In this document: in pieces, positions 1-64,000 of the stretch
Layout: each line of letters opens with the position of its first letter
How positions within the stretch are numbered: the first letter of the stretch is position 1
Assembly (NCBI RefSeq): GCF_030294945.1
Contig: NZ_AP018448.1
Location: forward strand, 3,658,001-3,722,000
DNA: 64,000 nucleotides
DNA from: Streptomyces graminofaciens
GTDB taxonomy: Bacteria > Actinomycetota > Actinomycetes > Streptomycetales > Streptomycetaceae
Direction: 5' to 3'
Made by a program: the position numbers and the translations under genes
The notes under the pieces: generated by a model
Seen by the model: only the letters and a program-made list of their open reading frames with translations
What the model was told of the DNA's origin: nothing
The model's database searches: none

Positions 1-1221
1 ACCTTCCCCAGGCGCGAGCGGACCAAGGCCATCACCGCCTGGACCGCCACCTCCGGCCTCGCGATAGCAGCCGGACCGCTGCTGGCGGGCCGGCTGCTGG
101 AGGACCACGCCTGGGGCTCGACGTTCCTGATCAACGTGCCCATCGCGCTCGTGGCCGTCGTCGGCGCGTTCTTCCTCGTACCGCCGTCCAAGGCGGAGGG
201 CATGGGCCGAATCGACTACGTCGGCGGGCTGCTCTCCATCGTCTCCGTGGGCTCCCTGGTCTACGCGATCATCGAGGGCCCGCACTTCGGCTGGGGCAAG
301 GGCCCGGTCACCGCGGCCGTCGTCGCCGGTGTGGGCCTGCTCGCCTTCGTCCTGTGGGAGCTGCGCCACCCGCACCCCATGCTGGACGTCCGCAAGTTCC
401 TGCTGCGCCCCTTCAGCGGCTCGATGATCGCGGTGCTGTTCTTCTTCTTCGGCACGTTCGGCGCGATCTACTACTCCACCCAGTTCCTGCAGTTCATCCT
501 CGGCTACGACGCCCTGGAGACCGGCATACGGCTGGTGCCGCTGGCCGGAGCCGTGTTCGTCGGTGCCGCGATCACCGGGAAGCTGACCCCGAAGCTGGGC
601 GTGAAGCCGATGGTGGTCACCGGCATGGCGATCGGCGCGACGGCAGTCCTCCTGCTCACCCGGATCGAGTCGGGCTCGACGTACGGCGGCTTCCTGCCCA
701 CGATGCTGATGCTCGGCTTCGCGATCGGTCTGAGCGTCTCGCCGGCCACCGACACCATCATGGACACCTTCCCCGAGTCGGAGCTGGGCGTGGGCGGCGG
801 CGCCAACGACACCTCGCTGGAGCTCGGCGGCTCCCTCGGTATCGCGCTGCTGGGCTCGCTGCTGAGCACCGCGTACAAGGACAAGCTGACCGACCTGGTG
901 GGCGCCCAGTTGCCGGCGGACGCCCTGCACACGGCGCAGGAGTCGGCGGGCGCCGGGCTCGCCGTCGCCCAGGAGGTCGCGAAGAACCCGGCCGGCGGTG
1001 CCCAGCAGGCGCAGGCCCTTGTCGACGCCGTCCACCAGGCCTTCGCCCACGGTGTCGCCCACACCAGCCTCATCGGCGGCGTCATCATGACCGTCGGCAC
1101 GATCGTCGTCCTCGTGATCCTCCCCGGGCGCCGCAAGGCCGACAAGCCCGAGCCGGAGGCGGAGCCGGTGCCGGAGACGCTCGAGGCGCAGAAGCTGAAA
1201 GAGGGCGCGGGCGCCGCCTGA
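1..1221 (+). CDS. MFS drug exporter, DHA2 family (5' end outside window)
   Basis: The frame is open from base 1 to the TGA at 1219-1221, so 406 C-terminal residues are visible and the true start lies upstream. The first visible residues include the antiporter motif C region (LAIAAGPLLAGRLL), followed by many hydrophobic segments, as in 14-helix EmrB/QacA-type proton-driven multidrug exporters of the plasma membrane. The C-terminus after about 1130 is a charged tail rich in Glu, Pro and Lys. A perfect hairpin at 1334-1367 probably ends the transcript. The substrate cannot be predicted. An export function is inferred from the family only. Confidence 0.9.
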   Translation, partial: TFPRRERTKAITAWTATSGLAIAAGPLLAGRLLEDHAWGSTFLINVPIALVAVVGAFFLVPPSKAEGMGRIDYVGGLLSIVSVGSLVYAIIEGPHFGWGKGPVTAAVVAGVGLLAFVLWELRHPHPMLDVRKFLLRPFSGSMIAVLFFFFGTFGAIYYSTQFLQFILGYDALETGIRLVPLAGAVFVGAAITGKLTPKLGVKPMVVTGMAIGATAVLLLTRIESGSTYGGFLPTMLMLGFAIGLSVSPATDTIMDTFPESELGVGGGANDTSLELGGSLGIALLGSLLSTAYKDKLTDLVGAQLPADALHTAQESAGAGLAVAQEVAKNPAGGAQQAQALVDAVHQAFAHGVAHTSLIGGVIMTVGTIVVLVILPGRRKADKPEPEAEPVPETLEAQKLKEGAGAA

Positions 1222-1276
1222 GCCCTCACGGAGGTCGGCCGGACGCCCGTCCGGACTCCTCCACCCCCAGAGCGGG

Positions 1277-1328
1277 TCGTGCCTGAGCGGCGCACGGCCC
1301 ACCAGGGATCGTGCCTGAGCGGCGCACG
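1277..1328. repeat. Two 20-bp direct repeats downstream of the exporter
   Basis: The 20-mer TCGTGCCTGAGCGGCGCACG occurs at 1277-1296 and again at 1309-1328, with 12 bp between copies. It lies between the exporter stop codon and its terminator-like hairpin. It may be a local duplication; no gene or protein-binding role can be assigned. Confidence 0.75.
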
Positions 1329-1333
1329 ACCCC

Positions 1334-1367
1334 GGACGGTGCCGGGAGGGGACGCCCGGCACCGTCC
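1334..1367 (+). terminator. Terminator-like hairpin after the exporter
   Basis: GGACGGTGCCGGG at 1334-1346 pairs perfectly with CCCGGCACCGTCC at 1355-1367 around an 8-nt loop. There is no T tract, which is common for Streptomyces terminators. It sits 113 bp after the exporter stop. The rest of the gene-poor stretch to 1849 shows no confident gene. A short open frame ending at 1789 has codon-like bias only in its last 30 codons and could be a remnant. Confidence 0.65.
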
Positions 1368-1800
1368 TCCGTCCCGCCGGGTCTCGCAGGACCACGGCAC
1401 GGGACCGGGCAGGCGCGGGCAGCCGACCGGGAACCGACGGCCGCCCCCGCCCGGTCCTCGCGCGGACCGCCACCGCACACCGGCTCCCTCCCCTCCCCCG
1501 GCGCGTCGCCAGGTGCCGGGCCTCCTCCGGTGGCAGGCCGAACATGGCGCAGGAGGTTGGCGGCGAGACGGTCGGTGGCCCGGTCGGCGGGCAGATTCGG
1601 CTTGATGTCGAGGAGTTGTGCCGGGCCGCCTCGATCAGGCCCGTCCGTGTGCGGGACTTACGCCGGGCGACGCGGCCGGGCCCGGCTTCCGCTGTCTCAC
1701 CGGCTCCCCAGCTGAACGAGACGTTCACCACCGCCGAGCGGCTGAAGATGGAACGCGCCAACGCCCTGGCCCGGATCCCGCGCGCCTGACGCTCCGGCTG

Positions 1801-1848
1801 AAGGCCGGAAGGCCGGAAGGCCGGAAGGCCGGAAGGCCGGAAGGCCGG
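1801..1848. repeat. Six perfect copies of AAGGCCGG
   Basis: An 8-bp unit, AAGGCCGG, is repeated six times without error. It ends one base before the stop codon of the leftward phosphatase gene (1850). The GGCC and CCGG cores are self-complementary, so the array can fold in several registers and may act as a terminator for that gene. Its copy number is likely to vary between strains. Confidence 0.85.
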
Positions 1849-1849
1849 A

Positions 1850-4081
1850 TCACGCCGCCGAGTTACTCAGCTCGGCCCAGACCGTCTTGCCGTGGCGGGC
1901 GTGGCGGGTTCCCCAGTGCTCGGCGAGCTGGGCGACCAGGAACAGGCCGCGTCCGCCCTCGTCGTAGACCCGGGCGCGGCGCTGGTGCGGGGTGGTGTTG
2001 CTGTCGTCGGAGACCTCGCACAGCAGGGTGCCGTCGTGGATGAGGCGCAGCCTGATCGGCGGCCGGCCGTAGCGGATGGCGTTGGTGACCAGTTCGCTGA
2101 CCACCAGCTCGGCGGTGAAGTCGAGTTCCTCCAGTCCCCACTCGGTGAGCTGCCGGGCGACGTCGGCCCGGGCCCCGGCGACGGCGGCCGGGTCGGTCGC
2201 CACGTCCCAGGTGGCGACCTGGCTTGCGCCCAGGGCGCGGGTGCGGGCCAGCAGGAGGGCCACGTCGTCGTCGGGGCGGGTGGGCAGCAGGGATTCGAGC
2301 ACGGTGTCGCAGGTGGCCTCCAGGGAATCCGCGGGCCGGGCGAGGGCCTCGCACAGCAGCGTGAGGCCGGTGTCGAGGTCGTGGTCGTGGGCTTCGAGGA
2401 GGCCGTCGGTGCACAGGGCGAGGAGGCTGCCCTCGGGCAGGACCGCCTCCACCGCCTCGAACGGCGACCCGCCCAGGCCCAGCGGCGGCCCCGGTGGCAG
2501 ATCGAGCTGCTCGGCGGTCCCGCCCCGGATCACCAGGGCGGGCGGCACATGGCCCGCGCGGGCGAGGGTGCAGCGGCGGGAGACCGGGTCGTAGACGGCG
2601 TAGAGGCAGGTGGCGCCGATGACACCAGGGGGTTCCGTGCCCGTCGGCGGGCCGGGGTCGGCTCGGGGGTCGGGCGACGCGGCCTCGGCGGCCAGGCGGA
2701 TCACCACGTCGTCGAGGTGGGTGAGGAGTTCGTCGGGCGGCAGGTCGATGTCGGCCAGGGTGCGTACGGCGGTCCGTAGCCGACCCATGGTGGCGGCGGC
2801 GTGGATGCCGTGGCCGACGACGTCACCGACGACCAGGGCGACGCGGGCGCCGGAGAGCGGGATGACGTCGTACCAGTCGCCGCCCACCCCGGTCTCCGCC
2901 TCGGTCGGCAGATAGCGGCAGGCGACCTCGACGGCGGACTGCCGGGGGATCTGCTGCTGGAGCAGGCTGCGCTGGAGGGTGAGGGCGGTGGCGCGGGCGT
3001 GTGTGTAGCGACGGGCGTTGTCGACGGCCACCGCCGCCCGGGCCGCGATCTCCTGGGCGAGGAGCAGATCCTCGTCGTCGTAGGGTTCGGGGTTGCGGTG
3101 CCGGGAGAACTGCGCGACGCCCAGCGTGGCGCCCCGGGCGTGCAGCGGCACGACCAGCGTGGAGTGGCTGCCGTCGGTGGGATCGTGGTGGCGGGAGGGG
3201 CCGCCCGTGGCCAGGGCGCGGGCCGGTGGTGATCCGTCCGGGAAGACGTGGGGCTGCCGGGGTTCGATCGTCGCGGCGGCCGGGTCGGCGGCCGACGCCC
3301 ACCGCTGGGCACAGCGGCGCAGGGCGAGCGGGGCGTGCGCCGGGGTGTCGGGGCCGCGTGGCGTGGCGTCGAGCAGGTCGACGGTGACGAGGTCGGCGAA
3401 GGGGTCGGGGTGCCGTGGCCGGCCGGTGCGCTCGGGGTCCCCGGCGTGACCCGCTTGCCCGTCGCGCCCCGCGTGTCCGGTGGGCCCGTCGTACCCCGCG
3501 TACCCCGCGTGCCCGGTGGCGAAGTCGGCCAGTTCCTGGGTGGTGCGGTCGATGTCGAGGGTCGTCCCGATGCGTACGCTCGCCTCGCTGACCATCGACA
3601 GCCGCCGACGCAGTCGGCGGTCCCGCTCCTCCTGGAACGCGACGACGCCCTGCTCCGACGTGCGGTCGATGTACGCGGTGGCCGTCGTGACCAGCCTGCG
3701 GGAGGCCGCGCTGATCAGCTCGGCGTCGTCGGTCAGCCGGGGCAACACCGCGAGCAGCCGGTCGAGGACGACGCTCTCCCCGAGTCGGAAGGCCCGCAGC
3801 ATCGTGCTGATGGGTGTGCCGTGGCGGGCGAACAGCCGCACGCGCCGCACCTCTTCGGGCGGCGCCTCGATCCGCTCCGGGGTGATGCCGCGCTCGAGGC
3901 CGGACAGCACGGTGAAGACGTGCTCGGCGACGTTCTCCGACGCCATGATGTCGGGGTTCTCCCACAGTTCGGGCAGGTCACGGCGGAGCAGCAGCTCCAC
4001 GTCGGCGATCAGCCGGTCCGCGCGACGCCCCAGCTCCCGCGCGGCCCGGGCCACCAGACCGTCGACGACCGTGAAGTCCAC
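1850..4081 (-). CDS. SpoIIE-type PP2C phosphatase with GAF and HATPase domains
   Basis: Predicted Ser/Thr phosphatase regulator of the RsbU/SpoIIE kind, 743 residues from a GTG at 4079-4081; the frame is open upstream to 4354 but that part looks non-coding. Order of parts: an N-terminal helical sensor resembling RsbRD/PucR-type input domains (LFARHGTPISTMLRAFRLGE), a GAF-like region, a PP2C/SpoIIE core with GVGGDWYDV and VVGDVVGHG carrying the metal-binding Asp residues, and a C-terminal anti-sigma-type ATPase with the N box (ELVTNAIRYG) and G box (DEGGRGLFL). Such proteins usually dephosphorylate anti-anti-sigma factors; the fused HATPase could also bind one. No partner gene is adjacent. A Gly-rich collagen-like insertion interrupts the GAF region around 3445-3525. 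Confidence 0.87.
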   Translation of the reverse strand: MDFTVVDGLVARAARELGRRADRLIADVELLLRRDLPELWENPDIMASENVAEHVFTVLSGLERGITPERIEAPPEEVRRVRLFARHGTPISTMLRAFRLGESVVLDRLLAVLPRLTDDAELISAASRRLVTTATAYIDRTSEQGVVAFQEERDRRLRRRLSMVSEASVRIGTTLDIDRTTQELADFATGHAGYAGYDGPTGHAGRDGQAGHAGDPERTGRPRHPDPFADLVTVDLLDATPRGPDTPAHAPLALRRCAQRWASAADPAAATIEPRQPHVFPDGSPPARALATGGPSRHHDPTDGSHSTLVVPLHARGATLGVAQFSRHRNPEPYDDEDLLLAQEIAARAAVAVDNARRYTHARATALTLQRSLLQQQIPRQSAVEVACRYLPTEAETGVGGDWYDVIPLSGARVALVVGDVVGHGIHAAATMGRLRTAVRTLADIDLPPDELLTHLDDVVIRLAAEAASPDPRADPGPPTGTEPPGVIGATCLYAVYDPVSRRCTLARAGHVPPALVIRGGTAEQLDLPPGPPLGLGGSPFEAVEAVLPEGSLLALCTDGLLEAHDHDLDTGLTLLCEALARPADSLEATCDTVLESLLPTRPDDDVALLLARTRALGASQVATWDVATDPAAVAGARADVARQLTEWGLEELDFTAELVVSELVTNAIRYGRPPIRLRLIHDGTLLCEVSDDSNTTPHQRRARVYDEGGRGLFLVAQLAEHWGTRHARHGKTVWAELSNSAA

Positions 4082-4341
4082 ACTCCCGACGTTACGCCGC
4101 GCCTGAGCACGCGCATCACGGCTCGGCTCGGGAACGAAAGGACTCGGCCGTTCGGCTGGTTCGCGGGTGCCGTGGCCGCCGGTTTCCCGGCCTTTCGGCC
4201 GAGGCGGACGGTGGGTTGCGGGGCCGAGAGTGGGTGCGCGGTGGTCAGCCCCCCATGTCGGCCGCCGTACGCCGGTCGGCACTCCCCCGCCGACCGGCGT
4301 TCCGTCGGCGGAACCCCCTCCCGGAAGGAATGAGCGCTTCC

Positions 4342-5853
4342 ATGCGTACGGCACTCAAGGCGGCGCTGGCCGCGGGCGGACTGCTCGCGGCCTTCTGCGT
4401 GCCCGCCGCGCAGGGCGTGGACCGCCCGGCGACGGCGTCGGACCACGCCTCCGCACTCTCCCGCTACTACGGCCAGCGGCCCGCCTGGCGCCGCTGCGAG
4501 CCGCACTCCCCCGCCTCGTACCGGTGCGCCACGATCACCGTGCCCCTCGACTACGCCCGCCCCGAGGGCCGGACGCTGAAGCTGCGGATCTCGCGGATAC
4601 GGACGAGCGTGCCCGCCAAGCGGCGCGGTGTACTGCTGTCCAACCCCGGCGGCCCCGGTACGGCGGCCCTGGGCGACCCGTTGCAGATGAGGGACACGCT
4701 CGCCAGGAGCGTCCTGGACCGCTACGACCTGATCGGCTTCGACCCGCGCGGCCTCGCCACCAGCAGCCCCCTTCGCTGCGGCCTCACCGAGGACGAGCTG
4801 GCCCCGTACCGCCCCTACCGTGCCGCCGCGTTCGCCGAGGACACCGCGCGGGCCCGTGCCGTCGCCACCAAGTGCGCCGCCCGTGGCGGAGCCCGGCTGC
4901 TGCCGTACATCAACACCCGGAACACCGCCCGCGACATGGATGTCCTGAGGGGAGTGCTGGGCGAGCGGCGGATCTCGTACGTCGGCTGGTCCTACGGCGC
5001 CTATCTCGGTTCCGTCTACACGCAGATGTTCCCGGCGCGCGGCGACCGCGTCGTCCTCGACAGCTCGCCCGATCCCGGTCCCTTCGGCCGGGGAACGGTC
5101 CGGGCCATGGCCACGGGGGCCGAGCCCGCGTTCCGGGACTGGAGCCGCCGCATCGCCCGCAAGGACGGCACCTACCACCTGGGCGACACGCCCGCGAAGG
5201 TCCGGGCCGCGTTCTTCCGGTTGGTCGCGCGTGCCGACCGTACGCCGCTGCGGTACGAGGGCGCCGACGAGGAGCAGCGGGGGCGGGCCCTGACCGGCGC
5301 CGACATCCGGGAGTGGCTGCGGCCTGAGTTCTTCACCGACCCCGAGCTCGCGGCCCGCGAGATCGTGGCCCTGCGGAAGGCCCGGGCCACCCGCCCGGAC
5401 CCGGCGCCGACCGGCCCGGCGGAGGCCACGGACGACAATGTCACCGCGCTCAACTGGGCCGTCGTCTGCGGTGACGCCTCGGCGTCCTGGCCCGGCGACC
5501 CGGCGCGCTACCGGCACGACGCGGTCCGGGACGGCGCCCGGTACCCGGTGTACGGCGACTTCGCGTCGAACATCACGCCGTGCGCCTTCTGGCCGCGCGG
5601 CTCGGAACCGGCGACCCGCGTCGACAACAGGGTCCCGGCCCTGCTGGTGCACAACCAGTGGGACTCCCAGACCCCGTTGCCCGAAGGCCGGGCCATGCAT
5701 CGCGCCCTGCACGGTTCACGTCTGGTGTACGTCGCGGGCGGCCGGGGCCACGCCGTCTACGGCTTCCCTGGGGCGCCCACCTGTGTGACCCGCACGGTGG
5801 ACACGTATCTGACCGGGGGCCGGCTGCCTGCCCGCGATGTCACCTGCCGCTGA
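4342..5853 (+). CDS. Secreted alpha/beta hydrolase, tripeptidyl aminopeptidase (TAP/SlpD) type
   Basis: 503 residues from the ATG at 4342, preferred over the ATG at 4330 because GGAAGGA (4323-4329) touches the earlier codon but sits 12 nt before the later one. An N-terminal signal peptide (RTALKAALAAGGLLAAFCV) precedes a hydrolase core with nucleophile elbow GWSYGAYLG, and a TAP-like C-terminal domain carries the His (GRGHAVYG). Family members cleave N-terminal tri- or dipeptides from exported proteins outside the cell. Conserved cysteines near the C-terminus may form disulfides. It is transcribed divergently from the SpoIIE-type phosphatase. The 260 bp between them holds a GGCC-TTTC-GGCC hairpin and presumably both promoters. 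Confidence 0.9.
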   Translation: MRTALKAALAAGGLLAAFCVPAAQGVDRPATASDHASALSRYYGQRPAWRRCEPHSPASYRCATITVPLDYARPEGRTLKLRISRIRTSVPAKRRGVLLSNPGGPGTAALGDPLQMRDTLARSVLDRYDLIGFDPRGLATSSPLRCGLTEDELAPYRPYRAAAFAEDTARARAVATKCAARGGARLLPYINTRNTARDMDVLRGVLGERRISYVGWSYGAYLGSVYTQMFPARGDRVVLDSSPDPGPFGRGTVRAMATGAEPAFRDWSRRIARKDGTYHLGDTPAKVRAAFFRLVARADRTPLRYEGADEEQRGRALTGADIREWLRPEFFTDPELAAREIVALRKARATRPDPAPTGPAEATDDNVTALNWAVVCGDASASWPGDPARYRHDAVRDGARYPVYGDFASNITPCAFWPRGSEPATRVDNRVPALLVHNQWDSQTPLPEGRAMHRALHGSRLVYVAGGRGHAVYGFPGAPTCVTRTVDTYLTGGRLPARDVTCR

Positions 5854-5956
5854 GGGAGCGGCTCCCTACGAGCCGCCGGGGTGGGTGTCGGCGGGGTTGC
5901 GGGTGTCGGCGGGGGCGGACTGACGGCGTGGCGGAGTGGGCGTGGGGGTGGGTGCG

Positions 5957-7171
5957 TCAGGCGTTCTCCTCCGCGACCGTCACCCGCCGTGCCTTGAGCA
6001 GCAGGCCGACCGCGACCAGGGCGGAGGCGAGGCCCAGCAGGCCCACGGCGGCGGCGAGGCTGCCGACCGCGGTCTCGGCGCCGATGAGGACGAGCGGGCA
6101 GATGAACTCGCCCGCGAAGAACGCCGCCGTCCACAGGCCGGTGCCGCGGCCGCGGTCGGCGTAGTCCAGCTTGGCCATGGCCGTGGTGAGGAGGGACGGC
6201 AGCAGGACACCCGTGCCGAGGCAGTTGAGCACACCGCCCACGACCAGCAGCGCCGGGCTGCCCGACAGGGCCATCACCACGAATCCGGCCCCGCACAGGG
6301 CGAAGACGAGCGGCAGCCGGCCCTCCGGCCCGCCCGGCAGCTTGGTGAAGGCGATCGATCCGGCGACGGTGGCGGCGCTGGCCAGGGCGGTCGCGAGGCC
6401 GATGAACCCGGTGGAGGTCACGCCCAGGTCGTCCATCAGGTACGCCATCTCCACGGGCACGGTGTAGAAGACCATGGCTCCGAAGACGGTGAGGGCGCAG
6501 ATGCCGGCGAGTCGCCGGAGGGGGAACGGCTGCTTGTCCTCTGCGAGTTGGGTTTTGGCCGCGTCCGGGGCGGGCTTGGGCAGGGCGGCGGCCATGGCGG
6601 GTGCCAGCAGCAGGCCGACGGCGTAGATCCAGAAGGGTGCGCGCCAGCCTGCCGAGCCGAGGGCGCCGCCGAGGGCGAAGAACGCGGTGGCGGAGGCCGA
6701 GGCGCACATGGTCTGCAGGGCGAGATAGCGGTCCCGGACGCGGCCCGTGTAGTAGTCGCCGATCAGGGTGGTGCAGCAGGTCATGATGGCTGCCTCGACG
6801 ATGCCGACCAGCACGCGGCTGGCCACGATCGCGCCGAGCGAGTCCAGCCAGAGCGGGGCGGTGCCGAACACGGCGTACAGGGCGGTCGCGACGACCAGCA
6901 GGCGTTTGCGGCCGAGGCGGTCGACGATGACGCCGGCGAACGGGGCGAGCAGGGCGAGGGCGAGCGCGGGGACGGTCAGGACGACGGGGACGAGGGTCTT
7001 GGCGCCGGGGACCGAGGAGAAGTGGTCCTGCATTCTCGGCAGTACGGGGGCGATCAGGACGGCGCCGAGGACGGGCAGGCAGCTGCCGGCCATGAGGAGT
7101 GCGGCGCGCGGGCGGCTGCCGTCGTGGTGACGGGCGGGTGTGGTGGGTGCCGGGGCGGTGGGCAGGGGCAT
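5957..7171 (-). CDS. MFS transporter
   Basis: 404 residues and about 12 membrane helices. I place the start at the ATG 7169-7171 because GGAG lies 7 nt upstream and the hydrophobic protein begins soon after; the upstream open frame to 7384 is Pro/Arg-rich and looks non-coding. Motif A is clear (AGVIVDRLGRKRLLV) between helices 2 and 3, and a second-half copy is weaker. The protein resembles polytopic efflux or uptake carriers of the 12-helix MFS class, but the substrate is unknown. It converges on the TAP-type hydrolase, with 103 bp between stops. Confidence 0.87.
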   Translation of the reverse strand: MPLPTAPAPTTPARHHDGSRPRAALLMAGSCLPVLGAVLIAPVLPRMQDHFSSVPGAKTLVPVVLTVPALALALLAPFAGVIVDRLGRKRLLVVATALYAVFGTAPLWLDSLGAIVASRVLVGIVEAAIMTCCTTLIGDYYTGRVRDRYLALQTMCASASATAFFALGGALGSAGWRAPFWIYAVGLLLAPAMAAALPKPAPDAAKTQLAEDKQPFPLRRLAGICALTVFGAMVFYTVPVEMAYLMDDLGVTSTGFIGLATALASAATVAGSIAFTKLPGGPEGRLPLVFALCGAGFVVMALSGSPALLVVGGVLNCLGTGVLLPSLLTTAMAKLDYADRGRGTGLWTAAFFAGEFICPLVLIGAETAVGSLAAAVGLLGLASALVAVGLLLKARRVTVAEENA

Positions 7172-7426
7172 GCGAAAGCTCCACGGGCGGTGGTGGGTGG
7201 GGTGTTCCTGCCGGGTGGTCGGTGCCGGGTGGTGGGCACCGGTGCACCCGAGGGATGTCCCGGGCCCGAGCGGTGGGCGCCGGGGACTGCCCCGACTATG
7301 GGCCAGGGCGGGCCCGGCGCCTAGCCTCCGCGTGATCGAAGTACCGGATCGCGCGGATCCACCGGGTGGATACCGCCGCGCCACTCCGCGTCCGACCAGG
7401 CCTTTCCCTCGCCGAGGGCGGAGAAG

Positions 7427-8344
7427 TCACCCCTTCGCCGCCGCGGCCACCCCCGCCCCCACCCTCCCCGCCACCTCCCGCAGCCACATGTGCGCCGCGT
7501 CATGCGTATGCACGGGATGCCACCACAACGCCTCCTGCAGCGGCACCGCGTCATACGGCGGCCTCATGATCCGCACAGGCGCCGCCCCCCGCAGCCGCTC
7601 CGCGAGAAGCTCCTGGACCAGGGCGATACGTCGCGTGCCGGCGACCATGAACGGGAGTACGTGGAAGCTGTCCACCGACACCTCCACCCGCGCCTCGACC
7701 CCGAGCATCCCGAGCTGCCGAACGGCCGGCGCGTCGTACGTCCGCCGGTACGTCACCCACGGCAGGCGCGCCAGATCGTCCCGCGTGAGCTGGTCCCCGA
7801 CCTCGTCGTTGTCCTCGGCGACGAGGAAGACCCAGCTGTCCTGGTACAGGTCGGTGGCGGGGAACCCGCTGATGATGCCGTGCGGCATGAGCAGTCCGTC
7901 GGTCGTGCTCAGCACCGTGCCGGCCTTCTCGACGATCCCGGCCGGGGTCTGGTCGAAGCGCAGCCGGATACCCGGCGCCTCCTCATGGATCGCGCGGGCG
8001 AGCTCGGTGCCGAAGACGGTCACCGCGTAGTCGGAGGTCACGATCGTGAACTCGCGGGTCTCCACCGCCGGGTCGAAGGCGGCCTGGCTGGAGAAGACGC
8101 GTTCCAGGAGGTCACAGGCGGTGGAGGTGCGGTCAAGAAGGACCTGGCCCAGCGCCGTCAGCTCGTAGTGGCCGCCGTCGCGGGAGAGCAGTTCGTCGTC
8201 GAAGTGGCGGCGCAGCCGGGCGAGGGCGGCGCTCATCGCGGGCTGGCTGAGGCCGATCCGCCGACCGGCCCGGGTGACGTTGCGTTCCTCCAGGAGGGCG
8301 CGCAGGGCGACGACGAGGTTGAGGTCGAGGCTGGCCAGGTTCAC
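7427..8344 (-). CDS. LysR-family transcriptional regulator
   Basis: 305 residues from a GTG at 8342-8344 (GGGAG 6 nt upstream), giving the usual N-terminus VNLASLDLNLVVALRALL. The winged helix-turn-helix is at residues 20-45 (AGRRIGLSQPAMSAALARL), followed by the two-lobed effector domain (about residues 90-300). The N-terminus is of the NodD/LinR-like subgroup. It is divergent from the damaged catabolic ORF at 8456, which makes that operon its likely target. A perfect inverted repeat with T-N11-A geometry lies between the two genes. The inducer is unknown, probably a ring-cleavage or carboxylic acid substrate judging from the neighbour remnants. Confidence 0.9.
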   Translation of the reverse strand: MNLASLDLNLVVALRALLEERNVTRAGRRIGLSQPAMSAALARLRRHFDDELLSRDGGHYELTALGQVLLDRTSTACDLLERVFSSQAAFDPAVETREFTIVTSDYAVTVFGTELARAIHEEAPGIRLRFDQTPAGIVEKAGTVLSTTDGLLMPHGIISGFPATDLYQDSWVFLVAEDNDEVGDQLTRDDLARLPWVTYRRTYDAPAVRQLGMLGVEARVEVSVDSFHVLPFMVAGTRRIALVQELLAERLRGAAPVRIMRPPYDAVPLQEALWWHPVHTHDAAHMWLREVAGRVGAGVAAAAKG

Positions 8345-8375
8345 GACACACGCTCCCAGCAGGGACATAAACGCA

Positions 8376-8394
8376 GTGGATGACGTGCATCCAC
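8376..8394. promoter_or_regulatory. Inverted repeat GTGGATG-N5-CATCCAC, likely LysR operator
   Basis: Perfect 7-bp arms flank ACGTG in the 111-bp gap between the LysR gene and its divergent neighbour. T8377 and A8389 give the T-N11-A spacing typical of LysR boxes. Position and symmetry support autoregulation plus control of the rightward genes; binding is inferred. Confidence 0.55.
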
Positions 8395-8455
8395 GGAATC
8401 TATTTCCCAGATTACGAGATGCGGGGCCAGATTAGTCGCATGTCATCAGGAGGAC

Positions 8456-9040
8456 ATGCTCGTGAAACCCGCGGCCCTTTCCGCGCCCTACCCCGGACCG
8501 TTCGCCCTCGGCACCTTCTCCGCCCCGGACAAGCCCCTTCCCCGCCGTCGTGATCTCCCCAACGCCTGGTTCGCCGACGCCTACGGACTGACCGAGACCG
8601 TCTCCGGCGACACCTTCCTCGACCGCGAACACGCCCTGACCAAACTCGGCTCGGTCGGCCGCCCGGTCCCGCACACCCGCGTCCGCATAGTCGACGAGGA
8701 CGGCTTCCTCTACATCGACGACCGCAAGAAGGACATGATCGTCTCCGGCGGCGAGAACATCGCCACACCCGAGGTCGAACGCGTGCTGTACGAGCACCCC
8801 GCCATCCTGGAAGCCGCCGTCGTGGGCCTCCAGCACCCCCGCTGGGGCGAGGTCCCGCGGGCCTTCGTCGTCTTCCGCCCCGACGAGAACGCCGGAGCCG
8901 ACGAACTACGCGAGTTCTGCCGGACACGGCTGGCCAAGTTCAAGGTGCCGGTCCGCTTCGACATCGTCGACGAACTGCCCCGCACCCCCTCGGGCAAGGT
9001 CCTCAAGCGCACCCTGCGCGCCATCCCGGCGGAGGGCTGA
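8456..9040 (+). pseudogene. Chimeric remnant: FAA-hydrolase-like N-terminus joined to acyl-CoA ligase C-terminus
   Basis: The 194-codon frame is open but not a normal protein. Residues 1-28 (VKPAALSAPYPGPFALGTF) resemble the N-terminus of Streptomyces fumarylacetoacetate-hydrolase-family proteins, as I remember them. From about residue 37 it becomes an acyl-CoA ligase: AYGLTET (motif A5), GSVGRPVP, DRKKDMIVSGGEN and PRTPSGKVLKR (the catalytic-Lys region, A10). The ligase's first 300 or so residues are missing. A second gap removes the 40-50 residues that normally lie between RIVDEDG and DEDGFLYIDDRKK, including the TGD motif. It therefore cannot adenylate a substrate. The SDR gene follows after 3 bp, so the transcript may still matter for that gene. 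Confidence 0.75.
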
Positions 9041-9043
9041 GAC

Positions 9044-9847
9044 ATGAGCGAGGAAAAGGAAACCGGGATGGCGCGTGCCTCCGATGTGAGCAGCGATCTC
9101 CGGCTGGACGGCAAGACCGCCTGGGTGACCGGCGCCGGCAAGGGACTGGGCCGCGCGATCGCGGTCGCCCTCTCCCAGGCCGGCGCGACCGTGGCGGTGA
9201 CGGCCCGCACGGCGTCCGACCTGGAGGAACTGGAGGCCGAACTCGCCGCGCACGGCGGCAAGGTCCTCGTCCTTCCCGGTTCCGTCGCCGACTCGGACGC
9301 CGTACGGACCATGGTCGAGCGGATCACCGGCACGACGGGACGACTGGACGTGGCCGTCAACTGCGCCGGGGTCAGCCCGCACTTCACCCGCAGCGAGTTC
9401 GTCGATGACGAGGACTGGCAGCGGGTGCTCGACATCAATCTGCAGGGCACCTTCTACTGCTGCCGCGAGGCCGGGAAGGTCATGCTGGCGCAGCGCTCCG
9501 GCTCGATCGTCAACGTCTCGTCCGTGCACGCGCGCACCGGCTTCGAGCGGATCGCCGCGTACGCCGCCAGCAAGGGCGGTGTCGAGGCGCTCACCAAGGC
9601 CCTGGCCGTGGAGTGGGCCGACCGTGGTGTACGGGTCAACGCCCTCGCCCCCGGCTACTTCCACACCGACCTCAGCTCGGGCCTGCTGGCCAGCCGCTGG
9701 GGCGAACGGATCGTGGGCGGCACTCCCCTGGGCCGGGTGGGTGCCGTCGAGGAACTGGGCGGCGCGGCGGTGTTCCTCGCCTCGGACGCGGCACGCTTCG
9801 TCACCGGCACCACCCTCACCGTGGACGGGGGGTGGACCGCCCGCTAG
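9044..9847 (+). CDS. SDR-family oxidoreductase (FabG / gluconate 5-dehydrogenase type)
   Basis: Classical short-chain dehydrogenase of 267 residues (259 if the ATG at 9068, behind AAGGAAACCGGG, is used). Visible: the NAD(P) glycine motif TGAGKGLG, the NCAG motif, catalytic Ser (VNVSSVHAR), Tyr and Lys (YAASKGG), and the C-terminal VTGTTLTVDGG. It probably oxidises or reduces a hydroxyl/keto group on a small acid or sugar acid. It is almost coupled to the broken acyl-CoA ligase remnant. The original operon, controlled by the divergent LysR protein, probably degraded an aromatic or branched acid. CCGCCC-GAA-GGGCGG at 9871-9885 may be its terminator. Confidence 0.9.
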   Translation: MSEEKETGMARASDVSSDLRLDGKTAWVTGAGKGLGRAIAVALSQAGATVAVTARTASDLEELEAELAAHGGKVLVLPGSVADSDAVRTMVERITGTTGRLDVAVNCAGVSPHFTRSEFVDDEDWQRVLDINLQGTFYCCREAGKVMLAQRSGSIVNVSSVHARTGFERIAAYAASKGGVEALTKALAVEWADRGVRVNALAPGYFHTDLSSGLLASRWGERIVGGTPLGRVGAVEELGGAAVFLASDAARFVTGTTLTVDGGWTAR

Positions 9848-9870
9848 GACCTGTCGTCACATCCCGTCGT

Positions 9871-9940
9871 CCGCCCGAAGGGCGGCCGCGCGGCGGCGTG
9901 GGGGTACCTCCCGCTCGCGCGGAGCCGAGAGTGGGGGAGC
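9871..9940. repeat. Hairpin plus Streptomyces-type dispersed repeat
   Basis: The 267-bp gap before the kinase gene begins with the hairpin CCGCCC-GAA-GGGCGG (9871-9885). It is followed by a GC-rich block with GGGGGTACCTCCCGCTCG (about 9900-9918) and GAGTGGGGGAG. Blocks of this wording recur in many Streptomyces intergenic regions, by recollection. It is partly self-complementary. The kinase promoter is presumably between here and 10100. Confidence 0.4.
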
Positions 9941-10114
9941 GTGCTCTCGGCGTGCTTCGGGATTCGGTGCCGACGGCTCAAGTGGAACAGCCGACTTTCG
10001 CGGCCGCCGCCGCGGCCGCCGCCAACAGTGATCCACCCCGCACGGGCGAGGCCCCGAAGCCGGTTATTGTGGCCGGGCGAATCGAACACAGGCGGGGCTG
10101 GCGGAGGGCACGTG

Positions 10115-11653
10115 GTGTCGGACGAAGGGCGGCTCGTCGCCGGGCGCTACCGGCTCACGGAGCGGATCGGCCGGGGCGGCATGGGTACGGTGTGGCGCGC
10201 GGAGGACGAGGTCCTCGGCCGCCAGGTCGCGCTGAAGCAACTGCATGTCCAGCCCCACCTCTCCCCGGACGAGCTGGCCACGCTGTACGAGCGCACGCGC
10301 CGCGAGGCCCGCAGCGCCGCCCGTATCGCGCATCCGAACGTGATCGTCGTCCACGATGTCGTGGACGACGTCGACGGGGACGGCGACGGGCGGCCCTGCA
10401 TCGTCATGGAGTACGTCCCGGCGCCCACGCTCGCCGATCTCCTCAAGGACGGGCAGACCCTGCCGCCGGAGGAGGCGGCCCGGATCGGCCTCGGCATGGT
10501 CGCCGCGCTGCGCGCCGCCCACGCCGCCGGCGTACTGCACCGTGACGTCAAGCCCGGGAACGTGCTGCTGGGCGCGGACGGCCGGATCGTCCTCACCGAC
10601 TTCGGCATCGCGATGACCGCCGACGCCTCCACGCTGACCAAGACCGGCGAGATGGTCGGCTCCATCCACTACATGGCCCCCGAGCGCATCCGCGGCCAGA
10701 AGCCGGGCCCGGCCTCGGACCTGTGGGCGCTGGGCGCGACGCTGTACCAGGCGGTGGAGGGACGGCCCCCGTTCCGCCGCCTGACCGCGATGGAGGCCGC
10801 GTACGCCATCGCGGTGGACCCCCTGGAGCCTCTGAAGCAGGGGGGCGCGCTGGAACCGCTGGTCGAGGCGCTGCTGTCCAAGGAGCCCGAGGAGCGGCCC
10901 TCTGCGGAGCAGACGGAGGAGGCCCTGCGGACCGTCCGGTCCGGGGTGTCGACGATCTCGCTGCCGAAGCCGTCCGTGAAGGGTTCGGGCGCCGAGCCGC
11001 CGGAGGCGGGGCGGGGGCGCGGACGATGGGGGAGACAAGGCCCGGCGCGCAGCAAGCGGGTTTTGGTGCCGCTCGGCGTCGCGCTCGCCGTCGTGGCCAC
11101 GGTCGTCGGGGCTACGCTCTACCTGCGGGCGGACAACACCACGAACGACTCCGCCGCCCGGCAGAACACGGGTGCCGCGACCCCCTCGTACTCCCCCTCC
11201 CCCCTCCCCGACGGCTTCCACCTGGTCACGGAGGAGAGCCTCGGGGTCTCCTTCCCCGTGCCGGACAGCTGGAAGCCGAACAGGCGGACGGCTGAGCAGG
11301 TCACCTACGTCGACCCGACCCGCTTGGCCGAAATCAGGATCGGCGTCGTGGATCCTGCGGGCTCGCACCCCATTGCCCACCTCGCCGACATCGAGGCGAA
11401 CACGAAGGTCAACTACCCCAACACGTACCGGAAGCTTCGTATGCAGAAGACCACCTTCCGGGGGCAGTCGGCGGCGATCTGGGAGTTCACCTTCCAGGGC
11501 CGGGCCCGTGCATTCCGCTCCATCGACCTCGGCTTCGGCCGTGAGGGCGAACGCGAGTACGACATCTCCGTCTCGGCTCCCAGCGCCGACTGGGACACCT
11601 ACCGCCCCATCTTCGACAGCGTCAGAGACGGCTTCATCACGAGCGCCTCCTGA
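10115..11653 (+). CDS. Membrane Ser/Thr protein kinase (PknB-like, no PASTA repeats)
   Basis: 512 residues from a GTG at 10115 (GGAGG 7 nt upstream); the longer open frame from 9941 crosses the repeat block and is unlikely. The cytoplasmic kinase domain spans about residues 10-270: GRGGMGTV (P-loop), ALK (catalytic Lys), HRDVKPGN (catalytic loop), TDFGIA (DFG) and MAPERIRG. A linker, then one membrane helix (VPLGVALAVVATVVGATLYL), leads to an extracellular domain of about 170 residues that includes FPVPDSWK. No PASTA repeats are present. It may sense an envelope signal. It stands alone, and its last 55 bp overlap the antiparallel end of the membrane-protein pseudogene. Confidence 0.92.
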   Translation: MSDEGRLVAGRYRLTERIGRGGMGTVWRAEDEVLGRQVALKQLHVQPHLSPDELATLYERTRREARSAARIAHPNVIVVHDVVDDVDGDGDGRPCIVMEYVPAPTLADLLKDGQTLPPEEAARIGLGMVAALRAAHAAGVLHRDVKPGNVLLGADGRIVLTDFGIAMTADASTLTKTGEMVGSIHYMAPERIRGQKPGPASDLWALGATLYQAVEGRPPFRRLTAMEAAYAIAVDPLEPLKQGGALEPLVEALLSKEPEERPSAEQTEEALRTVRSGVSTISLPKPSVKGSGAEPPEAGRGRGRWGRQGPARSKRVLVPLGVALAVVATVVGATLYLRADNTTNDSAARQNTGAATPSYSPSPLPDGFHLVTEESLGVSFPVPDSWKPNRRTAEQVTYVDPTRLAEIRIGVVDPAGSHPIAHLADIEANTKVNYPNTYRKLRMQKTTFRGQSAAIWEFTFQGRARAFRSIDLGFGREGEREYDISVSAPSADWDTYRPIFDSVRDGFITSAS

Positions 11654-13119
11654 CCGACTGCGGGGGGCGGACGCCAAGGGCTTTCTCGCCCCGGCGCCAC
11701 ATGCACCCGCAGCTCCCCGAACACATGGGACGGCCACCCACGCGCGAACTCGGGCGGCCCACCTCCCGGCGCCACAAGCACAGCCGCCGGCATGCGCTCA
11801 GCACCACGCAGAATCCCCTCACGGGTCACGTTGGCGTTGTTACCGCTGGTGTGCGCGGAGGCGCACCCGGCATAGAACGCGATGGGAATGGCATTGTGCC
11901 CGGTGAGAAGGCACGGCGGCCGCACCCCCAACCGACTCAGCTCCATCACCGTACGGCTCCAGCCATCCCGCACGGCGACGGTCCCCTTGACGGTGTGCGC
12001 CAGCACCACATACTGCACCGACACATGCCCGACCAGCCCGAGCACCACCACCGTCCCAACCACCGGCCGCCAGGCCCCATTCGGCCCGGTCACCAGACAG
12101 ACGAGCGCGTCGCCGACCGGAATCGCGAGCAGCGCGTAGGCGGGCAGCAGGAAGCGCGGCGCAGCGTAGCCGATGAGGAAGAGATACGGGGCGGCGGCCG
12201 ACACGGCGCAAGCCAGCAACGCGAGCGTCGGCGCACCACGACCGGCCCTGATCGCGACAGCCAGCCCCAACCCGGCGAGCACCGGCAGGGCGAACCACCA
12301 CGCCATGACCGCCACGTGTGGCAGATCTCCGGTGCAGGGGCGGCACAAGGTACGTCCCACGAGGCTGCGCAGTTGGTCGTCGACGGCGAAGTTCCAGCCC
12401 CGCCCGCCCTGGATCCGGGAGGCATCGGACAGACGCTGCCCCAGACCGCCGTAGGAGGCATGCGACTCGAACACCCAGGCCCCGGCCCCCGTGCCGAGCC
12501 CCGCCGCCAATGCCACGAACAGCCGAGGGCTCCGCCATCGCCGTACGACCGCCGACAGGACCAGCAGCGGTAGGGTCACCCACACCGCGTCGCCAGGCCG
12601 CATCCAGGCCATCATGGCGGCCCCGGCGGCTACACCCCACAGCGCACCCCGGTCCCCGAGATCGGCCCGGGCCCGCAGGAAGCAACCCACGCAGATCAGG
12701 GCGCCGATCGCGACCCATTAGTTGGGCATGGCTTGCGGGCCGTAGAAGAGAGTCACCCAGAGGGTGGTGAACAGCGCACCCGCTAGGGCGAGGACCCGTA
12801 CCAGGAACAGTCCCCGGCAGGCACGCAGGGCAAGGTACAAGCCCAATCCGGCCAGCAGGGCCAGGTACACGCGCAGCAGCACGGTGGACGACGACCATGC
12901 AGCGACGGGCGCGACCAGCAGCGGGACCCCACGGGCGCGCGGTGCGCTGAAGAAGGCGGCGGGCGCGTGCGGGCTGACCTGGCTGACGTACACCGTCTCG
13001 TCCCACCCGAGCCCCATCTCCGGTGGCACGAGGGCCAATTGGGCCAGCGTGAAGGAGCCGGCCACGAAGAGATGGACTATCCTCCCCGGGACCGACACGA
13101 GGCTCGAAACGTGGGCCAT
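11599..13119 (-). pseudogene. Polytopic membrane protein, glycosyltransferase-like, broken by one in-frame TAA
   Basis: Reading leftward from an ATG at 13117-13119, a hydrophobic protein runs to a TAA at 12718-12720 (AMPN*). The same frame then continues without a gap (WVAIGALICVGCFLRAR) to 11599. Removing that one codon gives about 505 residues with 9-11 membrane segments and an early loop LGWDETVYVSQ like those of GT39/ArnT-type lipid-linked glycosyltransferases. A single base change, for example from TAC or TAT (Tyr), would create the stop. An alternative is that the downstream part restarts at a GTG at 12688-12690. The gene's 5' end is abutted by transposase debris at about 13130, so its promoter may also be lost. 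Confidence 0.7.
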
Positions 13120-13129
13120 ACTCCACCCC

Positions 13130-13955
13130 GGACATATGCATATAACCCACGTCCCCGACGGCGTGGGCTTCGCCACCAGTCCGAGCTCGCCGTCGCCATG
13201 CTCACCCGAGCCCGACAGCTGGGCCTGCGTGCACGCTGGTTCGCCGGCGACGAGGTCTACGGCGGGCGCGAACTGCGCCGCAGTGCTCGCCGGCTTAGTT
13301 TCGACGCCCTGTCGGTCCGCGTCGATCACCAGGTACCACCCCGGGTGGCCGCTTCACCGCGACCACCCTGGCTGCACGGCTGCCCCGGCGGGCGTGGGTG
13401 CGGATGCTCACCGGTCGCGGCCTGAAGGGCAACCGCCACTACGACTGGACCTGGACCGACATCCAGAGCGACGACACCCCCGACACCGAGGACGACGGGA
13501 CATCCGTCCTGGTCGTGCGCCGACACCGCTTCAGGCGAACTCTCCTTCTACCGCTGTCACTCCACCCGACCCGTCACCCTCGTCGGCCTCATACACATCA
13601 TCTGCACCAGATGGCGGGTCGAGGAGGACTTTCAGCTGGCCAAGGGCGCCACCGGACTCGACCAGGGCCAGACGACCTGCTGGAACTCCTGGATGCGCTG
13701 GAGCCTGATCGGCATCCTGGCCGCCGCCGTCCTGGCTGTCACCCGCGCCCGCGCCGCGACGACCGCCACTGCTGTCAGCCTCGTCCCGGTCAGCGCACGC
13801 GAGCTGCTGACCATCCTGCGGGCAACGGCCCTGCCTCCCTCCGCCACGACATCGGCCATGTCCTGAACTGGTCCGCCTGGCGACGCCGTCACCAGGCCAT
13901 CGCGCAAGCCTGCCACCGGCGCTGGAACAACGTCACCGCCGCCACGACCACATGA
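13130..13955 (+). pseudogene. IS701-family transposase remnant with frameshifts
   Basis: Pieces of a DDE transposase appear in order but in different frames: RARWFAGDEVYGG (second-Asp region), GGRFTATTLAARLPRRAW, GLKGNRHYDWTWTDI, then after a shift near 13528 SGELSFYRCHSTRP and RWRVEEDFQLAKGATGLDQ (Glu region), and after another shift near 13840 WSAWRRRHQAIAQACHRRW. The N-terminal third is missing. These motifs match IS701-like transposases of actinomycetes as I know them. At least three frame changes rule out function. No terminal repeats could be defined. The remnant abuts the 5' end of the broken membrane-protein gene. Confidence 0.75.
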
Positions 13956-13969
13956 CACCGCCATGACGA

Positions 13970-14149
13970 TCAAGAACTAGAGCTGCCAGGTCCGAGCGGC
14001 GCTGACTGCGTCGCGTCCTGTCTGCTCACCAGCATGGTTCGGATCCTCGCCCGGGACACCTCGCCTCGGTAATCGATCTGCGCAGCGACCTTACCGTCCA
14101 GCCCCCAGATCTCGGTCTGTCCGGTTGCTGAATCCGGGTAGCCGTCCAT
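13970..14149 (-). CDS. Possible small protein, 59 residues, unrecognised
   Basis: An ATG at 14147-14149 opens a 59-residue frame beginning MDGYPDSATGQTEIWGLDG and ending in four serines before TGA at 13970-13972. Composition (mixed polar residues, one Trp, two Tyr) looks protein-like rather than a GC-rich shadow, but the ribosome binding site is weak and I recognise no family. It may be a fragment of a larger gene destroyed when the mobile elements arrived. The C-terminus overlaps nothing else. Confidence 0.3.
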   Translation of the reverse strand: MDGYPDSATGQTEIWGLDGKVAAQIDYRGEVSRARIRTMLVSRQDATQSAPLGPGSSSS

Positions 14150-14174
14150 GCACCGCTGACCGGATCATTTAAGC

Positions 14175-14201
14175 CAACTTCCGTTTGCATGCCGGAAGTT
14201 G
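14175..14201. promoter_or_regulatory. Inverted repeat CAACTTCCG-N9-CGGAAGTTG
   Basis: Perfect 9-bp arms (14175-14183 and 14193-14201) surround TTTGCATGC, 88 bp upstream of the small secreted-protein start. The region is noticeably richer in A and T than its neighbours. It could be an operator for that gene or the outer part of a former mobile element end. Confidence 0.5.
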
Positions 14202-14288
14202 ATCTATTGCAGGGTAGCTTTGCGAGTAACTCACACCACCGTGAGGGTGGAGATGAAAGAAATGTCTGGAAACGAAAGGCGCCATTTC

Positions 14289-14579
14289 ATGACCAACATG
14301 AGAATGCTGCTTGCAAGAGCCTCCGCCTCATGTCTCGCGACGACCGCGATTGTTGCCGGGACGGTGGTGATGGCGGCTCCGGCGCAAGCCAATGCAAGCG
14401 ACTGCGTGCAGTACCTGACTGATCGAGGCTACCGGATAGGGCCGGATTCCAGGCGAGCATGCAGAGTAGGTGCATCTGGGGACGAAATTATATATTGGTC
14501 GATGTGTCACCAGCTGCTCACTGAAATCGGCGTCAGGAACCGACACGCTCAGCTTGCTTGCGATCTGGCACAAAGCTGA
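14289..14579 (+). CDS. Small secreted protein with four cysteines
   Basis: 96 residues from an ATG at 14289 (AAAGG 9 nt upstream); in-frame ATGs at 14253 and 14262 are possible but would precede the signal peptide with charged residues. The first 34 or so residues are an export signal ending MAAPAQA. The mature part is about 60 residues with four cysteines (SDCVQYL, RRACRVG, WSMCHQ, LACDLAQ), enough for two disulfides. The pattern SDCVxYLxxxGYxxGP resembles a family of small secreted Streptomyces proteins of unknown function. Base composition is less GC-rich than surrounding genes, which suggests transfer. A hairpin at 14601-14626 follows it. Confidence 0.7.
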   Translation: MTNMRMLLARASASCLATTAIVAGTVVMAAPAQANASDCVQYLTDRGYRIGPDSRRACRVGASGDEIIYWSMCHQLLTEIGVRNRHAQLACDLAQS

Positions 14580-14600
14580 TCCGGCACATCTGGATACGGT

Positions 14601-14626
14601 CTTGCCCGGGAGCACTTCGGGGCAAG
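14601..14626 (+). terminator. Hairpin after the small secreted-protein gene
   Basis: CTTGCCC at 14601-14607 pairs with GGGCAAG at 14620-14626 across a 12-nt loop, 21 bp after the stop codon. A second hairpin, CTGGACC-TTGAG-GGTCCAG, lies at about 14704-14722 just before the next short frame. Confidence 0.5.
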
Positions 14627-14729
14627 TCCGAATCCCATCACTCGGCGGTTGTCAGGTGTGGGGGTGGTGGGCCTTTCCCCCTGAGCGTGGACACCTTGGA
14701 CACTGGACCTTGAGGGTCCAGAGGAAGAG

Positions 14730-14849
14730 ATGTCACGCACGGTCGCGCCCAACAACATCAACAACATCCGCCTGAAGCTCAAGCGGTTGACCGACCGCGG
14801 GATCCCGGTCGAGACCGAGCCAGGCTTGTTCACCCAGCCACGGCCATAA
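14730..14849 (+). CDS. 39-residue ORF, possible winged-helix fragment
   Basis: ATG at 14730 behind AGAGGAAGAG starts a 39-residue frame: MSRTVAPNNINNIRLKLKRL, then a stretch ending LFTQPRP before TAA at 14847-14849. The helix-rich wording (RLKLKRLTDRG) resembles the recognition helix and wing of a small DNA-binding protein, of which this would be only the C-terminal piece. Function is doubtful. No gene is seen in the remaining bases to 15266 apart from this. Base composition there stays below the window average until about 15000. Confidence 0.35.
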   Translation: MSRTVAPNNINNIRLKLKRLTDRGIPVETEPGLFTQPRP

Positions 14850-15266
14850 CCGTCCTTCGCCGCCGCGACCTGCCCGCTTGTCCCACACGAAAGGAAGAAT
14901 CGGACATCAGGCCTCATACCGCCCTCTCAACTCTCGCGGCGACGAGAGCCGTTCGTAAGATCATCTCTGGATAGATCAACTCGCAGGAATTAAAGCGAAG
15001 TTGACTCTCCGAAAGGCCCCTGGGTCAGCGTTGCACGAACAGTCGCCCGCGGACCTGCGGCTGAGGTACTGGAGGCCGTGAGACACAGGCCGCAGTCCGC
15101 CAGAGGACGCTCTCGCCGTACAGCAGATCGCGGGGCCGAGTCGTCGCGGAGCTATTCACCCACCGGTCGACACCCACTGGAGCCACGGCGGGCTGGTACA
15201 CGGCGGTCGGTGCTCGGGAGCCATCGGAGCATATGAATGAACGCTGGTGCCAAGGGTTGGCCCTCG

Positions 15267-15591
15267 TCAGCGGTACAGCGCGGGCCTCTCGATCAGCATC
15301 ACCTCGCCCTGGCCGCCCCCGTCTGCGCCCGGATGCCCGCCTCCGCAACGGCTGCCGCCGCGTAGCCGTCCCACCTGCTGGGGCCGGTGATCTCGCCGTG
15401 GCGGGTGGTGTCGTCCCGGGTCTGGCTTCGCGGTCGTACGCGTCGGCGAAGCGGTACAGGTAGCCTTGGACGATGGTGCCGCCCCAGCGACCCGCCATGT
15501 CGGTGGCGAGGCCCTGTTGTTCGCCGACGCGGGCGGTGCCGCGTTCGCAGACCGCCTCGGCCATGACCTGGTAGCCGAAGCCGCAGTTGAC
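15267..15591 (-). pseudogene. 3' part of the Gfo/Idh/MocA dehydrogenase, severed and frameshifted
   Basis: Reading leftward from 15591 the frame gives VNCGFGYQVMAEAVCERG, a typical inner sheet of the C-terminal domain of inositol 2-dehydrogenase-like proteins, then LYRFADAYDREA. A shift near 15420 moves to RHGEITGPSRWDGYAAAAV. Another near 15285 leads to EVMLIERPALYR and TGA at 15267-15269. It joins in frame to the 5' part at 17514 once the inserted element is removed. The two extra frameshifts show it has decayed since it lost function. Confidence 0.8.
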
Positions 15592-15760
15592 TTGAAGTGC
15601 TCTTCCTCGTAATCGAGGGAGATTCCTGCCTACCTTGCGGTGGCGGGCTTGACGCCACAGGGACGCCTGACGACTGCCCTCCCGGCAGCCGGGGTGAGCG
15701 CATGGCCCATCCGGTACAGATGCAAGACGTTCCGGGCTGCGTTCCAGTCTGCATTGCCGG
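15592..15760 (-). ncRNA. Predicted TnpB omega RNA overlapping the tnpB 3' end
   Basis: In IS605-type elements the guide RNA is made from the 3' end of tnpB through the right end, and its guide is whatever DNA flanks the element. On the minus strand this region contains the hairpin CCTCG-ATTA-CGAGG (15605-15618) and ends ...GCACTTCAA at 15592. The next host bases, GTCAACTGCGGCTTCGGCTA, would be the guide. The 5' limit at about 15760 is arbitrary. The RNA is inferred, not observed. Confidence 0.5.
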
Positions 15761-16952
15761 ACCATCCGCAGTCGAGGTTCTTGCACACGAACGTGGCCTG
15801 GTCCTCGCGGCTGCCCGGTGTGGTGAAACCACATGCTGAGCAGCGTAGGGAGGTGCCGGGGGCAGGAACCTTGTGCAGGGCGCCGCCCTGACGGGCGGTC
15901 TTGTACGTCAGCATCGTCACGGTGCGGCCCCATGCCTCTTGGCTGATGGAGCGGTTCAAGCCGGACTTCTGGGCGACGTTCTGGCCGGGTTCCTCGGTGG
16001 TGCCCTTGGCGGACTTGACCATGTTCTTAATGTTGAGCTGTTCGACCACGATGGTGCCGTACTGCGTGGCAATGCTGGTGGTGGTCTTGTGCTGCCAGTC
16101 AACGGCGCGGCGCGTGGCTTTTGCGCGGAGCTGCTTGATCTGGTCGTAGGTGTGCCGCAAGCGGCGGGAGGCCTTCTCCCCGCGCCCTCGGTGCTGCTTA
16201 CGCTGGGCGGCGCGTCGTTCAAGGCCCAGCAGCTTGGCCTTCTCCTGCGGGTTCAGCCACTTGTCACGGTCGGCCGTCCCGTCAAGGAGACGGGACGGGC
16301 GGCCATGGTCGCGGTGGTTGCCGTCCGAGAGGGCGAGGGGCAGGTTCACCCCGGCGTCGATACCGACCTGCGGACCGGTGTGTGGCTCCGGCTCGACTTC
16401 GAGGGCCTGGACGCGGAAGGCGATGTGCCAGCCGAGAGCGTCCTTGACCAGCCGGGCCCCGGTGACACGGTTGCCGGTGGTGGCGTGCTTGCCGACCGGG
16501 AGGTCCTTCGTCCAGCGGAAGCGAACGCGGCCGATCTTGGGGATGTTAACCATTCCCCAGCGGCGGTGCACACGGGTGATGTTCAGGTCCCGGCCCTGCG
16601 GGATGTCCACGGACATCACCGTGCGGAGGCGGGCCTTGAAGTTCGGGGCGCCGGCGCGACCGTCCCAGTAGTTCCGCCAGGCCTGGAAGTACGTCTTCAG
16701 CACGGCCTGCGCGGCTTGGGCAGGGAGCACGCCGAGCCAGTCGATCTCCTTGCGGGCCTGGCGGATCGCGATGTCGGCCACGGCCAGGGAACGCTTGTCC
16801 TTGGGGAGCATCGACCACCAGTCATGCAGGCAGTTCCACATGGTGCGGGCCGCATGCGCCTGGTCGTCCATGAGCCGGATCTGCGCAGGTGCCAGCGCCA
16901 GCCGGGCACGGTGCCCGAACTGCCGCTTCTCCTGAACACGTTCCGTACTCAC
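15630..16952 (-). CDS. tnpB: TnpB RNA-guided nuclease (IS605 OrfB)
   Basis: 440 residues. TnpB proteins use a short RNA from the element's right end to cut DNA next to a transposon-associated motif. Here the RuvC-like site is complete: Asp in VGIDAGV (about residue 197), Glu in IVVEQLNI, and Asp in GNADWNAARN. Between the last two lies a four-Cys zinc ribbon (RCSACG ... CKNLDCGW). The N-terminal half includes the usual WNCLHDWW and NYWDGRAGAPNFKAR wording. The C-terminus reaches to 38 bp from the element end, the region where the guide RNA scaffold should overlap the gene. It runs opposite to tnpA from a shared 23-bp gap. Confidence 0.93.
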   Translation of the reverse strand: MSTERVQEKRQFGHRARLALAPAQIRLMDDQAHAARTMWNCLHDWWSMLPKDKRSLAVADIAIRQARKEIDWLGVLPAQAAQAVLKTYFQAWRNYWDGRAGAPNFKARLRTVMSVDIPQGRDLNITRVHRRWGMVNIPKIGRVRFRWTKDLPVGKHATTGNRVTGARLVKDALGWHIAFRVQALEVEPEPHTGPQVGIDAGVNLPLALSDGNHRDHGRPSRLLDGTADRDKWLNPQEKAKLLGLERRAAQRKQHRGRGEKASRRLRHTYDQIKQLRAKATRRAVDWQHKTTTSIATQYGTIVVEQLNIKNMVKSAKGTTEEPGQNVAQKSGLNRSISQEAWGRTVTMLTYKTARQGGALHKVPAPGTSLRCSACGFTTPGSREDQATFVCKNLDCGWSGNADWNAARNVLHLYRMGHALTPAAGRAVVRRPCGVKPATAR

Positions 16953-16975
16953 ACGATCACTCTACCATTTGGTTC

Positions 16976-17404
16976 ATGTCACCACGATGGAATCCAAATC
17001 CTGATGTTAGAACGGGTCGTCACGTCATTCACAGCCTGCATGTCCACTTGGTGTTCCTCACCAAGTACCGGCAAAAGGCGTTCACAGGCGAGATGCTGAC
17101 CAGGTGCGAGGAGATCATGCGAGAGGTCTGCCAGGACTTCCAGGCCGAGCTGAAGCAGTTCAACGGCGAAGAGGACCACGTCCATCTGCTGGTGCACTAC
17201 CCACCCAAGGTCCAGCTCTCCAAGCTGGTCAACTCCCTGAAGGGTGTCTCCTCCCGGTACCTGAGCAAGGAGTACGACGCACATGTCCGCCGGTATCTGT
17301 GGGGCGGCCATTTCTGGTCCGGCTCGTACTTCGCCGGCAGCTGCGGCGGGGCATCGCTGACCGTCGTACGCCAGTACATCGAAAACCAGCAGCGCCCCGT
17401 GTGA
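16976..17404 (+). CDS. tnpA: TnpA Y1 transposase (IS200/IS605 family)
   Basis: 142 residues, the usual size. The HUH motif is present as DHVHLLV and the catalytic tyrosine as VRQYIENQ near the C-terminus. VHLVFLTKYRQKAF is the conserved N-terminal strand. The enzyme nicks and joins single-stranded ends after recognising subterminal hairpins. The start is the ATG at 16976; the open frame extends upstream into the divergent tnpB and is not used. It shares the 23-bp gap with tnpB, which must hold both promoters or lie between them. Confidence 0.93.
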   Translation: MSPRWNPNPDVRTGRHVIHSLHVHLVFLTKYRQKAFTGEMLTRCEEIMREVCQDFQAELKQFNGEEDHVHLLVHYPPKVQLSKLVNSLKGVSSRYLSKEYDAHVRRYLWGGHFWSGSYFAGSCGGASLTVVRQYIENQQRPV

Positions 17405-17467
17405 TCTAGCTGAGGCCAACAGCGCAGATCCGTGCCCAAAACCAAGGCCAGAGCAGCATCGGGCTGC

Positions 17468-17500
17468 GCTTCACGTCCCCCGTGAACGGGGCACGTGAAG
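17468..17500. other. Subterminal hairpin of the IS605-type element
   Basis: GCTTCACGT at 17468-17476 pairs with ACGTGAAGC at 17492-17500, and CCCCGTGAACGGGG inside can form a second stem. It ends 13 bp before the element boundary at 17513. Such hairpins are the TnpA recognition structures at IS200/IS605 ends. Confidence 0.75.
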
Positions 17501-17513
17501 CGCAAGATCAAAG

Positions 17514-18206
17514 GTAGATCTCGACGTCCACGATCGCCCCGCCGTCCGTCTCGAAGAGGACGAGCTGGGGGTCGGCCAGCCCCTCCGGCGCGTTCTCGGT
17601 CGGCCTCGGGCGCAGCACCGTCACCGCCGTGATCTCCTGGCCGAGCAGCCAGCGGGTCACGTCGATCTCGTGCGCCACGGAGTCGTTGACGAGGTTGGCG
17701 GTGGTGAAGCCGGGCGGGCTTGAGGCGTTGCGGTGCCGGTTGTGCAGCATCAGCGGGCGGCCCAACTGCCCGCTGTCCAGCAGGGCCTTGAGCTTCATGT
17801 ACTCGGCGTCGTAGCGCCGCATGAAGCCGACCTGGACGCGGCGCCGGCCCAGTTGCCGCTCCGCCGCGAGGACCCGCAGGGCGGAGGCCGAGTCGGGGGT
17901 GAGCGGCTTCTCGCACAGGACGGGCAGGTCGTGTGCGAAGGCGGTGAGCAGGGCCGCCTCGTGGGCGGGGCCGGGCGAGGCGATGAGTACGGCGTCCACG
18001 TCGGCCGCGGCCATGGCTGCGGCCGGGTCTGGGTAAGCGGTGCAGCCGTCGATGCCGTCGGCGAGCCGCTCGGCCCGCTCGGTGTCGATGTCCACGACGG
18101 CGGCCACCCGCGCCCCGCTGATGACCTGGTCGAGCCTGCGTACATGGTCCGCGCCCATGCGGCCGGTCCCGATGACGGCGACTCCGAGCGTTCCGCGCTG
18201 CGTCAT
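17514..18206 (-). pseudogene. 5' part of Gfo/Idh/MocA dehydrogenase (inositol 2-dehydrogenase-like), interrupted
   Basis: Starts at an ATG at 18204-18206. A Rossmann fold with [17 protein letters not shown], the CEKPLTPD motif that follows the dinucleotide fold, and the start of the substrate domain ([14 protein letters not shown]) are intact for 231 residues. The frame reaches VDVEIY and then enters the inserted element, stopping at 17508. Family members oxidise myo-inositol or related sugars with NAD; the Lys of EKP and the HEIDVTRW His are retained in this half. It follows the ABC transporter genes in the same direction after 218 bp, which fits uptake followed by oxidation. As interrupted, it should make no active enzyme. 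Confidence 0.88.
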
Positions 18207-18259
18207 GCTGTTCCCCCTTCGGTCCTTGCTGGTCGGTCGGCCATTGCTCCTCGCCGTTC

Positions 18260-18308
18260 GGCCGTCGGGTCATGACGAACGGCCGTCGGTTCACGACGAA
18301 CGGCCGTC
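18260..18308. repeat. 21-bp tandem repeat between ABC ATPase and dehydrogenase
   Basis: GGCCGTCGGGTCATGACGAAC (18260-18280) is followed by a near copy with T and C at two positions (18281-18301) and the first 7 bases of a third. It sits in the 218-bp gap upstream of the dehydrogenase. Each copy contains a TCATGA- or TCACGA-like core. A regulatory or transcript-processing role is possible but unsupported. Confidence 0.7.
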
Positions 18309-18424
18309 CTCATCGCGGACCGGGGTCCGGATGAAGCGGCCGTCATCGTCGTCGGGGCCGTCCGGCGATCGGACGGCCGCGACCCTGCGTCTGCTTCGTC
18401 TACCTCGTCTGCCTGTCCACCGTG

Positions 18425-19375
18425 TCAGGAGGCTTTGTCGGTTGTGGCTGCGACGGGGGCGGTGAGGTCTTCCTCTTCGGGGAGTTCTTCGACGTCCACG
18501 CCGCGTACCTGGGCCAGTTCGTGTTTGAGCGCGGCGAGTTCGGTGCCGCCGGCCATGTGGTTGGTGAGTTCTTCGAGGCTGACCTGGTCGCGGGCGGCGC
18601 TCAGCTCCATCGTGCCCAGGCGCAGGACGCTGAAGTGGTCGCCGACCATGTAGGCGTGGTGGGGGTTGTGGGTGATGAAGATGACGCCGAGGCCGCGGTC
18701 GCGGGCAGCGGCGATGTACTTCAGCACGACACCGGACTGTTTGACGCCGAGGGCGGCGGTGGGTTCGTCGAGGATGAGGACGCGGGCGCCGAAGTGGACG
18801 GCGCGGGCGATGGCGACGCACTGGCGCTGGCCGCCGGAGAGGGTGCCGATGGGCTGGTCGAGGTCGTCCAGGACGATGCCCATGTTGCGCAGTTCGGTGT
18901 CCGCGGTCTTCTTCATCGTCTCGATGTCGAGGCGGCGGACGGGCCAGGGGCCCTTGGTGAGTTCGGAGCCGAGGAAGAAGTTGCGCCACACCGGCATCAG
19001 GGGGACGGTGGCCAGGTCCTGGTAGACGGTGGCGATACCCGAGTCGAGGGCCTCGCGAGGGGTGTTGAAGCGGACCGGGGTGCCGTCGACGAGGAACTCG
19101 CCCTCGGTGTGCTGATGCAGGCCGGAGATGATCTTGATGAGGGTGGACTTGCCGGCGCCGTTGTCACCCAGGACGCAGGTGACCTCGCCGGGGCGGACGC
19201 TCAGGTCCACGCCGTGCAGGGCGCGAATGTTGCCGTACGCCTTGCCCGCGCCCCGCAGTTCGACGACCGGCTTGCCCGAAGCGGGCGCCGCGTCGTTCAC
19301 AGGGTTGGTGTCGTTGCCGGGGCCGGTGTCGTTGCCGGTGGCCGTCTCGGGTGAGGATGCGTTGCTGTCGGTCAT
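18425..19375 (-). CDS. Sugar ABC transporter ATP-binding protein (CUT2, FrcA-like)
   Basis: 316 residues with a single nucleotide-binding domain, unlike the double-domain RbsA type. Walker A is GDNGAGKST, the signature [14 protein letters not shown], Walker [11 protein letters not shown] followed by GVKQSG, and the switch His is in FITHNPHH. The first 32 residues are a Asn/Asp/Thr-rich tail with the repeated wording GNDT. The start is the ATG at 19373-19375, with GGAGG overlapping the permease stop region. It powers import through the permease encoded 8 bp upstream. The substrate is probably inositol or a related polyol from the neighbouring genes. Confidence 0.92.
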
Positions 19376-19383
19376 GGGGCGGT

Positions 19384-20460
19384 TCACCTCCGGGTGGCCT
19401 GGTGGCGGACCCACAAGTTGACGAGGGCGGCGATCAGGAGCATCACGCCGAGGAAGGCCTTGAACCAGTCGGGGTTCCAGTTCGCGTAGACGATGCCCTG
19501 GGAGACCATGCCGAAGATGAAGGCACCGATCACCGGGCCGACCGCCGAGCCGTAGCCGCCGGTCAGCAGACACCCGCCGATCACCGCCGCGATGATGTAC
19601 AGGAACTCGTTGCCCACACCCTCGCCGGACTGCACGGTGTTGAACGAGAACAGCAGGTGCATGCCCACGAACCAGGCACCGGCCCCGACGCCCATGAACA
19701 AGGCGATCTTCGTGAAGTTCACCGGGACACCGACCGCGCGGGCGGAGTCCTTGTTCCCGCCGACGGCGAAGATCCAGTTGCCGAACCTGGTGCGCAGCAG
19801 CAGCCAGGTCGCGATCGCGGCGAACGCCAGCCAGTAGAAGACGGTGACCTTGAAGTCGACGCCGCCGATGGACACTTCGGAGGCGAAGACGCTCTTGGCC
19901 TGGTCGAAGCCGTCCATGTCGCTGATGGAGTCGCTCGCCACGTTGCCGGTGAAGATCTTCGTGACGGCCAGGTTGGAGCCCTGGAGGATCAGGAACGAGC
20001 CCAGGGTGACCAGGAAGCTCGGCAGGCCGGTCTTGATCAGCAGCCAGCCGTTGAACGCGCCGACCGCCAACGACACGATCAGCGCGACGAACACGCCGGT
20101 CCACACGTTCACCGTCAGCTGGAAGCTCAGGATCGCCGCGGTGAGCGCGGAGGTGGTGACCGCGACACCGGCGGACAGGTCGAACTCCCCGCCGATCATC
20201 AGCAGGGCCACCGGGATCGCCATGATGCCCATGACGGAGGCCTGGTAGAGGACCGTCGCCAGCGAGCCTGCCTCACGGAAGGAGGGGGCCACCGAGAAGA
20301 AGAAGACGTACACGCCGATCGCGGCGATGAGCGCGCCGACCTCGGGGCGGGCCAGCAGACGGCGCCAGACGGAGCGCTGCACGGTCCGGCCGTCCTTCTG
20401 CGCGGCGGCCGGCGGAGCCGGCGGCGAGGAGCTCGCCGCCGGTGCCGTTGCTTGGGTCAT
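19384..20460 (-). CDS. Sugar ABC transporter permease (CUT2, FrcC/RbsC-like)
   Basis: 358 residues; about 10 membrane helices after a Pro/Ala-rich 30-residue tail. The permease wording [17 protein letters not shown] and [21 protein letters not shown] (the loop that contacts the ATPase) is typical of BPD_transp_2 proteins. It would form a homodimer in the plasma membrane with the adjacent ATPase. The gap to the solute-binding protein gene is 6 bp, which marks a tight operon in the order binding protein, permease, ATPase. Confidence 0.92.
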
Positions 20461-20466
20461 CTCAGA

Positions 20467-21486
20467 TCACCGGGTGCCCTTCGCGGCGAACTTGGCGATG
20501 GCGTCGACGTTGTCCTTGTCGACGAAGGCGGGGCCGGTGAGCACCGCTTCCTCGCCGCCGCCGCTGTAGTTGCCGTTGTTCTTGTAGAGCCACAGCGAGT
20601 CCACGGCCAGGTAGCCCTGCAGATACGGCTGCTGGTCCACCGCGAACTGGATGTCACCCTTCTTGATCGAGTCGGTCAGCTCCTTGTTCAGGTCGAACGT
20701 GGCGACCTTCGCCTTGCTGCCCGCGTCCCCGACCGACTGGACCGCGGTCAGGGCGTACGGGGCGCCGAGCGCGACGACGTAGTCGATCGCGGTGTCCTGC
20801 TTGAGCTTGGCGGTGATCGTCGCCTTCACGGACGGCATGTCGGTGCCGTTGACGTTGAGGACCTCGGTGTCGCCCTTGAAGGTCTTCTTCACACCGTCGC
20901 AGCGCTGGGTGAGGCCGACGTTGCCCTGCTCCTGCACGACACAGACGGCCTTCTTGGCGCCGACTTCGTTCAGCCTCTTGCCGAACGCCTCGCCCGCCAC
21001 GCTCTCGTCCTGGCCGAAGAAGGACATCAGACCGAGGGACTGCCAGTCGCTCAGACCGGAGTTGAGGCCGACCACGGGGATGCCGGCGGCCTTCGCCTTG
21101 GCCACTACGTCCTTCATGGCGTCCGGCTTGGCGAGGGTGATGGCGATGCCGTCGACCTTCTGGTCGATCGCGTTCTGCACGAGGTTGGCCTGGTTGCCCG
21201 CGTTCGGGTCGGCCGAGTAGACGAGCTTGATGTTGTCCTTGTCGGCCGCCGCCTGGGCGCCCTTGCGGACGATGTCCCAGAAGGTGTCGCCGGGCGCCTG
21301 GTGGGTGACCAGGGCGACGGTCATCCGGGGGGTGTTCGCCTTGCCCGCAGAGGCGGCTGCCCCGCTCTCCTCGGACTCCTTGCCTCCGGAGCTGCTGGAG
21401 CATCCGGCTATCAGCAGAGCGGATGCGGCGGCCACGGCGACCATGGGCGCGATTCTGCGTGAGCGGGGGTGGAACGTGCGGTCCAT
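20467..21486 (-). CDS. Sugar-binding lipoprotein of CUT2 ABC transporter
   Basis: 339 residues. The signal peptide ends in a lipobox LLIAGCSSS (lipidated Cys about residue 29), so the mature protein is anchored outside the membrane. A periplasmic-binding-protein type 1 fold follows: TVALVTHQAPGDTFWDIVRKG at the first strand and VDGIAITLAKPDAM, matching ribose/inositol-type binders. It is the first gene of the leftward transport operon. A leader of about 128 nt, containing the hairpin CCGGAC-N7-GTCCGG (about 21557-21575), separates it from the predicted promoter that overlaps the TGTC-N13-GACA site at 21645. Confidence 0.92.
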   Translation of the reverse strand: MDRTFHPRSRRIAPMVAVAAASALLIAGCSSSSGGKESEESGAAASAGKANTPRMTVALVTHQAPGDTFWDIVRKGAQAAADKDNIKLVYSADPNAGNQANLVQNAIDQKVDGIAITLAKPDAMKDVVAKAKAAGIPVVGLNSGLSDWQSLGLMSFFGQDESVAGEAFGKRLNEVGAKKAVCVVQEQGNVGLTQRCDGVKKTFKGDTEVLNVNGTDMPSVKATITAKLKQDTAIDYVVALGAPYALTAVQSVGDAGSKAKVATFDLNKELTDSIKKGDIQFAVDQQPYLQGYLAVDSLWLYKNNGNYSGGGEEAVLTGPAFVDKDNVDAIAKFAAKGTR

Positions 21487-21644
21487 CTTTCCTGCACCTC
21501 ACTGTGCGACAGGGGGAAAGGGAACGGGACAGCGTCGGGCGAAAAGCCCGCGCGGGCCCGGACGTGTGAAGTCCGGATCATTGTGCCGGTAGAGCTATTT
21601 GGCTGCTTCGTTGGGACGGGATACAAACCCCTGGCACACCCGCC

Positions 21645-21665
21645 TGTCAATACTTTGTTAAGACA
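21645..21665 (-). promoter_or_regulatory. Operator TGTC-N13-GACA overlapping leftward promoter
   Basis: TGTC (21645-21648) and GACA (21662-21665) are inverted half-sites 13 bp apart. Read leftward, the left half is part of TTGACA (21650-21645), a good -35 hexamer, with TTGTAT at 21626-21621 as a -10 after 18 bp. It would drive the transporter operon. The same arrangement is mirrored at 21688-21708. Confidence 0.6.
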
Positions 21666-21687
21666 TCATTTCACGAGCAGGTCCGAA

Positions 21688-21732
21688 TGTCAGTACAAAC
21701 TCTTGACATGGACTCACTATGGGCCATACACC
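21688..21732 (+). promoter_or_regulatory. Operator TGTC-N13-GACA overlapping rightward promoter
   Basis: TGTC (21688-21691) and GACA (21705-21708) have the same 13-bp spacing as the site at 21645. TTGACA at 21703-21708 is a consensus -35 hexamer. TACACC at 21727-21732, after 18 bp, is a weak -10. It would drive iolC and the aldolase gene. A regulator bound here would cover the -35 of each promoter. Confidence 0.6.
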
Positions 21733-21816
21733 TGGGATACATCCGGACCCGGGCGCCCGCATCCCCACAGCCCCGGCGGCCGGCGACCCGCATCCCCACC
21801 CTGAGGAGCGACGCGC

Positions 21817-22794
21817 ATGCCCCAGCCCGAGTCCGCGCGCCCCGAGCCTGTCGGCGCCTTCGATCTCATCACCATGGGACGCATCGGCGTCGACCTCTAC
21901 CCCCTGCAGACCGGCGTACCGCTGGCGCGGGTCGAGTCGTTCGGAAAGTTCCTCGGCGGTTCGGCCGCGAACGTCGCGGTGGCGGCCGCCCGGCTCGGCA
22001 ACTCCACCGCCGTGATCACCCGGACCGGCGCCGACCCCTTCGGCAGCTACCTCCACGAGGCCCTGAAGGACTTCGGTGTGGACGACCGCTTCGTCACCCC
22101 CGTCGACGCGTACCCCACACCGATCACTTTCTGCGAGATCTTCCCGCCGGACGACTTCCCGCTCTACTTCTACCGGCGGCCCAAGGCCCCCGACCTGGAG
22201 ATCCACACCGACGAGCTGGACTTCTTCGCCATCCGCGCGGCCCGCATCTTCTGGATCACCGGCACCGGCCTGAGCGAGGAGCCGAGCCGCTCGGCCACAC
22301 TCGCCGCGCTCAAGGCCCGCGACAGGTCCGGCATCACCGTCTTCGACCTCGACTGGCGTCCGATGTTCTGGGCGGACCCCGAGAGCGCCCGTCCGTACTA
22401 CGCCGAGGCCCTCCGGCACGCCACCGTCGCGGTCGGCAACGTGGACGAGTGCGAGGTGGCCACGGGCGTACGCGAACCGATGGCCTGCGCCGAGGCGCTG
22501 CTGGCGGCCGGGGTGGAACTGGCCGTGGTCAAACAGGGTCCCAAGGGTGTGCTCGCCGTCCACCGGGACGGCACGGTCGCCGAGGTGCCGCCGGTGCCGG
22601 TGGAGGTCGTCAACGGCCTCGGCGCGGGTGACGCGTTCGGGGGCTCCCTCTGCCACGGGCTGCTCCGCGACTGGCCCCTGGAACAGACCATGCGGTACGC
22701 CAACGCCGCCGGGGCCATAGTCGCCTCCCGCCTGGCCTGCTCCTCGGCGATGCCGACGGAGGCAGAGGTCGACTCCCTGCTCCACAGCGGCTGA
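21817..22794 (+). CDS. iolC: 5-dehydro-2-deoxygluconokinase (PfkB family)
   Basis: 325 residues; phosphorylates 5-dehydro-2-deoxy-gluconate in myo-inositol breakdown. The ribokinase-fold motifs are present: GKFLGGSAANVAVAAARLG near the N-terminus and NGLGAGDAFGGSLCHGLL with the catalytic Asp. The wording FDLDWRPMFW and YFYRRPKAPDLEI is typical of IolC rather than of fructokinases. The ATG at 21817 has GAGGAG upstream. It is the first rightward gene of the inositol locus, divergent from the ABC operon. Confidence 0.9.
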   Translation: MPQPESARPEPVGAFDLITMGRIGVDLYPLQTGVPLARVESFGKFLGGSAANVAVAAARLGNSTAVITRTGADPFGSYLHEALKDFGVDDRFVTPVDAYPTPITFCEIFPPDDFPLYFYRRPKAPDLEIHTDELDFFAIRAARIFWITGTGLSEEPSRSATLAALKARDRSGITVFDLDWRPMFWADPESARPYYAEALRHATVAVGNVDECEVATGVREPMACAEALLAAGVELAVVKQGPKGVLAVHRDGTVAEVPPVPVEVVNGLGAGDAFGGSLCHGLLRDWPLEQTMRYANAAGAIVASRLACSSAMPTEAEVDSLLHSG

Positions 22795-22985
22795 CCATCC
22801 CGCGCGAGCAACCACGACGAACCCACACCCGCCAACCCACCCAGGCCACCCGAGCTCTCCCGCGCGGCAGACGGGGTCGAAGGGGCAGCCGCCCCTGGGG
22901 GATGGGACGGGTAGGGGCGGCGGGGGCGAAAAACGACACCGCACCACCCACACGCGCCCGCGACGAAGACCACAGGAGCCCCCAC

Positions 22986-23864
22986 ATGCCCACCACCATC
23001 CCCGAGCTCCCCACACTCCGCGCCCACCACCCGGAGGCCATCCCCGAGGCGGCAGCCCGCCGCACCCGCCGCACCCTCATCGGCGACACCGGCCGCCTGA
23101 TGATCGTCGCCGCCGACCACCCCGCCCGCGGCGCCCTCGGCGTCGGCGACCACCGCCTCGCGATGGCCAACCGGGCCGACCTCCTCGAACGCCTCTGCAT
23201 CGCCCTCTCCCGCCCCGGTGTCGACGGCGTCCTCGCCACCGCCGACATCCTCGAGGACCTTCTGCTCCTCGGCGTCCTGGAGAACAAGGTCGTCATGGGC
23301 TCCCTCAACCGCGGCGGCCTCGCCGGCGCCTCCTTCGAGATGGACGACCGCTTCACCGGCCACCGCCCCGAGGACATCGAACGCCTCCGCTTCGACGCCG
23401 GAAAACTGCTCGTCCGCATCGACTACTCCGACCCCGGCTCCCTGACCACCCTGTACTCCACGGCCAGAGCCGTCGACGACATGGCGGCACGCCGGCTGCC
23501 GCTGTTCGTCGAGCCGTTTCTCTCCAGCCGCGTCGACGGCAAGGTCCGCAACGACCTGAGCCCCGAGGCCGTCACCCGTTCCATCGCCATCGCCTCCGGC
23601 CTCGGCGGCACCTCCGCCTACACCTGGCTGAAACTGCCGGTCACCGACGACCCCGACGCCATGGCCGAGGTCATGGAGACCTCGACCCTGCCCGCCGTCC
23701 TGCTCGGTGGCGAGGTCGGCAAGGACCAGGACGGCGCCTACGAGAAGTGGCGCAAGGCGCTGCGACTGCCCACCGTCCAGGGCCTGGTCGTGGGCCGCTC
23801 CCTGCTCTACCCGGCCGACGGCAGTGTGGAGACGGCGGTGGACACGGCGGTCGGCCTGCTGTGA
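22986..23864 (+). CDS. Cgl0158-family aldolase-like (beta/alpha)8 protein
   Basis: 292 residues from the ATG at 22986, with AGGAG 8 nt upstream; the open frame from 22902 adds only filler. The wording IVAADHPARGALGVGD and GVLATADILEDLLLL is that of a barrel family found beside iolC and iolD in actinobacteria, often labelled deoxyribose-phosphate aldolase or Cgl0158 family. It probably cleaves the phosphorylated IolC product to a triose phosphate and malonic semialdehyde, replacing IolJ. The 191-bp gap before it contains the hairpin AGGGGC-N4-GCCCCT. Two TGTC-N2-GACA sites follow its stop codon. Confidence 0.82.
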   Translation: MPTTIPELPTLRAHHPEAIPEAAARRTRRTLIGDTGRLMIVAADHPARGALGVGDHRLAMANRADLLERLCIALSRPGVDGVLATADILEDLLLLGVLENKVVMGSLNRGGLAGASFEMDDRFTGHRPEDIERLRFDAGKLLVRIDYSDPGSLTTLYSTARAVDDMAARRLPLFVEPFLSSRVDGKVRNDLSPEAVTRSIAIASGLGGTSAYTWLKLPVTDDPDAMAEVMETSTLPAVLLGGEVGKDQDGAYEKWRKALRLPTVQGLVVGRSLLYPADGSVETAVDTAVGLL

Positions 23865-23873
23865 TCCGGGGCA

Positions 23874-23906
23874 TGTCGTGACAAGGTTCCGGGGTATGTC
23901 TTGACA
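23874..23906. promoter_or_regulatory. Two TGTC-N2-GACA sites upstream of iolD
   Basis: TGTCGTGACA (23874-23883) and TGTCTTGACA (23897-23906) lie in a direct repeat of about 20 bp (CGGGGyATGTCkTGACAAGG) with centres 23 bp apart, about two helical turns. The second contains TTGACA, a possible -35 hexamer. Their half-sites match those at 21645 and 21688. They begin 10 bp after the aldolase stop and probably make iolD separately regulated. Confidence 0.6.
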
Positions 23907-24049
23907 AGGCGGAAAAGCACCTTTCCCGCACCCGCCTCTCCTCTTCCCTCCCACCCCACGAAATCCCAGACCCCCGATCCCCCAGAACCTCCAGAACTCC
24001 CCGAACCCCAAACACAACGAACCCCTTCTCACCACCCCACGAGGTCCCG

Positions 24050-25924
24050 ATGAGCCCCTCCACCCACCGCCTGACCGTTGCCCAGGCGCTGGTGCGGTTC
24101 CTGTCAGCCCAGTACACAGAGCGCGACGGCGTACGCCATCGGCTGATCGCCGGGACCTGGGGGATCTTCGGCCACGGCAACGTGGCGGGCATCGGCCAGG
24201 CCCTGCTGGAGGCCGGCGAGGAGACGATGCCGTTCCACCAGGGCCGCAACGAGCAGTCCATGGTGCACGCGGCCGTCGGCCACGCCCGGCAGCTGAACCG
24301 CCTCTCCGCGCAGGCGGTCACCACCTCCATCGGCCCCGGCGCCACCAACCTGGTCACGGGCGCCGCGCTGGCCACGATCAACCGCCTGCCCGTACTCCTC
24401 CTCCCGGGCGACTACTTCGCGACCCGCACCGCCGACCCGCTGCTCCAGCAGCTGGAGCACCCCACCGAGGCGGATGTGTCGGTCAATGACACCCTGCGCC
24501 CGGTCTCCCGCTACTTCGACCGGATCACCCGCCCGGAGGCGCTGATCCCGGCCGCCCTGAACGCCATGCGGGTCCTCGCCGACCCGGTCGAGACCGGCGC
24601 CGTCACCCTCGCCCTGCCGCAGGACGTGCAGGCGGAGGCGTACGACTGGCCGGAGGAGTTCTTCGCCGACCGCGTGTGGAACGTACGCCGGCCCGCCCCC
24701 GACCCGGTCGAGCTGGCCGAGGCCGTACGAGCCGTCCGCAGCGCCGGGAGGCCGCTGATCGTCGCGGGCGGTGGCGTCCACCACAGCGAGGCCGAGGAGG
24801 CGCTGAAGTCGCTGGTCGACGCCACCGGCATCCCGGTCGCCTCCACCCAGGCGGGCAAGGGATCGCTGCGGTACGACCACCCGGCCGACCTCGGCGGCAT
24901 CGGCCACACCGGCACCGCGGTCTGCGACGACCTCGCCCGCACCGCGGACCTGATCATCGGCGTCGGCACCCGCTACACCGACTTCACCACCGCCTCCAAC
25001 ACCCTCTTCCAGGCCCCCGACGTCCGCTTCCTCAACCTCAACATCGCCGCGTTCGACGCCCACAAGCTGGCGGCCCGGACGGTGGTGTGCGACGCGCGAG
25101 CGGGCCTGGAAGCGCTCAGGGACGCACTCACCGATCACCGCGTGAGCGAGTCGTACGAGGCCGAGTACCGCGTCGGCAAGGAGCGCTGGGAGCGGATCGT
25201 CGACGCCGCCTACACCCCGGCCGACGAGAACGCCGTACCGACGCAGACCCAGGTGCTGGGCGCGCTGGACGTGGTCGTGGGCGACGAGGACGTGGTCATC
25301 AACGCGGCCGGTTCGCTCCCCGGGGATCTGCACAAGCTGTGGCGGGCCCGCAGCCCCCGCCAGTACCACCTGGAGTACGGCTACTCCTGCATGGGCTACG
25401 AGATCCCGGCCGCGATCGGCGTCCAGCAGGCCGCGCCCGGCACGGCGGTCTGGTCGCTGGTCGGCGACGGCACGTATCTGATGATGCCGACGGAGATCGT
25501 GACGGCCGTCCAGGAGGGCCTGCCCGTCAACCTGGTCCTGATCCAGAACCACGGGTACGCCTCCATCGGCGGCCTGTCCGAGTCGGTGGGCGCCGAGCGC
25601 TTCGGCACCGCCTACCGCTACCGCGCCGCCGACGGCACCTTCACCGGTGCCCCGCTCCCGGTGGACCTCGCCGCGAACGCCGCGAGCCTCGGCATGGACG
25701 TCATCCGCGCCAAGACCGTACGGGAGCTGCGCGACGCCCTGGCCGCGGCCCGCGCCTCGGACCGCCCGACCTGCGTGTACATCGAGACGGACCCGACGCC
25801 GACGGCTCCCCCGGCCGAGGCCTGGTGGGACGTGCCGGTAGCCGAGACCGCCTCCCGCCCGGCAGCCGTCGAAGCCCGCGAGACGTACGAGCGGGAGGTG
25901 GCCGGGCAGCGCCGCCACCTCTGA
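24050..25924 (+). CDS. iolD: 3D-(3,5/4)-trihydroxycyclohexane-1,2-dione hydrolase
   Basis: 624 residues, a thiamine-diphosphate enzyme that opens the cyclohexane ring of the inositol intermediate. The ThDP-activating Glu lies in GRNEQSMVHAAVG, and the cofactor motif GDGTYLMMPTEIVTA ending in QNHGYASIGG binds the diphosphate through Mg. Length and wording are typical of IolD. The ATG at 24050 follows GAGG after 5 nt. Inositol dehydratase (IolE) and isomerase (IolB) genes are not in this window, so they must be elsewhere. Together with the broken dehydrogenase, the pathway cannot run from this locus alone. Confidence 0.92.
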   Translation: MSPSTHRLTVAQALVRFLSAQYTERDGVRHRLIAGTWGIFGHGNVAGIGQALLEAGEETMPFHQGRNEQSMVHAAVGHARQLNRLSAQAVTTSIGPGATNLVTGAALATINRLPVLLLPGDYFATRTADPLLQQLEHPTEADVSVNDTLRPVSRYFDRITRPEALIPAALNAMRVLADPVETGAVTLALPQDVQAEAYDWPEEFFADRVWNVRRPAPDPVELAEAVRAVRSAGRPLIVAGGGVHHSEAEEALKSLVDATGIPVASTQAGKGSLRYDHPADLGGIGHTGTAVCDDLARTADLIIGVGTRYTDFTTASNTLFQAPDVRFLNLNIAAFDAHKLAARTVVCDARAGLEALRDALTDHRVSESYEAEYRVGKERWERIVDAAYTPADENAVPTQTQVLGALDVVVGDEDVVINAAGSLPGDLHKLWRARSPRQYHLEYGYSCMGYEIPAAIGVQQAAPGTAVWSLVGDGTYLMMPTEIVTAVQEGLPVNLVLIQNHGYASIGGLSESVGAERFGTAYRYRAADGTFTGAPLPVDLAANAASLGMDVIRAKTVRELRDALAAARASDRPTCVYIETDPTPTAPPAEAWWDVPVAETASRPAAVEARETYEREVAGQRRHL

Positions 25925-25963
25925 CCACCACGGTGGCTCTGGGGCGCTTGTAAGGACAATGCA

Positions 25964-25983
25964 ATGACAGGGGTTCCTGTCAT
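25964..25983. promoter_or_regulatory. Palindrome ATGACAGG-N4-CCTGTCAT before the GntR regulator
   Basis: Perfect 8-bp arms around GGTT, ending 25 bp before the GTG at 26009. Half-sites TGACA and TGTCA match those of the other inositol-locus sites but point outward. TACCCT at 25997-26002 could be a -10 hexamer, which would make the regulator mRNA leaderless and place the palindrome over the -35. Autoregulation is likely. Confidence 0.6.
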
Positions 25984-26008
25984 CCGGACGGACGGATACC
26001 CTCAGAGC

Positions 26009-26773
26009 GTGACGAGCGCGACCGCGGGGAGTACGGAGAGTCTCGACCTCAGCGTCGACCGGAGCAGCCCGGTCCCGCTGTACTACCAGCTTGCCCGGCA
26101 GCTGGAGGCCGCGATCGAGCACGGCGCGCTCGGCCCGGGCAGCCTGCTGGGCAACGAGATCGAGCTGGCGGGCCGCCTGGGCCTGTCCCGCCCGACCGTC
26201 CGCCAGGCCATCCAGTCGCTCGTCGACAAGGGCCTGCTCGTACGGCGCCGGGGCGTGGGCACGCAGGTGGTGCACAGTCAGGTCAAGCGCCCCCTGGAGC
26301 TGAGCAGCCTCTACGACGACCTGGAGGCGGCCGGGCAGCACCCCACGACTCGGGTGCTGTTGAGCGAGGTGCGGTCCGCCTCCGCCGAGGTGGCGGCCGC
26401 CCTGGGCGTCGCGGAGGGCGCCGAGGTGCACCTCATCGAGCGGCTGCGTCTCACGCACGGCCAGCCGGTGGCGTTCCTCGCCAACTACGTCCCGACGGGC
26501 CTGCTGGACCTGGACACCGAGCGGCTGGAGGCGACCGGCCTGTACCGCCTGCTGCGCAGCGCCGGGATCACCCTGCACAGCGCCCGTCAGACGGTCGGCG
26601 CCCGGGTCGCCACGGCCGAGGAGGCCGAGCGCCTCGAAGAGCCGGAGGGCGCCGCCGTACTCACGATGCAGCGCACGGCGTACGACGACACCGGCCGCCC
26701 GGTCGAGTACGGCAGCCACATCTACCGGGCCTCGCGCTACTCCTTCGACTTCCAGTTGCTCGTCCGCAACTGA
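26009..26773 (+). CDS. GntR-family regulator, HutC/FarR subfamily with UTRA domain
   Basis: 254 residues from a GTG at 26009; an ATG at 25964 is also in frame but lies inside the palindrome. The winged helix-turn-helix at residues 20-80 starts PVPLYYQLARQLEAAIE and contains LAGRLGLSRPTVRQAIQSLV. The UTRA effector domain (about residues 95-250) starts after RPLELSSLYDDLEAAG. It follows iolD by 84 bp. The TGTC/GACA sites at 21645, 21688, 23874, 23897 and 25964 all lie beside genes of this locus, so it is the best candidate for the inositol repressor. Confidence 0.88.
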   Translation: MTSATAGSTESLDLSVDRSSPVPLYYQLARQLEAAIEHGALGPGSLLGNEIELAGRLGLSRPTVRQAIQSLVDKGLLVRRRGVGTQVVHSQVKRPLELSSLYDDLEAAGQHPTTRVLLSEVRSASAEVAAALGVAEGAEVHLIERLRLTHGQPVAFLANYVPTGLLDLDTERLEATGLYRLLRSAGITLHSARQTVGARVATAEEAERLEEPEGAAVLTMQRTAYDDTGRPVEYGSHIYRASRYSFDFQLLVRN

Positions 26774-26801
26774 CGCCCCCGCAGCGGCAGGGCGGCCGGG
26801 A

Positions 26802-27290
26802 TCAGTTCGGCGGCGGCAGGCAGTTGTCCTCCGGGGCGACGGACTGCCAGATGCGCCGCCCGATGTCCCTCAGCTGCCGCTGCTGGGTCTTGGTGAGCAC
26901 GTCGAACACATAGCGCCGTACGGCGTCGGCGTGCCCCGGGGCGCTCTCGACGACCTTGGCGTAACCGGCGTCGGTGAGGATGGCGAGGGTGTAGCGCCCG
27001 TCCTCCGGGTCCGGCGTACGACGCACCCAGTCGCTCTTCTCCAGCCGTTTGACCAGGTGGGACAGGCGTGACAGCGACGACCCCGTGTAGCCGGCCAACT
27101 CGCTCATGCGCAGGGTGCGGCCTTCCGTCTGGGACAGCATGGCCATCACCAGGTACTCCACATGACTGACGCCCGAGTCCCGCTGCAGCTGCGCGTCGAG
27201 CGCGCTCGGGAGCCTGATCATCACGCCGGCCAGCGCGTGCCAGGTCTCCATCTCGTCGTCGGTCAGCCGCGACCGCTGCGGTGTCTCCAT
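26802..27290 (-). CDS. MarR-family transcriptional regulator
   Basis: 162 residues from the ATG at 27288-27290; a GTG at 27299 would add three. The winged helix-turn-helix is complete: LRMSELAGYTGSSLSRLSHLV is the recognition region and the wing is RTPDPEDGRYTLAILT. The N-terminal helix (DEMETWHALAGVMIRLPSAL) and the C-terminal helices form the dimer interface. It lies downstream of the P450 gene in the same direction (120-bp gap), so it might regulate that gene or an unlinked efflux gene. It converges on the GntR gene. Confidence 0.9.
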   Translation of the reverse strand: METPQRSRLTDDEMETWHALAGVMIRLPSALDAQLQRDSGVSHVEYLVMAMLSQTEGRTLRMSELAGYTGSSLSRLSHLVKRLEKSDWVRRTPDPEDGRYTLAILTDAGYAKVVESAPGHADAVRRYVFDVLTKTQQRQLRDIGRRIWQSVAPEDNCLPPPN

Positions 27291-27409
27291 GCCGCCCACT
27301 CTACGGGGCCGACCAGACGATCGATCGCGACATGACTTGATGCTTCAAGCCGCCCGCGCGGCGGGGCCGTGGCCCTCCACATCCCGTACGGCATCCCGCG
27401 TTCGGCGCA

Positions 27410-28669
27410 TCACCAGGTCAGTTCCAGGCGTTCCGGTGAGCGGTGGATCAGGGTCGGACGCATCGTCACCTTCGTCCCCTCGGCGAGGCGCAGGCCCGGC
27501 AGGCGGCTGGTCAACTGCTCCAGGGTGATGCGGAGTTGTTCGCGGGCGAGCTGGGAGCCGGGGCAGGTGTGGACGCCGAAGCCGAAGGCGAGATGGCGGA
27601 CCGGGGTGCGGGTGATGTCGAACTCGTCGGGGCGGGCATGCCGGGCCGGGTCGCGGTTCGCGGCGCCGAAGGCTATCAACAGGGCCGCGCCGGCCGGGAG
27701 TTCGGTGCCGGCGAGGGTGACCGGGCGGGTGGTGACCCGGCGGAAGCCTTGCAGTGCGGTGTCATGGCGGGCGGCCTCCTCGATGGCGGCCGGGATGCGC
27801 TCGGGCTCGGCGCACAGCAGCTCCCACTGCCATGGGTGGCGCAGGAGGTGCAGGACGGTGGTGCCGATGAGGGCGGTCGTCGTCAGATGACCCGCGATGA
27901 GCAGGTTCTGCAGATGGCCGACGAGTTGGTGGCGCTGGTCGAGGGTCAGCTCGGTCTCGGGTACGGCGACGGCGGAGATGAGTTCGGTGCCGAGGTCCTC
28001 GCGCGGGTCGGCGTGGCGGGTGCGGACGAACGCGTCGAGGAGGCGCTGCATGGCGACCACCTCCTCGGCGGCGGCGATCTGTTCGCTCTCCTCCAGGGGC
28101 CGGAACAGCAGCTCCTCGGCGCGGTGGCCGCCGTGCACGAGGGCAGGTACGTCTTCCGGGTCGAGCCCTACGATCCGCCCGATGACGTCTCCGGGGAGCC
28201 GGGCCGCGTAGGCGGACATCAGGTCGACACGGCCGTCGTCGGCGAAGGTGTCGACCAGTTCGGCGGCCCGTTCGGCGGCGTACGGCAGGACGGCGGCGAC
28301 CCGGGCGGGCGACAGGCCCCGCACGATGGGGGCGCGCAGCTCCTGGTGGTGGGCGCCGTCGGCGGTGACGACGACGGGGTGGCCGCCGAAGCCGCCGCCG
28401 AGGACGGCCAGCGCGGCGGGCGCGGGCATGACGTCCGGCCGTAGTGCGTTGGCCGAGGAGAAGTCCTCCGGGCGCCTGAGCACCTCCCGTACGTCGGCGT
28501 CCCGTGCCACGAGCCAGGAGTCCAGCTCGGGGACGAAGGTGAGGCCCTCCGCGGTGCGGGCGCGGGTGTAGTGCGGATACGGGTTCCGCTGCAACTCGTC
28601 GAGCCTGCCGTGCAGTTGACGGTCCACGCGGACACCTTTCGGCCATGGGCTGCGGAGGGTCGCGCTCAT
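27410..28669 (-). CDS. Cytochrome P450
   Basis: 419 residues, soluble bacterial class. The heme-ligand loop is FGFGVHTCPGSQLAR (Cys about residue 357), the I-helix oxygen motif LLIAGHLTTTALI, and the K-helix E-x-x-R lies in AIEEAARHDTALQGFRR with an unusual spacing, so the true pair should be checked. No ferredoxin or ferredoxin reductase gene is adjacent, so electrons must come from elsewhere. The substrate is unknown; no biosynthetic genes surround it. It is probably under its own promoter after the terminator at 28708-28755. Confidence 0.92.
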   Translation of the reverse strand: MSATLRSPWPKGVRVDRQLHGRLDELQRNPYPHYTRARTAEGLTFVPELDSWLVARDADVREVLRRPEDFSSANALRPDVMPAPAALAVLGGGFGGHPVVVTADGAHHQELRAPIVRGLSPARVAAVLPYAAERAAELVDTFADDGRVDLMSAYAARLPGDVIGRIVGLDPEDVPALVHGGHRAEELLFRPLEESEQIAAAEEVVAMQRLLDAFVRTRHADPREDLGTELISAVAVPETELTLDQRHQLVGHLQNLLIAGHLTTTALIGTTVLHLLRHPWQWELLCAEPERIPAAIEEAARHDTALQGFRRVTTRPVTLAGTELPAGAALLIAFGAANRDPARHARPDEFDITRTPVRHLAFGFGVHTCPGSQLAREQLRITLEQLTSRLPGLRLAEGTKVTMRPTLIHRSPERLELTW

Positions 28670-28707
28670 GGTGCCGTACGGCGGTGTGGTGGCGGTAGAC
28701 CGTTTTC

Positions 28708-28755
28708 GGCGCCGGTGGATGCCGCCCCGTTTTTCCGGGGGGACCCACCGGCGCC
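28708..28755 (-). terminator. Two-tier hairpin between DUF2278 gene and P450
   Basis: GGCGCCGGTGG (28708-28718) pairs with CCACCGGCGCC (28745-28755), enclosing a second stem CCCCG-TTTTTC-CGGGG (28725-28740). It lies 37 bp downstream of the leftward DUF2278 gene and upstream of the P450 start. It likely ends the first and insulates the second. Confidence 0.7.
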
Positions 28756-28791
28756 GCTCGTCGGCCGCTCGGACCGGCGGTCATCGGCTGG

Positions 28792-29802
28792 TCAGAAGAC
28801 GACCGTCCAGGCTTCGCGGGCCGCCTGCTGCGCGGTGTACGAGACGCCGTCGACCTTCAGCCCGCCCGCGTCCACGAGGGTGATGCGGCCGCCGCTGTTG
28901 CCGAGTTGGGCGCCGTTGGACAGCGGGACGAGGAGGCTGGCCCCGGCGGCGAGCGGGCCCTGGGTCACGGGGGCGGCGTTGCCGAGGGTGTCGAGGATGC
29001 GCCAGCCGGTGAGATCGACCGGGTCGGGCGAGGCGTTGACGAGGGTGACCGTCTCCCGCTCGGGGGCCGGGCCCCTGGGGTTGACCAGGGCCGCCACGAT
29101 CCGCACGGGCTGCTCGCCCGGCTGCTCGGGGCGGGGCTCGCCGCCCGGCAGGGTGTGGCCGGTGGTGTCGTCGGTGTGCCATGCCTGGCTCTGGAAGGCG
29201 AGGAAGACGCCGACCCAGCGGTCCGTGTCAGGGAAGTGGATCAGCAGTCCGCCGTCCTGCCAGACACCGTCGTCCTTCTTGAACCTGCCGACGTTGCCCT
29301 GGTTCATATGGATGTCGTGCACGCCGTTGCCCGGCAGGAAGCCGAAGACCTTGTCCTTGATGCCCGGTTCGGGGCCGAAGCGCTCGCCGAAGAGGTACAG
29401 CCTGGCCGTGGGGTCGGCGACCGCGCGGTTCACATAGTGGTCGAAGATGTCCGCGAGGTCGTTGTCCGCGCCCTCCTTGTGGGGCGGGAGGGTGCGCATC
29501 TTCGCCGGGTCGAAGAGGTTGCCCCGCACGAAGTCGAGGTTGGGGCCGCCGGGGCCCGGGGGCAGCGCGTTCCAGCCGCTGCCGAGGCCGTCCAGACGGG
29601 TGACGACGGGGTGCCCGAAGTCCTCGTCGACGAGGTAGAGCAGCTCGGAGGGCCGCTCCTGCGATTTCACGTTCACCGAGGCGCGGTAGTGCGTCCCCTG
29701 GTCGTCCGTCAGATGAATCTGGTAGTGAGGTGTGTCGTCGCGGGGTTCGCGACGGGTGTCGACGGCGCGTGCGACGAGCACGCCATAGCTCTGCAGTGGC
29801 AC
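28792..29802 (-). CDS. DUF2278 (YukJ-like) protein with C-terminal lamin-tail domain
   Basis: 336 residues from a GTG at 29800-29802 behind GGGGAG, giving the family N-terminus VPLQSYGVLVARAVD. Residues 1-215 are the YukJ-like domain, with GNGVHDIHMNQGNVGRFKKD and DGGLLIHFPD. From about residue 235 a lamin-tail (LTD) domain begins: VTLVNASPDPVDLTGWRI. There is no signal peptide, so it may act in the cytosol. YukJ-type domains are uncharacterised. LTD domains in bacteria usually sit on secreted nucleases or surface proteins, so the lack of an export signal is notable. Confidence 0.78.
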   Translation of the reverse strand: MPLQSYGVLVARAVDTRREPRDDTPHYQIHLTDDQGTHYRASVNVKSQERPSELLYLVDEDFGHPVVTRLDGLGSGWNALPPGPGGPNLDFVRGNLFDPAKMRTLPPHKEGADNDLADIFDHYVNRAVADPTARLYLFGERFGPEPGIKDKVFGFLPGNGVHDIHMNQGNVGRFKKDDGVWQDGGLLIHFPDTDRWVGVFLAFQSQAWHTDDTTGHTLPGGEPRPEQPGEQPVRIVAALVNPRGPAPERETVTLVNASPDPVDLTGWRILDTLGNAAPVTQGPLAAGASLLVPLSNGAQLGNSGGRITLVDAGGLKVDGVSYTAQQAAREAWTVVF

Positions 29803-29941
29803 GATGACCAACTCCCCCGTGGGGCGGCAGCGTTGCTCGCCCCCTCTGAGAGGAATGGTAGCGGGGCAGGCCCCATTACCACCTGACTCTTCAAGATTTT
29901 ACCCTTCGCCCCTTATCTCGCATCTTGCGAAGAATGAGCAC

Positions 29942-30388
29942 ATGGTTCTCTTCTCTCTGGAGCGCGTCGTCCCGCTCCCCGTCGGCCTGGCCTGGCACCG
30001 CCTGACCGACTGGCCCCGCCACGCCGACGTGGTCCCCCTGACCCGGATCACCGTGCGCACCCCTCCCCCGAACCACGAGGGCACACTCTTCGTGGCCCGC
30101 AGCGGCCTCGGCTCCCTCTCCTTCGACGACCCGATGGAGGTGGTCGACTGGCGGCCACCGACGGACACGGCACCGGGCCTGTGCCGTCTGGCCAAGCGCG
30201 GCGCGTTCGTCACCGGCTGGGCCGAGATCGAGGTGCGTCCGTACGGGGCCGACGGCGGCACCTCCTGTGTGGTGTGGCGCGAGGACCTGCGGGTGCGCCG
30301 GCTGCCGGCCATCTGCGACCGCCCGCTGGGGTGGCTGGCCCGGCGGATGTTCGGCCGGGCGATGGACGGCCTGCTGGCCGTCCGCTGA
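29942..30388 (+). CDS. SRPBCC-fold protein (polyketide cyclase/START-like)
   Basis: 148 residues from the ATG at 29942. Wording VLFSLERVVPLPVGLAWHRL, then TDWPRHADVVPL, is the usual start of the helix-grip lipid-binding fold. The C-terminal helix (LARRMFGRAMDGLLAVR) closes the cavity. Such proteins bind hydrophobic ligands. It is followed after 47 bp by a methyltransferase and may form a two-gene unit with it. No catalytic residues are evident. Confidence 0.8.
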   Translation: MVLFSLERVVPLPVGLAWHRLTDWPRHADVVPLTRITVRTPPPNHEGTLFVARSGLGSLSFDDPMEVVDWRPPTDTAPGLCRLAKRGAFVTGWAEIEVRPYGADGGTSCVVWREDLRVRRLPAICDRPLGWLARRMFGRAMDGLLAVR

Positions 30389-30435
30389 CGCGTTCCGGAC
30401 CGGGTTGTCGGACCCCCCGCCTATCGTCTCCGACC

Positions 30436-31086
30436 ATGACCACGACCTATCGACCGCACACGACACGGGCGTCCTACGACACGGTCGCCGCCGACTACCA
30501 CACACTGCTGAAGGACGAGTTGGCGAAGAGCCCCTTCGACCGGGCGGTGCTCGGGGTGTTCGCCGAGCAGGTGCGGGACGGCGGAGGCGGCGCGGTCGCG
30601 GATCTGGGGTGCGGGCCGGGGCGGATCACCGTACATCTGGCGGCGCTCGGTCTGGACGTCTTCGGGATCGATCTGTCGCCGGAGATGGTGGCGGTGGCCC
30701 GTCGGGTCCATCCGCACCTGCGGTTCGAGGTCGGCACGATGACGGGGCTCGACCTGCCGGACGGGTCGCTCGCCGGTGCCGTCTCCTGGTACTCCACGGT
30801 GCACACACCACTCACCGAACTGCCCGTGTTCTTCCGGGAGTTCCACCGGGTGCTCGCTCCCGGCGGGCAGCTGGCCATGGCGTTCAAGGCCGGTGACGAG
30901 TCCTACCGTCTGTCCCACGCGTACGGCCACGACCTGGACCTCGACGTCCACCGCTTCCCGCCGGACCGGGTCGCCGCGCTGCTGACGGAGAGCGGGTTCG
31001 TCGAGGTGGCCCGGCTGGTGCGGCAGGCGGAAGGGCCCTACGAGAAGACGCCGCAGGGCTATCTGCTGGTGCGCAAGCCCGAGTGA
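30436..31086 (+). CDS. SAM-dependent methyltransferase (class I)
   Basis: 216 residues. The SAM-binding motif I is VADLGCGPGRITVHLA, followed by the acidic post-I end FGIDLSPEMVAVARR and motif IV-like region AVSWYSTVHT. The N-terminus (RASYDTVAADYHTLLKDEL) is that of Methyltransf_11/25-type enzymes acting on small molecules. It follows the SRPBCC gene in the same direction. The acceptor is unknown. Confidence 0.88.
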   Translation: MTTTYRPHTTRASYDTVAADYHTLLKDELAKSPFDRAVLGVFAEQVRDGGGGAVADLGCGPGRITVHLAALGLDVFGIDLSPEMVAVARRVHPHLRFEVGTMTGLDLPDGSLAGAVSWYSTVHTPLTELPVFFREFHRVLAPGGQLAMAFKAGDESYRLSHAYGHDLDLDVHRFPPDRVAALLTESGFVEVARLVRQAEGPYEKTPQGYLLVRKPE

Positions 31087-31100
31087 GCCCCGGGGCCCGG

Positions 31101-31775
31101 TCAGACCGTGCCCGGGTCCCCGTTCTGGGCGGCGGCCAGCTTGTCGCGGCGTTCGCTGTCGCCGTCGCCCGTGGTGCTGAGCAGGGTGTCGCAGATCTCG
31201 CGGAGCTTGTCGGTGGCCTGCTTGGAGAACAGTCCGCACAGCCCGGCGATGCCGGAGAAGCCGTACGGGTTGGTCGCGCCCGCGCCGGAGCTCCCGGCGA
31301 ACAGGCCGCCGCGCAGCAGCAGATGGACGAGCAGGGCCAGGGCCACCCCGATGCCGGCGCGCAGCAGGTACCACCACAGCCAGCTCGCGTACAGCCGCCG
31401 GTTGCCGACGTATGTCGCGAACGACGTGGCCGCGTGGACGAAGCTGCCGAGCGCGCTGCACACGATCACCGCGAGCAGCATGGCCGTGTCGGCGGTCAGC
31501 GCCCAGTCCCCGAGCCCGAAGGGCGACCACACCGCCGTGGCGGTGAGTTCGGTGCCGGGCTCGACGGTGGCGAGGACCACCGGCCACAGGCTCACCAGGG
31601 CTCCGCAGACGAACACCACCTGGGCGAGGAGCAAAAGGCCCAGCGCGGTGGTGGCCCAGACGGGGAGGGGGTGCCGCTTGCCCTTGGCGCGGCCGACGTC
31701 CGTGGCCGTACCCGAACCGCCGGCGCCGTTGTCGGTTCCCGGGGCCGTGCCCTCTTCGGTTGTCGTCCCGCTCAA
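31101..31775 (-). CDS. Membrane protein of unknown function
   Basis: 224 residues if the TTG at 31773-31775 is used (GGGAG 7 nt upstream), rather than the longer open frame to 31853. After a 35-residue hydrophilic tail there are about four membrane helices, one of them AMLLAVIVCSALGSFVHAATS, and a soluble C-terminus ending in Lys/Asp/Gly-rich residues. SWLWWYLLRAGIGVALALLV is conserved-looking. No family is recognised. It converges on the methyltransferase (14 bp between stops). Confidence 0.7.
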   Translation of the reverse strand: MSGTTTEEGTAPGTDNGAGGSGTATDVGRAKGKRHPLPVWATTALGLLLLAQVVFVCGALVSLWPVVLATVEPGTELTATAVWSPFGLGDWALTADTAMLLAVIVCSALGSFVHAATSFATYVGNRRLYASWLWWYLLRAGIGVALALLVHLLLRGGLFAGSSGAGATNPYGFSGIAGLCGLFSKQATDKLREICDTLLSTTGDGDSERRDKLAAAQNGDPGTV

Positions 31776-31878
31776 CTGCCCGCTCCCGATGTGCCTTTGG
31801 CGTTCGGTCGTTCGTCTGTGCCGCGCCTTCGAACACCGTACAAGTTCCGGCATCGGCTGGGCCGTCGGGGGTGACGAC

Positions 31879-32056
31879 TAGGGCGTGTTTCGAAGTGGTG
31901 TCGTCCGCCCGGAGGGCGGGGCCCGCGGCGTCTGGTGCGGTGCGTCGCAAGGCGGAGGGTTGTCCGCGTACTGGGTGTACGCGGACGACCCCGACAACGC
32001 GGCGAGGTGCCGTGCCAGGCGCCGCGGGGCAGACGGGACGTTCGAAACACGCCCTA
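31879..32056. mobile_element. 178-bp MITE-like cruciform element
   Basis: TAGGGCGTGTTTCGAA (31879-31894) and TTCGAAACACGCCCTA (32041-32056) are perfect 16-bp inverted ends that begin and end with TA. Inside, CCCGCGGCG pairs with CGCCGCGGG in long imperfect arms, and GTCCGCGTAC-N5-GTACGCGGAC forms a central hairpin. No transposase gene is present, so it would move only with help in trans. It lies in a 508-bp gene-free gap between the membrane protein and pyc. The terminal TA pair suggests a TA target duplication, as in IS630-type MITEs. Confidence 0.8.
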
Positions 32057-32231
32057 GTGGAGGGCCTGATCGCGGAAGCCGCGAAGCGGGGCGAGGCGGA
32101 CCTGTCCCTGGTGAGCATCGACTTGACCCGTCCGCCTCGCCGCCCGGCACCTGCGTCCCGGCCTCCGGACCAGCCGGGTGGGGACAGGCCGCGTCGGCGG
32201 GGGCCGTGCGGAAGATGCGGGCGGCACCGTT

Positions 32232-32258
32232 CCGGTGGACCGGGTTGCGGTCCACCGG
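32232..32258 (-). terminator. Terminator hairpin after pyc
   Basis: CCGGTGGACC (32232-32241) pairs perfectly with GGTCCACCGG (32249-32258) around GGGTTGC, 26 bp beyond the pyc stop. An outer GCGGCAC/GTGCCGC pair can lengthen the stem. Confidence 0.75.
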
Positions 32259-32283
32259 ATGTGGCGTGCCGCCCGCAGGAAGG

Positions 32284-35200
32284 TCAGACGATCTCGACGA
32301 GCAGGTCGCCGCCCTCCACCTGCTGGATCTTGTTGATGGCCAGGCGGGACACCCGTCCGGCCTTCGGGACGGTGATCGTGGCCTCCATCTTCATGGCCTC
32401 GATGGTGGCGACCGTGGCGCCGGCCGCGACCTCGTCGCCCTCGGCGACCGCGAGGGTGACCACGCCGGCGAACGGGGCGGCGACATGGCCGGGGTTGGAG
32501 CGGTCGGCCTTCTCGGTGACGGGGAGGTCGGAGGAGGCGGCCTTGTCGCGGATCTGGATGGGGCGGAGCTGGCCGTTCAGGGTGGACATCACGGTGCGCA
32601 TACCGCGTTCGTCCGCCTCGCCGACGGCCTCCAGGCCGATGAGGAGCCGCACGCCGGGCTCCAGGTCGACGGCGTACTCCTTGCCCGGGCCGAGGCCGTA
32701 GAAGAAGTCCTTGCTGTCGAGGACGCTGGTGTCGCCGTAGGTCTGGCGGTGGGTCTCGAACTCGCGGGTCGGGCCGGGGAACAGCAGCCGGTTGAGGGTG
32801 GTGCGCCGGTCCTTCTCCAGGCCCGTGCGGTCCTCGGCGGTGAGGTCCTGGACGGGCTTGGCGTCGGCGCGGCCCTGGAGGGCCTTGCTGCGGAACGGCT
32901 CGGGCCAGCCGCCGGGCGGGGTGCCCAGCTCACCGCGCAGGAACCCGATGACGGAGTCGGGGATGTCGAACCGGTCGGGCGTGGCCTCGAAGTCGGCAGG
33001 TGTCACTCCGGCGCCGACGAGGTGCAGGGCGAGGTCGCCGACCACCTTGGAGGAGGGGGTGACCTTCACCAGGTGGCCGAGGATGCGGTCGGCGGCGGTG
33101 TACATGGCCTCGATGTCCTCGAAGCGGTCGCCGAGGCCGAGCGCGACGGCCTGGGTGCGGAGGTTGGAGAGCTGGCCGCCGGGGATCTCGTGGTCGTAGA
33201 CGCGGCCGGTGGGTGAGGCGAGGCCCGCCTCGAAGGGCGCGTAGATCCGGCGGACGCTCTCCCAGTAGGGCTCCAGGTCGCCGACGGCCCGCAGGTCGAG
33301 GCCGGTGGGCCGGTCGGAGTAGTCGGTCGCGGCCACGATGGCCGACAGCGACGGCTGCGAGGTGGTGCCCGCCATGGACGCCACGGCACCGTCGACGGCG
33401 TCGGCGCCGGCCTGGACCGCGGCGAGGTAGGTGGCGAGCTGGCCGCCCGCCGTGTCGTGGGTGTGGATGTGCACCGGCAGGTCGAACTCGCGGCGCAGGG
33501 CGGAGACGAGTTTCGTGGCGGCCGGGGCGCGCAGCAGTCCCGCCATGTCCTTGACGGCCAGCACGTGGGCGCCCGCCTCGACGATCTGCTCGGCCAGCCG
33601 GAGGTAGTAGTCGAGCGTGTAGAGCTGCTCGGCGGGGTTGGAGAGATCGGAGGTGTAGCAGAGGGCGACCTCGGCGACGGCCGTTCCGGTGGCTCGTACG
33701 GCGTCGATGGCGGGCCGCATCTGGCCCACGTCGTTGAGCGCGTCGAAGATCCGGAAGATGTCGATGCCGGTCTCGGTGGCCTCCTGGACGAAGGCGTCGG
33801 TCACCTCGGTCGGGTACGGCGTGTACCCGACGGTGTTGCGGCCGCGCAGCAGCATCTGGAGGCAGATGTTGGGCGCGGCGGCCCGGAAGGCGGCCAGTCG
33901 CTCCCAGGGGTCCTCGGCGAGGAAGCGGAGGGCGACGTCGTAGGTGGCGCCGCCCCAGCACTCCAGGGAGAGCAGCTGCGGCAGGGTCCGGGCGACCACG
34001 GGGGCGACGGCGAGCATGTCCTTCGTACGGACCCGGGTGGCGAGCAGCGACTGGTGGGCGTCCCGGAAGGTGGTGTCGGTGACGCCGATGGTCGGCGACT
34101 CGCGCAGCCAGCGGGCGAAGCCGTCCGGGCCGAGTTCGACGAGCTTCTGCTTCGAGCCGGCCGGGGGTTCGGCGGCGGTGGGCCTAGGCAGCTTGGTGGA
34201 CGGGTCGATCAGGTCGGGGCGCGGGCCGTTCGGCTTGTTGACCGTCACGTCGGCCAGATAGGTGAGCAGCTTGGTGCCCCGGTCGGCGGAGTGGCGGGAG
34301 GTGAGCAGGTGCGGGCGCTGCTCGATGAACGACGTGGTGACGTTGCCGGCCTGGAAGTCCGGGTCGTCGAGGACGGCCTGCAAAAACGGGATGTTCGTGG
34401 CGACGCCCCGGATGCGGAACTCGGCGACCGCACGCCGGGCCCGGTTGACGGCGGTGGTGAAGTCCCGGCCCCGGCAGGTCAGTTTGACCAGCATGGAGTC
34501 GAAGTGGGCGCTGATCTCCGTACCGGCGTGGGTGGTGCCGCCGTCGAGACGGATGCCGGAGCCGCCGGGTGAGCGGTAGGCGCTGATGCGGCCGGTGTCC
34601 GGGCGGAAGCCGTTGGCGGGGTCCTCGGTGGTGATACGGCACTGGAGCGCGGCGCCGCGCAGCGTCACGGTCTCCTGGGAGAGCCCGAGGTCGGCGAGGG
34701 TGGCCCCGGCGGCGATGCGGAGCTGGGACTGCACGAGGTCGACGTCGGTGACCTCCTCGGTGACCGTGTGCTCGACCTGGATACGGGGGTTCATCTCGAT
34801 GAAGACGTGGTTGCCGTCGCGGTCGAGGAGGAACTCGACGGTGCCCGCGTTGCGGTAGCCGATCTCCCGGGCGAACCGTACGGCGTCCGCGCAGATCCGG
34901 TCGCGCAGGGCCGGGTCGAGGTTCGGTGCCGGGGCCAGTTCGATGACCTTCTGGTGGCGGCGCTGCACCGAACAGTCGCGTTCGAAGAGGTGGATGACGT
35001 TGCCGTGGCCGTCGGCGAGGATCTGCACCTCGATGTGGCGGGGCTCGACGACGGCCTTCTCCAGGAAGACGGTGGGGTCGCCGAAGGCGGAGGCGGCCTC
35101 GCGGGACGCCGCCTCGATGGACTCGCGCAGCGCGGCGGGGTCCTCGACGCGGCGCATACCGCGTCCGCCGCCGCCGGCGACCGCCTTGACGAACACGGGG

Positions 35201-35658
35201 AAGCCGATGTCGTCGGCGGCGCGGACCAGTTCGTCGACTTCGGTGGAGGGCTCGGAGGAGCCGAGGACCGGTACGCCGGCGGCGCGGGCGGCGGCCACCG
35301 CGCGCGCCTTGTTGCCGGTCAGTTCGAGGATGTGGGCGCTGGGCCCGACGAACGTGATGCCCGCCTCCTCACAGGCCCGGGCCAGCTCGGGGTTCTCGGA
35401 GAGGAACCCGTAGCCCGGATAGACGGCGTCGGCGCCCGCCAGCCGGGCGGCGCGCATGATCTCCTCGACGGAGAGATAGGCCCGCACGGGGTGCCCCGGT
35501 TCGCCGATCTCGTAGGCCTCGTCGGCCTTGAGCCGGTGCAGCGAGTTGCGGTCCTCGTGGGGGAAGACGGCGACGGTCCGCGCGCCCACTTCATAGCCGG
35601 CGCGGAACGCGCGGATCGCGATCTCGCCACGGTTGGCGACCAGTACCTTTTGGAGCAT
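32284..35658 (-). CDS. pyc: Pyruvate carboxylase
   Basis: 1124 residues from the ATG at 35656-35658, giving MLQKVLVANRGEIAIRAFRA. The enzyme makes oxaloacetate from pyruvate and bicarbonate using ATP and biotin. Order: biotin carboxylase/ATP-grasp (residues 1-450, AVAGGGGRGMRRV), carboxyltransferase barrel (about 530-800, GVTDTTFRDAHQSLLATRVR), PYC/OADA domain, and C-terminal biotinyl domain with Lys in IEAMKME. Length and single-chain layout are those of alpha4 pyruvate carboxylases. The 268 bp upstream separate it from xdhC; no gene is seen there. It ends at a strong hairpin. Confidence 0.96.
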   Translation of the reverse strand: MLQKVLVANRGEIAIRAFRAGYEVGARTVAVFPHEDRNSLHRLKADEAYEIGEPGHPVRAYLSVEEIMRAARLAGADAVYPGYGFLSENPELARACEEAGITFVGPSAHILELTGNKARAVAAARAAGVPVLGSSEPSTEVDELVRAADDIGFPVFVKAVAGGGGRGMRRVEDPAALRESIEAASREAASAFGDPTVFLEKAVVEPRHIEVQILADGHGNVIHLFERDCSVQRRHQKVIELAPAPNLDPALRDRICADAVRFAREIGYRNAGTVEFLLDRDGNHVFIEMNPRIQVEHTVTEEVTDVDLVQSQLRIAAGATLADLGLSQETVTLRGAALQCRITTEDPANGFRPDTGRISAYRSPGGSGIRLDGGTTHAGTEISAHFDSMLVKLTCRGRDFTTAVNRARRAVAEFRIRGVATNIPFLQAVLDDPDFQAGNVTTSFIEQRPHLLTSRHSADRGTKLLTYLADVTVNKPNGPRPDLIDPSTKLPRPTAAEPPAGSKQKLVELGPDGFARWLRESPTIGVTDTTFRDAHQSLLATRVRTKDMLAVAPVVARTLPQLLSLECWGGATYDVALRFLAEDPWERLAAFRAAAPNICLQMLLRGRNTVGYTPYPTEVTDAFVQEATETGIDIFRIFDALNDVGQMRPAIDAVRATGTAVAEVALCYTSDLSNPAEQLYTLDYYLRLAEQIVEAGAHVLAVKDMAGLLRAPAATKLVSALRREFDLPVHIHTHDTAGGQLATYLAAVQAGADAVDGAVASMAGTTSQPSLSAIVAATDYSDRPTGLDLRAVGDLEPYWESVRRIYAPFEAGLASPTGRVYDHEIPGGQLSNLRTQAVALGLGDRFEDIEAMYTAADRILGHLVKVTPSSKVVGDLALHLVGAGVTPADFEATPDRFDIPDSVIGFLRGELGTPPGGWPEPFRSKALQGRADAKPVQDLTAEDRTGLEKDRRTTLNRLLFPGPTREFETHRQTYGDTSVLDSKDFFYGLGPGKEYAVDLEPGVRLLIGLEAVGEADERGMRTVMSTLNGQLRPIQIRDKAASSDLPVTEKADRSNPGHVAAPFAGVVTLAVAEGDEVAAGATVATIEAMKMEATITVPKAGRVSRLAINKIQQVEGGDLLVEIV

Positions 35659-35926
35659 TCCCGATCCCTTCGGCCTGCCTGGTGAGGAGCACCATGGTCC
35701 CGGCATTGTGGCCGACGTGCCATGAGAGCACGGTCACTGACCGGTGATCGGAGGTCTGACCTATGTGAGGGAGCCCGCTCACCGCACGGCGCTTTGAGCG
35801 CCCGGAACGCCGTACCGGCAGCCGTCGACAAGGTCCTGCCGTGGGCCCACGCCCCGCTGGTCCCGCTGCTCGCGGCGGGCGAGGCGGCCGGGGCGGGCGT
35901 ACCGACGGGCCGTCGGCGCTCGCGGG

Positions 35927-37081
35927 TCAGGAGACCTTGAGGCTCGGCAGCTCCGTCACGGACGGGGTGCCGTCGTGGTGGATCGGCGTGTGCGCCCCGG
36001 TCAGCGAGACCCCGCTGCCACCGCGTCGGTTGGCGACGATCTCGGCGGCGATGGACAGGGCCGTCTCCTCCGGCGTGCGAGCCCCGAGGTCGAGGCCGAT
36101 GGGTGAGCGCAGCCGGGCCAGCTCCAGCTCGGTGACGCCGACCTCGCGCAGCCTGTCGTTGCGGTCGAGGTGGGTGCGGCGTGAGCCCATGGCGCCGACG
36201 TAGGCGACCGGGAGCCGCAGGGCGAGCCGGAGCAGCGGTACGTCGAACTTGGCGTCGTGGGTGAGGACGCACAGGACGGTCCGGGCGTCCACGTCCGTCC
36301 GCTCCAGGTATGTGTGCGGCCACTCGACGACGATCTCGTCCGCGTCCGGGAAGCGCGTGCGGGTCGCGAAGACGGGGCGGGCGTCGCAGACGGTCACGTG
36401 GTAGCCGAGGAACTTGCCTACGCGGACGAGCGCGGAGGCGAAGTCGATCGCGCCGAACACGATCATCCGGGGCGGGGGGACCGAGGACTCGACCAGAACC
36501 GTGAGCGGTGCTCCGCAACGAGAGCCCTGCTCTCCGATCTCCAGGGTGCCGGTGCGTCCGGCGTCCAGGAAGGCCCGGGCCTCGGCGGCGACCGTGCGGT
36601 CCAGTTCGGGGTGGGCGCCGAAGCCGCCGTCGTACTGGCCGGCGGGGCGGACCAGCAGGGCCCGGCCCCGCAGTTCCGCCGGGCCGGAGACTATCCGGGC
36701 GACGGCCGCCGCCTCCCCGCTCGCGGCGGCGGCGAGCGCGGCCGCCACGAGCGGACGGACGGGGTCGCCGACCCGCACCGGCGTCACGACGATGTCGATG
36801 ATCCCGCCGCAGGTCAGGCCCACGGCGAAGGCGTCCTCGTCGCTGTACCCGAAGCGTTCGAGGACCGGCTCCCCGTCCTCCAACGCCTGCCGGCACAGGT
36901 CGTAGACCGCCCCCTCCACGCAACCGCCGGAGACCGAGCCGATCGCCGTGCCGTCGGCGTCCACCGCGAGGGCGGCGCCGGGCTGGCGGGGTGCGCTGCC
37001 GCCGACGGCCACCACGGTGGCCACGGCGAAGTCGCGTCCCTGCTCGACCCACCGGTGCAGCTCTTCGGCGATGTCCAGCAT
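35927..37081 (-). CDS. xdhC: XdhC-family maturation protein for molybdenum hydroxylase
   Basis: 384 residues. The XdhC/CoxI N-terminal domain shows VVAVGGSAPRQPGAALAV, SVSGGCVEGAVYD and GLTCGG; the C-terminal Rossmann-like domain shows PPRMIVFGAIDFASALVRVG and CVLTHDAKFDVPLL. XdhC inserts sulfurated Mo cofactor into xanthine dehydrogenase. It follows the dehydrogenase genes in the same direction, but a 144-bp palindromic block lies between, so it may need read-through or its own promoter. Confidence 0.9.
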   Translation of the reverse strand: MLDIAEELHRWVEQGRDFAVATVVAVGGSAPRQPGAALAVDADGTAIGSVSGGCVEGAVYDLCRQALEDGEPVLERFGYSDEDAFAVGLTCGGIIDIVVTPVRVGDPVRPLVAAALAAAASGEAAAVARIVSGPAELRGRALLVRPAGQYDGGFGAHPELDRTVAAEARAFLDAGRTGTLEIGEQGSRCGAPLTVLVESSVPPPRMIVFGAIDFASALVRVGKFLGYHVTVCDARPVFATRTRFPDADEIVVEWPHTYLERTDVDARTVLCVLTHDAKFDVPLLRLALRLPVAYVGAMGSRRTHLDRNDRLREVGVTELELARLRSPIGLDLGARTPEETALSIAAEIVANRRGGSGVSLTGAHTPIHHDGTPSVTELPSLKVS

Positions 37082-37150
37082 GTCTCGGTCTCCTCAATCG
37101 CGGTTGTGCGGACGGTACTCGGCAGCTGGGGTCCAGGGGGTGTTTTGAAG

Positions 37151-37294
37151 GTTCGTCGGCGTGTGCGGGTGGGTGGGGGCTGGTCGCGCAGTTCCCCGCG
37201 CCCCTGAAGAGCAGGGGCCGCGCCCCGTGCTTTTCAGGGGCGCGGGGGATGGGACTGCGCCAGAAACCCCACCCACCCGCACCCACCGACGAAC
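37151..37294. repeat. Long imperfect palindrome between xdh and xdhC
   Basis: GTTCGTCGG (37151-37159) matches inverted CCGACGAAC (37286-37294). Inside, CCCCGCGCCCCTGAA (37194-37208) pairs perfectly with TTCAGGGGCGCGGGG (37233-37247), and a G-rich arm (GTGCGGGTGGGTGG) faces CCACCCACCCGCAC. The CGCGCAGTTCCCCGCGCCCCT wording is a dispersed Streptomyces element seen between many genes. It may terminate transcription. Confidence 0.75.
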
Positions 37295-37327
37295 CGAACC
37301 CCCAGAGCTCTTGAGCGGCCCGACCGA

Positions 37328-39715
37328 CTACGCCGTACCCGTCAGGTGTTCCGGGCGTACCGGCGTCCTGTTCAGCTCCAACCCCGTCGCGTTCCGGATC
37401 GCCGCCAGGACGGCCGGAGTCGATGACAGGGTCGGGGCCTCGCCGACGCCGCGCAGCCCGTACGGCGCGTGGTCGTCGGCCAGTTCGAGCACGTCGACGG
37501 GGATGGTCGGCGTGTCGAGGATCGTGGGGATGAGGTAGTCGGTGAAGGAGGGGTTGCGGACCTTCGCGGTCTTCGGGTCGACGACGATCTCCTCCATGAC
37601 CGCGATGCCGAGGCCCTGGGTCGTGCCGCCCTGGATCTGGCCCACCACGGACAGCGGGTTGAGGGCCTTGCCGACGTCCTGGGCGCAGGCCAGTTCGATG
37701 ACCTTGACCAGGCCCAGCTCGGTGTCGACCTCGACGACCGCCCGGTGTGCGGCGAAGCTGTACTGGACGTGCCCGAAGCCCTGCCCGGTACGGAGGTCGA
37801 AGGGCTCCGTCGGCCGGTGCCGCCACTCCGCCTCGATCTCGACCGACTCGTCGCCCAGCACGTCCACCAGGTCGGCGAGGACCTCCCCGGCGTCGGTGAC
37901 GACCTTGCCGCCCTCCAGGAGCAGTTCGGCCGTGGCCCACGCGGGGTGGTACGAGCCGAACCGGCGCCGGCCCATCTCCAGGACCTTCTCGCGGACCAGC
38001 TCGCAGGAGTTCTTGACGGCGCCGCCGGTGACGTACGTCTGCCGGGAGGCCGACGTCGAACCGGCCGAGCCCACCTGGGTGTCCGCCGGGACGATCGTCA
38101 CCTGGGTGACGCCCAGTTCGGTGCGGGCGATCTGCGCGTGGACGGTGACACCGCCCTGGCCGACCTCCGCCATGGCCGTGTGGACGGTGGCGACGGGCTC
38201 GCCGCCCACGACCTCCATGCGGACACGGGCGGTCGAGTAGTCGTCGAAGCCCTCGGAGAAGCCGACGTTCTTGATGCCGACCGCGTAGCCGACGCCGCGT
38301 ACGACGCCCTCGCCGTGCGTGGTGTTGGACAGACCGCCCGGCAGTTGCCGTACGTCCGCCTCCTCACCCGCCGCGAGCCACTGCTGCTCCGGCGGCAGCG
38401 GCATCGCCTTGACTCGGCGCAGGAGTTCGGCGACCGGCGCCGGGGAGTCGACGACCTGCCCGGTCGGCATGATCGCGCCCTGCGACATGGCGTTGGCCTG
38501 GCGGAACTCGACCCGGTCCATACCCACCGCGTCGGCCAGCTTGTCCATCTGGGCCTCGTAGGCGAAGCACGCCTGGACCGCGCCGAAGCCGCGCATGGCG
38601 CCGCAGGGCGGGTTGTTGGTGTAGAGGGCGATGGCCTCGATGTCGACGTTGTCGATGACGTACGGGCCCGCGCCGAGGGAGGCCGCGTTGCCCACGACGG
38701 CAGGTGAGGAGGAGGCGTAGGCGCCGCCGTCGAGGACGATCCGGCACTTCACGTGGGTGAGCTTGCCGTCCTTCGTCGCCCCGTGCTCGTAGTACAGCTT
38801 CGCCGGGTGGCGGTGGACGTGTCCGAAGAAGGACTCGAAACGGTTGTAGACGATCTTGACCGGCTTGCCCGTGCGCAGCGCGAGCAGACAGGCGTGGATC
38901 TGCATCGAGAGGTCCTCGCGCCCGCCGAAGGCGCCGCCCACGCCCGACAGCGTCATCCGGACCTTGTCCTCCGCCAGGCCGAGGACGGGTGCGATCTGGC
39001 GCAGGTCGGCGTGCAGCCACTGCGTGGCGATGTAGAGGTCGACGCCGCCGTCCTCCGCCGGAACCGCGAGCCCGGACTCGGGGCCGAGGAACGCCTGGTC
39101 CTGCATGCCGAAGACGTACTCGCCCTCGACGACGAAGTCCGCGCGCTCCCGGGCCGCCGCCACGTCGCCGCGGAGGATCGGCTGGCGGTGGACGATGTTC
39201 GGGTGCGGGACATGGCCGAAGTGGTGGTCGGTGCGGTCCTCGTGCACGAGGACCGCGTCCGGCGCGGTCGCGGCGGCCTCGTCGGTGATGACCGGCAGCT
39301 CCCGGTACTCCACCTTGATCTTGGCGGCGGCTCGGCGCGCGGTCTCCGGGTGGTCGGCGGCGACGATCGCGACGGGCTCGCCGTGGTGGCGGACCTTGCC
39401 GTGGGCGAGGACCGGGGTGTCCTGGATCTCCAGGCCGTAGTGCCTCACGTCGGTCGGCAGGTCGTCGTACGTCATGACGGCGTAGACACCGGGCGTGGCG
39501 AGGGCCTCGGCCGTGTCGATGGAGACGATTTCGGCGTGGGCGACCGTCGAGCGGAGGATCTGGCCCCAGAGCATGTCCTCGTGCCACATGTCGGACGAGT
39601 ACGCGAACTCGCCGGTGACCTTGAGGGTGCCGTCCGGGCGGAGCGTGGACTCGCCGACGCCGCCCTTGGTGCGCGAGCCCTGGGTGATGTTGGTGGGCAG
39701 GCCGGTGGTTCCCAT
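37328..39715 (-). CDS. Xanthine dehydrogenase molybdopterin-binding subunit
   Basis: 795 residues from the ATG at 39713-39715. Oxidises hypoxanthine and xanthine toward urate with the Fe-S and FAD subunits encoded just upstream. Typical molybdenum-hydroxylase blocks are visible: VGGAFGGREDLSMQ, NNPPCGAMRGFGAVQACFA (Arg that positions substrate), VGQGGVTVHAQIA and GVGEAPTLSSTPAVLAAI, with the Glu that attacks substrate. The gap to the 2Fe-2S gene stop is 2 bp. Purine type is judged from the divergent PucR regulator and from the sequence class; other aldehyde-oxidase-like substrates remain possible. Confidence 0.92.
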   Translation of the reverse strand: MGTTGLPTNITQGSRTKGGVGESTLRPDGTLKVTGEFAYSSDMWHEDMLWGQILRSTVAHAEIVSIDTAEALATPGVYAVMTYDDLPTDVRHYGLEIQDTPVLAHGKVRHHGEPVAIVAADHPETARRAAAKIKVEYRELPVITDEAAATAPDAVLVHEDRTDHHFGHVPHPNIVHRQPILRGDVAAARERADFVVEGEYVFGMQDQAFLGPESGLAVPAEDGGVDLYIATQWLHADLRQIAPVLGLAEDKVRMTLSGVGGAFGGREDLSMQIHACLLALRTGKPVKIVYNRFESFFGHVHRHPAKLYYEHGATKDGKLTHVKCRIVLDGGAYASSSPAVVGNAASLGAGPYVIDNVDIEAIALYTNNPPCGAMRGFGAVQACFAYEAQMDKLADAVGMDRVEFRQANAMSQGAIMPTGQVVDSPAPVAELLRRVKAMPLPPEQQWLAAGEEADVRQLPGGLSNTTHGEGVVRGVGYAVGIKNVGFSEGFDDYSTARVRMEVVGGEPVATVHTAMAEVGQGGVTVHAQIARTELGVTQVTIVPADTQVGSAGSTSASRQTYVTGGAVKNSCELVREKVLEMGRRRFGSYHPAWATAELLLEGGKVVTDAGEVLADLVDVLGDESVEIEAEWRHRPTEPFDLRTGQGFGHVQYSFAAHRAVVEVDTELGLVKVIELACAQDVGKALNPLSVVGQIQGGTTQGLGIAVMEEIVVDPKTAKVRNPSFTDYLIPTILDTPTIPVDVLELADDHAPYGLRGVGEAPTLSSTPAVLAAIRNATGLELNRTPVRPEHLTGTA

Positions 39716-39717
39716 GA

Positions 39718-40305
39718 TCAGACCCCTTCGGACTGCCGGGCGGCCGCGAGGCGGACCGCGTCCATGATCTTCTCGTAGCCGGTGCAGCGGCACAGGTTGC
39801 CCGAGAGCGCCTCGCGGATGTCCGCGTCGCTCGGGTTCGGGGTGCGCTCCAGCATCTCGTCGGCGGCGACCAGCAGCCCGGGCGTGCAGAAGCCGCACTG
39901 CACGGCACCGGCGTCGATGAACGCCTGCTGGATCGGGGAGAGTTCCCCGCCTTCGCCGGTCTGCGAGTCGGTGCCCTTGGCCTGCCAGTGCTTGGCATCG
40001 TCGAGCGAAGTCCCCGACGCCCCGCAGGCGCCCGTCCCGCATCCCTCGGCCCGCTGCTTGGCGAAGTCCGCCAGCCCCTCGACCGTGACGACCTCGCGCC
40101 CCTCCGCCTGCCCGGCCGCGACCAGACACGAACACACCGGTACGCCGTCCAGGCGGACGGTGCACGAGCCGCACTCGCCCTGCTCGCACGCGTTCTTGGA
40201 ACCGGGGAGTCCGAGCCGCTCCCTCAGCACGTACAGCAGGGACTCGCCCTCCCACACGTCGTCGGCTTCCTGCGGACGGCCGTTGACCGTGAAATTGACG
40301 CGCAT
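39718..40305 (-). CDS. Xanthine dehydrogenase 2Fe-2S subunit
   Basis: 195 residues. The plant-type ferredoxin cluster is bound by CEQGECGSCTVRLDGVPVCSC, and the helical second cluster by CGFCTPG and CRCTGYEKI. Between them is an insertion of about 40 residues (from AEGCGTGACGAS) with two extra cysteines, longer than in the E. coli type. Its ATG overlaps the stop of the FAD subunit gene (TAATG at 40303-40307), so translation is coupled. Confidence 0.93.
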   Translation of the reverse strand: MRVNFTVNGRPQEADDVWEGESLLYVLRERLGLPGSKNACEQGECGSCTVRLDGVPVCSCLVAAGQAEGREVVTVEGLADFAKQRAEGCGTGACGASGTSLDDAKHWQAKGTDSQTGEGGELSPIQQAFIDAGAVQCGFCTPGLLVAADEMLERTPNPSDADIREALSGNLCRCTGYEKIMDAVRLAAARQSEGV

Positions 40306-41195
40306 TACGCGACTCCCTCCGTGGCGGCGGCGGTGCCGCGGTACGACTCCCAGGTCCACATCAGCGTGCGGCGGGCCATGACGCCGACGGCGTGGCGGCG
40401 GTAGCTCGCGGTGCCCCGGACGTCGTCGATCGGGTTGCAGGCGGCGGAGCACAGCTCGGCGAACTGCTTGGCGACCGACGGGGTGATGATCCTGCCGTTG
40501 TCCCAGAAGCCGCCCTCGTCGAGCGCCGCGTTCAGGAACTCCTCGGCGGCCTTGGCCCGGACGGGGGTCGGCGCGGCCGAGCCGATGCCGGTACGGACGG
40601 TCCGCGACGACGGGTGCAGGGCGAGCCCGAAGGCGCACACGGCGATGACCATGGCGTTGCGCGTGCCGACCTTCGAGAACTGCTGCGGTCCGTCGGCCTT
40701 GTCGATGTGCACGGCGCGGATCAGCTCGTCCGGGGCGAGGGCGTTGCGCTTGACGCCGGTGTAGAAGTCGTCGATGGGGATGAGCCGGGAGCCCCGTACG
40801 GACTCGGCCTCGACCTGGGCGCCCGCCGCGAGGAGGGCCGGGTGGGCGTCGCCGGCCGGGGAGGCGGTGCCGAGGTTTCCGCCGACGCCGCCGCGGTTGC
40901 GGATCTGCGGGGAGGCGACCGTGTGCGAGGCCAGGGCGAGGCCGGGCAGCTCGGGACGGAGGCTCTCCATGATCCGGGTGTAGGGGACGGACGCGCCCAG
41001 TCGAACCGTGTCCTCGCCGACCTCCCACTCGTAGAGATCGCCGATGCGGGTGAGGTCGAGCAGATACTCGGGCCGACGGTGGTCGAAGTTGATCTCGACC
41101 ATCACATCGGTGCCGCCGGCGATCGGCACAGCGGTGGGGTGCTCGGCCTTCGCGGCGAGCGCCTCCTCCCAGCTGGCGGGGCGAAGGAAGTCCAT
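40305..41195 (-). CDS. Xanthine dehydrogenase FAD-binding subunit
   Basis: 296 residues, first gene of the leftward xdh operon. The FAD-binding motifs PIAGGTDVMVEINF and RNRGGVGGNLGTASPAGD are intact, followed by the CO dehydrogenase flavoprotein C-terminal domain. It passes electrons from the Fe-S centres to NAD or oxygen. The 354 bp upstream, shared with the divergent PucR gene, hold no gene and must contain both promoters. Confidence 0.93.
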   Translation of the reverse strand: MDFLRPASWEEALAAKAEHPTAVPIAGGTDVMVEINFDHRRPEYLLDLTRIGDLYEWEVGEDTVRLGASVPYTRIMESLRPELPGLALASHTVASPQIRNRGGVGGNLGTASPAGDAHPALLAAGAQVEAESVRGSRLIPIDDFYTGVKRNALAPDELIRAVHIDKADGPQQFSKVGTRNAMVIAVCAFGLALHPSSRTVRTGIGSAAPTPVRAKAAEEFLNAALDEGGFWDNGRIITPSVAKQFAELCSAACNPIDDVRGTASYRRHAVGVMARRTLMWTWESYRGTAAATEGVA

Positions 41196-41549
41196 GAGAC
41201 CGGCTCTCTTCTTCGTCTTGTGGTCGTTCTGTTTGAGCCAGATCGTGTGCGGCGGGCCCGGCTCGGTTCAAGGGCTGTTCAGGTGGCTCGAGCTTCAGTA
41301 CACAGCGCCCTCCTCCGCCCGGGTCAGTCACGGAAAACATGAAGGAGTTGGCTGGCCAAGGGGCGCATCTTGTAGATTCGTATGAACGGAGGCCATCAGC
41401 AACCTCTTCGTTTTCGGCTGGAAACATCCAGCACACACGCGGGGCCCCGGCTTCCCCGACCACCCTCCTCCGGAAGTCACGTGCACGCTTCCTGGGCGAA
41501 CCGAACGTTGTTTTCGAGACACGACGACACAAGAACGGCGGCGACGAGA

Positions 41550-43226
41550 ATGCGCCTGCGCGCACTGCTGGACACCGACGCGCTGGGTCTGCGGCTGCTC
41601 GGCGGCGAGGACGAGCTGGACCGCACCGTACGTGGTGTGATGACCACCGACCTCCGGGACCCGAGCCGCTACCTCTCCGGGGGCGAGCTGGTGCTCACGG
41701 GCCTGGCCTGGCGCCGGGACGCCGCCGACTCCGAACCCTTCGTACGGATCCTGGTGGGCGCCGGGGTCGCGGCGCTCGCCGCCGGCGAGGCCGAGCTGGG
41801 CGACATCCCTCAGGACCTGGTCGTCGCCTGCGCCCGGCACCGGCTGCCGCTGTTCGCCGTCAACGAGTCGGTGGCCTTCGCGACGATCACCGAGCACGTC
41901 GTTCGGCAGGTCTCCGGCGAGCGCGCCGGAGACCTGGCGGCCGTGGTGGACCGCCACCGCCGGATGATGATCTCCGGCCCGGCGGGCGGCGGCCCGGACG
42001 TGGTCCTGGACCTCCTCGGCACCGATCTGGACATCAGGGCCTGGGTGCTCTCCCCCACCGGCCGCCTGATCGCGGGCCCCAAGGTCGCCGGGCCCGACCT
42101 GCCGCCCGAGCTGTGCGCACGCCTGGCGGGCGACCACCTGGCGGCGACGCGCACGGGCCGCCGCGGACCGCACCGCGTGCTCGTCGGCACCACCACGTAC
42201 TCCCTCTTCCCCATCAGCGGCGCGGGCCGCGCGCCCGTCGGCGCCACCCATGACGTACGCGAGACGCTGCTGTCCGACTGGCTGCTCGCGGTCGAGGCCG
42301 ACGCCGGGGACTGGCCCGCCGAGCGCCTCGACCTGCTGTACGGCGTCACCCAGCTGATCGCCGTCGAGCGGGACCGCCGCGACGCGGCCCGTACGGTACG
42401 GCGCCGACTCGCCCAGGAGGTTCTGGAGCTGGTGCAGGCGGGCGCGGCCCCCGCCGAGATCGCGGCCCGGCTGCGGGTCGCCGCGCCGGTGCTGCTGCCC
42501 GGCCTCGGGGCGGCCCCGCACTGGCAGGTGGTCGTGGCCCGGGTGGAATGGGACGGCGACGACCTGGACGGCGGCCCGGTCGCCCAGGCGCTCCTGGAGG
42601 AGATCCTGGTGGACCCCCACTCCACCGGCCCCGAGCACTCGGACCGGATCGCCGTGGCTCACACGGGTGAGGAGGCCATCGCGCTCGTCCCGCTCCCGGC
42701 GGTCTCCACCGAGCACGACGGCTCCGAGGCCGGCATCCACGCCGACACGCTCCTCACGACCGTACGGGACCCGCTGACGGCGGGCCTGGACGGCGACGGA
42801 CGGCTCACGCTGGGCGTCAGCGCGGCCGTGCACTCGGCGGAGGGTCTGCACGGGGCGCTGGAGGAGGCCCGGCACGCACGCCGGGTGGCGGCGGCGCGTC
42901 CGGGCCGGGTGTGCGCGGCCGGCCACCAGGAACTGGCCTCGCACGTCCTGCTCCTGCCCTTCGTCCCCGACGACGTGCGCCGCGCCTTCACGGCCCGCCT
43001 CCTCGACCCCCTGAGGGACTACGACCGCCGCCACCGCGCCGAGCTGATCCCGACCCTGGAGGCGTTCCTGGAGTGCGACGGCTCCTGGACGCGCTGCGCC
43101 GCCCGGCTCCACCTGCACGTCAACACACTGCGCTACCGGGTCGGCCGGATCGAACAGTTGACAAGCCGTGACCTCTCCCGCCTGGAGGACAAGCTGGACT
43201 TCTTCCTGGCGTTGCGCATGAGTTGA
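41550..43226 (+). CDS. pucR: PucR-family regulator (purine catabolism)
   Basis: 558 residues from the ATG at 41550. The N-terminal PucR domain starts RLRALLDTDALGLRLLGGE and contains SGGELVLTGLAWR. The middle has a GGDEF-like/CdaR segment. The C-terminal PucR helix-turn-helix is RLHLHVNTLRYRVGRIEQL. Family members activate purine degradation in response to allantoin or related intermediates. Divergent placement from xdh is the classic arrangement. Open frame upstream to 41382 contains no good start signal. Confidence 0.92.
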   Translation: MRLRALLDTDALGLRLLGGEDELDRTVRGVMTTDLRDPSRYLSGGELVLTGLAWRRDAADSEPFVRILVGAGVAALAAGEAELGDIPQDLVVACARHRLPLFAVNESVAFATITEHVVRQVSGERAGDLAAVVDRHRRMMISGPAGGGPDVVLDLLGTDLDIRAWVLSPTGRLIAGPKVAGPDLPPELCARLAGDHLAATRTGRRGPHRVLVGTTTYSLFPISGAGRAPVGATHDVRETLLSDWLLAVEADAGDWPAERLDLLYGVTQLIAVERDRRDAARTVRRRLAQEVLELVQAGAAPAEIAARLRVAAPVLLPGLGAAPHWQVVVARVEWDGDDLDGGPVAQALLEEILVDPHSTGPEHSDRIAVAHTGEEAIALVPLPAVSTEHDGSEAGIHADTLLTTVRDPLTAGLDGDGRLTLGVSAAVHSAEGLHGALEEARHARRVAAARPGRVCAAGHQELASHVLLLPFVPDDVRRAFTARLLDPLRDYDRRHRAELIPTLEAFLECDGSWTRCAARLHLHVNTLRYRVGRIEQLTSRDLSRLEDKLDFFLALRMS

Positions 43227-43375
43227 GTTCACGGGGTGGTGGGCGGCCCTCCCTGAGCGCCGCCCGCACCCCATGACTTTGTGAATACTTTCACCCACCC
43301 CCTGGCCGGGCCCCGGGATTCGTGCTGAGATGCCGCCACCACTCAAAGCTCAACGGTGTGCTCGGGGAGGACAAC

Positions 43376-44149
43376 GTGGCGCATACCGCCATGTCTGGTT
43401 ACGGAACGACCGCCGGCGACGATCCACTCCAGACCGCGGTATGGCGGCTGCGCTCGCGGGCCTGCTGGGTCGACGCGGCCGCGCTGATCCAGCCCACCAC
43501 TCCACAGGCCTCGCTGCAACGGACCGCGCTGCTCGTCGAGCGCTGCCTGTACACCGAGCAGGGCTGGGCGGAGGCGGAGGACGCGCTGCGTACCGCCGAG
43601 GCGCAGGCCCAGAGCGACGAGGAGCGGGGCGCGGCGGCCTGCGAGCGCGGGCAACTGGCGTACGCGGCCACGCTGCTCGGCGTACGGGACCGCTCCGACG
43701 AGGCGCGGGCCGCGCTCGGCCGGGCGGCGGCGCTCATCCCGCCGGGCGCCCGGGGCCGGGCCCTGCTCGACTTCCGCCGGGGTGTCCTCGCGGAGAACCT
43801 CGCCCGCTCGCCGCAGGCCGCGCGTGCCGCGTACCGCCGTGCCCACGCGGGCGCCACCGCCCACGGCGATCAGCTGCTGCTCTCGTTCACCTGGCGGCAT
43901 CTGGCCGGACTCGCCCTGCGCGACGGCGAGTTGGCCGAGGCCCGGCACGGCTTCGCCGAGTCCCTGCGCATCCGCGAGGAGCTGGGCTACCTGGTCGGCA
44001 CGGCCCCCGCCCTGGTGTCCCTCGCCGACACCGAGACGGAACCGGAGGCATCCCGCCTCCGCGAGGAGGCCAGGCGTCTGTTCCGCCTACTGGGCGGCGT
44101 ACCGACCTGGCTGGCACGGCAGTTGACCCCACCGGCGGCCACGGCCTGA
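43376..44149 (+). CDS. TPR-like helical protein of unknown function
   Basis: 257 residues from a GTG at 43376 with GGAGG 5 nt upstream. The sequence is almost all helical repeats rich in Ala, Leu and Arg; units such as ALLVERCLYTEQGWAEAEDAL and AYRRAHAGATAHGDQ have tetratricopeptide-like spacing of about 34-40 residues. No signal or membrane segment. It is probably a scaffold or adaptor, but no partner is evident. A strong bidirectional hairpin follows. Confidence 0.7.
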   Translation: MAHTAMSGYGTTAGDDPLQTAVWRLRSRACWVDAAALIQPTTPQASLQRTALLVERCLYTEQGWAEAEDALRTAEAQAQSDEERGAAACERGQLAYAATLLGVRDRSDEARAALGRAAALIPPGARGRALLDFRRGVLAENLARSPQAARAAYRRAHAGATAHGDQLLLSFTWRHLAGLALRDGELAEARHGFAESLRIREELGYLVGTAPALVSLADTETEPEASRLREEARRLFRLLGGVPTWLARQLTPPAATA

Positions 44150-44192
44150 GCAGGCGTCGGCATTCCCACGGGCCAGGCCCAGTCGTCCGATT

Positions 44193-44216
44193 CCCGTCGT
44201 CCACCCGGACGACGGG
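44193..44216. terminator. Bidirectional terminator between convergent genes
   Basis: CCCGTCGTCC (44193-44202) and GGACGACGGG (44207-44216) pair perfectly around ACCC, between stops at 44149 and 44233. Confidence 0.8.
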
Positions 44217-44232
44217 ACTTTCACGAAGGGCC

Positions 44233-45129
44233 CTAGACCGCCGTCGCCCCGAAGTGCCGCTCCACCAGGCACTCCACCGCGTCCAGGTCGCCCGCCACCA
44301 ACGCGTCCAGCAGGGCGATGTGTTCGGCGGCGTCGGCCAGCAGTTCGGTGCGCGGGCCGGTCATCGGGGCGGTGGGCAACGGCAGTTGCGTACGCCGGTG
44401 CAGGTCGTCCGAGAGCTGGACGAGCTGTTCGTTGCCGGCGAGTCCGAGCAGCCCCCGGTGGAAGGCGCGGTCAGCCCCGGCGTACGTCGCCCGGCAGCCG
44501 GAGGAGGCCGCGCGGGCCGTCTCCTCGGCGAGCGGCCGCAGTTCGGCCCAGCTGTCGGCCGGCAGCGTACGGGCCAGCCGCAGGATCACCGGCACCTGGA
44601 GCAGCGCCCGCACCTCCGCCAGTTCGGCCAGCTCGCGGGCGCCACGCCGGACGACGCGGAAGCCGCGGTTGGGCACGACCTCGACGGCGCCCTCTATGGC
44701 GAGTTGCTGCATCGCCTCGCGCACCGGGGTCGCCGAGACCCCGAACTGTTCGCCGAGCGCGGGCGCCGAGTACACCTCGCCGGGCGTCAGCTCCCCGGCG
44801 GCGAGGGCGGCGCGCAGCGCGTCGAGGATCTGCCCGCGCACGGAGGCCCGCTGCACGACCGGGCGGCCGGGCCCTCGGGCCGGAACGGGCGGCTCCTCGA
44901 TCCGGGGCGGAGGAAGGGGAATGGGGGTCTCGCTGTGGGTGTGCTCACCCCGGGCCGCGTCGTCCCGCGACCTGGTACCGCCGTCCGCCGCGATGCCCCG
45001 TTCCCGGTCCACGTCCGCCACCCCGGGCTGCGCGGGCACTCGCAGGGGATCCGTGCGGGTGGCCCGGCGGGGGTCCGGAGTGCTCGCGGCGAAGGCGGGG
45101 CGCGTACGCGGTCCGGCCTGGTCGGGCAC
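44233..45129 (-). CDS. GntR-family regulator with FCD domain
   Basis: 298 residues from a GTG at 45127-45129, with GGAGGAGG upstream. An unusually long Pro-rich tail (about 85 residues) precedes the winged helix-turn-helix (ALGEQFGVSATPVREAMQQLA). The C-terminal FCD effector domain spans about residues 155-290, with the metal-ligand-type His in GADRAFHRGLL. FadR-type proteins usually respond to organic acids. No obvious target operon is adjacent; the divergent neighbour is the FhuF-like gene. Confidence 0.85.
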   Translation of the reverse strand: MPDQAGPRTRPAFAASTPDPRRATRTDPLRVPAQPGVADVDRERGIAADGGTRSRDDAARGEHTHSETPIPLPPPRIEEPPVPARGPGRPVVQRASVRGQILDALRAALAAGELTPGEVYSAPALGEQFGVSATPVREAMQQLAIEGAVEVVPNRGFRVVRRGARELAELAEVRALLQVPVILRLARTLPADSWAELRPLAEETARAASSGCRATYAGADRAFHRGLLGLAGNEQLVQLSDDLHRRTQLPLPTAPMTGPRTELLADAAEHIALLDALVAGDLDAVECLVERHFGATAV

Positions 45130-45245
45130 GGGTCCTCCTCCGAGCTGAGTGGTACATGGGGGCGCTAAATCACTACTGGGGTTGTTACCGGTCGTAAAGC
45201 ACCATAGGCGCACATGACCTCAGTTCAAACCTCGACCACCTCGGG

Positions 45246-45264
45246 TAAGGTAAGCCTTACCTGG
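45246..45264 (+). promoter_or_regulatory. Iron box (DmdR/IdeR type)
   Basis: TAAGGTAAGCCTTACCTGG matches the actinobacterial consensus TWAGGTWAGSCTWACCTWA at all but the last positions and is almost palindromic. It is 28 bp upstream of the FhuF-like start, so iron-bound DmdR-type repressor should silence that gene. Confidence 0.85.
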
Positions 45265-45291
45265 CAGCGATGGTGAAACGGCGGTCTCCGC

Positions 45292-46158
45292 ATGCCCCTC
45301 TCAGCACCGGCACCGGCACCCAGTTCGCGCACGTCACCCGTCACGGCCGCGTACGCACGGCTGACCGAGGCCCTGCCGGTGATGAGCGTGACGGAATTCT
45401 CCCCCACCGACCCCCTGCCGGAGGGCGACGGCTGGGTCTCGGCGGCCGGGCTCGCGGCCGGCGGCGCCGAGCTGGACGCGTTCCTCGCCTGGGACGAGGC
45501 ACAGATTGAGCGGGACCACGGACAGAAGGGGCGCCCGGACGTCGTCGCGGCCTTCGGACTGCACCGCTATTCCTGGTACGCCTGTCTGCTGTTCACCGTG
45601 CCCTGGTTCCTGCAGCGCCGGGTGCCCCGGTTCCCGGCGGAGCACGTGGCGTTCCAGCGTGAGCAGAGCCGTCTGGCCGTGCGTGCGGGAACGTTCAGCT
45701 GTCTGCCGGGCGATCCGGCGGCCGGAGAGCCCGGCGCCCGGGTGGTCCCGGACGAGGAGGCACTGCGGGCCGAGGTGCGGGCGGCGTTCGCCGAGCACAT
45801 AGAGCCCGTGCTCGGCGGTTTCGGTCCGCGGATGCGGCGGCGCGGGCGCGCTCTGTGGGGGATGGCGACCGACGAGGTCGTCGAGGGCATCTGGTACATC
45901 GCCGAACTCCTCGACCCGGGCGAGCAGGAGCGGTGCCGACGCGAGCTGGAGCTGCTGCTGCCGGGCTCGACGCGGCCGTACGTCGGCGCGGCCGGCTTCC
46001 GTGAACTGGCCGGGCCGGGAGGGCGGTCGCTTCCCACCCGGGACCGGGCGAGTTGCTGCATGTTCTACACACTGGCCCCGGAAGACACCTGCATCACCTG
46101 CCCTCGGACCTGCGACGCGGACCGGATCGCCAAGTTGACGGCCACCGCCGCGGCTTGA
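45292..46158 (+). CDS. FhuF-like ferric-siderophore reductase
   Basis: 288 residues from the ATG at 45292; the ribosome site is weak. The C-terminus carries the FhuF-type 2Fe-2S cysteines CCMFYTLAPEDTCITCPRTC (C-C-x10-C-x2-C pattern). Wording HRYSWYACLLFTVPWFLQRRV is typical of the N-terminal region. FhuF proteins release iron from hydroxamate siderophores in the cytosol. The iron box just upstream supports iron repression. No siderophore uptake genes are adjacent. Confidence 0.88.
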   Translation: MPLSAPAPAPSSRTSPVTAAYARLTEALPVMSVTEFSPTDPLPEGDGWVSAAGLAAGGAELDAFLAWDEAQIERDHGQKGRPDVVAAFGLHRYSWYACLLFTVPWFLQRRVPRFPAEHVAFQREQSRLAVRAGTFSCLPGDPAAGEPGARVVPDEEALRAEVRAAFAEHIEPVLGGFGPRMRRRGRALWGMATDEVVEGIWYIAELLDPGEQERCRRELELLLPGSTRPYVGAAGFRELAGPGGRSLPTRDRASCCMFYTLAPEDTCITCPRTCDADRIAKLTATAAA

Positions 46159-46242
46159 CGGCCCCTCTCGGGCACCCCCCTGAGTTGGCCCGCGGCATGT
46201 GCCGTAAGATCGACTCCGATTGAGATCGTCAGTTGATTACAG

Positions 46243-46290
46243 GTGGTTCACAACTTCCTCACTTGCCGCAGGAACTTTCCGTTGAACCAC
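46243..46290. promoter_or_regulatory. Inverted repeat GTGGTTCA-N32-TGAACCAC
   Basis: Perfect 8-bp arms at 46243-46250 and 46283-46290 in the 314-bp gap before the DUF2637 gene, about 180 bp upstream of its start. The enclosed bases are unusually T-rich (AACTTCCTC, AACTTTCC). It could be a paired regulator site or a transcript hairpin. No gene is seen in this gap. Confidence 0.4.
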
Positions 46291-46472
46291 TCGAACGGGT
46301 AATCTCACTCGCACTCAACTCCCGTCCCTCGCGCGGCAGTTCGAGCAGAATGCCGCCTTGCGCCAGTTCTTGCACTTCCTTGGCGGTCTCTTGCCCCGAA
46401 ACCCCCTGAGGGCCGTGAGGATTGGGCCACTATGGCGGGCGTTACGCCCTATCCCAATGCAAGGGACCCCTG

Positions 46473-47525
46473 ATGAGACTGACCGACATATCGCTGAACT
46501 GGCTGCTTCCGGGCGCCGTACTGCTCCTGGGGATGCTGGCGGCGATTGCGGTGCTCGCGCGCGGCAAGCGCTCCGGGGAGCACGCCAAGACCGAGGATTC
46601 GTGGGAACGCAGTGAGGAGCGCCGACGGCGCAAGGAAGCCCTCTACGGCACGGCCTCCTACATTCTCCTCTTCTGCTGTGCCGCGGTCGCGGCCGCGCTC
46701 TCCTTCCGCGGCCTGGTCGGCTTCGGCGAACAGAACCTGGGACTCACCAACGGGTGGCAGTACCTGGTTCCGTTCGGCCTGGACGGCGCCGCCATGTTCT
46801 GCTCCGTGCTCGCGGTGCGCGAGGCCAGCCACGGTGACGCGGCCCTCGGCTCCCGCATACTCGTGTGGACGTTCGCCGGTGCGGCCGCCTGGTTCAACTG
46901 GGTGCACGCGCCCAGGGGCCTCGGCCACGACGGCGCCCCGCAGTTCTTCGCGGGCATGTCCATGTCCGCCGCAGTACTCTTCGACCGCGCGCTGAAGCAG
47001 ACCCGCCGTGCCGCGCTGCGTGAGCAGGGCCTGGTTCCGCGCCCGCTGCCGCAGATTCGTGTCGTCCGCTGGCTGCGGGCCCCGCGTGAGACGTACAAGG
47101 CCTGGTCGCTGATGCTCCTCGAGGGTGTGCGCAGCCTGGACGAGGCCGTGGACGAGGTACGTGAGGACAAGCGCATCAAGCAGGAGAACCGCTCGCGCAA
47201 GCGCGAGCAGGAGCGCCTGGAGCGCGCCCACCTCAAGGCGATCAGCCGTGGCCACGGCCGCGGTCTGCCCGGCGGTGGCGGCGGTGGCGGCGGCAGCCGT
47301 CAGATGGACACGACCGTGGAGCGCGTCCCCGCCCAGGCCGTCTCGGAGCCTGCCATATCGTCGCCGGAACTGCCCGTGCGTACCCGTCCCTCACTGCAGC
47401 CCGTGCGCAACGGCGCTGACAAGTCGCTCACCGTCGACCTGACCGCGGAGGACGACACCATGGCCCTGCCGCGACTCGACTCCCTCGAGCGCAAGCTCAA
47501 GGACCTGGAGCAGCAGTTCGGCTGA
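46473..47525 (+). CDS. DUF2637 membrane protein
   Basis: 350 residues from the ATG at 46473 behind AAGGGA. Four or five membrane helices occupy residues 8-185: the N-terminal LPGAVLLLGMLAAIAVLA, then YILLFCCAAVAAALSF and YLVPFGLDGAAMFCSVLAV. A helical cytoplasmic region (EVREDKRIKQENRSRKREQE) and a Gly-rich linker (GGGGGGGGS) lead to a coiled-coil end (LERKLKDLEQQFG). DUF2637 is also found in Spd plasmid-spread proteins. This chromosomal form is common in Streptomyces but its role is unknown. Its 3' end is triplicated in the DNA that follows. Confidence 0.85.
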   Translation: MRLTDISLNWLLPGAVLLLGMLAAIAVLARGKRSGEHAKTEDSWERSEERRRRKEALYGTASYILLFCCAAVAAALSFRGLVGFGEQNLGLTNGWQYLVPFGLDGAAMFCSVLAVREASHGDAALGSRILVWTFAGAAAWFNWVHAPRGLGHDGAPQFFAGMSMSAAVLFDRALKQTRRAALREQGLVPRPLPQIRVVRWLRAPRETYKAWSLMLLEGVRSLDEAVDEVREDKRIKQENRSRKREQERLERAHLKAISRGHGRGLPGGGGGGGGSRQMDTTVERVPAQAVSEPAISSPELPVRTRPSLQPVRNGADKSLTVDLTAEDDTMALPRLDSLERKLKDLEQQFG

Positions 47526-47576
47526 CCTCGGAGCAGCTGTTTCGGCTGATCTCGTAGCAGCTGTTCGGCTGATCCT
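47507..47576. repeat. Three copies of the DUF2637 gene's last 23 bp
   Basis: Unit 1 (47507-47529) contains the gene's last codons and stop; near copies follow at 47530-47553 and 47554-47576. All share AGCAG-N1-TGTTTCGGCTGA-like wording. Both extra copies keep a TGA in register. Confidence 0.75.
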
Positions 47577-47632
47577 GGAGCACCGGCCACGGCGCCCGGA
47601 CCTCCGGAGCACCTGATCGGGAGCACCTCATT

Positions 47633-47668
47633 GGACAGGGGCGCGGCAATGGAGCCGCGCCCCTGTCC
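47633..47668. terminator. Strong terminator hairpin
   Basis: GGACAGGGGCGCGGC (47633-47647) pairs perfectly with GCCGCGCCCCTGTCC (47654-47668) around AATGGA, between the convergent DUF2637 and HATPase genes. Two copies of ATGTGCGTGTCC follow at about 47669-47692. Confidence 0.85.
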
Positions 47669-47743
47669 ATGTGCGTGTCCATGTGCGTGTCCACCTACGG
47701 GTTCACCTGTGGTCGTCGACCGCGGCGACCGCTCTTCGGTCGG

Positions 47744-48226
47744 CTACGTCAGCCCGCCGTCCAGGTCGAACCACACCGACTTGCCCACCCCGTGGGCCCG
47801 TACGCCCCAGGCGTCGGCCAGGGACTGCACAAGCAGAAGGCCCCGCCCGTGGGTGGCGTCGTCAGCGTTCGACACCCTCGGCCTGGGCCTGCGTCCCACG
47901 AAGTCCCGGACCTCCACATGGAGTCCGCGCGGTGAGACGGTCGCCGTCAGTACGGCGTCGTGGTCGGTGTGGATGAGCGCGTTGGTGACCAGCTCGCTCG
48001 TGAGCAGTTCCGCTATCTCCGATCTCCCCGGCCGCCCCCACTGCCGTAACAGCTCCCGCAGGGCCCTACGGGCCTCGGGCACCGCCCGCAGATCCGCCCG
48101 CCCCAGTTTGCGCCTGAGCTCTCCGGCATCGGCCTCTTCCGTCGGTTTACCCGTCGTTTCCTCCGCCGCTTCCGCCGAGAAGGCCCCGATCGCCGTGGGA
48201 CCGCCTCCTCGTGCATGCCTCTTCAT
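47744..48226 (-). CDS. Anti-sigma-type ATPase domain protein (RsbW/HATPase_c_2)
   Basis: 160 residues from the ATG at 48224-48226. The GHKL N box is LLTSELVTNALIHTDHDA, the G1 box VEVRDFVG and G2 box HGRGLLLVQSLAD. Proteins of this size phosphorylate anti-anti-sigma factors or bind sigma factors, and Streptomyces has dozens. Its C-terminus resembles the HATPase module at the end of the 1850-4081 phosphatase. A longer start within the 48227-48313 open frame is possible. No partner gene is next to it. Confidence 0.85.
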   Translation of the reverse strand: MKRHARGGGPTAIGAFSAEAAEETTGKPTEEADAGELRRKLGRADLRAVPEARRALRELLRQWGRPGRSEIAELLTSELVTNALIHTDHDAVLTATVSPRGLHVEVRDFVGRRPRPRVSNADDATHGRGLLLVQSLADAWGVRAHGVGKSVWFDLDGGLT

Positions 48227-48542
48227 GACCCCCGCCCGCGTGCCGATGACGATTCCCCTCCTGATCGAACACGTACACGAGGAACCATGCCCCGTCCGGA
48301 ACGCGGCACTCATGTCGAATCGTCAACGACCCTCCGTACGCTTTCAAACGCACCGGGTCAAGCCAGCTGTCGGCACCTTCCGAGAGCGCTTGCCACCCCG
48401 CGAAACCACCACACACGCCGACGAACCGACGCCACACCGCCCCACCCGTGGATTGCCCGCGGACCGTGCCTGCTGGCCCCAACTGCCCATGTACGCCTGC
48501 CGATACGGCCCTACGCCACCGTGCCTCGACCGCGCGGGACAC
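48147..48542 (-). CDS. Doubtful ORF upstream of the HATPase gene
   Basis: This 131-residue frame overlaps the HATPase start by 80 bp in another frame. Its middle part (WLDPVRLKAYGGSLTI, VPDGAWFLVYVFDQEGN) reads like protein, but both ends are Arg/Gly-rich like shadow frames. No start signal or family is recognised. It may be the remnant of a small gene. Otherwise the 434-bp gap between the HATPase and phosphatase genes holds only the promoter region. Confidence 0.2.
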   Translation of the reverse strand: MSRAVEARWRRAVSAGVHGQLGPAGTVRGQSTGGAVWRRFVGVCGGFAGWQALSEGADSWLDPVRLKAYGGSLTIRHECRVPDGAWFLVYVFDQEGNRHRHAGGGHEEACTRRRSHGDRGLLGGSGGGNDG

Positions 48543-48660
48543 GAGCGGTCCCGGCCCGATTCCGGCCGCCGCAGCCGATGATGTTCATTGGCCGGAACCC
48601 AGCGCTGGTACAGGCCAACATGTGGACAGACGCGACGGGTCGGCCGCGGGGCGCGCCGCG

Positions 48661-50889
48661 TCACGCCTCCCACACGGCGGCGGCCGTACGGTCGTCCGCG
48701 TACCCCTTGACCCGGACCTGGGTGTCGGCGAGGAAAGCGGCGAGGCCGGGTGGCTCGGCGTCCGCCCAGCGCTCCGCCAGATGCTCGGCGAGCGCGGGTT
48801 CACCACGCAGTGGCTCGGCGAGACCGCCGGTGCACAGCAGGAGGACGTCCTCGGGGCGGGCCACGGAGGCCCGGAACCGGAAGGGTTCGCGGGGCGGCGC
48901 CGGGGCCGGTTCGTACGGGCTCGGGGGTGTGGTGATGCCGAGGTCCATCGTGAGGCGGTCGCCGTCGGGGGTCTCGTGCGGCAGCGAGCCGAAGCCGACC
49001 ACCGGGGCGCCCCTGGTCTCGGCGACCCGGGGCTCGATGTCCTGCCACTCCCCGTCCCGCAGCCGGAACAGACCACCGGCGCCCACTCCGAAGAAGACGC
49101 GCGTACGGCACCCGGGGTCGGCCGGGAGCAGCAGACAGCGCAGGCTCGCCGTGTACTCCTCCGGGTCGAGGCCCTGCTCGACGGCGCTGGCCCGCAGTTT
49201 GCCGAGACTGCGGTCGGTGAGCCGGTGCAGGCCCGACTTGAGGTCGCCGCGCCGGGCGGCCCTGATGTCCTCCACCAACCGGGAGTGGCTGCGTCCGACG
49301 GCCCGCCCGATCCACCGGCACGCCTCGGCCGCCGCGCGGTGCGCGCCCGGGGTGGCACGGGCGCCGGTCGCCATGGCGACGAGCACGACGGCCTGCTCGC
49401 CCACGCCGAACCGGGCGGTGAGCAGGGAGTCCCGGCGCGGCTCGCCCCGGTAGCGCGCCGAGTCGCCGCGCACCGAGGCGGCCCGCAGTGTGCCGGCCCC
49501 GTAGCGCGCTCCGTCCAGCACGGTGTCCGCCACCAGATCCCCGAGATCGTCCGGATCCGCGACCGGCAGCGCGGTGGGCTCGGCCGCGTAGGTGGGCGGC
49601 CCGGACCCGACGTAGTCGACGTGCACCGGCTGCGTACCCGTGACGAGGGTGACCTCCTGCGCCTGGAGGGTGGGGAGGTCGAGCTGGGTGGGCGGACGGG
49701 CGTCGGACGGCTCGGCACCGTCGGCGCTCGTGGACACGGGCTCACCCGGCGCCGCGGAGCGACTGGCCGGCGGTGGCACGGCATCAGCCTGACGCGCCCA
49801 AGGGATGGACGGCCGAGGCGTGGCCGAAGGGGGTTCGGCGGCGGAGGGACGGTTCGTGGCGCGGGGTGGTGCTGATGCCGGGGGTGTGGATGCCGGGGGT
49901 GCGTCGGACGGCGAGCTGGTCGGGTCTGTGGAAGGCGGTACGGAAGGCCGGGACGGCAAGGGCGGGCTCGACTGCGGCCGCTTCGGCCAAGCCTCGTCAC
50001 GCGGGGACCTGGGGGCCGACGGTGACGAGGCGGGCGCCGAGGACGGAGGCGGGCTCGACTGCGACCGCTCCGACCGGCCCTCACCGCGCGGGGACTCGGG
50101 GGCCGACGGCTCCTCCGACGACCGGCCGGAGGAGTGCGGGACCGAGGACGACGGGACCGAGCCCGCCGAGCCCTCCGAGCCCGCTGACGACGGCGAGCCC
50201 GCCGACGACCGCGAGGACGATGACGACGGCGAGGACGGTGAAGCGGAAGGGCCGGAGGACAGGGGTTGACGCGGCTCCGGTCTCCTCGGCCGGTCCGCGT
50301 CACGCGGCGGCTCGGACGTCGAAGGCGCCCCCGACGACGCCCTCGGCGACGGTGCGGCAGCGCCGTCCGATGAGGCGGGCGAGGGTGCTGGCGAGAACCG
50401 TGGCCAGGGGCCCGACGGTGGCTGTGGCCCGGTCGGCCCAGCCGGCCCGGAGGGCCCTGCCGCAGGGGGCGCCCCCGCCGGTGGTCGCATGTCCGGTCGG
50501 GCCGGGTCCGCCGCAGACCTCGGCGTGGGTACGCCGGCCCCCGGTGCCCCGGCCCTGGGCTCCCAGGGCGCCGGCTGAGGCGTCAGGCCGCTGCGGCGGA
50601 GGGCGCCGTCGGGCGGGGAGTCGGAGGGGGCGGGATGACGTGGGTCGCCGGGTGAGTCCTGTCGGGGCACCTGGTCGCCGGGGTCGGGCGGGGTGGCCTG
50701 CGGGGGCACCCGGTCCTCGACCGGCTCCGTCGGAACCGCGCGCTTCCCCACCGTGCCCGCTGCCGAGGCGAAGCGGTCGTCGAGGGAATCGGCCGCGACC
50801 GCGGGGCCCGTGTCCCCCTTGGTGTCGTCGTACAACTGCCGCCACCAGTCGTCCTCTTGACCGGTCGGCCTCTCCCCCTGCTGGCTCAT
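48661..50889 (-). CDS. PP2C-like protein phosphatase with long disordered N-terminus
   Basis: 742 residues from the ATG at 50887-50889 (AGGGG upstream). Residues 1-420 are Ser, Pro and Arg-rich with almost no hydrophobic stretches and are surely disordered. The remaining 320 residues hold a PP2C_2-like fold: RFGVGEQAVVLVAMATGARA, RVFFGVGAGGLFRLRDGEW, RPEDVLLLCTGGLAEPLRG and VKGYADDRTAAAVWEA (the usual DDxTA end). Classical metal-binding Asp residues near the N-terminal part of the domain are not evident, so it may be a pseudophosphatase. The starting residues (DDWWRQLYDD) look like a short binding motif. Confidence 0.82.
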   Translation of the reverse strand: MSQQGERPTGQEDDWWRQLYDDTKGDTGPAVAADSLDDRFASAAGTVGKRAVPTEPVEDRVPPQATPPDPGDQVPRQDSPGDPRHPAPSDSPPDGALRRSGLTPQPAPWEPRAGAPGAGVPTPRSAADPARPDMRPPAGAPPAAGPSGPAGPTGPQPPSGPWPRFSPAPSPASSDGAAAPSPRASSGAPSTSEPPRDADRPRRPEPRQPLSSGPSASPSSPSSSSSRSSAGSPSSAGSEGSAGSVPSSSVPHSSGRSSEEPSAPESPRGEGRSERSQSSPPPSSAPASSPSAPRSPRDEAWPKRPQSSPPLPSRPSVPPSTDPTSSPSDAPPASTPPASAPPRATNRPSAAEPPSATPRPSIPWARQADAVPPPASRSAAPGEPVSTSADGAEPSDARPPTQLDLPTLQAQEVTLVTGTQPVHVDYVGSGPPTYAAEPTALPVADPDDLGDLVADTVLDGARYGAGTLRAASVRGDSARYRGEPRRDSLLTARFGVGEQAVVLVAMATGARATPGAHRAAAEACRWIGRAVGRSHSRLVEDIRAARRGDLKSGLHRLTDRSLGKLRASAVEQGLDPEEYTASLRCLLLPADPGCRTRVFFGVGAGGLFRLRDGEWQDIEPRVAETRGAPVVGFGSLPHETPDGDRLTMDLGITTPPSPYEPAPAPPREPFRFRASVARPEDVLLLCTGGLAEPLRGEPALAEHLAERWADAEPPGLAAFLADTQVRVKGYADDRTAAAVWEA

Positions 50890-51052
50890 GCCCCTAATTG
50901 TCCACCTCAGAGGCCGTATGAAAACGGGGCATCCGGAAAATCCGGTCGGCGGATCGACGGTCCGACGGCGTGTCGGACTACATCTCGAACTCCGGTGCGA
51001 GACATGGGGGTTCAGAGGAGGAGGGGTGCCAGGGGGCGGGCGGGTCCTCCCG

Positions 51053-51119
51053 TGCGAGGAGAACCGCCAGGCGGATGCGAGGAGAACCGTCGGGCGGCCC
51101 ACCCCCCACAGGAGAACCG
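51053..51119. repeat. Direct repeats TGCGAGGAGAACCG
   Basis: An exact 14-bp repeat occurs at 51053-51066 and 51076-51089, 23 bp apart start to start. A third shorter copy (AGGAGAACCG) is at 51110-51119. They lie in the 393-bp gap upstream of both the leftward phosphatase and the rightward regulator. Spacing near two helical turns suggests a possible binding array. The gap contains no gene. Confidence 0.6.
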
Positions 51120-51282
51120 CCCGACGGCACCCGGTGGCCTCGGCGCGGTGCGCGTCGGCCGTTCGAGGCGAGTGTGAGCCATGTTCCTGGGATTGAGCTG
51201 TGACCCCGGCTTCGTCATGGTGCGGGTGGTACGGCGATGATGTGCCCACCACCGGATGGCACCAGGGGAAGGGCGTCACCGC

Positions 51283-52266
51283 ATGCTGGGAGCGATCGGT
51301 CTGGACGAGACCCACGAGTCGGCGTACCGGGCCCTGGTGTCCGTGGGCGTGGCCGACGTACCGGATCTGGCCCGGCGTCTCTCCCTCGGCGAGTACGACA
51401 CCGAGCTGGCCCTGCGTCGGCTGGAGCGGCAGGGTCTGGCGGCCCAGTCCTCCGCGCGGCCGGGCCGCTGGGTGGCCGCGCCGCCGGGGGTGGCGCTCGG
51501 CGCGCTGCTCACCCAGCAGCGGCACGAGCTGGAGAAGGCCGAGCTGGCGGCGGCGATCCTCGCCGAGGAGTACCGGACGTCCGTCGCCGGGCCCGCCGCG
51601 CACGACCTGGTCGAGGTGGTGATCGGCGCGGCCGCGATCGCCCAGCGGTTTCTGCAGCTCCAGCTCGGCGCCGCCGAGGAGGTGCGGGCGCTGGTCGCGG
51701 GGGACCCGATCGCGGTCTCCGGCACGGAGAACAACCACGCCGAGGAGCAGGCCACCGGCCGGGGCGTCGGCTACCGGGTCGTCGTCGAGCGGGGTGTCCT
51801 GGACGAGCCCACGGCGATAGCCGAGCTGGCGTCCGCGCTGGGCCGGGGCGAGCAGGTGCGGGTGGTGGACAAGGTGCCGACGAAGCTGGTGATCGCCGAC
51901 CGGTCGCTGGCCATGGTCCCGCTCAGCGTGCACACCGCGGAACCGGCCGCGCTAGTCGTCCACGCGAGCGGGCTGCTGGAGCTGCTGTCCGATCTGTTCG
52001 AGACGGCGTGGCGGCAGGCCCTGCCGTTGCGGCTCGGCGCCGACCGGGTCACCGAGGACGTACCGGACGGCCCCGACGCCGTCGACCTGGAGATCCTCTC
52101 CCTCCTGCTGGCCGGCATGACGGACGCGAGCGTCGCCAAACAGCTCGACCTGGGCCTGCGGACCGTGCAGCGCCGGGTGCGGCGGCTGATGGAGCTGGCC
52201 GGGGTGACCACCCGGCTCCAGCTGGGCTGGCACGCGTACGGGCTGAACTGGATCACCCGCGACTAG
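51283..52266 (+). CDS. TrmB-like / LuxR-type helix-turn-helix regulator
   Basis: 327 residues from the ATG at 51283. An N-terminal TrmB-type winged helix (ESAYRALVSVGVADVPDLAR) and a central ligand-like domain precede a C-terminal LuxR-type helix-turn-helix (AGMTDASVAKQLDLGLRTVQ). Streptomyces has several such stand-alone regulators. It is divergent from the phosphatase gene. It might act on the repeat array at 51053-51119, but no evidence ties them. Confidence 0.85.
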   Translation: MLGAIGLDETHESAYRALVSVGVADVPDLARRLSLGEYDTELALRRLERQGLAAQSSARPGRWVAAPPGVALGALLTQQRHELEKAELAAAILAEEYRTSVAGPAAHDLVEVVIGAAAIAQRFLQLQLGAAEEVRALVAGDPIAVSGTENNHAEEQATGRGVGYRVVVERGVLDEPTAIAELASALGRGEQVRVVDKVPTKLVIADRSLAMVPLSVHTAEPAALVVHASGLLELLSDLFETAWRQALPLRLGADRVTEDVPDGPDAVDLEILSLLLAGMTDASVAKQLDLGLRTVQRRVRRLMELAGVTTRLQLGWHAYGLNWITRD

Positions 52267-52347
52267 TGCCGCAACAGGCAGCGTTTCGACCTCCCTCGGC
52301 CGCAACCCTGACCTGCGCGTTCTCGTTGGCTCCGGCACTCTGGGCAG

Positions 52348-52830
52348 ATGGGAGCGTGGGAACTCCTGCTGGTCGGCGTGGTGATTCTGCTCGGCCTGTG
52401 CGGAGTGCTGGTGCCCGGGGTACCGGGGTCCTGGCTCGTGTGGGCCGGGGTCATGTGGTGGGCACTGGAGGAGCCGAAGCCGGTGGCCTGGTGGGTGCTC
52501 GTCGGCGCCACCGCGGTCCTGCTCCTGTCCACGGCGATCCGCTGGGGCCTGCCTCCCCGACGGCTCCAGCAGAGCGGCACCACCCCCCGAACAGCGGTGT
52601 ACGCCGGCCTCGGCGCCCTGCTCGGCTTCGTCGTCGTCCCGGTGATCGGCGCGATACCCGGCTACATCGGCGGCATCTATCTCTCCGAGCGCCTCCGCCT
52701 CGGCCGCCACGGCGAGGCCATGGCTTCGGTCCGCACGGCGATGCGCTCCGGCGGCTCCAGCGTCCTGGCGGAGCTGTTGGCGTGCATGCTGATAGCGGGC
52801 GCGTGGGTGGGGGCGGTGATCTGGGACTAG
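52348..52830 (+). CDS. DUF456 membrane protein
   Basis: 160 residues with four to five membrane helices. The glycine-rich GVLVPGVPGSWLVWAGVMWW and GALLGFVVVPVIGAIPGYIG segments are the DUF456 signature (small-residue helices). A C-terminal amphipathic region (LRLGRHGEAMASVRTAMRS) precedes the last helix. Function unknown. It follows the regulator by 81 bp in the same direction. Confidence 0.88.
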   Translation: MGAWELLLVGVVILLGLCGVLVPGVPGSWLVWAGVMWWALEEPKPVAWWVLVGATAVLLLSTAIRWGLPPRRLQQSGTTPRTAVYAGLGALLGFVVVPVIGAIPGYIGGIYLSERLRLGRHGEAMASVRTAMRSGGSSVLAELLACMLIAGAWVGAVIWD

Positions 52831-52870
52831 GGCCTGTTGATGAAACCCTGTCCGCCCCACGCACCCCCCG

Positions 52871-53422
52871 TCACCCGAACGGTCGTACGATCCCGCCCGT
52901 GCCCGTCCCCTCCAGCACGCCCTCCAGCACGCCCTCCAGCGTGAGCAACCGGCGCTTGCGGTCCAGGCCGCCCGCGTAACCGGTCAGGGAGCCGTCCGCG
53001 CCGATCACCCGGTGGCAGGGGCGGACGATGAGCAGCGGGTTGGCGCCGATCGCGCCGCCGACCGCCCGGACGGCGGCCCGGGAAGCCCCGATACGGGCCG
53101 CGATGGCCCCGTACGTGGTCGTCGCGCCGTACGGCACGTCGTCGAGCGCGTCCCACACCCGCTCCCGGAACTCACTCCCCTCTCCCCTCAACTCCAGCCT
53201 GAATTCCGTCAGTTCACCGGCGAAGTAAGCGGCGAGCTGTTCCTCGGCCGCCCGGAAGGGGCCCTGATCACGCCGCCATTCGGGCAGCGGCACCCGACCG
53301 CCCTTCTGCTCCGGCACGGAGACGGAGGTGAGGACGCCGAACTCGTCGGCGGTGAGGAGGAGCCTGCCGACGGGACTGTCGACGGTCGTGTACCGGACGT
53401 ACGTACGCTGTTCACCGCTCAC
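52871..53422 (-). CDS. ogt: Methylated-DNA-protein-cysteine methyltransferase
   Basis: 183 residues from a GTG at 53420-53422. The suicide acceptor Cys is in RPCHRVIGADGSLTGYAGG, with the DNA-binding helix-turn-helix (TTYGAIAARIGASRAAVRAVG) before it. It removes O6-methyl from guanine. The start overlaps the last 11 bp of the ada-alkA gene, so the two repair proteins are translationally coupled. The C-terminal end contains two and two-thirds copies of a 12-bp repeat (EGVLEGVLEG, DNA at 52909-52940), which may vary between strains. Confidence 0.95.
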   Translation of the reverse strand: MSGEQRTYVRYTTVDSPVGRLLLTADEFGVLTSVSVPEQKGGRVPLPEWRRDQGPFRAAEEQLAAYFAGELTEFRLELRGEGSEFRERVWDALDDVPYGATTTYGAIAARIGASRAAVRAVGGAIGANPLLIVRPCHRVIGADGSLTGYAGGLDRKRRLLTLEGVLEGVLEGTGTGGIVRPFG

Positions 53423-54791
53423 GGCTGTACCGCTCCCTATGTGTGGTCCTGAGGTGTTGAAGGGCGTAGGAGCGCCAGGGCCGCCAGGTGTCCGGGACGT
53501 CCTCGCCCGGAGGTGCCACGTCCGGGTCGCCGAGCGCTCGGGCGCGGATCACGGCGGCGGTACGGGCGTCCATGCCCGGCAGTCCGAGCAGTGCCCGCTC
53601 CGCCTCGTCGCGGTCGGCACCCACGTCGAGGCGGGGGCTGCCGTCGGCGAGGGCGGTGGCGAGCGCGCCGAGGGACCCGTCGGCGTCCGCGAGGGCGGAC
53701 GGCTCGGGGAAGAGATGCGTGAGCGTCCCGCAGGGCGCGTCCAGCCTCTTCCCGTGAGCCTGTACGAGCCGCTCGGCCTCTCCCCGTCCCACGAGGGCGC
53801 GTACGGCGAACTCCTCGGGGTCGGCCGCGCCGGGCGAGCGCAGGCCGGGGCGGGCGGCGACGAGCGGGGCGAGCCGGGGATCGGCGCCGAGACGCTCGTC
53901 CACGGCGTACGGGTCGGCGTCGAGGTCGAGGAGCCGGCGCAGCCGCTGTACGGCGGTGGTGAGGTCACGGGGATCGGTGAGCCGGAGCCGGGCGTCGAGC
54001 CAACCGCCGCCCCCTTGGCCCCCAGGGCGTTCGTCGACGGCGGCGATCCCGGTGCCGTACGGCAGCCGCAGGGTGCGCCGGTAGACGCGGCGCCCGGGTG
54101 GGCCGGTCATCTCCTCGATCCCGGTGACCGTCTCGGCGGCGAGGGTCTCGAAGAGGGCGGTGGACTGGTACGGCCCCCGGTACGCGAGCCGCAGGGGGAT
54201 GCCCGTGGCGGGGGTGCCCGGGGTGTCCCGGCGGGGTGCGGCGGCCCGCAGACCGGTGGGGGAGGCGTCGTACACGGTCCGGATCGTGTCGTTGAACTGG
54301 CGCACGCTGGCGAACCCGGCCGCGAACGCGATCTCCGTGACGGGCAGCCGCGTGGTCTGGAGCAGGACACGCGCGGTGTGCGCCCGCTGCGCCCTGGCGA
54401 GCGCGACGGGGCCGGCGCCGACCTCGGCGGTGAGCTGCCGCTGGACCTGGCGGGCGCTGTAGCCCAGCCGTAGGGCGAGGCCCGCGACGCCCTCCCGGTC
54501 GACGACGCCGTCGCCGATGAGCCGCATGGCCCGGCCGACGACGTCCGCGCGGACGTTCCACTCGGCCGAGCCGGGTACGGCGTCGGGGCGGCAGCGGCGG
54601 CAGGCGCGGAAGCCGGCGTGCTGTGCGGCGGCGGCGCTCGCGTAGAAGCGGACGTTGTGTCGCTTCGGCGTCACCGCCGGGCAGCTGGGCCGGCAGTAGA
54701 TCCCGGTCGTCCGGACGGCGAAGAAGAACTCCCCGTCGAACCGGCCGTCCCTGCTCCGCACCGCCTCGTACCTGGTGTCTCCGTCCTCCAT
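53412..54791 (-). CDS. Ada-AlkA fusion: methyl-phosphotriester sensor, AraC activator and 3-methyladenine glycosylase
   Basis: 459 residues. Residues 1-80 are the Ada zinc domain, with Cys in TGIYCRPSCPAVTP and CRRCRPD; the first Cys accepts methyl from phosphotriesters. Residues 85-175 are an AraC DNA-binding domain (LALRLGYSARQVQRQLTAEV, FAAGFASVRQFNDTIR). Residues 190-450 are AlkA: an N-terminal TBP-like part and a helix-hairpin-helix (GLPGMDARTAAVIRARALG) with a catalytic Asp just after. One protein thus senses and repairs alkylation damage. It is coupled to ogt and probably activates its own operon. Confidence 0.95.
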   Translation of the reverse strand: MEDGDTRYEAVRSRDGRFDGEFFFAVRTTGIYCRPSCPAVTPKRHNVRFYASAAAAQHAGFRACRRCRPDAVPGSAEWNVRADVVGRAMRLIGDGVVDREGVAGLALRLGYSARQVQRQLTAEVGAGPVALARAQRAHTARVLLQTTRLPVTEIAFAAGFASVRQFNDTIRTVYDASPTGLRAAAPRRDTPGTPATGIPLRLAYRGPYQSTALFETLAAETVTGIEEMTGPPGRRVYRRTLRLPYGTGIAAVDERPGGQGGGGWLDARLRLTDPRDLTTAVQRLRRLLDLDADPYAVDERLGADPRLAPLVAARPGLRSPGAADPEEFAVRALVGRGEAERLVQAHGKRLDAPCGTLTHLFPEPSALADADGSLGALATALADGSPRLDVGADRDEAERALLGLPGMDARTAAVIRARALGDPDVAPPGEDVPDTWRPWRSYALQHLRTTHRERYSRER

Positions 54792-54882
54792 GGGTTCCAG
54801 TCTCGGGGATGGGAGGGGGTGGGGGCTGGCGGGTTTCGGACATGGAGTCCGCCGCTGCCCCCACCGGCCCGCAGTCGAACGA

Positions 54883-56010
54883 CTACGCCCAACGCCCCCG
54901 CTTCGCCTCCATCGCCGCCTTCCCCTCCGCCCCCTTCCGCTTCCACTCCCGGCGGATCTCGGCCCGCAGCCGTGCGTCGCTCTTCGCGACGATCCGCTGG
55001 TTCTCGCGCAGCAGCTTCCGATAGCTCTCCAGGCGCCGCTCGGGCAGTTCCCCGGACTCCACCGCTTCGAGCACCGCGCACCCCGGCTCGGCCACATGGG
55101 CGCAGTCCTGGAACCGGCAGTTCTGCGCGAGCGCCTCGATCTCGGAGAAGACCTGCCCGACCCCGCTCTCGGCGTCCCAGAGGCCGACGCCCCGCAGCCC
55201 TGGTGTGTCGATCAGGACACCGCCGCCGGGGAGGGCCAGCAGATTGCGCGTGGTCGTGGTGTGCCGGCCCTTGCCGTCCGCGTCACGCGTGGCCTGGACG
55301 GTCATGACGTCCTCGCCGAGCAGCGCGTTGGCGAGGGTCGACTTGCCGGCGCCGGACTGTCCGAGCAGTACGGAGGTGCTCCCGGCCAGCACGGCGGCGA
55401 GGACGTCGACGCCCTCGCCGAGCGTGGAGCTGACGGTCAGGACCGGCACCCCGGGCGCGACCGTCTCCACGTCCTGCACGAGGTACGCGAGCGTGACGGC
55501 GTCCGGCACGAGGTCGGCCTTGGTGAGCACGACCACCGGCTGTGCCCCGGACTCCCAGGCCAGCGCCAGGAACCGTTCGACCCGGCCGAGGTCGAGTTCC
55601 ACGGCAAGGGAGACGGCGACCACGGCGTGGTCGACGTTCGCGGCGAGGATCTGCCCCTCGGCCCGCTTGGAGGAGGTGGAGCGCACGAAGGCGCTGCGGC
55701 GCGGCAGATACGTACGGACGTAGCGGGGGTCGCCCGCGGGTTCGACGGCGACCCAGTCGCCGGTGCATACGACCCGCATCGGGTCGTGGGGGGTGACGAA
55801 CGCGGTGTCGGCACGCAGGAGGCCGTCGGCGGTGACGACGTCGCACTGCCCGCGGTCGACCCGGACGACCCTCCCCGCGATCAGCCCTTCGGAGTCGTAC
55901 GGGGCGAAGGCGTCCGCCCAGGCGTCGTCCCAGCCGTAGGGAGCGAGCGCGGAGGAGAGGGAGGAAGACGGCAGGGAGGAGGACGGCAGGGATGAAGCGG
56001 AGGAAGTCAA
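54883..56010 (-). CDS. rsgA: Ribosome small-subunit GTPase RsgA
   Basis: 375 residues from a TTG at 56008-56010, with AAGGG 6 nt upstream. The circularly permuted GTPase order is visible: G4 VLTKADLV, then G1 LLGQSGAGKSTLANALL, then G3 IDTPGLRG, with a zinc site CRFQDCAHVAEPGC. It checks 30S subunit maturation. The first 20 residues are a Ser/Leu/Pro repeat (SSLPSSSLPSSSLSS). It ends 91 bp before the Ada-AlkA start and reads in the same direction. Confidence 0.95.
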   Translation of the reverse strand: MTSSASSLPSSSLPSSSLSSALAPYGWDDAWADAFAPYDSEGLIAGRVVRVDRGQCDVVTADGLLRADTAFVTPHDPMRVVCTGDWVAVEPAGDPRYVRTYLPRRSAFVRSTSSKRAEGQILAANVDHAVVAVSLAVELDLGRVERFLALAWESGAQPVVVLTKADLVPDAVTLAYLVQDVETVAPGVPVLTVSSTLGEGVDVLAAVLAGSTSVLLGQSGAGKSTLANALLGEDVMTVQATRDADGKGRHTTTTRNLLALPGGGVLIDTPGLRGVGLWDAESGVGQVFSEIEALAQNCRFQDCAHVAEPGCAVLEAVESGELPERRLESYRKLLRENQRIVAKSDARLRAEIRREWKRKGAEGKAAMEAKRGRWA

Positions 56011-56040
56011 GGGAGACCCTTCACAGGGGTGGCCCCGGCG

Positions 56041-56058
56041 CGCCGTGCGGGCACGGCG
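56041..56058 (-). terminator. Hairpin after the 23-codon ORF
   Basis: CGCCGTG (56041-56047) pairs with CACGGCG (56052-56058) around four bases, 36 bp beyond the short ORF stop and 31 bp before the rsgA start. It could end the short transcript. Confidence 0.5.
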
Positions 56059-56094
56059 TGTTTCCGCGTACGAGCGCGGCGATGGGTTCGGGTG

Positions 56095-56166
56095 TCAGCC
56101 GGTGGCCACGGAGGTGGACTGGATGGATTCCTGGATGAGGGCAGCGCCCATCGCAATGACAGCCAT
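56095..56166 (-). CDS. 23-residue peptide with strong ribosome binding site
   Basis: ATG at 56164-56166, preceded by ACAGGAGGTGTTGACCG, the best Shine-Dalgarno in this region. The frame is MAVIAMGAALIQESIQSTSV followed by ATG as residues (Ala-Thr-Gly) and then TGA at 56095-56097. The first half is hydrophobic, the second polar with three Ser/Thr pairs and no Cys or charged clusters beyond one Glu. A candidate promoter lies about 70 bp upstream and the leader folds into a perfect 9-bp hairpin (56198-56206 with 56212-56220). It could be a regulatory leader peptide or a functional microprotein. No family is recognised. Confidence 0.5.
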   Translation of the reverse strand: MAVIAMGAALIQESIQSTSVATG

Positions 56167-56233
56167 CGGTCAACACCTCCTGTCTCACTCGTCGTCGGCG
56201 ACGGCCACAGCGGCCGTCGCATCAACTCGTCCC

Positions 56234-56262
56234 AGCTTAGGGCGGGGGTCCGCCTTCCTCAA
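56234..56262 (-). promoter_or_regulatory. Candidate promoter for the 23-codon ORF
   Basis: Reading leftward, TTGAGG (56262-56257) and TAAGCT (56239-56234) are separated by 17 bp, a good fit to sigma-70-like hexamers. Transcription would start near 56227, about 60 nt before the ATG at 56166. Confidence 0.5.
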
Positions 56263-56281
56263 CCGATTAAATACCCCCCGC

Positions 56282-57784
56282 TCAGCTCGCCTTCTTGCAG
56301 TCCCGCCCGTTGACCGTGAAGTCGGTCGGGGACGGGTTGTCGCCGCCGTCCCACGCGCCGAGGAATCCGATGCCGAAGGTGCCGCCGACGGAGACGAGCT
56401 TGTTGTAGTCGGCGGCGGTGGCCGTGACCCGGGAGCCGTCCTGGTCGAAGGAGCCGTCCCACATCTGTGTCACGCGCTGGCCGTCCGCGAAGGTCCAGCC
56501 GATGCGCCAGCTGTCGAGGGCCTTGGTGGTGGTGACCGTGACGGTGGCCTGGAAGCCGCCGGGCCATTCGTTGACGAGGTCGTAGCGGACGTGGCAGGTG
56601 GCCGAGGAGGGCCCCGTGGTGTCGACGGGCTCGTGCGACTGGGCGCGCGTCGAGGAGTCGCCCTGGGGTTCCTGGTTGGCCTCCTCCTCGGTGCCGCCGC
56701 CGTCCACCTGGGGCCGTGAGGTGCTCTGCAGGTCGGACGAGACGCCGGAGGAGGGCTGCGTCTGCGGGAACGACGAGTCCCGCTGGGTCACGGCCGACGA
56801 GCGGTCGGCGTTGTCCCCGGCGACGGCGTCGTCGCTGTCGCCGCCGAACGGCATGAGGGAGACGGCGAGCGCCAGCACCGAGACGAGGCCGACGCCGGCC
56901 AGCAGCCCGGTGCGGCCGAAGCGCGGCCCCGGCTCACGGCCCGGCGAGAGGCCGCGGTCGGTGCCCGTGGCGTCCGCGCGCCCGGGGCTCAGGCCCGCGT
57001 CGGCGGCCCGGCGGCGACGCTCCAGATAGGCGAGGCCGCCCCAGCCGATGACGCCGCCGGCGAGCGCGGCGGGCAGTCCGCCGCCGTGCAGCCCGAGGCA
57101 GGACGCGGCCTCGGCGCACTCCACGCAGGTGGCGAGGTGTCGCGAGAGGTCCTCGGGGGTGTCGGTGCCGGGCGAGCGCGTGACCGCGTCGAGCAGTCGT
57201 GCGTAGCTGCGGCAGTCGGCGTCCATGGGCGTGTCGGCCTGGCTGCGCAGGCAGCGGTCCCGGAACAGGACCCGCACCTGGTCGAGTTCGGCACGGGCGG
57301 ACGCCGGGTCGAGTCCGAGGCGGCGGGCCACCGAGGTGAGCGGCAACGACTCGACCTCGGAGAGCCACAGCAGCGCCGCGTCGGGTTCCTGCAGGTCCTT
57401 CAGGGCGCGCAGGGCGAGCGGACGGTGCAGCGGCGGTCCGACGTAGCGCGCGGCCCTGTCGGAGTTGAGCCAGAGCCGCAGGTCGGGGTCGAGCCGGTGG
57501 CCCTGGCCACCGGTCTCCCAGGCCGCGGCGCTGGTCCGCACCCAGGTCAGCAGGAAGGGGATCCGGGGCAGCCGCTGGGCGCGGCGCCCGGCGCCGCGCT
57601 CATAGCCCGTCCCGTCGTCCAGGGTGCGCGCCTCGTGGATACCGTGCGTGAACGCCTCGGTGGCCAGCTGGGTGGCCGCGATGGAACCCGCCGTGCACAG
57701 ATCGGCGTACGAGAGGACCGCGTCCCAGCACTCCGAGAACAGCGCGGCCTCGGTGGCGTCCTGGGGCTTCGGCAGGTCGGGCAT
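56282..57784 (-). CDS. Fusion of sigma-like region, zinc-finger, membrane helix and cellulose-binding CBM2
   Basis: 500 residues from the ATG at 57782-57784, with AGGAG 5 nt upstream. Residues 1-190 look like an ECF sigma-type helical region (LFSECWDAVLSYADLCTAG, EVESLPLTSVARRLGLDPAS as a region-4-like helix-turn-helix). An anti-sigma zinc-finger-like motif follows (HLATCVECAEAASC). A single membrane helix (TGLLAGVGLVSVLALAVSLM, about residue 305) leads to an extracellular Ser/Thr linker and a C-terminal CBM2-like domain (VRYDLVNEWPGGFQATVTV, WRIGWTFADGQRV, with two Cys at its ends). Sensing of cell-wall glucan or cellulose outside coupled to transcription inside is a plausible but unproved role. 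Confidence 0.75.
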   Translation of the reverse strand: MPDLPKPQDATEAALFSECWDAVLSYADLCTAGSIAATQLATEAFTHGIHEARTLDDGTGYERGAGRRAQRLPRIPFLLTWVRTSAAAWETGGQGHRLDPDLRLWLNSDRAARYVGPPLHRPLALRALKDLQEPDAALLWLSEVESLPLTSVARRLGLDPASARAELDQVRVLFRDRCLRSQADTPMDADCRSYARLLDAVTRSPGTDTPEDLSRHLATCVECAEAASCLGLHGGGLPAALAGGVIGWGGLAYLERRRRAADAGLSPGRADATGTDRGLSPGREPGPRFGRTGLLAGVGLVSVLALAVSLMPFGGDSDDAVAGDNADRSSAVTQRDSSFPQTQPSSGVSSDLQSTSRPQVDGGGTEEEANQEPQGDSSTRAQSHEPVDTTGPSSATCHVRYDLVNEWPGGFQATVTVTTTKALDSWRIGWTFADGQRVTQMWDGSFDQDGSRVTATAADYNKLVSVGGTFGIGFLGAWDGGDNPSPTDFTVNGRDCKKAS

Positions 57785-57996
57785 GGGTCTCCTGCATCCA
57801 AGAGCGAGGGGGGAAGTCCACAAGAAAGGCCAACTGCCGTCTAAAACAAGGAAGTTGGGGGGACCACCTTGCGGTTGCCCCGAGGATTTCACGGTTCCCA
57901 CACAACTGACAAGCTGCGTCTTCAAATGCGGTTACCACCGGTCACGCTGTTGAGTTGTACGGAGGCCGAGCCCAATCTTCTCAACCGTCACAGGAG

Positions 57997-59331
57997 TTAC
58001 TTGACGGCGACCCCCTCCGTGGCCTCCTCGACGGCCGGAAGGCTGTCCATGAAGGAGCTGACGGAGAAGACCGCGCGGCCGGGTCCGGGCGGGCCGTAGC
58101 CGGGGGGCGAGGAGAGCCCGAAGTCGTCCATCGTCGCGCGGTACGCCTCCAGCAACCGGATGTGGTACTCCAGCGGCGCGCCCTGCGGGTTGGCCTTGCC
58201 GAGCGGGGTGGTGGGCTCCGGGCACCAGGTGGTGAAGCGGGGCGTGATGCCGTGCGACATGAAGAAGCGCAGACCCTCGGTGGTGGAGGCGATGGCCTCG
58301 TCGACCGTGGTGAACCCGAAGGGCTCGGCCATCTCCACGCCGGCCACGAAGTTGGGAATCACGTTCCGCGCGCCGAAGATCTCCGCCGAGTCCAGGATGC
58401 GCTTGTGCCACTCGTCGCGGCCGACGTAGCGCTCCTTGCCCGGGCAGTACAGCTCGAAGAGCCGCCGGTCCCAGACCTCGTAGTTCGGGTGGTAGATCTT
58501 CACGCCGTAGTCGTGGAAGCGCTGTACGTCGTCCTTCGGCAGCGCCTGCGCGACGACCTTCCCGATCCACCGGTCGGGGAACTTCTCCTCGATGGCCTTG
58601 GCGTAGTGCCCGTAGAAGTCGGCCTCGTCCCGCCCGGCGACCGTCTTGGTGATGGCGCCGCCGGTGAGGGTGTACGCGGTCGACGTCTTCGCGGTGTCGT
58701 ACCGGTCGATGATCTCCAGCGCCTCGAGGACCTCCTCGACGTCCTTCACGCCCGTGTAGGGCCTGCCGGCCGCCTTGTGCTGGCGCCAGTTGTGGTTGAT
58801 GTCGCAGTACTGGCACTCCTCCTTGGCGCCGAAATACTGGCAGACCCGGAAAACGGTGAGGTAGATGAGGTAACCCCACTGAATGGTGGGGGCCACCTCC
58901 ATCACGGACTTCCCGTTGGAGAGCGTGTGCCGGTAGTACTCCGGCATGGGCGGCACCCCGACATCGGCGATGCGCCTGCCGTCGAGATAGAGCCCGAGCA
59001 GCCCGTCGGCGTCGGCCGCCACGCGATACGGCGAGGACGGATTGACGCGTACGGACACGACGGTCCGCCGCAGGTCGTACGGCCCGCCGGTGAGGATGAT
59101 CTCCTCCGGCGGGCGGCGGAGGGCGGCCTCGCCGAGTTCCGGGAGGGTGCCGTGGTCGAAGGAGAAGATGAAGTACGACTTGGGCTTGACCTCGCCCTTC
59201 TCGTTGTCGCTCAGGGCGGAGGCGTCGAAGGCCACACCGCCTCTGAGCAGGTCCTCCTTGAAGACGGCTTCCCGCGGTACGTGCGGGAACCGCTCCATCA
59301 GATCCTCGACCAGCTCGGTGCGGCTGCCCAT
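57997..59331 (-). CDS. Radical SAM protein with atypical C-X8-C-X2-C motif
   Basis: 444 residues from the ATG at 59329-59331, with GAGGAG 6 nt upstream. Cluster-binding cysteines are in RVCQYFGAKEECQYCDIN, spaced C-X8-C-X2-C instead of the usual C-X3-C-X2-C. The barrel continues with STAYTLTGGAITKTVAG (the GGE-like strand) and NFVAGVEMAEPFGFTT. A 150-residue N-terminal part comes before the cluster loop. It should bind a 4Fe-4S cluster and SAM, but the substrate and reaction are unknown. It stands alone, 212 bp upstream of the sigma/CBM2 gene. Confidence 0.82.
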   Translation of the reverse strand: MGSRTELVEDLMERFPHVPREAVFKEDLLRGGVAFDASALSDNEKGEVKPKSYFIFSFDHGTLPELGEAALRRPPEEIILTGGPYDLRRTVVSVRVNPSSPYRVAADADGLLGLYLDGRRIADVGVPPMPEYYRHTLSNGKSVMEVAPTIQWGYLIYLTVFRVCQYFGAKEECQYCDINHNWRQHKAAGRPYTGVKDVEEVLEALEIIDRYDTAKTSTAYTLTGGAITKTVAGRDEADFYGHYAKAIEEKFPDRWIGKVVAQALPKDDVQRFHDYGVKIYHPNYEVWDRRLFELYCPGKERYVGRDEWHKRILDSAEIFGARNVIPNFVAGVEMAEPFGFTTVDEAIASTTEGLRFFMSHGITPRFTTWCPEPTTPLGKANPQGAPLEYHIRLLEAYRATMDDFGLSSPPGYGPPGPGRAVFSVSSFMDSLPAVEEATEGVAVK

Positions 59332-59517
59332 CCCGTTCTCCTCGCTCCCGACGTCACTCAGGTCCGTGTGTGTACGACTCCTCACGGTATGCCTCCGACG
59401 GGGCGGGGACGGGGGCGGGTCCCCTGAGCGGCGTTTTCGCCCGGGAGAGAGGGTGGGTGCGGGTCGGTGCGGTGGTTGGCGGCCGCTCACCCACCGGGCC
59501 GCAGCCGGAAGGGATCG

Positions 59518-60582
59518 TCAGTCGCCCGGACGTCGCGTCGAGTCCCGTAGCACCACGTGTGTGCCCAGCACCAGATGCTGGCTGTCGGCGAGTTCCGTGC
59601 GGTGCAGGGCGAGGCGGACGGCGGAGCGGCCCAGTTCCTCCTGTGGCACGTTGACCGTGGTGAGCGCCGGGTGGACGTCCTTGGCGAGCGGGATGTCGTC
59701 GTAGCCCGCGACGGCGATGTCGTCGGGGATCCGGCGACCGGCCTCGCGCAGCGCCTGGACCACACCCGCCGCGATCATGTCGGTGGCGGCGAACACCGCC
59801 GTGAACTCCCGCCCGGACGCGAGGAGCGCATGGGCCGCCCGGTAACCGTACGAGCGGGTGAACGCGCCGTCCATGATCAGCTCGGGGTCCGGGGCGAGAC
59901 CGAGGAGTTCATGGGCGCGGGTGAAGCCGCGGATCCGCTGGGAGCTGGTGGACAGGCCTGAGATGCGGCCCAGGTAGGCGATGCGGCGGTGGCCGCCGGA
60001 GAGCAGGTGGGTGGTCATGGCGAAGGCGCCGCCCTCGTTGTCGTAGTCGACGACGGTGGCCGGGACGCCGGGGCCGAGCGGTGGCCTGCCGACAAGCACG
60101 AGCCGGGAGCCCGCCCGGTCCAGGGCGTGCGCGAAGTGGGTCATGCGCTGGTGGTAGGCCTTGTCGTCCCAGGCGCCGCCGACCACGATCACCGCGTCGG
60201 CGCGCTGCTCGCGCATGGTCTCCACGACGGCCAGCACCCGCTGCGGGTCGCCGTGCGTGGTGCACAGCATGCACAGCCGGCCCTCGGCGGCGGCCTGCTC
60301 CTCGACCCCGCGGGCGATGTGCGCGTAGAACGGGCCGGTGACGTCGTCGACGACGAACGCGACGGTCTTGTTGGTGGCACCGCCGAGGGCGCGGGCGTGC
60401 GCGTTGACCACGTAGTCCAGCTCGCGCATGGCCCTGAGCACCCTGGCTCGGGTGGCGGCGGCGACCGGATAGGTGCCGCCGAGCACGCGGGAGACGGTCG
60501 ACGCGGAGACCCCGGCCCGTGCGGCGACGTCCCGTACGGTCGAGGCGTCTCCACCCGCCCCGGGGCCTGTCCTCTTCGGCAC
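59518..60582 (-). CDS. LacI-family transcriptional regulator
   Basis: 354 residues from a GTG at 60580-60582, with GGAGGGG upstream. The N-terminal helix-turn-helix and hinge are clear: TVRDVAARAGVSASTVSRVL and then YVVNAHARALGGATNKTVAF. A periplasmic-binding-like effector domain follows (FAATDMIAAGVVQALREAG). Such repressors respond to sugars. The 267-bp gap to the hydroxyacid dehydrogenase gene upstream holds no secure gene; a frame starting at the ATGA overlap at 60853 looks degraded. Either the dehydrogenase or alditol oxidase gene could be its target. Confidence 0.9.
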   Translation of the reverse strand: MPKRTGPGAGGDASTVRDVAARAGVSASTVSRVLGGTYPVAAATRARVLRAMRELDYVVNAHARALGGATNKTVAFVVDDVTGPFYAHIARGVEEQAAAEGRLCMLCTTHGDPQRVLAVVETMREQRADAVIVVGGAWDDKAYHQRMTHFAHALDRAGSRLVLVGRPPLGPGVPATVVDYDNEGGAFAMTTHLLSGGHRRIAYLGRISGLSTSSQRIRGFTRAHELLGLAPDPELIMDGAFTRSYGYRAAHALLASGREFTAVFAATDMIAAGVVQALREAGRRIPDDIAVAGYDDIPLAKDVHPALTTVNVPQEELGRSAVRLALHRTELADSQHLVLGTHVVLRDSTRRPGD

Positions 60583-60849
60583 TGTCCGGTCCCCCTCCCC
60601 CAGGTTCGTGCGGGTCACCTTACGAGATCCCGGGATCCCGGGACGCCCTCTCACTCCGCTCCCGGTCTGACGCAGCGGCACCCCCGGAGCAGGGCGCGTC
60701 GCGGCGTCCGGGAAACGGGCCGACTCGCCGAAGCCGAGGCCGAGTTCGGCGAGGGGGGCGAACCCCGGCGGCCCGTGCCGAGGCGCGCACGGACCAGAAG
60801 TCAGGCGTGGGGGCTCCGGGGTCCACCGCCTCCGCGCGGAAGGCGGTGG

Positions 60850-61857
60850 TCATGCCGTGTGTTCCAGGGCCGAGAGAGGGATGCCGTGCTCCAACCGGCC
60901 TCCGGCGGCCAGCCGTTCGGCCTCCTCCGTGACCGCGAGACCGAGGCGGGCCATCTCGTTGCCCTGGGAGCCCGCCAGGTGCGGGGTGACATAGGCGTTC
61001 GGCAGGTCCCAGAGCGGGGAGTCGGCGGGGAGCGGCTCGGGGTCGGTGACGTCGAGGATCGCGGTCAGCCGGCCGGTGCTCAGTTCGGCGATGAGGGCGT
61101 CGTGGTCGACGAGGGCACCGCGCGCGGTGTTGACGAGGACGGCCCCGTCGGGCATCCGGGCGAGTTCGCGGCGGCCGATCAGATGGTGGGTCTCGGGGGT
61201 GTCCGGGGCGTGCACGGTGACGATCTCGGAGGTCGCCAGGAGGTCGTCGAGCGGCAGCAGCGGGACGCCGAGGGCGGCGGCGCCCGTCTCGTCGACATAC
61301 GGGTCGGTGAGGCTGACCCGCAGGTCGAAGGGGCGCAGGAGTTCGATGAGTTTGCGGCCGATGCGGGATGCGCCGACGACACCGACGCGGCGGCCGTGGT
61401 TGCCGATGCCGGGGACGATCCCCCAGCCGGGCGAGGTGCGTGCGGCGCGCATGCGGTCCCGGTGGGCGAGGACGTCCTTGCCCGCCAGGAGGATCATCGC
61501 GAGCGTGTACTCGGCGACCGGCACGGCGTTGGCCGTCGCCGCCGAGGAGACGGCTATGCCGCGCTCCCAGATCGCGGGGGTCGTGAAGCCCTTGACCGAG
61601 CCCGCCGCGTGCAGGATCGCGCGCAGCTTGGGCGCGGCGTCGAGAACCGCCGCGTCGATCCGCGGGCAGCCCCAGCCGGTGACCAGGATCTCGGCCTCGG
61701 CGAGCGCCTCCCTGACCCCGGGATCGGAGAAGTCCTCGGCCACCGTGCTGGGATCGATTTCTACGGCGTCCCGCAGTCGCGTCAGCACTTCCGGCGGAAA
61801 GACCTGGGGGATGTTCTCGGCGGTCATCGCGAACAGGGCCACGGGACGCTCGGGCAA
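60850..61857 (-). CDS. D-2-hydroxyacid dehydrogenase
   Basis: 335 residues from a TTG at 61855-61857 (GGAAGG 8 nt upstream); an ATG at about 61827 would start ten residues later. The NAD-binding fold GNHGRRVGVVGASRIGRKL has a G-x-S-x-I-G variant, and catalytic Arg (NTARGALVDHDAL), Glu (VTDPEPLPADSPL) and His (PHLAGSQGNEM) are in place. Family members reduce glyoxylate, hydroxypyruvate or related keto acids. Divergent from alditol oxidase with a 149-bp gap, it may handle products of polyol oxidation. Confidence 0.9.
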   Translation of the reverse strand: MPERPVALFAMTAENIPQVFPPEVLTRLRDAVEIDPSTVAEDFSDPGVREALAEAEILVTGWGCPRIDAAVLDAAPKLRAILHAAGSVKGFTTPAIWERGIAVSSAATANAVPVAEYTLAMILLAGKDVLAHRDRMRAARTSPGWGIVPGIGNHGRRVGVVGASRIGRKLIELLRPFDLRVSLTDPYVDETGAAALGVPLLPLDDLLATSEIVTVHAPDTPETHHLIGRRELARMPDGAVLVNTARGALVDHDALIAELSTGRLTAILDVTDPEPLPADSPLWDLPNAYVTPHLAGSQGNEMARLGLAVTEEAERLAAGGRLEHGIPLSALEHTA

Positions 61858-61892
61858 GGAAGGGGCCTTCCGGCTCGTCGAGTCAGATATAG

Positions 61893-63254
<1,362 letters not shown>

Positions 63255-63444
63255 CGGCGACCGGTGTGCGAGGCTCTCACCTGGCTCGCGTCGTTCCGGC
63301 GATCTCCAGCCATGGGGTGTCGCGCACCGGGAGACTTCGTAAACCCCCTTTCCTAACCCCTTGTCGAAAGTCCTCGCGGGTCATAGCCTTGCGCCGCGCC
63401 GGGGCAACTAGGCCTCGCCATGGCCTGGAGGGATCGAGGGGATC

Positions 63445-64000
63445 ATGTCGTCGGTGAAGCGCACGTCTCGCGACATTCGCACAGCGAACCGTTACGAGGT
63501 GCTGCGCCAGATCATCGCCAAATCTCCCACCTCCCGGCAGGAGTTGGCGGCGGCCACCGGGCTCAGCCTGGCCACGGTCGCCACGCTCGTCGGTGAGCTG
63601 CTCGACCTCCGCATGATCACCGAGGTCGGGTTCGAGGATTCGGCGGGGGGGCGCCCCCGGGGGCTCGTGGCCGTCAACGCGTCGGGGGGCGCGTTGATCG
63701 GCGTCGACATCGCGGAGACGTACGTCCATGTCGAGCTGTTCGACCTCGCGCTGAACGTGCTGGCCCGCGCCGAGGAGGACGTACGGCCCGGCGAGAGCCT
63801 TCCGGAGCAGATGGTCGGGCATGTCGCCGCCGCCGTCGGCTCGGTGGTGGCCCAGGCCGGTATCGAGGGCGCGCGCGTGCTCGGCGTCGGGGTGAGCGTG
63901 CCGGGACAGGTGGACCGCGCGACCGGCATCTCGGAGTACGCGCCCAACTGGGACTGGCACGACGTGCCGCTGCTCGACCTGCTCACCGAGCACATCGCCT
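63445..64000 (+). CDS. ROK-family transcriptional regulator (3' end outside window)
   Basis: Open from the ATG at 63445 (GAGGGG upstream) to the window edge, 185 residues visible. The N-terminal winged helix (RYEVLRQIIAKSPTSRQELA, ATGLSLATVATLVGELLD) is followed by the ROK kinase-like core (GALIGVDIAETYVHVELFDL, VLGVGVSVPGQVDR). ROK regulators respond to sugars; the Rok7B7 group controls xylose use and carbon repression in Streptomyces, which suits the alditol oxidase next door. The zinc-binding part of the ROK domain would lie beyond base 64000. Confidence 0.88.
   Translation, partial: MSSVKRTSRDIRTANRYEVLRQIIAKSPTSRQELAAATGLSLATVATLVGELLDLRMITEVGFEDSAGGRPRGLVAVNASGGALIGVDIAETYVHVELFDLALNVLARAEEDVRPGESLPEQMVGHVAAAVGSVVAQAGIEGARVLGVGVSVPGQVDRATGISEYAPNWDWHDVPLLDLLTEHIA

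Follow-up and report, generated by a model that had tools for sequence, protein, structure and literature searches.

Can an insertion element become trapped in the gene that it interrupts while the reading frames for both of its proteins remain open? The question is raised by an iolG-like dehydrogenase gene in the window, as we call the whole 64,000-nucleotide stretch of Streptomyces graminofaciens DNA that was analysed. With the insertion included, the gene spans positions 15267–18206 of the minus strand (joined-flank frame), and an IS200/IS605 element of 1922 bp, read on the same strand, occupies 15592–17513, with its left end at 17513 and its right end at 15592. A sequence-only reading had proposed an IS605-type element with exactly these ends and no target duplication, in a Gfo/Idh/MocA dehydrogenase of the inositol type, and had suggested aligning the spliced sequence with homologues. 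That alignment reveals the empty site. The joined flanks ran gap-free through the junction against 17 of 17 homologues in a first alignment, which left out the own-genome paralogues L067–L069 (matches shorter than 700 nt). They were again gap-free at the junction against 45 of 45 homologues in a second, in which L022 of the first set was not reused and a homologue was called intact, or open, if its frame ran for at least 345 codons without a stop; seven of the 45 were identical over 30 nt. The insertion lies directly 3′ of TCTAC, within the Ile-Tyr codons ATC TAC, after codon 231.

Independent copies share these ends. Some match to the element family was present in 213 of 392 genus genomes, our own included, the 392 having been drawn from a larger group; the own genome holds one full copy. 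The target TCTAC (17514–17518, minus strand), which adjoins the left end and is the predicted TnpB TAM, preceded the left end in all 20 whole-element relatives that have the left-end tip. These belong to a set of 29 loci (L036–L064); of its 26 aligned left ends, six have no tip and are not counted in the 20. The right cleavage site is TCAA (15592–15595, minus strand), and 28 whole-element relatives read TTCAA (24), TTCAC (2) or TCCAA (1) at the right end, or have lost it (1). A left-end pattern scan gave at least 80 loci; TCTAC was found in 70 of the 80 listed (L080–L159), eight of the other 10 were one base off, and one locus, L109, lies on a planctomycete contig and probably matched by chance. 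Left and right ends were also paired by a script that demanded CTTCAA at the right end and a span of 300–2700 bp. In the resulting 33 copies, TCTAC stood at the left end of 31, the length was 1872–1947 bp in 32, and TCTAC was repeated 3′ of the right end in none; TTCAA was found in 33 of 33 by construction, because the right-end pattern required CTTCAA. These results indicate that the element, like its family, inserts 3′ of a short, fixed target and does not duplicate it, the latter as had been claimed.

The insertion is therefore ordinary in kind, yet it is a clean case: independent copies establish TCTAC as the target. Not every allele of the iolG-like gene offers it: the 45 homologues carry TCTAC (15), TCTTC (22), TCAAC (5) or TGTTC (3) at the site. 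TCTAC would also be a ready TAM prediction for a large family of Streptomyces TnpB proteins. We did not find it described for IS605 or TnpB in the open literature, and it may be known from subscription papers or ISfinder.

Both genes of the element are open and divergently oriented. The tnpA gene (16976–17404, plus strand) encodes a Y1 HUH transposase of 142 amino acids (Pfam PF01797, Y1_Tnp, E 7e-46; 154 bits against NF033573, cutoff 55) in which the HVH motif and the C-terminal Tyr are visible. The tnpB gene (15630–16952, minus strand) encodes a 440-residue member of the RNA-guided endonuclease family (Pfam OrfB_IS605 and Cas12f1-like_TNB; 194 bits against NF040570, cutoff 100). Conservation was assessed with 71 of 84 matches for tnpA and 58 of 68 for tnpB, the shorter ones having been dropped. 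The window tnpA differs at 3 of 62 strongly conserved columns, and five of the 71 members have more changes; tnpB differs at 1 of 169, and 30 of the 58 members have more. Elsewhere in the genome lies a related tnpA (L002, 67% identical protein) that might act in trans.

At the right end, the putative guide GAAT (15622–15625) is followed by a predicted hairpin with one mismatch (15602–15621; both on the minus strand, from the sequence, the right-end alignment and the fold). This hairpin is weak in the window copy (−5.3 kcal/mol, z −1.7, with 12 of 200 shuffles as good), and folding was limited to that copy, the relatives' right ends being compared by alignment. The 16 nt beside the right end (15576–15591, minus strand) are, from the corresponding position in ISDra2, a putative guide segment of a TnpB reRNA, and they would match the empty allele. 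In the own genome, no match to TCTAC plus the first 15 guide nucleotides had fewer than three mismatches. Self-targeting through this guide gained no support, as eight genome sites had three mismatches, among them the right junction of the element itself, versus seven for the reversed control. A search of 15300–17700 against 4227 Rfam families, with E values up to 1, gave no match, and therefore the right end is without support from any known reRNA family. A scan of 14800–18500 found a single terminator-like site, under the shuffle mean of 1.5, and nothing promoter-like.

Why, then, might the element be trapped? IS608 TnpA needs the left-end hairpin, and it is here that the window copy departs from its relatives. 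A left-end hairpin is present in both, but the alignments and predicted folds give different shapes: in the relatives, the inner hairpin is 8 bp long and the guide AGTG sits in a bulge; in the window (17465–17504, minus strand), a 12-bp stem is followed by one mismatch and a 5-bp stem. The result is a near-perfect 17-bp stem in which the relatives' guide AGTG has been removed or buried. Its predicted energy is −23.6 kcal/mol, whereas 54 distinct left ends, selected for AGTG or GGTG and for TCTA ahead of the element, averaged −10.8 and went no lower than −15.3; the guide position is paired in the window and in only two of those 54. The guide was freely tested only in the 29 loci L036–L064, where the 17 whole-element relatives that matched a left-end expression also requiring NCTAC carried AGTG (16) or GGTG (1); three more show the tip by eye (GGTG in L053, AGTG in L060 and L063). 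In L080–L159, AGTG is conserved by construction, because the search pattern contains it.

The alteration is a structured rewriting that affects both arms and is known from one assembly. The simplest route by which the left arm would have come to match the right one is a template switch inside the imperfect palindrome. With its guide either gone or hidden in the 17-bp stem, the element is probably fixed at this site despite its open tnpA and tnpB; judged from the sequence, the change may stop it from leaving. If the inner stem alone formed, CGTG would take the guide position, and some guide function may remain; likewise, given the weak right-end hairpin, an altered right end might be just as important as the left. 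The suggestion in the sequence-only reading that tnpA and tnpB look functional thus holds for tnpB and mostly for tnpA, but it missed the altered hairpin. We also considered an element that is simply active and rejected it, as the left-end change would argue against it. Could the element instead have been domesticated, immobile but with tnpB kept for an RNA-guided role against the empty iolG-like allele? The well-kept tnpB would agree with this, as would the changes in tnpA together with the altered left end. However, the case comes from one genome, and a recently frozen element would look identical, so we regard domestication as very improbable.

What became of the interrupted gene? It now ends after 232 codons, and the last codon (Leu) and the stop come from the element's left end. 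The resulting 5′ fragment (17508–18206, host part 17514–18206, minus strand) contains the Pfam GFO_IDH_MocA domain and the start of the C-terminal domain. The 3′ remnant (15267–15591, minus strand), followed by alignments and tblastn to the ancestral stop at 15267–15269, carries two single-base deletions, near 15427 and within 15305–15320. Both are single-base gaps against all seven homologues shown and frame breaks against five proteins (tblastn), so the two frameshifts reported earlier are real in this assembly. The same reading had called the gene dead for some time, which agrees with the downstream part, as it has decayed, but not with the upstream part, which has not. Window-unique residues number 4 of 224 upstream of the insertion versus 11 of 104 downstream, a 3′ excess with a permutation p of 0.002, and we reject uniform decay. 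In these comparisons, decay is seen downstream of the insertion alone.

Such one-sided decay can be explained in two ways. The insertion may be recent, the element having hit a gene that was already damaged and whose 3′ third was unconstrained through the frameshift near codon 287. In agreement with this, none of the 74 invariant positions in the 5′ part is changed, all 16 in codons 232–286 are kept, and 3 of 14 in codons 287–337 are changed. The change point of the window-unique residues falls best at codon 259, with a range of 220–289 within 2 log units. On the other hand, codons 232–286 hold four unique residues in 55, above the pooled background of 1.6–1.7%, and a boundary at codon 286 is 2.3 log units below the best, whereas one at the junction (231) is only 1.0 below. 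We consider a recent insertion a serious possibility, at somewhat less than even odds.

Alternatively, the element may have arrived before the damage, with expression and selection persisting for the 5′ fragment as the detached 3′ fragment drifts. The 3′ rate predicts about 24 unique residues in the 5′ part, and the count is four (binomial p 3e-7), although this test treats the 3′ rate as known while it rests on 11 sites. The 5′ dN and dS against seven intact homologues resemble the values among those homologues, and the catalytic residues of Bacillus subtilis IolG, Lys97, Asp172 and His176, align within the 5′ part. Yet about one-third of the protein is gone, and with it 30 positions that do not vary among the 45 homologues; where several other copies exist in the genome, selection would hardly be expected to keep a partial dehydrogenase. 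A selected fragment seems unlikely. Still less probable, in our estimate, is a combined history in which a template switch perfected the hairpin and froze the element, and the locked insertion made a stable 232-codon gene that is still selected while the rest drifts.

Assembly errors typically arise at palindromes and at single-base deletions in G+C-rich DNA. Could the rewritten left end and both frameshifts be assembly or base-calling errors in an element that is really ordinary and mobile? There is a single assembly, and both palindromes and G+C-rich runs are error-prone. Against this, the left end has been rewritten in a structured way on both arms, unlike a base-count error in a run, and the unique substitutions in the 104 codons of the 3′ part (3, 7 and 3 by codon position) are left unexplained by indel errors. 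We give this explanation little credence.

The loss of the gene would be tolerable, given that several more inositol gene sets and dehydrogenases are encoded in the genome. The best PDB match of the 5′ fragment is 3mz0/3nt2 (E 3.5e-57 over residues 7–232), which we take to be B. subtilis IolG, an inositol 2-dehydrogenase/D-chiro-inositol dehydrogenase; with the Pfam domain, this supports the inositol-type family proposed before. Against NF052679, the closest NCBIfam model, the fragment scores 219 of the 540-bit cutoff, an intact relative 330 and the own paralogue 326. The intact relative and the own paralogue fall under the cutoffs of both iolG models; therefore, we call the gene only iolG-like.

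Its neighbours form an inositol cluster: a sugar ABC transporter on the minus strand (18425–21486; ATPase 18425–19327, permease 19384–20460, binding protein 20467–21486; Pfam and synteny) and, on the plus strand, iolC (21817–22794), a Cgl0159-like gene (22902–23864), iolD (24050–25924) and a GntR-type regulator (25964–26773), placed by synteny. The iolC and iolD genes were also above their NCBIfam cutoffs (TIGR04382 and TIGR04377), and the gene thus lies in an iol cluster. Pfam named none of the four frames to its left (12718–14579). The earlier description of an otherwise whole operon does not stand, as iolE, iolB and iolA, present in the clusters of close relatives by synteny, are missing from the window cluster. 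All five closest relatives have iolC, iolE, iolB and iolD in the same cluster, and four have iolA within the compared stretch, once partial. Three other iol gene sets exist in the genome besides the window cluster, and the idea that another dehydrogenase is available fits with an open paralogue, 77% identical, at 0.926 Mb and with a 47% homologue that lies in the iol cluster at 6.16 Mb.

Taken together, our reading is that a widespread Streptomyces member of the IS200/IS605 family inserted, presumably single-stranded, 3′ of TCTAC in an iolG-like gene without target duplication, that its left-end hairpin was rewritten and the element is probably locked, and that the loss of the gene is tolerated; we put its probability at about 85%. 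If the left-end part of this reading is true, it offers a simple way for a hairpin-based element to immobilise itself, namely by making its own palindrome more perfect.

How does this compare with known systems? For the host gene, B. subtilis IolG is the nearest solved structure to the 5′ fragment; unlike it, the gene in the window is cut by the element after codon 231. IS605 of Helicobacter pylori has divergent tnpA and tnpB, as does our element, gene order being the feature compared. According to PMC8612924, ISDra2 of Deinococcus radiodurans likewise has tnpA and tnpB, a pentanucleotide target and a right end beside tnpB with the flank at the place of the guide segment; however, its target is TTGAT instead of TCTAC, and its two genes overlap instead of diverging.

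IS608, also of H. pylori, resembles the element in having a Y1 TnpA and a TnpB and in inserting 3′ of a short target without duplication. According to PMC5934647, short guides at the foot of its end hairpins pair with the target and cleavage sites: GAAT with TCAA at the right end, a pair identical in our element, and AAAG with the target TTAC at the left. The relatives' AGTG and CTAC fit the geometry of AAAG and TTAC, which suggests AGxG for CTAC. IS608 is described there as preferring C after the target, whereas this base is G in the window and G (15), A (11), T (5) or C (2) in the 33 script-paired copies; the family is without a C preference, and therefore recognition may differ from IS608 in detail. 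The target, TTAC there and TCTAC here, differs as well, as does the left end, altered in the window copy. The element is of a known kind, and what is unusual about it is this rewritten left end.

Aligning the spliced gene with homologues, as the sequence-only reading had proposed, left the junction gap-free when the flanks of the insertion (15592–17513; left end 17513, minus-strand orientation) were joined. This was observed in 17/17 homologues in the first alignment and in 45/45 of a larger set (44 from other genomes plus the genome's own paralogue), seven of which matched 30 nt of the joined window identically. To check the ends independently of the host gene, 29 whole-element relatives were aligned. 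TCTAC preceded the left end in all 20 relatives whose left-end tip is present. Among 28 relatives, the right end was TTCAA in 24, TTCAC in two, TCCAA in one and lost in one. Furthermore, when the left-end pattern without its flank was scanned across species genomes, TCTAC was present at 70 of the 80 loci listed and differed by one base at eight more. Among the 33 copies paired by a script in which TTCAA was obligatory, TCTAC preceded 31, the length was 1872–1947 bp in 32, and none repeated TCTAC 3' of the right end. Taken with the joined flanks, these independent ends indicate that the boundaries claimed earlier hold to the base and that insertion without target duplication, as described earlier, is the norm in this family. 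The insertion interrupts the codons ATC TAC, where the 45 homologues carry TCTAC (15), TCTTC (22), TCAAC (5) or TGTTC (3). The element type is already known; what is new here is the TCTAC target, demonstrated across many copies.

The element encodes tnpA (16976–17404, plus strand; Pfam Y1_Tnp, E 7e-46) and tnpB (15630–16952, minus strand; Pfam OrfB_IS605 and Cas12f1-like_TNB), each with one NCBIfam model above its cutoff. Judging from conserved columns, TnpB looks intact (1/169 changed; 30 of 58 family members have more changes) and TnpA slightly less so (3/62; 5 of 71 have more). The source genome, a single contig of 11.6 Mb on which the window spans 3658001–3722000, has one full copy, the other four listed places being partial or the element's own palindrome. 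Some match occurs in 213 of 392 genomes of the genus, the source genome counted, and 76 of the 80 listed named loci sharing the left end are labelled Streptomyces. L036, the top-scoring match outside the source genome, shares 93% identity along roughly 1.9 kb; another match reaches 94% along a shorter 1.4 kb. L036 is decayed too: it has GGTG in place of AGTG and has lost its right end with the final ~36 bp. The source genome also has two more IS200-type tnpA relatives, L002 (67% protein identity to TnpA, with a short tnpB-like stretch on the opposite strand) and L003 (56% over residues 28–141). To the left of the host gene, overlapping open frames at 12967–13955 resemble, by eye, broken transposase pieces; Pfam named nothing in them.

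What remains of the host gene (15267–18206, minus strand)? Its present reading frame has 232 codons and ends within the left end of the element, and a single base is missing at each of two places in the 3' remnant, in agreement with the two further frameshifts described earlier. Among family models and solved structures, the best matches of the 5' fragment are to inositol 2-dehydrogenase/D-chiro-inositol dehydrogenase and IolG, respectively; because an intact relative and the genome's own paralogue also fall below the NCBIfam cutoffs, we name the gene only iolG-like. Residues unique to the window, relative to the 45 homologues, number 4/224 in the 5' part and 11/104 in the 3' part. This contrast (Fisher p 8.7e-4) exceeds that of every other sequence in the set of 46; pooling the remaining 45 yields 172/10027 and 75/4680. 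Invariant positions were changed at 0/74 in the 5' part, 0/16 in codons 232–286 and 3/14 in codons 287–337. Compared with seven intact homologues, 5' dN and dS resemble the values among these homologues, whereas 3' dN is 0.21–0.29, above their mean of 0.15. Therefore, the whole gene has not been drifting for long: the proposal that it had been dead for some time stands for the decayed 3' part but not for the 5' part. Codon 259 is the best change point for unique residues, and codons 220–289 lie within 2 log units of it; the junction scores 1.0 lower and codon 286 scores 2.3 lower. Two readings fit these data equally: earlier release of the 3' end from constraint, or constraint that persists on the 5' fragment. 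This one-sided decay is new here.

The surrounding operon had been read as otherwise whole, which must be corrected, and the corrected view is new. iolE, iolB and iolA are absent from the window cluster, and tblastn found no remnants of them; the gaps where most relatives' clusters have them are 18207–18424, 23865–24049 and 25925–25963. Internal stops are absent from six other genes of the cluster. Nine of the 12 fetched relatives' stretches (L161, L162, L188, L189, L222–L226) share one order: on one side lie the iolG-like gene, iolE, ATPase, permease and binding protein, and on the other iolC, Cgl0159-like, iolB and iolD, with iolA next in the six stretches that extend far enough; L163, L190 and L191 deviate. 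In L190, too, iolE is lacking at this position, so recent decay is not needed to explain its absence from the window.

The permease (19384–20460) is 94% identical to that of L186, another iol set of the same genome, and 96% identical to that of L187, a second such set in this genome, over the 237 residues inside the fetched stretch; identity to nine syntenic orthologues is only 72–75%. It changes 37/269 otherwise invariant columns (others at most 4), and recombination between paralogous clusters is likely from these comparisons. The Cgl0159-like protein (22902–23864) changes 12/220 such columns, and nine orthologues at most 7.

Redundancy in the genome is marked, as it contains three further iol sets plus an iolG-like gene accompanied by a binding protein (L185, L186, L187 and L160). 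iolE, iolC, Cgl0159-like, iolB, iolD and iolA lie at 8.353–8.360 Mb and again, with an iolG-like gene and a transporter, at 6.157–6.170 Mb; a further set lies at 0.843–0.852 Mb, and at 0.926 Mb an iolG-like gene 77% identical to the window's is next to a binding protein. Therefore, loss of the window copy should be tolerated.

Could the window copy of the element still move? In the relatives that were folded, the left end forms an 8-bp hairpin enclosed by a short outer stem, and the bulge contains AGTG or GGTG; this putative left guide is AGTG in 16/17 copies found by whole-element similarity and GGTG in one. In the window copy, the sequence of the hairpin's left arm has changed so that it now matches the right arm, which has changed too; this alteration is new here. 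The predicted fold consists of a 12-bp stem and a 5-bp stem separated by one mismatch, at −23.6 kcal/mol; across 54 distinct left ends the mean is −10.8 and the lowest −15.3. A template switch inside the imperfect palindrome would be its simplest origin. Because the guide position is paired in this predicted fold, TnpA is likely no longer able to excise the window copy. The right-end hairpin is likewise weak in the predicted fold.

In IS608, each guide pairs with a short partner sequence: AAAG at the left with the target TTAC, and GAAT at the right with TCAA, the contacts including A+16 to T−3 and A+17 to T−4 (PMC5934647). Under the geometry described there, CTAC would ask for A, G, any base and G, which the relatives' AGTG fits, although we infer the last pair, that of the final G. 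At the right end, GAAT and TCAA are exactly the same in the element as in that description of IS608.
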